Assembly: GCA_016208115.1 (NCBI GenBank)
Contig: JACQYR010000035.1
Span: 1 to 32,232, forward strand
DNA from: Desulfarculus sp.
GTDB taxonomy: Bacteria; Desulfobacterota; Desulfarculia; Desulfarculales; Desulfarculaceae
Direction: 5' to 3'
Length of the DNA: 32,232 nucleotides
Positions 1 to 32,232 of the stretch are shown piece by piece. The notes beneath the pieces were generated by a model, which worked only from the letters and a program-made list of their open reading frames with translations, made no database searches and was not told where the DNA came from. Made by a program: the position numbers and the translations under genes. The number at the start of each line of letters is the position of its first letter. The stretch's first letter is position 1.

Positions 1-395
1 CTGCCGCCAGGCCTCCCGGTCCCCGGGGGCCGAGCCCCCTCCCCCTTTAGCGGCGATCATAATCCGCTCCGCTCGGCCTGGGACGCGGCTCGCCCCGGGG
101 GCGCCCGGGCCGGGCCTGTTGCTGCCGTTGCCGCCCTGGCCAGCCCCAGGCGGGGGCCAAGCGGGGGCGGGCATCGGCGTGAAGCTATCGGGGCAGGATC
201 CAGCCAACGGGTGGGCCTAGGGTTTTGTCCCCGCGCGCGGACACCAGGGCAAGAATCGCGCGGTCGAGAGCTGCCGCCTGGCCAGTGGGTAACAGAGACC
301 ACCCAAGCAAACAAGCCATCGCATCTTGGGCACCGGCTTGGGGCCTACCCGCCGTGGGCGCTGGGCAGGCGCGCCAATACCGGCTCCCGCGGCGC

Positions 396-1694
396 CTAGT
401 CCACGCTCCAGCCCATGGCCCGGGGCAGCCAGAGCACGGCGCTAGGCCAGTAGGTGTAGAGCATCAGCACCGAGATCTGGATGATGATCCAGGGCATGGC
501 CGCCTTGGAGACGTATATCAGGTCCTTGTTGCGCATGGCCCCGGTTATGTAGAGGCTAACGCCCAACGGTGGCGTGGTGTAGCCGATGGCCAGGTTGATG
601 GTCATCAACAGACCGAAGTGCACCGCGTTGATCTCAAACTTCTCCAGCATGGGCAAAAAGATGGGCGTGAGGATCAGGGTGGCGCTGATGCAGTCCATAA
701 ACATGCCCACCACCAGGAGCCAGACCTGCATGATGAGCAGGAATACCCAGGGCTGGCTGATGGTGCCCACGATCAGCTCGCTGAGCTTGGTGGGGATGTT
801 CTCGATGGTCAGGTACTTGCCAAAGGCGGTGGCCCCGGCCACGATGATCAAGAGGCTGGCCGAGGTGACCGCCGAGTTGACCATGATCTTCTTGAGCCCG
901 CCCCACTTGGTGGTCTTGTGGATGAATAGCTCCACCACCAGGGCGTAGACGCAGGCCACCACCGCCGCCTCGTTGGCGGTGAAGGCCCCGCTGAAAATGC
1001 CGGCGAAGATGACCACGGGCAGCATCAGCGACCAGAAGCCATCCTTGAAGGCGGCCCAAAACTCGGTGAAGGTGGGCATGGGCGCGGCCTTGAAGCCGGG
1101 GTTGCGCTTGGCCCAGATGTAGCAGTAGCCGCACATGGCCACGGTGATGGTCAGGCCGGGCACGAAGCCGGTGAGGAAGAGACCTTCCAGGGAGCAGGAG
1201 CTGACCATGGAGTAGAGGATCATGGTTATTGAAGGCGGGATGATGATGCCCAGGTTGGGGGCCGTGGTCATAACCCCCAGGGTGAAGCTCTCCTCGTAGT
1301 TGTTTTCTATAAGGGCCGGGATCATGAAACCGCCGATGGCCACCACCGTGGCCACCGTGGAGCCGCTGATGGCCCCGAACATGGCGCAGGCCATGACGCC
1401 GGCCATGGCCAGACCGCCGGGCAGCCAGCCCACGGTGACGTTGGCGAAGCGTATCAGCTTGTGGACGATGGAGCCAGAGGTCATGATGTTGCCGCAGAGT
1501 ATGAAGAACAACACAACTATAAGCGCGAAGTTGTCCATGGAGCGGAACAGGGTCTGCACCAGGAAGATGAGCGGGATGTCGGTGAATAGGGCGAAGCCCG
1601 CCAGGGCCGTGAAAAACAGGCATAGATAAACGGGTACGGTCAGGGCCATGGCCCCCAGGAGTACCACCAGGATTAGCAGATACTGCGGTTCCAT
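396..1694 (-). CDS. dctM: TRAP transporter large permease subunit (DctM family)
   Basis: 432 aa, multi-TM; motifs typical of DctM such as GAISGSTVATVVAIGGFMIPAL and NLGIIIPPSITMILYS; sits next to DctQ and DctP homologues. Confidence 0.95.
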   Translation of the reverse strand: MEPQYLLILVVLLGAMALTVPVYLCLFFTALAGFALFTDIPLIFLVQTLFRSMDNFALIVVLFFILCGNIMTSGSIVHKLIRFANVTVGWLPGGLAMAGVMACAMFGAISGSTVATVVAIGGFMIPALIENNYEESFTLGVMTTAPNLGIIIPPSITMILYSMVSSCSLEGLFLTGFVPGLTITVAMCGYCYIWAKRNPGFKAAPMPTFTEFWAAFKDGFWSLMLPVVIFAGIFSGAFTANEAAVVACVYALVVELFIHKTTKWGGLKKIMVNSAVTSASLLIIVAGATAFGKYLTIENIPTKLSELIVGTISQPWVFLLIMQVWLLVVGMFMDCISATLILTPIFLPMLEKFEINAVHFGLLMTINLAIGYTTPPLGVSLYITGAMRNKDLIYVSKAAMPWIIIQISVLMLYTYWPSAVLWLPRAMGWSVD

Positions 1695-1792
1695 CGCGGG
1701 CTAGCCCTTTCTTCGTGTCTGGTCCCGGGGGCCAAGGGCCAGGCGGTCTGGCGGCCCCCCCCGTTGAATTCAACCGCTCTTCGGCATTGATC

Positions 1793-2296
1793 TCAGGCGG
1801 CGGCCCTGCCGGCCCTGCCTTCCAGGTACAGGCCCCTCATGGCCTGTACGGTGCGGATGAACATGAGCGCGCCCATCAGCGGCAGGATGGCGTAGAGGAT
1901 TTCCAGGGGTATCTCTAGGATGACCGTGGTCTGGTCCGTGGAGGCCTGCTGGATGGCCATGACCGTGCCCATGCGCATGAGGAACGCGCTGAAGAACAAC
2001 ACCGCGCAGTGGCAGACCCAGGTGAAGGGCGTGCGCAGGCGGGGCACGAGCTGCACCACCACGTCAATGACGATCTGGGAGCGGTTCTTGATGGCCGTGG
2101 CGCAGCCCACGAAGGTGGTGTAGATGATGCTCTCGCGGATGAGTTCCTCGGACCAGGCCATGGTGTAGTTGAACCCGTAACGCAGGACCACGTTGATGAA
2201 CAGGGAGACCATCCCCACCACCACGCAAATGAACAGGGTCCACTCCTCGAACCAGGTCAGGGCCTTGTCCAGGGCAGCCAGTATGCGGTCGAACAT
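1793..2296 (-). CDS. dctQ: TRAP transporter small permease subunit (DctQ family)
   Basis: 167 aa, four hydrophobic segments, 'NVVLRYGFNYTMAWSEELIR' matches the DctQ core; between dctM and dctP. Confidence 0.92.
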   Translation of the reverse strand: MFDRILAALDKALTWFEEWTLFICVVVGMVSLFINVVLRYGFNYTMAWSEELIRESIIYTTFVGCATAIKNRSQIVIDVVVQLVPRLRTPFTWVCHCAVLFFSAFLMRMGTVMAIQQASTDQTTVILEIPLEILYAILPLMGALMFIRTVQAMRGLYLEGRAGRAAA

Positions 2297-2368
2297 GCGG
2301 GGCCTCGCTTGGGGTGTGGCAGGGGCCGGGAAGGCTCCCGGCCCCTGGTTAGCCGATGGATTAAGGGC

Positions 2369-3463
2369 CTACTTGGTGTAACCCAGGAAGGTCTGCACTT
2401 CCTTGAGGTACTCAGGCCCGATCTTGGGCGCGAACTCCTGGTGCACGGCGTCGCCCAACTCGCGCAGCTTCTTGTAGTCGGCGTCGGAGAGCTTGTGGTA
2501 GGTGACGCCGTCCTTGGCCACGGCGTCCTTGGCGGCCTCCTGGGCCTGCTTGACGGTCATGGCGCGGTACTTGGCGCTGGTCTCCTTCACGGTCTTGATG
2601 AAGGTGGCCTTGAGGTCGGCGGGCAGGGAGTCGAGCCACTTCTCGTTGAAGACCCAGATGAACAGGCCCATGGCGTAGTTGAGGGTGGTGTAGTGCTTGG
2701 CCACGTCAAACTTCTTGTCTATGTAGCAAACCAGGTCGGTGTGATCCAGGCCCTCGATGACGCCCTGCTTGAGGGCGGTGGGCACGTCGGGCCAGGGCAT
2801 GGCCACGGGGTTGAAGCCCCAGGCCTTGTAGATGGCCTTGTTGACCGGCGCCTCGGCGATGCGGATCTTGACCTTGAGGGCCTCGGCCATGTTGGTCACC
2901 GGCACGGTGGTGGCCCAGCCGTACTGGCCGTAGCTGGTCACGTCCAGGCCGATGATGCCCTGGTGCTTCATGCCCTCCAGGAAGTGCTTAAAGAGCTTCT
3001 CGTTGCCGCAGAACTTCTCCAGCTTCTCGTAGGTGTCCACCAGGTAGGGCAGGTTCACCAGGCCCATGCGCGGACCCATGTTGGGCGCGGCCACCGAGCT
3101 GATGCTCATGCCCTGGATGGCGCCCATCTGCACCTGGTTGATGACCTCCACCTCGCCGCCCAGCATGGAAAACGGCAGGTACTCGAAGTAGATCTGGCCG
3201 TTGGTGGCCTTCCACAGCTCGTCGCGGATGGCAAACCCGGCGAAGACGCCCATGAGGCCGGGGTGGCTGACGTTGCTGACCTTGATCTTGTACTTGGCCT
3301 TGGAGTAATCAAAGGCGGGTTTCCAGGCGTCCAGGGACGGCTTCTTGGGGGCCGCCGCCGGGGCTTTCTGTTCTTGTTTCTGCTCGGCCGCCAGCACCGG
3401 CGCCGCCAGGGCCAAGGCCATCAGTACCGCCACCAACAATGCCAACATCTTAGAAAATCGCAT
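2369..3463 (-). CDS. dctP: TRAP transporter substrate-binding protein (DctP family)
   Basis: 364 aa with signal peptide (MRFSKMLALLVAVLMALALAAPVLAAE) and DctP-like body (MPWPDVPTALKQGVIEGLDHT). Confidence 0.93.
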   Translation of the reverse strand: MRFSKMLALLVAVLMALALAAPVLAAEQKQEQKAPAAAPKKPSLDAWKPAFDYSKAKYKIKVSNVSHPGLMGVFAGFAIRDELWKATNGQIYFEYLPFSMLGGEVEVINQVQMGAIQGMSISSVAAPNMGPRMGLVNLPYLVDTYEKLEKFCGNEKLFKHFLEGMKHQGIIGLDVTSYGQYGWATTVPVTNMAEALKVKIRIAEAPVNKAIYKAWGFNPVAMPWPDVPTALKQGVIEGLDHTDLVCYIDKKFDVAKHYTTLNYAMGLFIWVFNEKWLDSLPADLKATFIKTVKETSAKYRAMTVKQAQEAAKDAVAKDGVTYHKLSDADYKKLRELGDAVHQEFAPKIGPEYLKEVQTFLGYTK

Positions 3464-3550
3464 ACGCCCTCCCTTTAGATTAGCTAGCTTCCCTCAACCA
3501 AAAACCTCCACTGGCATGCTCACATGCGCGGTCCCGTCCCCAGGCCCGGC

Positions 3551-4042
3551 CTAGCCCGGCAGCAGCCCGGCCTCGGCCCGCTGCTTGCGCAGGGCCTGCA
3601 ACCGCTCCTGGGTGTGCTTGACCAGGACCACCGGCACCGCGCACTTGTTAAGCACCATGCGCACCACGCTGCCGCCCAGGATCTCCTCCAGCTCGCTCAG
3701 GCCGCTGGGGGGGATGAGCACCATGTCGAAGCCCTCTTCCTCGGCGATCTTGCAGATGGCCGGCCCGGGCGCCCCTTCCACGATGCGTATCTCGTACTCC
3801 ATGCCGGCCTTCTCAAAGGGCTGGGCCGCCTCCTTCATGGCCGCCTCGGCCAGCCGGCGCATACCGGCCAGGATGCGCTCCTGGTCGTCCAGGCTGATGC
3901 CCCGCCCCTCCAGGCGCTTGCGGTTGAGCACGTTGAGCAGGGTGACCTTCAGTGGCATGCGCCAGTGCAGCCTGATGGCGTATTCCTCGGCGGTGAAGGA
4001 GTTGCGTCCGGTATCCACCGGGATCAGGGCCTTGGTTTCCAT
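3551..4042 (-). CDS. UspA-family universal stress protein
   Basis: 163 aa; Usp fold C-terminal signature 'GFDMVLIPPSGLSELEEILGGSVVRMVLNKCAVPVVLVK'; immediately upstream of dctP on the same strand. Confidence 0.88.
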   Translation of the reverse strand: METKALIPVDTGRNSFTAEEYAIRLHWRMPLKVTLLNVLNRKRLEGRGISLDDQERILAGMRRLAEAAMKEAAQPFEKAGMEYEIRIVEGAPGPAICKIAEEEGFDMVLIPPSGLSELEEILGGSVVRMVLNKCAVPVVLVKHTQERLQALRKQRAEAGLLPG

Positions 4043-4579
4043 ATGATTACCTCGGGGTGAATTGGTGGTACCTTAAAGGACCAACCTGGCCCCCTGCGGG
4101 AAGGCGCCTGGCGCCTGGCGACCGCAGATTGGGCAAGCGAGGACCATGTGGGCGGTGCCGGTGCCACCGCCAGGGGAACACGGGAGGAGATGGAGCGCGC
4201 GGATAAATCTGGGTGGGTCAGGAGGGGGGCTCAACGGCGACCGGCGCGAGTACAGGCTAGCCCAAGGCCCTTCCGACACACTCCGTCACAAGATGAACGA
4301 GCAGGCTGTTCCCTATGATTAGCTGCACAATAGCCTATTTCATGAGCTTGACACAACCCCCGGCGGGGCGTTGTCCCCATTTTCACAGATCAGGGGCCGC
4401 GAACAGGCCTTGGGAGGCCAAATCCGTGGGATAAACCCGGGTTGCGGCGGCCAGCCCGCGTCGGATGGCCCCGCGCCGAGGCCCGGCCCCCCGTGCGGCC
4501 GCCCCAGTCTGACCAAAAAATTTGCCCAGCGGCCTTCCTGGGCCAGCCCCGGCTGGCGGCGGCCTGGGTATAGTTAGGG

Positions 4580-6220
4580 GTGGCCAAACCAGACTCGCGC
4601 GGGGGGCCCTTGAGCAGCCGGAAACACCACAAGCAGGGGGAGGCGGCCTCCATCCAAGACCTGCGGCGTCAATTGGACCAGGCCCTGGAGTTGGCGGCCA
4701 TCCTGGACCAGGCGGCGGTGGCGGTGCTGGCCAGCGGCCTGGACCACCGCCTCACCTACTGGAACCAAGGGGCGGCCAGGCTCTATGGCTGGAGCCCCGC
4801 CGAGGCCCTGGGCCAGATTTCCCACCAGTTGCTGAGCACCGGCCTGCCCCAGCCCCTGGCCGAGATCGAGGCCCGGTTGACCGAAACCGGCCATTGGCGG
4901 GGCGAGCTGCGCCACCTCACCCGCCAGGGCCAAATCTTGGTGGTGGAGAGCCATTGGGGCCTGCGCCGCGATCCAGAGGGCCGGCCGCTGGCTATCGTGG
5001 CCGTGGAGCACGACCTGACCCAGCGCAAGGCGGCCGAGCAGGCCCTCAAGCAGAGCGAGGAGCGCTATCGCCGCTTGTTCGAGGACGACCTCACCGGCGA
5101 CTACCTGGCCACCCCCCAGGGACAAATCTTGGCCTGCAACCCAGCCTTCCTGAGGCTCTTTGGCCTGGCCAGCCAAGAAGAGGCCCTGGCCACCAACCTG
5201 GCCGGCCTCTACCCCCAGGCCCGGGAGTTCGCGGGCTTCGTGGAGCGGCTCGGGCAAGAGGGCAGACTGGAGCACCACCAGTGCCAGCGCCGGGGCCGCG
5301 ACGGCTCCCTGTTCCACGCCGTGGAGAACGTGGTGGGCGAGTTCGACGGCCAGGGCCAACTGCTGGCCATCAAGGGCTACCTTTTCGACGACACCGCCCG
5401 CTACCTGGCCGAGCAGGCCTTGCGCCACAGCGAGGAGCGCTATCGCCGCCTGTTCGAGGACGACCTCACCGGCGACTACCTGGCCACCCCCCAGGGACAA
5501 ATCCTGGCCTGCAACCCGGCCTTCCTGGGGCTATTCGGCCTGGCCAGCCAGGAGGAGTCCCAGGCCCGCGACCTGGCCAGCCTCTACCCCCAACCCCGGG
5601 ACTTCACCGATTTCCTGGACCTGGTCCGGCGGAAGGGCAAGCTGGAGCACTACCAGTGCCAGCGCCGGCGCCGCGACGGCTCCCTGTTCCACGCCGTGGA
5701 GAACGTGGTGGGCGAGTTCGACGGCCAGGGCGAACTCCTGGGCAAGGAGGGCGAGCAGGCCCTGCTCAAAAAGGACCGCGAGATAACCCTGCAACTGCAA
5801 AAGATCGAGAAGCTCAACGCGGCCTTGACCACCCTGCTGGAGCGGCGGGAGCAGGAGGGCCGGCAAAAGGAGGAGGACATCCTGGCCACGGTGGAGCAAC
5901 TGGTGCTGCCCCACCTGCACGCCCTCCAGTCCACCCGCCTGGACGACGACCAGCGCCTGCACCTGGAGGTCCTGGCCGGCAACCTGAAGAACATCACCTC
6001 CAGCTTCGCGCGCCGCCTGGCCACCTGGAAGACCAAGCTGACCCCCAGCGAGATCAAGGTGGCCGATCTTATCCGCCAGGGCAAGAGCAGCAAGGAGGTG
6101 GCCTCGCTGCTGCGCATCTCGTCCCACGCGGTGGCCTTTCACCGGGCCAACCTGCGGGCCAAGCTGGGGCTCAGGGGCGGGGGCGGCAATCTGGCCTCCC
6201 ACCTCCGCCATATTATATAA
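4580..6220 (+). CDS. Multi-PAS domain regulator with C-terminal LuxR-type helix-turn-helix
   Basis: 546 aa, GTG start; PAS repeats (SEERYRRLFEDD...), C-terminal 'LTPSEIKVADLIRQGKSSKEVASLLRISSHAVAFHRANLRAKLGL' LuxR HTH. Confidence 0.88.
   Translation: MAKPDSRGGPLSSRKHHKQGEAASIQDLRRQLDQALELAAILDQAAVAVLASGLDHRLTYWNQGAARLYGWSPAEALGQISHQLLSTGLPQPLAEIEARLTETGHWRGELRHLTRQGQILVVESHWGLRRDPEGRPLAIVAVEHDLTQRKAAEQALKQSEERYRRLFEDDLTGDYLATPQGQILACNPAFLRLFGLASQEEALATNLAGLYPQAREFAGFVERLGQEGRLEHHQCQRRGRDGSLFHAVENVVGEFDGQGQLLAIKGYLFDDTARYLAEQALRHSEERYRRLFEDDLTGDYLATPQGQILACNPAFLGLFGLASQEESQARDLASLYPQPRDFTDFLDLVRRKGKLEHYQCQRRRRDGSLFHAVENVVGEFDGQGELLGKEGEQALLKKDREITLQLQKIEKLNAALTTLLERREQEGRQKEEDILATVEQLVLPHLHALQSTRLDDDQRLHLEVLAGNLKNITSSFARRLATWKTKLTPSEIKVADLIRQGKSSKEVASLLRISSHAVAFHRANLRAKLGLRGGGGNLASHLRHII
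5032..5742 (+). repeat. In-gene tandem duplication of a PAS-encoding segment (375-bp period)
   Basis: Copy 1 about 5032-5367, copy 2 about 5407-5742; long near-identical DNA, e.g. 'gacctcaccggcgactacctggccaccccccagggacaaatc' and 'gacggctccctgttccacgccgtggagaacgtggtgggcgagttcgacggccagggc'. Confidence 0.9.
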
Positions 6221-6287
6221 TAATATATTACAGTATATTGCATGATATATTATTAGTATAATACTAATAATATACTCATATTATGTT
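6211..6287. other. Extremely AT-rich island with nested palindromes
   Basis: Hand count of about 10 G/C in 77 nt within a GC-rich region; perfect 14-bp inverted repeat with 1-nt spacer at 6246-6274 (TATATTATTAGTAT-A-ATACTAATAATATA); perfect palindromes TATTATATAATA (6211-6222) and TAATATATTA (6221-6230). Confidence 0.85.
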
Positions 6288-6431
6288 AGCAATCGCCTGG
6301 GGCGATACCATGCCATACTTGCCTTCCGAGCATTGCCAATACCGGCCGCTGTCCCGGGCGCCCTGTGGGAGGGAGCCGGGAACGCCGGTGGCCCCGGGTG
6401 GGGACAGCCCCGCCCAGCAAGGAAGGCGAGC

Positions 6432-6716
6432 ATGTCGCAGAGCGAGGCCGGCGAGCAGGCAATCACTGGCGCCACCCCCGAGAAGTCCCAAGACCAGCAG
6501 GCCCCGGCCAAGTCCAGTTGGGGGCGCACCCTGGCCCTGACCGGCGTGGCCCTGTTCGTGGCGGGCCTGTTCATGGGGGGCCTGTTCAAGGACAGCCCCG
6601 CCGGGACAGTCATCGTCAAGGTGGTGTCCTTTGGCGGCATGGGCTGCCTGGCGCTGGGTCTGATTGGGGTGGGCCTGGACGCCCTCAAGAAAAAGTCGGC
6701 CAGTAAAAACAATTAG
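6432..6716 (+). CDS. Small two-TM membrane protein of unknown function
   Basis: 94 aa MSQSEAGEQ...; ATG preceded by AAGGAAGG; two hydrophobic segments (LALTGVALFVAGLFMGGLF, VVSFGGMGCLALGLIGVGL). Confidence 0.65.
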   Translation: MSQSEAGEQAITGATPEKSQDQQAPAKSSWGRTLALTGVALFVAGLFMGGLFKDSPAGTVIVKVVSFGGMGCLALGLIGVGLDALKKKSASKNN

Positions 6717-6950
6717 ATTTCAGCGGGAGCCTCCCCCCCTGGACTGCCGTGGCCTCCGGGTCCTGCTGGCCCGGCTACGGCGCCACGCCCAAACTCCAGG
6801 CCAATTAACCGAATGATGGCAGGCGCCTGCACCGGCGGGTTCATGACCGGCCCCTCAGCGCGCCTCCCCACCGCCCTCACTCCAACCCCAGCCGGGAGGA
6901 CCAGCCAGGCCCCGGGCGGCCGGCCGCCTCGTCCAGATCGAGACGCACTC

Positions 6951-8675
6951 ATGAAAAGCATCTTGGCCGTCTTGTTGCTGACGATAGCCTCGCTCCTCTT
7001 CCCTTCATCTCCCGGCTGGGGTTATTCCCAGGCGAGGCCCGGGGCTGATTTTGACCTGCTGACCATCAGCGGACAGGTGCGGACCCCCCAGGGCAAGGGG
7101 GTGAGGGAGGCCCAAGTCAGGTTCTTCCTGGAGGGCCAGGCCCTGGAGGCCGAAACCGAGACCTCGGCCAAGGGCACCTTCCGGGCCGAGCTGCGCCTGC
7201 CCCGGGGCAGCCTGCCCAGCGCCCGCCTGGAGGTGCAGATCGAAAAGCCCTCCTTCACCACCCTCCGCCACGCCGTGGAGCGCCTGCTGCCAGCCCCGGA
7301 GGCCCCCGGCCAGCCGGCCGGCTTCCTGGCCCACCAGCCCCTGGTGCTGGAGCGCGCCGTCACCCCGGCCCTGTGGATCGCCAGCCTGGTGCTCCTGGGG
7401 GTCTACGTGCTCATCGCCCTGGAGCTGATGCACCGCACCCTGGCCGCCCTGCTGGGCGGTTCCCTGCTCTTGGCCATCAGCTACACCGCCGGCACCTTCG
7501 ATCCCGGCTATTTCATCCTCTCCTACCATGACGCCATGGCGGCCATTGACCTCAACGTGGTCTTCCTGCTCATGGCCATGATGATTATCGTGGGGGTGAT
7601 GAAGCGCACCGGCGTGTTCCAGTGGATGGCCTACAAGTCCTTCCAGATGGCCCGGGGCAATGTCCCGGTCCTGGCCGCCCTGCTCATGGTCCTCACCGCC
7701 CTGGCTTCGGCCTTTTTGGACAACGTCACCACCATGCTCTTAATCATCCCGGTGACCGTGGAGATCGCGCTGACCCTCAAGATCAACCCCCTGGCCCTCT
7801 TGATGCCCCAGGTCTTCGCCTCCAACGTGGGCGGCACCGCCACCCTGATCGGCGACCCGCCCAACATCATGATCGGCTCCTTCGCCAAGCTGTCCTTCCT
7901 GGACTTCGTCAGCAACCTGGGCCTGGTCTGCCTGATCTGCCTGGGGCTCACCGTGGTCTACTACCTCTTCTGGTACCGCCGCGACTACCAGCGCGCCCAG
8001 GTGGAGGACGTGCCTCGCATGATCGCCCACCTGCGCCAGGCCTTCGCCATCACCGACGCCCGCCTGCTGACCTACAGCCTGGTCATCCTGGGCACGGTCA
8101 TCGCCATGTTCATCATGCACGGCACCCTGCACATGGAGCCCTCCATCGCCGCCCTGATCGGGGCGTCGGCCCTGGTGGCCATCTCGCGGGTGGACATCGT
8201 GGAGATGCTGGAGCGGGAAGTGGAGTGGCCCACCCTGATCTTTTTCATGTTCCTGTTCGTGGTGGTGCCCGGCGCCGAGGAGACGGGGCTGATCCAGATG
8301 ATCGCCGATCAGGCCCGCGACCTGAGCCGGGGCTCCCTGCCCCTGGCCATCGTCATCGTGCTGTGGGTCTCGGCCATCGCCAGCGCCTTCATAGACAACA
8401 TCCCCTTCACCGCCACCATGCTGCCCATCGTGGCCTACCTCAACCAGGTCACCCCCGGGGCCGAGAGCGGCATCCTGTGGTGGTCCCTGGCCCTGGGCGC
8501 CTGCCTGGGCGGCAACGGCACCATGATCGGCGCATCCGCCAACGTGGTCACCGTGGGCCTGGCCGAGAAGGCCGGTTATCCCATCAGCTTCCTGCAATAC
8601 ATGAAGGCCGCCTTCCCGCCCATGCTGCTGACCCTGCTGGTGTGCACGGCCTGGCTGCTGTGGGTGGCCCCCTAA
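6951..8675 (+). CDS. ArsB/NhaD (SLC13 / ion transporter superfamily) permease with secreted N-terminal beta domain
   Basis: Start chosen at MKSILAVLLLTIASLLFPSS (signal peptide); N-terminal 'ISGQVRTPQGKGVREAQVRFFLEGQ' carboxypeptidase-regulatory-like segment; permease motifs 'SAFLDNVTTMLLIIPVTVEIA' and 'NVGGTATLIGDPPNIMIGS'. Confidence 0.87.
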   Translation: MKSILAVLLLTIASLLFPSSPGWGYSQARPGADFDLLTISGQVRTPQGKGVREAQVRFFLEGQALEAETETSAKGTFRAELRLPRGSLPSARLEVQIEKPSFTTLRHAVERLLPAPEAPGQPAGFLAHQPLVLERAVTPALWIASLVLLGVYVLIALELMHRTLAALLGGSLLLAISYTAGTFDPGYFILSYHDAMAAIDLNVVFLLMAMMIIVGVMKRTGVFQWMAYKSFQMARGNVPVLAALLMVLTALASAFLDNVTTMLLIIPVTVEIALTLKINPLALLMPQVFASNVGGTATLIGDPPNIMIGSFAKLSFLDFVSNLGLVCLICLGLTVVYYLFWYRRDYQRAQVEDVPRMIAHLRQAFAITDARLLTYSLVILGTVIAMFIMHGTLHMEPSIAALIGASALVAISRVDIVEMLEREVEWPTLIFFMFLFVVVPGAEETGLIQMIADQARDLSRGSLPLAIVIVLWVSAIASAFIDNIPFTATMLPIVAYLNQVTPGAESGILWWSLALGACLGGNGTMIGASANVVTVGLAEKAGYPISFLQYMKAAFPPMLLTLLVCTAWLLWVAP

Positions 8676-8685
8676 AGCCAAACCC

Positions 8686-8725
8686 ACCGCCAGGAACCAT
8701 GAATCGTCAAAAACTTCCTGGCGGT
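8686..8725 (+). terminator. Hairpin downstream of the permease gene (possible terminator or attenuator)
   Basis: Perfect 11-bp arms ACCGCCAGGAA (8686-8696) / TTCCTGGCGGT (8715-8725), 18-nt loop; starts ~10 nt after the permease stop; no T-tract. Confidence 0.45.
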
Positions 8726-8857
8726 AGGCCATTTGGTCCATCGCGGGCCGGCCCGCCGCCTCCTCCTGGGCCGCCGGCCGGGCTCATGCTGGCTACCGTA
8801 AGCAATATTGGTTAGTTACCCCAAATGGTACCAATCGTGCATTGGGCCTGGGGTACC

Positions 8858-10417
8858 ATGAGAACCGCCATCACAGAGCTGGAGATAAAGGTCCTCTTCG
8901 AGATCAGCCAGATCATGGGCCAGGCCCTCAACCTGGACCTGGCCCTGGCGCGCATCCTGGAGATACTCTCGGACTCCATGGCCATGAAGCGGGCCACCGT
9001 GTTCCTGGAGGACCAGCACTCCGGCAACCTGGCCATCCGCGCCTCCCACGGCCTGAGCAAGGACCAGATGAGCCGCGGGGTCTACCGCCCCGAGGAGGGC
9101 ATCACCGGGCACATCTTCCTGAGCGGCCAGCCCCTGTACGTGCCCGACGTGAGCAAGGAGCCGCGCTTCCTCAACAAGACCGGGGCGCGCAAGATCGAGC
9201 GGGAGTTCATCTCCTTCGCCGGGGTGCCCATCCACGTACACGGCCGGCCGGTGGGCGTGCTGACCGTGGACCGCCTCTTCGGCGAGGAAATCTCGCCCGA
9301 GGAGGACTTGCGCTTTCTTACCGTGGTGGCCCAGCTCATAGGCCAGTTCTTCAGCCTCAACAAACAGGTGGAGGCCCGCGAGGAGGAGCTGCGGCGCAAC
9401 AACCGCCTCTTGAAGGCCGAGATATCCGAGCGCTACAACAACTTCTTCATCGTGGGCCAGAGCCTGGCCATGGCCCGCCTGCACAACCTGGTCAAGAAGG
9501 TGGCCCCCAGCAAGGCCTCGGTGCTCCTCTTGGGCGAGTCCGGCACGGGCAAGACCCTGGTGGCGCGGGTCATCCACACCATGAGCAGCCGCGCCAGCGC
9601 CCCCTTCGTCAAGATCAACTGCGCGGCCCTGCCCGAGAACCTCTTGGAGTCGGAGCTTTTCGGCCACGAGCGCGGGGCCTTCACCGGCGCCAGCGAGGCC
9701 AAGAGCGGGCGCGTGGAGGAGGCCCACGGCGGCAGCATCTTTTTGGACGAGGTGGCGGAGTTGACCCTGCCCTTGCAGGCCAAGCTGTTGCGCTTTCTGC
9801 AGGACCGCGAGTTCGAGCGCCTGGGCGGCACCAAGACTCGCAAGGTGGACGTGCGCATCATCGCCGCCACCAACGCCGACCTGGACGCGGCGGTCAAGGA
9901 GGGGCGCTTCCGCGAGGACCTCTTCTTCCGCCTCAACGTGCTGCCCATCCTGCTGCCGCCCCTCAGGGAGCGCCGTCAGGACATCCCCCTGCTCCTGGAC
10001 CATTTCGTGGACAAGTTCGCCCGCGAGTACAACCGACGCCTGTCCCTGGACCCCCAGGCCCGGCAGGTGCTGACCGACTATCACTGGCCCGGCAACGTGC
10101 GCGAGATGGAAAACCTGGTGGAGCGCCTGGCCATCCTCTGCGAGGAGCCGGTCATCGGTTCAGCCCAGTTGCTCGGCTACCTGACCCAGCACCAGCCCGA
10201 GGCCCCACCCGTCATTCAGGCCGGCGGCTTGTCGCGCCTGGACGACCTGGCCCGCCAGGAAATCCTGGGCGCCCTGGAGCGCGCCGACTGGGTGCAGAGC
10301 CGCACCGCCCGCGCCCTGGGCATCACCCTGCGCCAGCTCAACTACCGCCTGCAAAAATACGGGCTCACCGAGATGGTGCGCGTGCAGCGCCGCCAGGTGG
10401 TCTCCGGCGGCCTGTAG
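8858..10417 (+). CDS. nifA: NifA-like sigma54-dependent activator (GAF-AAA+-Fis HTH)
   Basis: GAF domain 'TELEIKVLFEISQIMGQALNLDLALARILEIL'; GESGTGKT Walker A; GAFTGA loop; C-terminal HTH 'QSRTARALGITLRQLNYRLQKYGL'; immediately upstream of nifH. Alternative in-frame start at 8825. Confidence 0.9.
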   Translation: MRTAITELEIKVLFEISQIMGQALNLDLALARILEILSDSMAMKRATVFLEDQHSGNLAIRASHGLSKDQMSRGVYRPEEGITGHIFLSGQPLYVPDVSKEPRFLNKTGARKIEREFISFAGVPIHVHGRPVGVLTVDRLFGEEISPEEDLRFLTVVAQLIGQFFSLNKQVEAREEELRRNNRLLKAEISERYNNFFIVGQSLAMARLHNLVKKVAPSKASVLLLGESGTGKTLVARVIHTMSSRASAPFVKINCAALPENLLESELFGHERGAFTGASEAKSGRVEEAHGGSIFLDEVAELTLPLQAKLLRFLQDREFERLGGTKTRKVDVRIIAATNADLDAAVKEGRFREDLFFRLNVLPILLPPLRERRQDIPLLLDHFVDKFAREYNRRLSLDPQARQVLTDYHWPGNVREMENLVERLAILCEEPVIGSAQLLGYLTQHQPEAPPVIQAGGLSRLDDLARQEILGALERADWVQSRTARALGITLRQLNYRLQKYGLTEMVRVQRRQVVSGGL

Positions 10418-10533
10418 CCCGCCCCTCCACACCTTCACTATTCCTAACCAGGCACACCCCCCGCGCTTGGGCGGCGGGACGGTACGGACTCCGCCCCGTC
10501 CCTGGGGGCCCCTGTGCCCGGCCTCGCGTGGCC

Positions 10534-10553
10534 CGCTGGCGGCCAGCGCGTTT

Positions 10554-10555
<2 letters not shown>
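10534..10555 (+). terminator. Probable intrinsic terminator after nifA
   Basis: CGCTGG-cgg-CCAGCG stem followed by CG and TTTTT. Confidence 0.55.
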
Positions 10556-11588
<1,033 letters not shown>

Positions 11589-11597
11589 AAAGGAGAT

Positions 11598-11957
11598 ATG
11601 CACATGATTATGGTGCGCGCCATCGTAAGACCCGAGAAGGCCGACGAGGTCCTGGCCGCGCTCATGGAGGCGGGGTACCCCTCGGTGACCAAGTACTCGG
11701 TGGCCGGCCGCGGCAAGCAGCGCGGCATCAAGATCGGGGAAGTCACCTACGACGAGATACCCAAGGCCATGCTCATGAGCGTCATCAAGGCCGAGGACCA
11801 GGACTTCGTCATCGGCGTGATCGTGAAGGCCGCCCGCTCGGGCAAGGAGGGCCACTTCGGCGACGGCAAGATTTTCGTCAGCCAGGTGGAGGACGTCTAC
11901 ACCATCAGCAGCGGCGTGCGCGAGACCGCGGCCCAGTCCAAGGAGGCCCCGGCATGA
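11598..11957 (+). CDS. nifI1: PII-family nitrogenase regulator NifI1
   Basis: 119 aa PII-like (MVRAIVRPEKADEVLAALMEAGYPSVTKYSVAGRGKQRGIKIG); located between nifH and nifD; ORF-track start at 11598. Confidence 0.95.
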   Translation: MHMIMVRAIVRPEKADEVLAALMEAGYPSVTKYSVAGRGKQRGIKIGEVTYDEIPKAMLMSVIKAEDQDFVIGVIVKAARSGKEGHFGDGKIFVSQVEDVYTISSGVRETAAQSKEAPA

Positions 11958-12328
11958 AGGAAGTAATCGCCGTGGTGCGCATGAACATGATGAACCAGAA
12001 CAAGAAGGCCTTGACCGAGGCGGGCATCGCCGCCTTCTTCGCCCACGAGGTGCTGGGCCGGGGCAAGGGCCTGGTCAACGACTTGGTGCTGGAGGGGGCC
12101 AAGGCCGGCCATGAGGAGGCCGTGGCCCTCTTGGGCGAGAAGGGCAAGCTCTACCCCAAGCGGCTCATCAGCGTGGTGGTGCCCGACAAGGAGGTGCCGG
12201 CCCTGGTCAAGACGCTGATTGCGGTCAACCAGACCGGCCAGCCAGGCGACGGCAAGATATTCGTGATGCCAGTGGACAACGCGGTGCGCGTGCGCACCGG
12301 CGAAAAGGGCCCCAAGGCCATCGCCTAA
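11954..12328 (+). CDS. nifI2: PII-family nitrogenase regulator NifI2
   Basis: 124 aa; MKEVIAVVRMNMMNQNKKALTEAGIAAFFAHEVLGRGKG; ATGA overlap with nifI1. Confidence 0.95.
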   Translation: MKEVIAVVRMNMMNQNKKALTEAGIAAFFAHEVLGRGKGLVNDLVLEGAKAGHEEAVALLGEKGKLYPKRLISVVVPDKEVPALVKTLIAVNQTGQPGDGKIFVMPVDNAVRVRTGEKGPKAIA

Positions 12329-12347
12329 CCAGTAGGAGGACAACCAC

Positions 12348-13988
12348 ATGGCGACCAAGGAAAACGGCCCGCCCGCTTGGGACCCCGCCGGACTCAAGGA
12401 GGAAATGCTGCGGCAGTATCCTCCCAAGGTGGCCCGCAAGCGCGCCAAGCAGATGGTCATCAACCAGGACCAGCCCAGCGGCGCGCCCGAGATCATGGCC
12501 AACGTGCGCACCATTCCGGGCATCATCACCATGCGCGGCTGCACCTACGCCGGGTGCAAGGGCGTCATCATGGGCCCCACCCGCGACATCGTCAACATCA
12601 CCCACGGCCCCATAGGCTGCGGCTTCTACTCCTGGCTCACCCGCCGCAATCAGACCGACGCCTCCGCCCCCGGGGCCGAGAACTACATGACTTACTCCTT
12701 CTCCACCGACATGCAGGACAAGGACATCATCTTCGGCGGCGAGAAGAAGCTGGAGCAGGCCATAAGCGAGGCCTACGACCTGTTCCACCCCAAGGCCATC
12801 GCCGTCTTCGCCACCTGCCCGGTGGGGCTCATCGGCGACGACATCCACGCCGTGGCCGCGCGCATGAAGAAGCAGTTCGGCGACTGCAACGTCTTCGCCT
12901 TCTCCTGCGAGGGCTACAAGGGCGTGTCGCAGTCGGCCGGGCACCACATCGCCAACAACCAGGTCTTCCGCCACGTGGTGGGCAACAATGATGAGCCCAA
13001 GCCGGGCAAGTTCAAGATTTGCCTGTTGGGCGAGTACAACATCGGCGGCGACGGCTTCGAGATTGACCGCGTGCTGAACAAGTGCGGCATCACCAACGTG
13101 GCCACCTTCTCGGGCAACTCGTCCTACGACCAGTTCGCCTCGGCCCACACTAGCGACCTCAACTGCGTCATGTGCCACCGCTCCATCAACTACGTGGCCG
13201 ACATGCTGGAGACCAAGTACGGCGTGCCCTGGATCAAGGTCAACTTCATCGGGGCGGGGGCCACGGCCAAGAGCCTGCGCAAGATCGCCCAGTACTTTGA
13301 TGACCCGGAGTTGACGGCCCGCGTGGAGGCGGTGATCGCCGAGGAGATGCCGGCCGTGGAGGCGGTGATCGCCGAGGTGCGGCCGCGCACCCAGGGCAAG
13401 ACGGCCGTGCTCTTCGTGGGCGGCCCACGGGCCCACCACTACCAGGAGCTGTTCAAGGAGATGGGCATGAGGACCGTCTCCGCCGGCTACGAGTTCGCCC
13501 ACCGCGACGACTACGAGGGGCGCCAGGTCATCCCCAACCTCACCGTGGACGCCGACAGCCGCAACATCGAGGAGCTGGAGGTGGAGCCCGATCCCCAGCG
13601 CTACCGGGCGCGCAAGGCCCCCGAGAAGATCGGCGAGCTGGCCCAATCCGGCCTGCCCATGAAGGACTATGAGGGGCTCATCCCCGACATGGAGCCCGGC
13701 TCCATGATCATTGACGACTTGAACCAGTACGAGGCCGAAAAGCTGGTGGAGATGGTCAAGCCCGACATCTTCTGCGCGGGCATCAAGGAGAAGTTCTCGG
13801 TGCAGAAGATGGGCGTGCCCCTGAAGCAACTGCACAGCTACGACTCCGGCGGACCCTATGCCGGCTTCAAGGGGGCCGTGAACTTCTACCGCGAGATAGA
13901 CCGCCTGGTAAACAGCAAGGTCTGGGGCTATCTCAAGGCCCCCTGGCAGGAGAACCCGGAACTCTCGGCCACCTACGTCTGGGAGTAA
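12348..13988 (+). CDS. nifD: Nitrogenase molybdenum-iron protein alpha chain
   Basis: 546 aa; conserved FeMo-co environment motifs CEGYKGVSQSAGHH, CHRSINY, QLHSYDSGGPY. Confidence 0.97.
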   Translation: MATKENGPPAWDPAGLKEEMLRQYPPKVARKRAKQMVINQDQPSGAPEIMANVRTIPGIITMRGCTYAGCKGVIMGPTRDIVNITHGPIGCGFYSWLTRRNQTDASAPGAENYMTYSFSTDMQDKDIIFGGEKKLEQAISEAYDLFHPKAIAVFATCPVGLIGDDIHAVAARMKKQFGDCNVFAFSCEGYKGVSQSAGHHIANNQVFRHVVGNNDEPKPGKFKICLLGEYNIGGDGFEIDRVLNKCGITNVATFSGNSSYDQFASAHTSDLNCVMCHRSINYVADMLETKYGVPWIKVNFIGAGATAKSLRKIAQYFDDPELTARVEAVIAEEMPAVEAVIAEVRPRTQGKTAVLFVGGPRAHHYQELFKEMGMRTVSAGYEFAHRDDYEGRQVIPNLTVDADSRNIEELEVEPDPQRYRARKAPEKIGELAQSGLPMKDYEGLIPDMEPGSMIIDDLNQYEAEKLVEMVKPDIFCAGIKEKFSVQKMGVPLKQLHSYDSGGPYAGFKGAVNFYREIDRLVNSKVWGYLKAPWQENPELSATYVWE

Positions 13989-14008
13989 ATCCAGGAGAGG
14001 ACGGCGAC

Positions 14009-15388
14009 ATGCTACTGAGACACACACCCAAGGAAATCGGCGAGCGCGGGGCGCTGACCATCAACCCGGCCAAGACCTGCCAGCCCATCGGGGCCATGTA
14101 CGCGGCCTTGGGCATCCACGGCTGCCTGCCCCACAGCCACGGCTCCCAGGGCTGCTGCGCCTATCACCGCAGCACGCTGACCCGGCACTACAAGGAGCCC
14201 ATCAGCGCCGCCACCAGCTCCTTCACCGAGGGCTCCTCGGTCTTCGGCGGCCAGGCCAACCTGTTGCAGGCCATCGAGACCATCTTCACGGTCTACGACC
14301 CCGAGGTCATCGCCGTGCACACCACCTGCCTGTCGGAGACCATCGGTGACGACCTGCCGCAGATCATAGACAAGGCCGACAAGGCCGGCAAGATTCCCCC
14401 GGGCCGGCGGGTCATCTACGCCAACACCCCCAGCTACGTGGGCAGCCACGTCACGGGCTTCTCCAACATGGTCAAGGGCATGGCCGCCACGGCCAACTGC
14501 ACCGGCAAGAAGAACGGCAAGGTCAACGTCATCCCCGGCTGGGTGGAGCCGGCGGACATGGAGGAGATCAAGCGCCTGGCCGCGCTTCTGGAGGTGGAGA
14601 TCATCCTGTTCCCCGACACCGCCGGCGTGCTTAACGGCCCCCTGGACGGCCAGTTTCAGATGTACCCCCCGGGCGGCGTGACCATGGAGGAACTGAAGTC
14701 CACGGGCGACTCCACCGGCACCTTGGCCCTGGGCGAGTGGTGCTCGGCCGAGGCGGCCCGCTTGCTGGACACCAGGTGCAAGGTGCCTTGCCGGGTGCTG
14801 GAGATGCCCTATGGCCTCAAGGCCACCGACCGCTTCGTGGACGCCTTGCGCACCATCGCCGGGGTGAGCGTGGGCGATGAGATCAACCACGAGCGCGGCC
14901 AGTTGGTGGACATGATCTCCGACATGCACCAGTACTTCTACCACAAGCAGGTGGCCCTGGCCGGCGACCCCGACCAGCTCATCGCCCTGTGCGAGTTCCT
15001 GGTCTCCCTGGACATGTGGCCCCGGCACGTGGTCACCGGCACCCCGGGCCGGGCCTTCGAGGAGCGGATCAAGCAGATCACCGCTGGCCTGCCCTACCAG
15101 GTCAACGTCAAGGCCGGGGCTGGGGCCGACTTGTTCCTCTTCCATCAGTGGATCAAGAACCAGCCCGTGGACCTCTTGATAGGCAACACCTACCTCAAGT
15201 ACATCGCCCGCGACGAGGACATACCGCTGGTGCGCTTCGGCTTTCCCATCCTGGACCGCGTGGGGCACCAGTACTTCCCCAGCGTGGGCTACAAGGGCGG
15301 CCTGCGCCTGCTGGAGAAAATCCTAGGCGCTCTGCTGGACCGCAAGGACCGCGACGACCCCGAGCAAAGCTTTGAACTGGTCATGTAA
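14009..15388 (+). CDS. nifK: Nitrogenase molybdenum-iron protein beta chain
   Basis: 459 aa; INPAKTCQPIGAMYAALGIHGCLPHSHGSQGCCAYHR; THTTCLSETIGDD-like motif. Confidence 0.97.
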   Translation: MLLRHTPKEIGERGALTINPAKTCQPIGAMYAALGIHGCLPHSHGSQGCCAYHRSTLTRHYKEPISAATSSFTEGSSVFGGQANLLQAIETIFTVYDPEVIAVHTTCLSETIGDDLPQIIDKADKAGKIPPGRRVIYANTPSYVGSHVTGFSNMVKGMAATANCTGKKNGKVNVIPGWVEPADMEEIKRLAALLEVEIILFPDTAGVLNGPLDGQFQMYPPGGVTMEELKSTGDSTGTLALGEWCSAEAARLLDTRCKVPCRVLEMPYGLKATDRFVDALRTIAGVSVGDEINHERGQLVDMISDMHQYFYHKQVALAGDPDQLIALCEFLVSLDMWPRHVVTGTPGRAFEERIKQITAGLPYQVNVKAGAGADLFLFHQWIKNQPVDLLIGNTYLKYIARDEDIPLVRFGFPILDRVGHQYFPSVGYKGGLRLLEKILGALLDRKDRDDPEQSFELVM

Positions 15389-15400
15389 AGGAGACGAGAC

Positions 15401-15706
15401 ATGGAAAAGCCCGATTACACCATCCTGGTCTGCGGCAGCTTTCGCGCCGGCAAGGACTCGCAAGGCATCTGCCACAAGAAGGGTTCCCTGGGGCTCTTGC
15501 CCTACCTGGAGGAGGAGCTGAGCAGCCGGGGGCTGTCGGCGGCGGTGGCCGGCACCACCTGCCTGAAGCTCTGCGACCGCGGCCCGGCCCTGGTGGTGCA
15601 ACCCCAGAACTGGTGGTACGGCGGCGTGGACAGCGAGGAAGTGGTGGACGAGATACTGGACGCCCTGGCCGAGAGCCGGCCGGCCAAGGCCTATCTCTTG
15701 GATTAG
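15401..15706 (+). CDS. Thioredoxin-like [2Fe-2S] ferredoxin (nif-associated)
   Basis: 101 aa; ILVCGSFRAGKDSQGICHKKG and TTCLKLCDRGP provide four Cys in the Clostridium pasteurianum-type [2Fe-2S] ferredoxin pattern; between nifK and nifE. Confidence 0.88.
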   Translation: MEKPDYTILVCGSFRAGKDSQGICHKKGSLGLLPYLEEELSSRGLSAAVAGTTCLKLCDRGPALVVQPQNWWYGGVDSEEVVDEILDALAESRPAKAYLLD

Positions 15707-15737
15707 ACCACCGGCGTCGCCAGACGCGGAGGCAACC

Positions 15738-17108
15738 ATGGCTAGCGTGATCTTCGAGGAGCGGCGGGACCAAATCGTCACCAAGGGCGAGGCGCCGTTT
15801 AGGATCAGTTGCGATAAGGAAAGCCTGGCCGGCGCGGTCAGCCAGCGGGCCTGCGTGTTCTGCGGATCGCGGGTGGTGCTCTACCCCATCGCCGACGCCC
15901 TGCACCTGGTACACGGCCCCATCGGCTGCGCGGCCTACACCTGGGACATCCGCGGCGCTTTGTCCTCGGGGCCGGAGCTGCACCGGCTCTCCTTTTCCAC
16001 CGACCTACGCGAGCAGGACGTGATCTTCGGCGGCGAGAAAAAGCTGGAGCGCGCCCTGATCGAGCTCATTGACCGGCACTCCCCCAACGCGGCCTTTGTC
16101 TACTCCACCTGCATCGTGGGGCTGATCGGCGACGACCTGGCCGCGGTGTGCAAGCGGGTGCAGCAGGCCAAGGGCATCCCGGTGATCCCGGTGATGAGCG
16201 AGGGCTTCAAGGGCAACAAGCGCGCTGGCTACGCCGCGGCCTGCCGGGCCATGTTCTCGCTGGTGGGTACTGGCGACACCGCCGGCATCCCGACCCACAG
16301 CGTCAATCTGCTAGGCGACTTCAACCTGGCCGGCGAGATATGGATCATCCGCGACTACCTGGAGCGCATGGGCGTGGGGGTGGTGGCGGGCATAACCGGC
16401 GACGGCCGCGTGGCCGATCTGCAACGCGCCCATGGCGCGGGCCTCAACGTGGTGCAGTGCTCGGGCTCCACCATGGAGCTGGCCAAGATGATGCAGGAAG
16501 CCTTTGGCGTGCCCTTCATCCGCGCCTCCTACTTTGGCGTGGACGACATGGCGGGGGCACTTTACGACATCGCCGCGCACTTCGGCGAGCCGGCGTTGAT
16601 GGAGCGCGCCAAGCAGGTGGTGCGCGAGGAGTTGGCCGTGGTCTATCCCCAGATCATGGAGGCCCGGCGCCGGCTGGCCGGCAAGAAGGTGGCCATCTAC
16701 GTGGGCGGGGCCTTCAAGGCCTTCAGCCTGGTCAAGTCCTTCCGGCTTTTGGGCATGCAGACCGTGCTGGTGGGCTCCCAGACCGGCACAGAGGAAGACT
16801 ACCAGGAGCTGGCGGCCATCACCGACCCGGGCACGGTCATCGTGGACGACGCCAACCCCCTGGAGCTTATGAGCATCCTCAAGGAAAAGGGCGCCGACGT
16901 CTTCGTGGGCGGGGTAAAGGAACGGCCCATCGCTTACAAGCTGGGCATCGGCTTCTGCGACCACAACCACGAGCGCAAGCTGGCCCTGGAGGGCTTCGTG
17001 GGCATAATCAACTTCGCCCGCGAGATCGAGCGCACGGTCCTTAGCCCGGTGTGGAACTTCGTGCCACGCATCGGCGGCGCCCCCCTGGGGGCCAGGAGGG
17101 CGGCATGA
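15738..17108 (+). CDS. nifE: FeMo-cofactor biosynthesis scaffold NifE
   Basis: 456 aa; QRACVFCGSRVVLYPIADALHLVHGPIGCAAYTWDIRG; order after nifK/fdx and before nifN. Confidence 0.95.
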   Translation: MASVIFEERRDQIVTKGEAPFRISCDKESLAGAVSQRACVFCGSRVVLYPIADALHLVHGPIGCAAYTWDIRGALSSGPELHRLSFSTDLREQDVIFGGEKKLERALIELIDRHSPNAAFVYSTCIVGLIGDDLAAVCKRVQQAKGIPVIPVMSEGFKGNKRAGYAAACRAMFSLVGTGDTAGIPTHSVNLLGDFNLAGEIWIIRDYLERMGVGVVAGITGDGRVADLQRAHGAGLNVVQCSGSTMELAKMMQEAFGVPFIRASYFGVDDMAGALYDIAAHFGEPALMERAKQVVREELAVVYPQIMEARRRLAGKKVAIYVGGAFKAFSLVKSFRLLGMQTVLVGSQTGTEEDYQELAAITDPGTVIVDDANPLELMSILKEKGADVFVGGVKERPIAYKLGIGFCDHNHERKLALEGFVGIINFAREIERTVLSPVWNFVPRIGGAPLGARRAA

Positions 17109-18475
17109 GCAAGGCGCCGGCCTACGTCTCCACCACCAACGCCTGCAAGGCCTGCATGCCCTTGGGCGCTTGCCTGGCCTTCAAGGGCGTGGAGGGCTGC
17201 GTGCCCTTCCTGCACGGCTCCCAGGGCTGCGCCACCTACATGCGGCGTTATCTCATCAGTCATTACCGCGAGCCCGTGGACATCGCCTCGTCATCCCTGG
17301 GCGAGAAGCAGGCCATCTACGGCGGCGGCCCCAACCTCAAGCAGGGCCTGGTCAACGTCATGAACAAGTACCAGGCCCGGGCCATCGGCGTGGCCACCAC
17401 CTGCCTCACCGAGACCATCGGCGACGACGTGCCCGGCCTGGTGCGCGAGTTCCTGGGCCAGGCCAAGGTGGAGGGCGGCGCGGCGAGCGTGCCGCCGGTG
17501 ATCGCCGTGAGCACCCCCAGTTTCGGCGGCACCCACCTGCAGGGCTTTCACCGGGCGGTGGCCGCCCTGGTGGCGCAACTGGCCACCACGGCTGGCCCAT
17601 CCAACGGCCAAGTAAACCTGCTGCCCGGCCTGGTCAGCCCGGCCGACGCCCGCTACCTCAAGGAGGTGTTGGCCGACTTCGGCCTCACTGGCGTGCTGCT
17701 GCCCGACATCAGTCTGACCCTGGACGGCGTGGCCAAGGCCGAGTACGAGCTGATCCCCGAGGGGGGCACCCCCTTGCGCGACATCGCCGCCATGGGCTCA
17801 GCGGCGGCCACCATCCAATTGGGCTGCTTCGCCATGCCCAACCCCAGCGCCGGCCAGATATTGGCCAGCCGCTTCGGGGTGCCCTTGGTTAGCCTGAATC
17901 TGCCCCTGGGGCTCAGGGCCTCCGATGCCCTGTTCCAATGCCTGGAAAGGCACAGCGGACGGCCGACCCCCGAGCGTCACGCCCGCGAGCGCGGCCAACT
18001 CCTGGACGCCTTCGTGGACGGCCACAAGTACCTGGCCGGGGTCAAGGCCGTGGTCTACGGCGAGGAGGACCTGGCGCTGGGGCTGTGCTCCTTCCTGGCC
18101 GAGGTGGGCGTGCAGGTGGTGCTGGCGGCCAGCGGCGGCGAGTCCCCTGGCCTGGCCCAGGCCGTGGCCGAGGTCTCGGACGGTCTGGCGCCACAGGCCC
18201 CCCTGGTCAGGAGCGGCGTGGATTTCCACCAGATCGGCGAGCAGGCCCGCGCGCTCAAGCCCGACCTGCTCATTGGCAATTCCAAGGGCCAGACCCTGGC
18301 GCGCGAGCTGCGCGTGCCCCTAGTGCGCGTGGGCTTTCCCATCCACGACCGCTTCGGGGCTGGCCGCATCCTTACCCTGGGCTACCGCGGGGCTTTGGCC
18401 CTGCTGGATGGCCTCATCAACACGTTGCTGGAAAAGCGCCAGGCCGACAATCCGGTGGGCTACGGCTATCTATAA
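17105..18475 (+). CDS. nifN: FeMo-cofactor biosynthesis protein NifN
   Basis: 456 aa from MSKAPAYVSTTNACKACMPLGACLAFKGVEGCVPFLHGSQGC; ATGA overlap with nifE; ORF-track start 17051 extends too far upstream. Confidence 0.94.
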   Translation: MSKAPAYVSTTNACKACMPLGACLAFKGVEGCVPFLHGSQGCATYMRRYLISHYREPVDIASSSLGEKQAIYGGGPNLKQGLVNVMNKYQARAIGVATTCLTETIGDDVPGLVREFLGQAKVEGGAASVPPVIAVSTPSFGGTHLQGFHRAVAALVAQLATTAGPSNGQVNLLPGLVSPADARYLKEVLADFGLTGVLLPDISLTLDGVAKAEYELIPEGGTPLRDIAAMGSAAATIQLGCFAMPNPSAGQILASRFGVPLVSLNLPLGLRASDALFQCLERHSGRPTPERHARERGQLLDAFVDGHKYLAGVKAVVYGEEDLALGLCSFLAEVGVQVVLAASGGESPGLAQAVAEVSDGLAPQAPLVRSGVDFHQIGEQARALKPDLLIGNSKGQTLARELRVPLVRVGFPIHDRFGAGRILTLGYRGALALLDGLINTLLEKRQADNPVGYGYL

Positions 18476-18512
18476 CCAATCCACGGACCGGCAATATTAG
18501 GAAGGTGGCATC

Positions 18513-19772
18513 ATGAGCGCCAATCCCCACGCAAACCTTCACCCCTGTTTCAACGCCGAGGTCAAGGGTTCCTGCGGCCGCGTGCACCTGCCGGTGGCCC
18601 CCTTGTGCAACCTGCGCTGCAACTACTGCAACCGCAAGTACGACTGCGCCAACGAGAGCCGCCCCGGCGTCACCTCGGGTCTGCTCACGCCCCATCAGGC
18701 CGTGGAGTATCTAGCGCGGGTGCTGGAGCAGGAGCCGCGCATCACCGTGGCCGGCATCGCCGGGCCGGGCGATCCCCTGGCCAATCCCCAGGCCACCCTG
18801 CAAACCCTACGCCTGGTGCGCCAGCGCTTCCCAGAGCTATTGATCTGCCTGTCCAGCAACGGCCTGGCCCTGCCCGACCACCTGGAAGAGGTCGCGGCCC
18901 TGGCCAGCCACGTCACCCTGACCATCAACGCCGTGGACCCCGAGGTGGGCGCGCGCATCTACGCCTGGGCGCGCCAGGGCAAGGTGGTCTACCGGGGCCG
19001 CGCGGCCGCCGAACTCTTGCTGGAGCGCCAGATGACGGCCCTGGCAGGTCTAAAGGAACGCGGGGTCATGGTCAAGGTCAACACCATCATCATCCCTGGG
19101 GTCAACGACCAGCACGTGGCCCAGGTGGCGGCGCGGGTGTCCGGCCTGGGCGCCGACCTGCACAACCTGATGCCCCTCTACCCCAATACCGATACGCCCT
19201 TCGCCGAGGTGCCCGAACCCGGTGCCCAGCAGATGGATGCCCTGCGCCAGATTTGCGCCGGCCATCTGCCCCAGATGAGCCACTGCACCCGCTGCCGCGC
19301 CGACGCCGTGGGCCTGTTGGGCCAGGACCGTTCTCCCCAGATGCGCGGTTGCCTGACCTCCTGCGGACAACTGCCCGAGCCGGCGCCGGAGGGCCGGCCC
19401 TACGTGGCCGTGGCCAGCCGCGAGGGAGTGCTGGTCAACCTGCACCTGGGCCAGGCCGAGCGCTTCCAGATTTGGGGCCCAACTCCTGACGGCTATGCCC
19501 TGATTGAGGAGCGCCAGGCCCCGGCGCCGGGCGGCGGCGTGGACCGCTGGTACCGTCTGGCTGAGTTGCTGAAGGATTGCCGCGCGGTGCTGGTCAGCGG
19601 GATCGGCGAGACGCCTCGGCTGGCCCTGGAGGAATCAGGCGTCACCACCTTGGAGATGGAGGGCTTCATCGAGCAGGGTCTCAGGACGGTTTACGAGGGG
19701 CTTGATGCCTCGTTGCTCAGGGTGAGGAAGCTCAAGCCCTGCCAGGGCGGCGCCGGCGGGTCCTGCCACTGA
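18513..19772 (+). CDS. nifB: NifB radical SAM FeMo-cofactor biosynthesis protein with C-terminal NifX-like domain
   Basis: 419 aa; HPCFNAEVKGSCGRVHLPVAPLCNLRCNYCNRKYDC radical SAM motif; C-terminal YVAVASREGVLVNLHLGQAERFQIW. Confidence 0.97.
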   Translation: MSANPHANLHPCFNAEVKGSCGRVHLPVAPLCNLRCNYCNRKYDCANESRPGVTSGLLTPHQAVEYLARVLEQEPRITVAGIAGPGDPLANPQATLQTLRLVRQRFPELLICLSSNGLALPDHLEEVAALASHVTLTINAVDPEVGARIYAWARQGKVVYRGRAAAELLLERQMTALAGLKERGVMVKVNTIIIPGVNDQHVAQVAARVSGLGADLHNLMPLYPNTDTPFAEVPEPGAQQMDALRQICAGHLPQMSHCTRCRADAVGLLGQDRSPQMRGCLTSCGQLPEPAPEGRPYVAVASREGVLVNLHLGQAERFQIWGPTPDGYALIEERQAPAPGGGVDRWYRLAELLKDCRAVLVSGIGETPRLALEESGVTTLEMEGFIEQGLRTVYEGLDASLLRVRKLKPCQGGAGGSCH

Positions 19773-19783
19773 GGCGTGAAACA

Positions 19784-19822
19784 GCGCGCGGCCGGGGAAG
19801 CGGCGTCTTCCCGGCCGCGCGC
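19784..19822. terminator. Bidirectional hairpin between convergent nifB and ureG
   Basis: GCGCGCGGCCGGGGAAG (19784-19800) and CTTCCCGGCCGCGCGC (19807-19822), complementary apart from a 1-nt bulge; fills the nifB/ureG convergent gap. Confidence 0.7.
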
Positions 19823-20446
19823 CTACTCTGCCGCCACGCTCAGCAGGCCTTCCTTGACGATGAAGTCCAGCACCGCCGGTAGGCCCTGGCCGGTCTTGAG
19901 GTTGGTGAAGACAAAGGGCCGCCGGCCCCGCATGAGCCGGGCGTCGCGTTCCATCACCTCCAGGGAGGCGCCCACCAGCGGGGCCAGGTCAATCTTGTTG
20001 ATGACCAGGAGATCGCTCTTGGTGATGCCCGGCCCGCCCTTGCGCGGTATTTTGTCGCCGGCGGCCACGTCAATGACATAGATGGCCAGGTCGGCCAGCT
20101 CGGGGCTGAAGGTGGCGCTCAGGTTGTCACCGCCGCTCTCGATGACCACCAGGTCCAGGCCGGGGAAGCGCGCACACAAATCCTCCACCGCCGCCAGGTT
20201 CATGGAGGCGTCCTCGCGGATGGCGGTGTGGGGGCAGCCTCCCGTCTCCACGCCCAGGATGCGCTCGGCCGGCAGGGCCTGGGCCCGCACCAAAAACTCG
20301 GCGTCCTCTCGGGTGTAGATGTCGTTGGTGACCACCGCCAATTGGCAGCGATCGCGCAGCTTCAGGCAAATGGCCTCGATGAGCGCGGTCTTGCCCGAGC
20401 CCACCGGCCCACCCACGCCCAGGCGCAGGGGTGCTGGCTTGTTCAT
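19823..20446 (-). CDS. ureG: Urease accessory GTPase UreG
   Basis: 207 aa from [45 protein letters not shown]. Confidence 0.96.
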
Positions 20447-20484
20447 GTGTGCCTCCGGTTCTAGCTCCAGTGCCGGCGCTTCGC

Positions 20485-21198
20485 TCAGGAGCGAAAGAGC
20501 CTGGTGCGCTGGGTTTCGTGCAAGGCGCTGGCCATGGCCAGGCCCGGCGCCATATAGCCGATCTCGCCGTCCTCCAGGGACAGCCCCACCGACAGGGCCT
20601 GGGGAATGGCCTGGCAGGCGCGGAACAAGAGGCGCTGGCCGGCGGTCTGGCCCAGGGGCACCAGTTTGAGGGCCGCGCTCACCAGGCCCTCGGCCAGGCT
20701 CCACAGATAACCGGCGCATGCCTGGTCCCGACCTATGCCCCCTTGCACGGCGGCCAGGGCGAACATGGCCGCTAGGCTGGCCTGGCCGCGCCCGCTCCAG
20801 GTTTTGGCCTCGGCCAGGCCCAACTCGGCCAGCAGGCGGGCCAGGGCCTGGCCCATGTTCAGCTCGGCGGCCTGCATCTCCGCTGATTCGCGGCTGGCCA
20901 GCAAAAAGGCATTCCAACGTCGAACCCCAGGCTGGCTGCCATCCCGCCAGGCCTGGTGCAGACGAACCATCACCGGCACCTCCAGATAGGTCCAGGAAAA
21001 GCGCAAAAGCCCCATAAGCCACTGGCCGGCGTCTTCCTCTCCGCTGACCCAGCCCGCCTCCACGGCCCACTCCAGGCCCTGGGAATAGCTGTAGGCGCCG
21101 ATGGGCAGGGCGGGACTGCACAGGCGCAGCAGTTGCAAGCAAGCGCCCAGGTCGCCGGTCGGCTCACTGTCTCGCGACTGGCGCCCCCTAGGTCCCAT
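20485..21198 (-). CDS. ureF: Urease accessory protein UreF
   Basis: [26 protein letters not shown] motif; between ureE and ureG; start set at [10 protein letters not shown]. Confidence 0.92.
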
Positions 21199-21643
21199 GC
21201 TGATGACCGCCGCCGTGACCGTGGTAGGCCCCGGCCTCGGGCTCGAAGGCGGCGCTGATGGCCTGGGGCTCCAGGCCCAGGCCGCGCAGCATCTCATCCA
21301 GCACGTGGTCGCGCTGATACATCACCCCTTGCGCGATAATCTGCACCGCCGCGTGGCGGTTGCCCAAGTGATAACAGGCCCTGGCCAATTGCAAGCCGTC
21401 GGCGCAAGGCGCCAGGGACAGATCCTCCAGGGCCGCCTGCACCCGCACCACCTGGCCCTGGGCGCTGGCCAGCCGGTCGCCGTCGCGCAGCCTGGTGCCC
21501 CGGGGCAACAAGAGCGCCGCCGGCCGGCTGTCTTCCAGGAGTACCCGCTGGCGGCTGTGCTGGCGCTCTTCCCAGGTCAGGCAGAGGGTGGCCTGGGGCG
21601 TCGCCTCGTCCGTGGCCGCCAGCCTGGTGGTGATCTCCAACAC
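21188..21643 (-). CDS. ureE: Urease accessory metallochaperone UreE
   Basis: GTG start with AGGAGG 8-9 nt upstream; (M)LEITTRLAATDE..., NLGNRH-like 'HLGNRHAAVQI', His-rich C-terminus [11 protein letters not shown]. Confidence 0.9.
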   Translation of the reverse strand: MLEITTRLAATDEATPQATLCLTWEERQHSRQRVLLEDSRPAALLLPRGTRLRDGDRLASAQGQVVRVQAALEDLSLAPCADGLQLARACYHLGNRHAAVQIIAQGVMYQRDHVLDEMLRGLGLEPQAISAAFEPEAGAYHGHGGGHQHGT

Positions 21644-21654
21644 GGTGGCGCCTC

Positions 21655-23355
21655 CTAGAAAAGAAAGTAGCGCTGGGCCAGGGGCAGGACCGCCGCTGGC
21701 TGGCAGGTCAAGAGTTCGCCGTCGGCCCGCACCTGGTAGGTCTGGGGGTCCACCTCGATGACCGGCAGGTAGGCGTTGTGGATCAGGTCGGTCTTGCGCA
21801 GGGCGCGGGTGCCTTGCACCGCCGCCAGCCGCCGCCGCAGGCCCAGCCGCTGGCCGATGCCGGCGGCCAGGGCGGCCTGCGACACGAAGGTCAGGCAGGT
21901 GGCGGCCAAGGCCCCGCCCAGGGCGCCGAACATGGGCCGGTAGTGCACCGGCTGGGGCGTGGGGATGGAGGCGTTGGCGTCGCCCATGGGCGCGGCCACG
22001 ATCATGCCGCCCTTGATGACCAAGGCCGGCTTTACCCCGAAAAAAGCCGGTTTCCACAGCACGATGTCGGCCAGCTTGCCCGGCTCCAGGGAGCCCACCT
22101 CACCGGCGATGCCGTGGGTGAGGGCCGGGTTGATGGTGAATTTGGCCAGGTAGCGCTTGACCCTGAAGTTGTCGCGGCCCTCGCCGTCAGGGGCCAGGGG
22201 GCCGCGCTGGGTCTTCATCTTGTGGGCGGTCTGCCAGGTGCGGATGATGACCTCGCCCACCCGGCCCATGGCCTGGGAGTCGGAGGAGATCATGCTGAAG
22301 GCCCCCAGGTCGTGCAGGATGTCCTCGGCGGCGATGGTCTCGCGCCGGATGCGGCTCTCGGCAAAGGCCACGTCCTCGGCGATGCCCGGGTCCAGGTGGT
22401 GGCAGACCATGAGCATGTCCAGGTGCTCGTCTACGGTGTTGACCGTGTAGGGGCGCGTGGGGTTGGTGGAGCTGGGCAGCACGTTGGCCTGTCCGCAGGC
22501 CTTGATGATGTCCGGGGCGTGGCCGCCGCCGGCGCCCTCGGTGTGGTAGGCGTGGATGGCGCGGCCCTTGAAGGCGGCCAGGGTATCCTCCACGAAACCC
22601 GACTCGTTGAGCGTGTCGGTATGGATGGCCACTTGCACGTCATATTGCTCGGCCACGTTAAGGCAGTTATCTATGGCCGCCGGCGTGGTGCCCCAGTCCT
22701 CGTGCAGTTTAAGCCCCATGGCCCCGGCCTGGATCTGCTCGGCCAAGGGACCGGGCAGGCTGGCGTTGCCCTTGCCCAAAAAGCCCAGGTTGACCGGCAG
22801 GGCCTCGGCGGCCTCAAGCATGCGCGCCAGGTGCCAGGGGCCGGGGGTGCAGGTGGTGGCGTTGGTGCCGGCGGCCGGGCCGGTGCCCCCGCCGATCATG
22901 GTGGTCACCCCGGACATCAGGGCCTCTTCCACCTGCTGCGGGCAGATGAAATGGATGTGCGCGTCTATGCCTCCCGGCGTGGCGATGAGCCCCTCGCCGG
23001 CGATGATCTCGGTGCCGGCCCCGATGACCAGGGTCACCCCCGGCTGCACGTCGGGGTTGCCGGCCTTGCCCAGGCCGGCGATGCGTCCGTCCTTGATGCC
23101 TATGTCGGCCTTGACGATGCCCCAGTGATCCAGGACCAGGGCATTGGTGATGACCGTGTCCATGGCCACCAGGCAGCCGGCCTGGCCCTGGCCCATGCCG
23201 TCGCGGATCACCTTGCCTCCGCCGAACTTGACCTCCTCGCCGTATACGGTGCGGTCCTCCTCCACCTCCACGATAAGGCCCGTGTCGGCCAGGCGCACGC
23301 GGTCGCCGGTGGTGGGGCCGTACATCTCGGCGTAGGCCTGGCGGGTGATCTTCAT
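21655..23355 (-). CDS. ureC: Urease subunit alpha
   Basis: 566 aa; [26 protein letters not shown] (carbamylated Lys); [20 protein letters not shown]. Confidence 0.98.
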
Positions 23356-23678
23356 GACGCATCCTCCCCGCCGGGCAGGGGGCCCATGACCTGGCCCCGG
23401 AAACCCCAGACCTGGCGGGCGCCGGCATAGGCCACCAGCTCCACCTGGCGGCGCTGACCGGGCTCGAAGCGCATGGCCGTGCCGGCGGGGATGTTCAGCC
23501 GTTGGCCCAGGGCCGCGGCGCGGTCGAATTGCAGGGCCGGGTTGGTCTCGTGGAAGTGATAGTGCGAGCCCACCTGGATGGGCCGGTCGCCGCTGTTGGC
23601 CACCGTGAGCGCCAAAGTGGGGCGGTGCGCGTTCAACACTATGTCGCCCGGGGCGGTGATGATCTCTCCGGGAAGCAT
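23352..23678 (-). CDS. ureB: Urease subunit beta
   Basis: 108 aa; [24 protein letters not shown]. Confidence 0.97.
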
Positions 23679-23693
23679 GCTTGGCTCCTGGTC

Positions 23694-23996
<303 letters not shown>

Positions 23997-24029
23997 GCCC
24001 GGCTCCTTTCAGCAGGGGGTCGTAGATGC

Positions 24030-24887
24030 CTATTGTCCCCAGACCCGCGGCGGGCAGGCCGCCTGGCCGGCCACCGCCGGGCGGAGGACCTCCCAGGTCC
24101 GCAGGAAACAGCCTCGCGCCGCCTCGGCCTCCCAGCCCAGGTAGCGGCAGGCCAAGAGCCCGCTGACCAGGGTGGCGGCGAAACGGCCGGGTAGGCCCGC
24201 CGCCGCCACGGCGGCCCGCACCTGGGCCAACACCTCGGCATTGCCTCCGGTGGCCAGCATGGTGCCGCTGACCAAAAAGCCGCCCAGGCCCCAGGGGGCG
24301 GCCAGGGCCGGGCTACCGCCCTGATAGCGGCCCCGCTCCAGCAAGAGGGGCTGGCCCTCGCGCCAGACCTCCAGGTCTTGGCGCACCTGGCCGGCCCTAA
24401 AGGCCTGCCCCGCCGCCGGCAGGCCCAGGCAAACCATCTCCCAGCCCAGGAAGGCCGCGCCCTGGGCCAGGTCCACGCGAGTGCGCAGATGGGCGCGGGC
24501 CTGGTCGTAGATTATGGTCTCCAGGGGCAGCCACTCCAGGACCGCGCCCGTGGCCACCGCCAAGTTTTGCTCCACCAAGGCCTGGGGCCCATGGCTGCGG
24601 TAGAGCTTGCCGGCGGCGGGGGTGGTGAGCAAGGCCTGCGCATCCTTCCCTAGGCTGACCGACACCTTGAGGCAGTCGCCAGCCACCACGCCCCCCGGCG
24701 GATGCAGGATGTAGAGGTGGCAGCCCATCTCCCCCTGGGGGTAGAAGGGGCGCTGCACCATAAGGGGGCCGTGGTGACGGTTCCGGCACAGGACCGTGCG
24801 GCCCTCTTGCTGGCGCAGCTCCAGTTCCAGGCTGGCGCCCCAACCCTCTCCCTCGGGCATGGCCAATATGGTATTGCCCTGACGCAT
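24030..24887 (-). CDS. ureD: Urease accessory protein UreD (UreH)
   Basis: 285 aa; [27 protein letters not shown]; upstream of ureA. Confidence 0.92.
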
Positions 24888-24896
24888 GCCGGCGGT

Positions 24897-25386
24897 TCAA
24901 ACGCTCAAGTGCTGGCTGACCATCTCTTGGCTCAGCGCCTCGATGGCCCCCGAGGTGACCACCCTCCCCTTGTCCATGAGGCAAAAGCTCTCGGCCACCC
25001 GGCGGGCAAAGGCCAGCTTCTGCTCCACCAACAAAACCCCGATGCCGGCCTCGCGGGTCAAGCGCCTGATGATCTCGCCGATCTCGCGCACGATGTTGGG
25101 CTGGATGCCCTCGGTGGGCTCGTCCAGGATCAACAGCCGAGGCTCGCACGCCAGGGCGCGGCCTATGGCCAGTTGCTGCTGCTGACCGCCGGAGAGGTCG
25201 CCGCCCCGGCGGTGCAGCATGCTCTTTAGCACCGGGAAAAGCTCGAAGATGGCCGGCGGGATGCCCGCCCCGGACCGGAGCCCCACCCGCAGGTTCTCCT
25301 CCACGCTGAGCAGAGGGAATATCTCGCGGCCCTGGGGAACGTAACCGATACCCAGGCGGGCGCGGTCCGAGGCCGCGCAAGCATGG
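24897..25386 (-). pseudogene. urtE: Urea ABC transporter ATP-binding protein UrtE, 5'-truncated (Walker A region missing)
   Basis: Conserved part RLGIGYVPQGREIFPLLSVEENL...LSGGQQQQLAIGRAL...LLILDEPTEGIQPNIV is present, but no GxxGxGKT exists between it and the urtD stop (25387-25389); ATG at 25384 is out of frame with the UrtE body. Confidence 0.8.
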
Positions 25387-26187
25387 TTATTGGTCCCCCA
25401 GATAGACCTCGATCACCTTGGGGTGGCTCTGCACTTGGTCCATGTCCCCGTCGGCGATGACGCGCCCCTCGTGCAGGACCGTGACCCGCTGGGCGATGGA
25501 GTGCACGAACTCCATGTCGTGCTCCACCACCACCACGGTGCGGCTGGCGGCCAGGGAGTGCAAGAGGCCGATGGTGTGCTCGATCTCGGCCGGGGTCATG
25601 CCGGCCACCGGTTCGTCCAAGAGGAGCATCTGCGGCTCCTGGGCCAAGAGCATGCCGATCTCTAGCCACTGCTTCTGGCCGTGGGCCAGGCCCCCGGCCA
25701 GGCGGCCGGCCTGATCACCGAGCCCGATGATCCCCAGCACCTCCTGGATGCGCTCCCGCTCTTCCGGCCGCAGGGTGGCGAACAGGGAGTGCCGCAAACC
25801 CTTGTCGCACTTCAGCGCCATTTCCAGGTTTTCGAAGACGCTGTGGTTCTCGAAGACCGTGGGCCTCTGGAACTTGCGGCCTATGCCCCCCCGGGCGATC
25901 TGGGCCTCCGAGAGCTGGGAGATGCTGCCCAGGGGCTTGTAGAAGACCGTGCCCGCGTCGGCCCTGGTCTTGCCGGTGATGACGTCCAAGAGGGTGGTCT
26001 TGCCAGCGCCGTTGGGGCCGATGATGCAGTGGATGCCGCCGTCCTGGATGTTCAGGTTCAGGTTGTCCAGGGCCTGGAAGCCGTCGAAGCTGACGCTAAC
26101 CGCCTGCACGTAGAGGATGGGGAAGCGCCGAGCCGTCAAGGACACCCGCCCTGCCTCGTCCTGGACCGCCGTGGGTGAAGCGCTCAT
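25387..26187 (-). CDS. urtD: Urea ABC transporter ATP-binding protein UrtD
   Basis: 266 aa from MSASPTAVQDEAG; GPNGAGKT, HGQKQWLEIGMLLAQEPQMLLLDEPVAGMT. Confidence 0.95.
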   Translation of the reverse strand: MSASPTAVQDEAGRVSLTARRFPILYVQAVSVSFDGFQALDNLNLNIQDGGIHCIIGPNGAGKTTLLDVITGKTRADAGTVFYKPLGSISQLSEAQIARGGIGRKFQRPTVFENHSVFENLEMALKCDKGLRHSLFATLRPEERERIQEVLGIIGLGDQAGRLAGGLAHGQKQWLEIGMLLAQEPQMLLLDEPVAGMTPAEIEHTIGLLHSLAASRTVVVVEHDMEFVHSIAQRVTVLHEGRVIADGDMDQVQSHPKVIEVYLGDQ

Positions 26188-27299
26188 CGCGTCACCTCCG
26201 TGGTATCGCCGCGCCTGGCCCGGGGTAGCAGGTCCTTGAGGCCGGCCAGGCCCCGAGGCAGGAACATGGTGGTGCCGATGAACAGGGCGGCCAGGAAGAA
26301 CAGCCACAGCTCCGGCCAGGCCACCGTGAACCAGCTCTTGGCGCCGTTGACCAAGAAGGCCCCCAAGACGCCGCCCACCAGGCTGCCCCGTCCGCCCACC
26401 GCCACCCAGATAGCCATCTCGATGGAGTTTGCCGGGTGCAGCTCGCTGGGGTTGATGATGCCCACCTGGGGCACGTACAGCGCCCCGGCGATGCCGCACA
26501 AAAAGGCCGAGAAGGTCCACACGAAGAGCTTGTAGCGCAGCACGTCATAGCCCAGGAAGAGCAGGCGGCTCTCGCCGTCGCGGATGGCGCGCAACAGGCG
26601 CCCCAGCTTGCTGGTGACGATATAGCGGCAGGCCAGGTAGCTCAGGAGCAGCACCAGGGCCGTGGTCAAATACAACCCCAGCTTGGTGGCGGGCGTGGAC
26701 AGCGAAAAGCCCAGCAAGCGCTTGAAGTCGGTGAGCCCGTTGTTGCCGCCCAGTCCGGTCTCGTTGCGGAAGAAGAGCAGCATCAGGGCAAAGGTGGTGG
26801 CCTGGGTGATGATGGAGAAGTACACGCCCTTGATGCGCGAGCGGAAGGCGAAGAACCCGAAGACCAGGGCCGCGCACCCCGGCAGCAACAGGATCACCAG
26901 GGCCGCCAGCCAGAACTGGTCCAGGCCCTGCCAGAACCAGGGCAGCTCCTGCCAGTTGAGAAAGACCATGAAGTCGGGCAACTGGCTGCGGTAGTGGCCC
27001 TCGCCGGACATGACCCGCATCAGGTGCATGCCCATGGCATAGCCGCCCAGGGCGAAGAACACGCCGTGCCCCAGGCTTAAGATGCCCGTGAACCCCCAGA
27101 CCATGTCCATGGCCAGGGCCACCAGGGCGTAGCACAGAAACTTGCCCAACAGGGGCACCAGGTAGTCGGGCAGACGCAGGGGCAGCCCCGCCGGCACCGC
27201 CAGGTTGAGCGCCGGCACCACCACCAGGGCCACCAGCGCCGCCAGGGCAAAAGCCAGCCAGGCCCTGCGGGAGTGCATTGCCATCAGGCGCGCCAGCAT
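26184..27299 (-). CDS. urtC: Urea ABC transporter permease UrtC
   Basis: 371 aa; MDMVWGFTGILSLGHGVFFALGGYAMGMHLMR; ETGLGGNNGLTDF. Confidence 0.95.
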   Translation of the reverse strand: MLARLMAMHSRRAWLAFALAALVALVVVPALNLAVPAGLPLRLPDYLVPLLGKFLCYALVALAMDMVWGFTGILSLGHGVFFALGGYAMGMHLMRVMSGEGHYRSQLPDFMVFLNWQELPWFWQGLDQFWLAALVILLLPGCAALVFGFFAFRSRIKGVYFSIITQATTFALMLLFFRNETGLGGNNGLTDFKRLLGFSLSTPATKLGLYLTTALVLLLSYLACRYIVTSKLGRLLRAIRDGESRLLFLGYDVLRYKLFVWTFSAFLCGIAGALYVPQVGIINPSELHPANSIEMAIWVAVGGRGSLVGGVLGAFLVNGAKSWFTVAWPELWLFFLAALFIGTTMFLPRGLAGLKDLLPRARRGDTTEVTR

Positions 27300-27302
27300 G
27301 AC

Positions 27303-28863
27303 CTAGCCCTCCGCCAGGCGGCCCTTGAGGGCGAAGATGCCCTGGGGACGCTTCTGTATGAAGAGGATGACAAAGACCAGGATGGCGATCTTGCCCAGCA
27401 CCGCCCCGGAGAAGGGCTCCAATATCTTGTTGATGACCCCCAGGCCTAGGGAGCCCCACACCGTGCCGGCCAACTTACCCACTCCCCCCAGCACCACGGT
27501 CATGAAGCAGTCCACGATGTAGGCCTGACCCAGCTCTGGCCCCACGTTGCCGATCTGGGACAAGGCCAGGCCGCCCAGGCCGGCGATGCCGCAGCCCAGG
27601 CCGAAGGTCCACATGTCCACCCGCGAGGCCTTGACCCCCATGGCCGAGGCCATGCCCCGGTTCTGGGTCACGGCTCGCACGCGTAGGCCCAGGGGCGTGC
27701 GGTTCAAGATGAACCACACCAGGAGCACCGCCAGGGCCGCGAAGCCGATGATGGCCAGACGGTTGTAGGTAAGCAATAGGCCCTGGCCCACCTGCCAGCC
27801 GCCGGCCAGCCAGGAGAAGCGTCTCCAGGGGCCGGCCCACCAGGTGGCGGATCAGCCCGCGCTCCAGGGCCACGCCCACCAGGGCCGGCAAGGCGAAGCA
27901 GACCGGCAGGGCGGCCAGGGGGTACCAGTCCAGGGCTCCCGGCCACCAGGCCCGGAAGACATTCTGGGTGACGTAGGCCGCGTAGGCCCCCAGCATCAGC
28001 ATCTCGCCGTGGGCCATGTTGATGACGCCCATGAGCCCGAAGGTGATGGCCAGGCCCAGGGAGGCCAAGAGGAGCACGCTGGCCAGGCTCAGGCCGTAGA
28101 ACAGGCACTGCACGATGTCGGCGGGCAAGGTGTGAAAATAGATTATCTGCATGCCCCAGCGCGCGGCCTGGCGCACCTCGGGGTCGGGCTCCAGGTACTG
28201 GCCCTGGGGGTCCTTCTGGGTCAGGGGCTTGAGGCGCTCCAGGTAGTTGGAGTCGCCGGAGGCGCCCAGGGTCTGGATGGCCGCCAGGCGGCGGGCCTTG
28301 TCCAGGCTCTTGAGGTCGGCCAGCGAGACCACCAGCCCCAGGACCTGGCGCACCGCCGGGTCGTTCTCCTTGTCCAGGGCCGCGGCCAAGAGGCCGGCCT
28401 GCTCCGGGCCGGGGGGCTCCTCGGCCAGGCGGCGGGCCGCCGTCAGACGGTGGGCCGGGTCGGGGGAATAGAGACGCAGCCGGGCCATCACCGGCTCCAG
28501 GGAGCGGCGCACCAGGTTGTTGACCAGGGGCGCGCGCAGATCGCCTTCCAAGGCCACCGTCCCGCCCGTGAATGCGTCCAGACCTTGGGCCTGGCCTTCC
28601 TCGACGATCAACGGCCGGCCCTCATGGTCCAGGCGCAGCCGGCCGGCCTGCAGGGCCTCCAGCAGGGGCAGGGCCTTGGGGTCGCCCAGGCGGCCCAATT
28701 CCTCGATGGCCGCGATCACCTCGGCGCGGCTGGCCCCGCCCAGGCCGGCGGCGGCCTGACGCAGTTCTTGGCCGCCGGCCACGGCCACTGGCGAGGGCAG
28801 CAGGAAGAGCCAGGCCAGCAGGGCCAGCAGGAGCAGGTGGTATGGTGAACGCGCCGGGTACAT
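27303..28863 (-). pseudogene. urtB: Urea ABC transporter permease UrtB, frameshifted with apparent internal deletion
   Basis: N-terminal part in one frame (MYPARSP...LERGLIRHLVGRPLETLL) and C-terminal part in another (SWLAGGWQVGQGLLLTYNRLAIIGF...); junction near 27808-27825; segment normally between them is absent. Confidence 0.8.
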
Positions 28864-28924
28864 GGTCTTTCCCCGGGCGCCCCCGCGCTGGGGCGGGGGC
28901 GCCGAAAGGGTTGGCTACAATTGG

Positions 28925-30232
28925 TTACTTATACTTGGGCGCCGTGCAGTTGCCGCAGACCCAGGGATAGGTCCAGTCGGCCACCTTCTTGGCGCTGTCG
29001 GGGATAAAGGGGCTCCAGGCATCGGCCCGGATGGGTCCCTTGGTTTGCCAGACGATCTCGAACTGGCCGTCCGCCTTCACCTCGCCGATGAGCATCGGCT
29101 TGTGCAGGTGGTGGTTCTTGGCGTCCATGACGATCTCGTAGCCGCAGGGGGCCTTGACCTTCTGGTTGGCCACGGCCTGACGCACGGCGCCCACCTCGGT
29201 GGTGCCGGCCTGCAAGACGGCCTGGGCCCACATCTTGATGCCGATGTAGGTGGCTTCCATGGGGTCGTTGGTCACCCGCTTGTCGCCGCCGGGCAGGTTA
29301 TGCTCCTTGACATAGGCCTTCCACTTGGCGATGAAGGCCTGGTTCTCGGGGTTCTTGATGGACATGAAGTAGTTCCAAGCCGCCAGGTGTCCCACCAGGG
29401 GCTTGGTGTCTATGCCGCGCAGCTCCTCCTCGCCCACCGAGAAGGCGATGACCGGGATGTCGGAGGCCTTGAGGCCCTGGTTGGCCAGCTCCTTGTAGAA
29501 GGGCACGTTGGAGTCGCCGTTGATGGTGGAGATGACCGCCGTGCGCTTGCCCACGGCGAACTTCTTGACGTTGGCCACGATGGTCTGATAGTCGGCGTGA
29601 CCAAAGGGGGTGTAGGTCTCCATGATGTCGGCTTCGGCCACCTGCTTGGTTTGCAGATAGGCGCGCAGGATCTTGTTGGTGGTGCGGGGATAGACATAGT
29701 CAGTGCCCAAGAGCACGAAGCGCTTGGCCTCGCCGCCGTCCTTGCTCATCAGGTAATCCACGGCGGGGATGGCCTGTTGGTTGGGGGCGGCGCCGGTGTA
29801 GAAGACGTTTAGCGAGCACTCCTCGCCCTCGTACTGCACGGGGTAGAACAACAGGCCGTTGAGTTCCTCGAAGACCGGCAGCACCGACTTGCGCGAAACC
29901 GAGGTCCAGCAGCCGAAGGTCACGGCCACCTTGTGCTTCTCGATCAGCTCGCGGGCCTTTTCGGCGAACAGCGGCCAGTTGGAGGCCGGGTCCACCACCA
30001 CGGGCTCCAGTTTTTTGCCCAAGAGGCCGCCGCCCTTGTTGATCTCCTCTATGGTCATCAGGGCCACGTCCTTGAGCGAGGTCTCGCTGATGGCCATGGT
30101 GCCAGACAGCGAGTGCAGGATGCCCACCTTGATGGTCTCGGCGGCCTTGGCCGCCCCCACCAAGGGGCCGCCCAGGGCTAGGGCCAATAGCAGCAGACTC
30201 ACTCCCAATGATCGCCACGCAATTCTTCTCAT
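28925..30232 (-). CDS. urtA: Urea ABC transporter substrate-binding protein UrtA
   Basis: 435 aa with signal peptide; ETIKVGILHSLSGTMAISETSLKD; FGCWTSVSRKSVLPVFEELNGLLFYPVQYEGEECS. Confidence 0.97.
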   Translation of the reverse strand: MRRIAWRSLGVSLLLLALALGGPLVGAAKAAETIKVGILHSLSGTMAISETSLKDVALMTIEEINKGGGLLGKKLEPVVVDPASNWPLFAEKARELIEKHKVAVTFGCWTSVSRKSVLPVFEELNGLLFYPVQYEGEECSLNVFYTGAAPNQQAIPAVDYLMSKDGGEAKRFVLLGTDYVYPRTTNKILRAYLQTKQVAEADIMETYTPFGHADYQTIVANVKKFAVGKRTAVISTINGDSNVPFYKELANQGLKASDIPVIAFSVGEEELRGIDTKPLVGHLAAWNYFMSIKNPENQAFIAKWKAYVKEHNLPGGDKRVTNDPMEATYIGIKMWAQAVLQAGTTEVGAVRQAVANQKVKAPCGYEIVMDAKNHHLHKPMLIGEVKADGQFEIVWQTKGPIRADAWSPFIPDSAKKVADWTYPWVCGNCTAPKYK

Positions 30233-30344
30233 CCTCTTATTCCCTCCTGGTTGAAGCCTCCGCGGTCCTCACTCCCCGGCGCCCGGCGGCCTCTCCCCCA
30301 GCGGCCCCCCGGCCTAGTCTTGAGCGCCTTGTTGGGCGCCTGTA

Positions 30345-30361
30345 GTTCAAGGGCCATGCCA
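30345..30361 (-). promoter_or_regulatory. Sigma54-like promoter candidate upstream of urtA
   Basis: Minus strand TGGCATGGCCCTTGAAC: -24 TGGCAT and correct spacing to TTGA (consensus TTGC); ~115 nt upstream of the urtA ATG. Confidence 0.35.
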
Positions 30362-30772
30362 GGCTGAGGCGCGCTGTACTTAACGTGCTTAATATGTGGC
30401 AGAAAAAGGAAAGGCTCCACCCCAAGGCAGGCCTACGGTGAGGATTGTGTGCAGCAATAATGTTACCAAGAGGTCTGCAAAATAATGATTGCATACTGTA
30501 CGGTATGTTTTGTGGAAAGGCCCGGCTCCCGGCCCGGAGGGGCCCCCGCCGGGGCCGGGTCTGGCCGGCCGATGCATAGCTTTTTTACGGGCCAGGGGCG
30601 CGGCGCATAAAAATTTCCCACCACCCGGCTCCACCACCCGGGGACGAGGGGCGCCCCGGCCCGCTAAAACCCCAACCGCGCTGGTGATTGGCGGTATATT
30701 AGGCAATAGGCATTGATCTTGCTGGGCTGGGGCTGAAACCCGTCATCCACCCGTCACTGGGAGACATGCTGC

Positions 30773-31489
30773 ATGGATTTGGTAAACGTGCAAGGGGCCG
30801 GCAAGACCTACCGCCTGGGCGAGGTGGAGATAGCCGCCCTGTGGGATATCAACCTGTCGGTCCAGGAGGGGGCCTTCGCCTGCCTGGTAGGACCCTCGGG
30901 CAGCGGCAAGACCACCCTGCTCAACCTCATCGGCTGCCTGGATCAGCCCAGCGCCGGCCGGGTGCTGGTGGCCGGCCAGGACACCAGCCTGTTGGGACGG
31001 CGCGAGGCGGCCGTCTTTCGCGGCCAGCGCCTGGGCTTCGTCTTCCAGGGCTTCAACCTGCTGCCCGTGCTAACGGTGTACGAGAACGTGGAGTACCCGC
31101 TGTTGATGGTCAAGCGCCTGCCCAAGGCCCAGCGCAGCGAGGCGGTGGCCCGGGTGCTGGAGGCCGTGGGCATCAGCGACCAAAGAGACAAGTACCCCGA
31201 CCAGCTCTCCGGCGGCCAGCTCCAGCGGGTGGCCGTGGCCCGGGCCTTGGTGGGCAGCCCCGCCCTGGTACTGGCCGACGAGCCCACGGCCAACCTGGAC
31301 CACGCCACCGCCGGCATGGTCATCGGCCTGATGCGGCGGATGCGCGACCAACTGGGAACCACCTTCATCTTCTCCACCCACGACCCGCGCATCGTGGAAC
31401 AGGCCGAGACCCTCTTCAACCTGAGCGACGGCCGCCTGGTGGACACCCGGGCCGGCCGGGCCGGGGGAGAGGAGGTGGGGCATGCTTAA
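30773..31489 (+). CDS. LolD/MacB-type ABC transporter ATP-binding protein
   Basis: 238 aa; VGPSGSGKTTLLNLIGCLDQPSAGRV, LSGGQLQRVAVARALVGSPALVLADEPTANLD. Confidence 0.93.
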   Translation: MDLVNVQGAGKTYRLGEVEIAALWDINLSVQEGAFACLVGPSGSGKTTLLNLIGCLDQPSAGRVLVAGQDTSLLGRREAAVFRGQRLGFVFQGFNLLPVLTVYENVEYPLLMVKRLPKAQRSEAVARVLEAVGISDQRDKYPDQLSGGQLQRVAVARALVGSPALVLADEPTANLDHATAGMVIGLMRRMRDQLGTTFIFSTHDPRIVEQAETLFNLSDGRLVDTRAGRAGGEEVGHA

Positions 31490-32232
31490 CACCCTGCGCC
31501 TGGCCTGCAAGAACCTCACCCGCTACAAGCGGCGCAGCCTCCTGACCGGCCTCCTGATCGTCCTGGGCGTGGGGGCGGTCATCGTCTTCTCGGGCCTGTC
31601 CGACTCATTCAAGCGCCTGATGATCGGCCAGATCACCGACTCCATGCTCAGCCATTTTCAGATACACAAAAAGGGCTACGTGGCCAGCATAGACAACCTG
31701 CCGCTGAACCTGAACCTGCCGCCCCAGGCCTACCAGCGCGTCAAGGCCATGCTGGAGGCCGAGGCCGGGGTGGCCGCCCTGGCCCCCCGGCTCAAGCTGG
31801 GCGGCATGCTCAGCAACTTCGAAACCACCACCGCCGTGCGCATCAACGGCATCGAGCCCCAGGCCGAGGACCTGGTGGTGCCGGACCTGCGGGGCCGCGT
31901 CAGCGGGCGCCAGCCGGGCCAGGCCCTGGTGGGGCGCGGCGAGATACTATTGCCCGAGGTGCTGGCCCGGGGCCTGGACCTCCAGCCGGGCGCGGAGGTG
32001 GTGGTGGTGGCCACCAACCGGGAGGGCTCGGTCAACGGCCTGCCCCTGAAGGTGGGCGGCGTGGTGGCCAGCGTCATGGGACCCGGCGGCCGCGACGGCT
32101 ACATGCACATTGACGACGCCGCCGAGCTGCTGCGCATGCAAAAGCCCGAGATCAGCGAGGTGGTGGTGCGGGTCAAGGACTTCAACAAGCTGGAGGAGAT
32201 CGCCGGCCGCCTCAAGGCCGCGCTGGAAGAGG
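31482..32232 (+). CDS. FtsX/MacB-like ABC transporter permease (partial, runs off window end)
   Basis: MLNTLRLACKNLTRYKRRSLLTGLLIVLGVGAVIVFSGLSDSFK... open to 32232; overlaps the ATPase stop; absent from ORF track because no stop lies in the window. Confidence 0.87.
   Translation, partial: MLNTLRLACKNLTRYKRRSLLTGLLIVLGVGAVIVFSGLSDSFKRLMIGQITDSMLSHFQIHKKGYVASIDNLPLNLNLPPQAYQRVKAMLEAEAGVAALAPRLKLGGMLSNFETTTAVRINGIEPQAEDLVVPDLRGRVSGRQPGQALVGRGEILLPEVLARGLDLQPGAEVVVVATNREGSVNGLPLKVGGVVASVMGPGGRDGYMHIDDAAELLRMQKPEISEVVVRVKDFNKLEEIAGRLKAALEE

Follow-up and report, generated by a model that had tools for sequence, protein, structure and literature searches.

The urea-transporter gene urtB is interrupted in the stretch of Desulfarculus sp. 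DNA analysed here (32,232 nucleotides; hereafter the window). Judged by sequence comparison, the interruption is very likely a local assembly error or scaffold join, the gene being intact in the organism. The draft genome to which the window belongs, as contig 17, comprises 291 contigs and 3.99 Mb; its estimated completeness is 85.9%, compared to 99% for the congeneric genome G002. The draft carries runs of N of 1–100 bases, whose variable size shows that it was scaffolded. Genes made incorrect by local misassembly or faulty scaffolding are a documented problem of metagenome-assembled genomes (MAGs) (PMC7111523). Those cases likewise entail sequence lost at contig joins, which leaves genes in publicly available drafts incomplete or wrong. 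Unlike them, the putative error in the window was recognised by comparison with a congener and not by read support. Short reads would have failed to bridge a point in urtB, and two contig ends would have been abutted with the loss of the 83 bp between them. The assembler may have done so by direct joining of contig ends or by collapse of a scaffold gap. The urtB and urtE of the organism would then most likely be intact, encoding normal components of UrtABCDE, the urea ABC transporter.

The 83-bp gap in urtB

The minus strand of 27303–28863 is urtB, and it is collinear with the gene of its closest relatives save for one clean gap, at 27816/27817. The gap measures exactly 83 bp (27 codons and two bases), which are held by two genomes of the same genus with an intact operon, G002 (a Desulfarculus MAG; loci L039 and L010) and G001 (L040 and L011). 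In BLASTN against the closest relatives, minus-strand bases 1–1047 and 1048–1561 of the window's urtB both aligned without loss, and 83 reference bases of L039/L010 lay between the two pieces. The missing residues, from the comparison with the intact relatives, are CTWGISLLIIQAVRLIFGAQNVEVANP, plus two bases. The N-terminal frame runs on the minus strand from 28863 down to about 27820 and ends '...LIRHLVGRPLETLL'; this first frame reads up to '...RHLVGRPLETLL' and is thereafter out of frame. A few bases further on the C-terminal frame opens 'SWLAGGWQVGQGLLLTYNRL', in a different frame, the correct C-terminal frame opening 'SWLAGGWQV...'. The features of the region are collected in Table 1.

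Table 1. Positions of the urtB and urtE pieces, their junctions and the intact neighbouring genes in the window.
Feature	Position	Strand	Evidence
urtB N-terminal part (signal peptide, N-terminal extension, first permease part), ATG to '...GRPLET' in frame	27820..28863	-	90.3% nt identity to L039; TIGR03409 positions 2-96
urtB junction, 83 bp absent relative to relatives	27816..27817	-	segment present in 104/104 spanning relatives
urtB C-terminal part, shifted frame, 'SWLAGG...' to stop	27303..27815	-	93.6% nt identity to L039; TIGR03409 positions 126-291; dN/dS 0.058 vs G002
urtE junction, 196 bp absent, same kind as in urtB	25375..25376	-	comparison with G002:C18
urtE remnant beyond the 196-bp gap; aligns collinearly with the remainder of UrtE	24897..25375	-	TIGR03410 positions 76-230; dN/dS 0.10
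urtA, intact neighbour	28925..30232	-	TIGR03407 574.7 bits; dN/dS 0.06
urtC, intact neighbour	26184..27299	-	TIGR03408 443 bits; dN/dS 0.09

A preliminary description of this DNA had placed the two UrtB frames within a few nucleotides of one another, which both the frames and BLASTN bear out. It had proposed that about 30 residues between the flanking motifs were lost to a deletion of roughly 90 bp whose length is not divisible by three. The segment is indeed missing and 83 leaves a remainder of two on division by three, but the residues number 27 and not 30, and the size is 83 bp and not 90. It was right that a single-base indel would not suffice, 83 bp being absent. Comparison with the intact relatives located the 27 missing residues and rules out a pure frameshift.

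The NCBIfam profile for UrtB (TIGR03409, 291 positions; cut-off 250.3 bits) gave a consistent picture. No continuous one-frame match above the cut-off was found in the window's urtB; it matched in two pieces of 128.3 and 216.7 bits, the N-terminal one ending at positions 96–99 and the C-terminal one starting at 125–126, with positions of about 97–125 uncovered. The intact relative L039 (JACRDC010000009.1, from the Desulfarculus MAG) matched continuously over positions 2–291 with 402.4 bits. Its gene order is that of the window, the N-terminal extension is common to both genes, and it forms one open frame of 546 amino acids that includes the 27-residue segment, whereas the window's urtB is without the 83 bp. 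Orthology is supported by sequence and by operon context (urtABCDE adjoining urease): nucleotide identity to L039 is 90–94% over both halves, synteny with contig G002:C18 is retained, urtA and urtC score above their cut-offs, and UrtE was assigned by best match. A second intact urtB was not found in the assembly, the other LivH-family matches being weaker paralogues. The 83-bp segment was not found elsewhere in the assembly either, where only short chance matches appeared. A search for a second genome of the window's species returned only the congeners G001–G005.

At least 26 of the 27 missing residues are kept in every one of the 104 relatives that span the site, a retention far beyond chance, and natural variation of the segment is thereby ruled out. 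The junction is blunt, with a microhomology of 0–2 bp. Its flanks match G002 at 37/40 and 39/40 bases and therefore there is no local chimerism at this point. A deletion between direct repeats was also rejected, as the relatives have no repeat pair at the urtB breakpoints and clean junctions show 0–3 bp of microhomology. Urt​B has no other frame-breaking indel; paired one-base indels near 28403/28409 restore the frame. The adjacency of the two frames, both conserved, could be taken for programmed recoding, by frameshifting or translational bypassing, that fuses them into one protein. No recoding could restore 27 residues that the DNA does not encode and that 104/104 relatives have, and the gene of the relatives is a single open frame. 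It is refuted as the source of the missing segment, and we consider it vanishingly improbable as an account of the break.

Selection on the urt genes and the second gap in urtE

Positions 8638–32227 of the window are collinear with G002:C18, with small indels only, except for two clean gaps, that in urtB and another in urtE. The latter removes 196 bp relative to G002 at 25375/25376, comprising the start of the gene with its Walker A motif (GRNGVGKTT). Viewed alone, the two gaps would resemble decay of the urea transporter. The pieces of both genes are under ordinary purifying selection, and neither half of urtB shows faster decay. Against G002, dN/dS is 0.058 for the C-terminal part of urtB and 0.10 for the urtE remnant, compared to 0.06–0.17 for urtA, urtC, ureC and the nif genes. 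The value for the N-terminal part of urtB is 0.28, and it is higher still, 0.42, in the intact pair G002–G001: this part of UrtB is fast-evolving across the family. Neither relaxed selection nor further lesions were seen in the urtB remains by dN/dS and inspection of indels. The genes urtA, urtC and urtD are conserved, as are the two urease genes that were checked (ureC and ureD).

These observations bear on the possibility that the urea transporter of this strain was inactivated by a real loss of the 83 bp from urtB in the very recent past, perhaps along with the 196 bp from urtE, leaving two pseudogenes that have yet to drift. The clean urtB junction and its well-matched flanks agree with such an event, and a very recent loss would not alter dN/dS. 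That both gaps of the window lie within the urt operon might point to the loss of one pathway, but this operon accounts for roughly a quarter of the stretch that was aligned. The conservation of urtA, urtC, urtD, ureC and ureD argues against it, as does the frequency of similar gaps, roughly one in every 8 kb, with sole-copy essential genes also hit (below). We regard a real urtB deletion as unlikely. That the urtB and urtE lesions are both real and very recent, in a nitrogen-fixing, urease-bearing lineage member now losing urea uptake, is quite unlikely.

The urease and urea-transport operons are adjoined by a nif cluster (window 10746–19772) that is conserved with G002. It comprises nifH, two PII-like genes, nifD, nifK, nifE/nifN-like genes and a nifB-like radical SAM gene.

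Clean gaps across the draft and in essential genes

Approximately 1.0 Mb of the window's genome was compared with 0.78 Mb of G002, of which about 174 kb aligned. Clean gaps 60 bp or longer numbered 22 on the side of the window's genome and 2 on that of G002 (sign test, p = 3.6e-5), in a two-genome comparison whose polarity is clear from family conservation for urtB, urtE, IF-2 and RpoC. Their density in the window's genome is about one per 8 kb, with two inside the window, and their sizes range from 67 to 575 bp. Gap lengths leave remainders of 0, 1 and 2 on division by three in 9, 8 and 5 cases, and the breakpoints are mostly blunt, with a microhomology mostly of 0–3 bp (random mean 0.85). 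Neither selection on reading frame nor deletion mediated by repeats is therefore indicated.

Essential genes are among those affected. IF-2, present as a sole copy, is missing 28 residues, the SAK motif of G5 among them. The stretch at about 1160–1261 of L229 (G000:C65) carries this 28-codon gap and, just before it, some 28 residues at which similarity to the congener G002 breaks off sharply, although the flanks are near identical; this pattern suggests a chimeric contig tip. RpoC is missing 45 residues of its core, in frame (G000:C99, about 8554; L248 position about 2993), and a second rpoC copy was not found in the window's genome. Losses of such kind in IF-2 and RpoC are expected to be lethal to any cell. 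The genes rpoB and alaS are intact in the same genome. Three others are uninformative on internal gaps: valS sits at the beginning of a contig, gyrA was recovered over its first 115 positions only, and no dnaE match was as strong as that of the main copy in G002.

The same class of gap thus recurs across the draft, whatever the frame or the essentiality of the gene. Because similar gaps occur about every 8,000 bases, even in essential genes, the urtB break can almost certainly be put down to faulty assembly, and a single gap in this draft is weak as biological evidence. The preliminary description had implied a urtB gene that is defective in the living organism. With gaps draft-wide, essential genes affected and no relaxed selection in urtB, such a real loss is unsupported, and an assembly artefact is much more likely. 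A mixed population was also considered, with urtB intact in most cells, a deletion in a minority and the minor path taken by the assembler. The assembly does appear to be a population draft, but dozens of loci, essential genes among them, would need the same explanation, and we hold this to be very improbable. Under the preferred reading of an assembly error, clean gaps probably also add to the low completeness of the 4-Mb draft. Apparent pseudogenes in it should not be taken as biology, and are untrustworthy because clean internal gaps of about 60–600 bp occur roughly every 8 kb.

On G000:C35, genes for a 3-hydroxyacyl-CoA dehydrogenase and a LivH-family permease have clean gaps too, with sizes of 97 and 150 bp (L139, positions 11105 and 11910). 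The same locus holds, at 19153–19240, a roughly 90-bp repeat that is dispersed over many G002 contigs. Half of it matches both strands in a palindrome-like manner, and it is perhaps a REP/MITE-like element.
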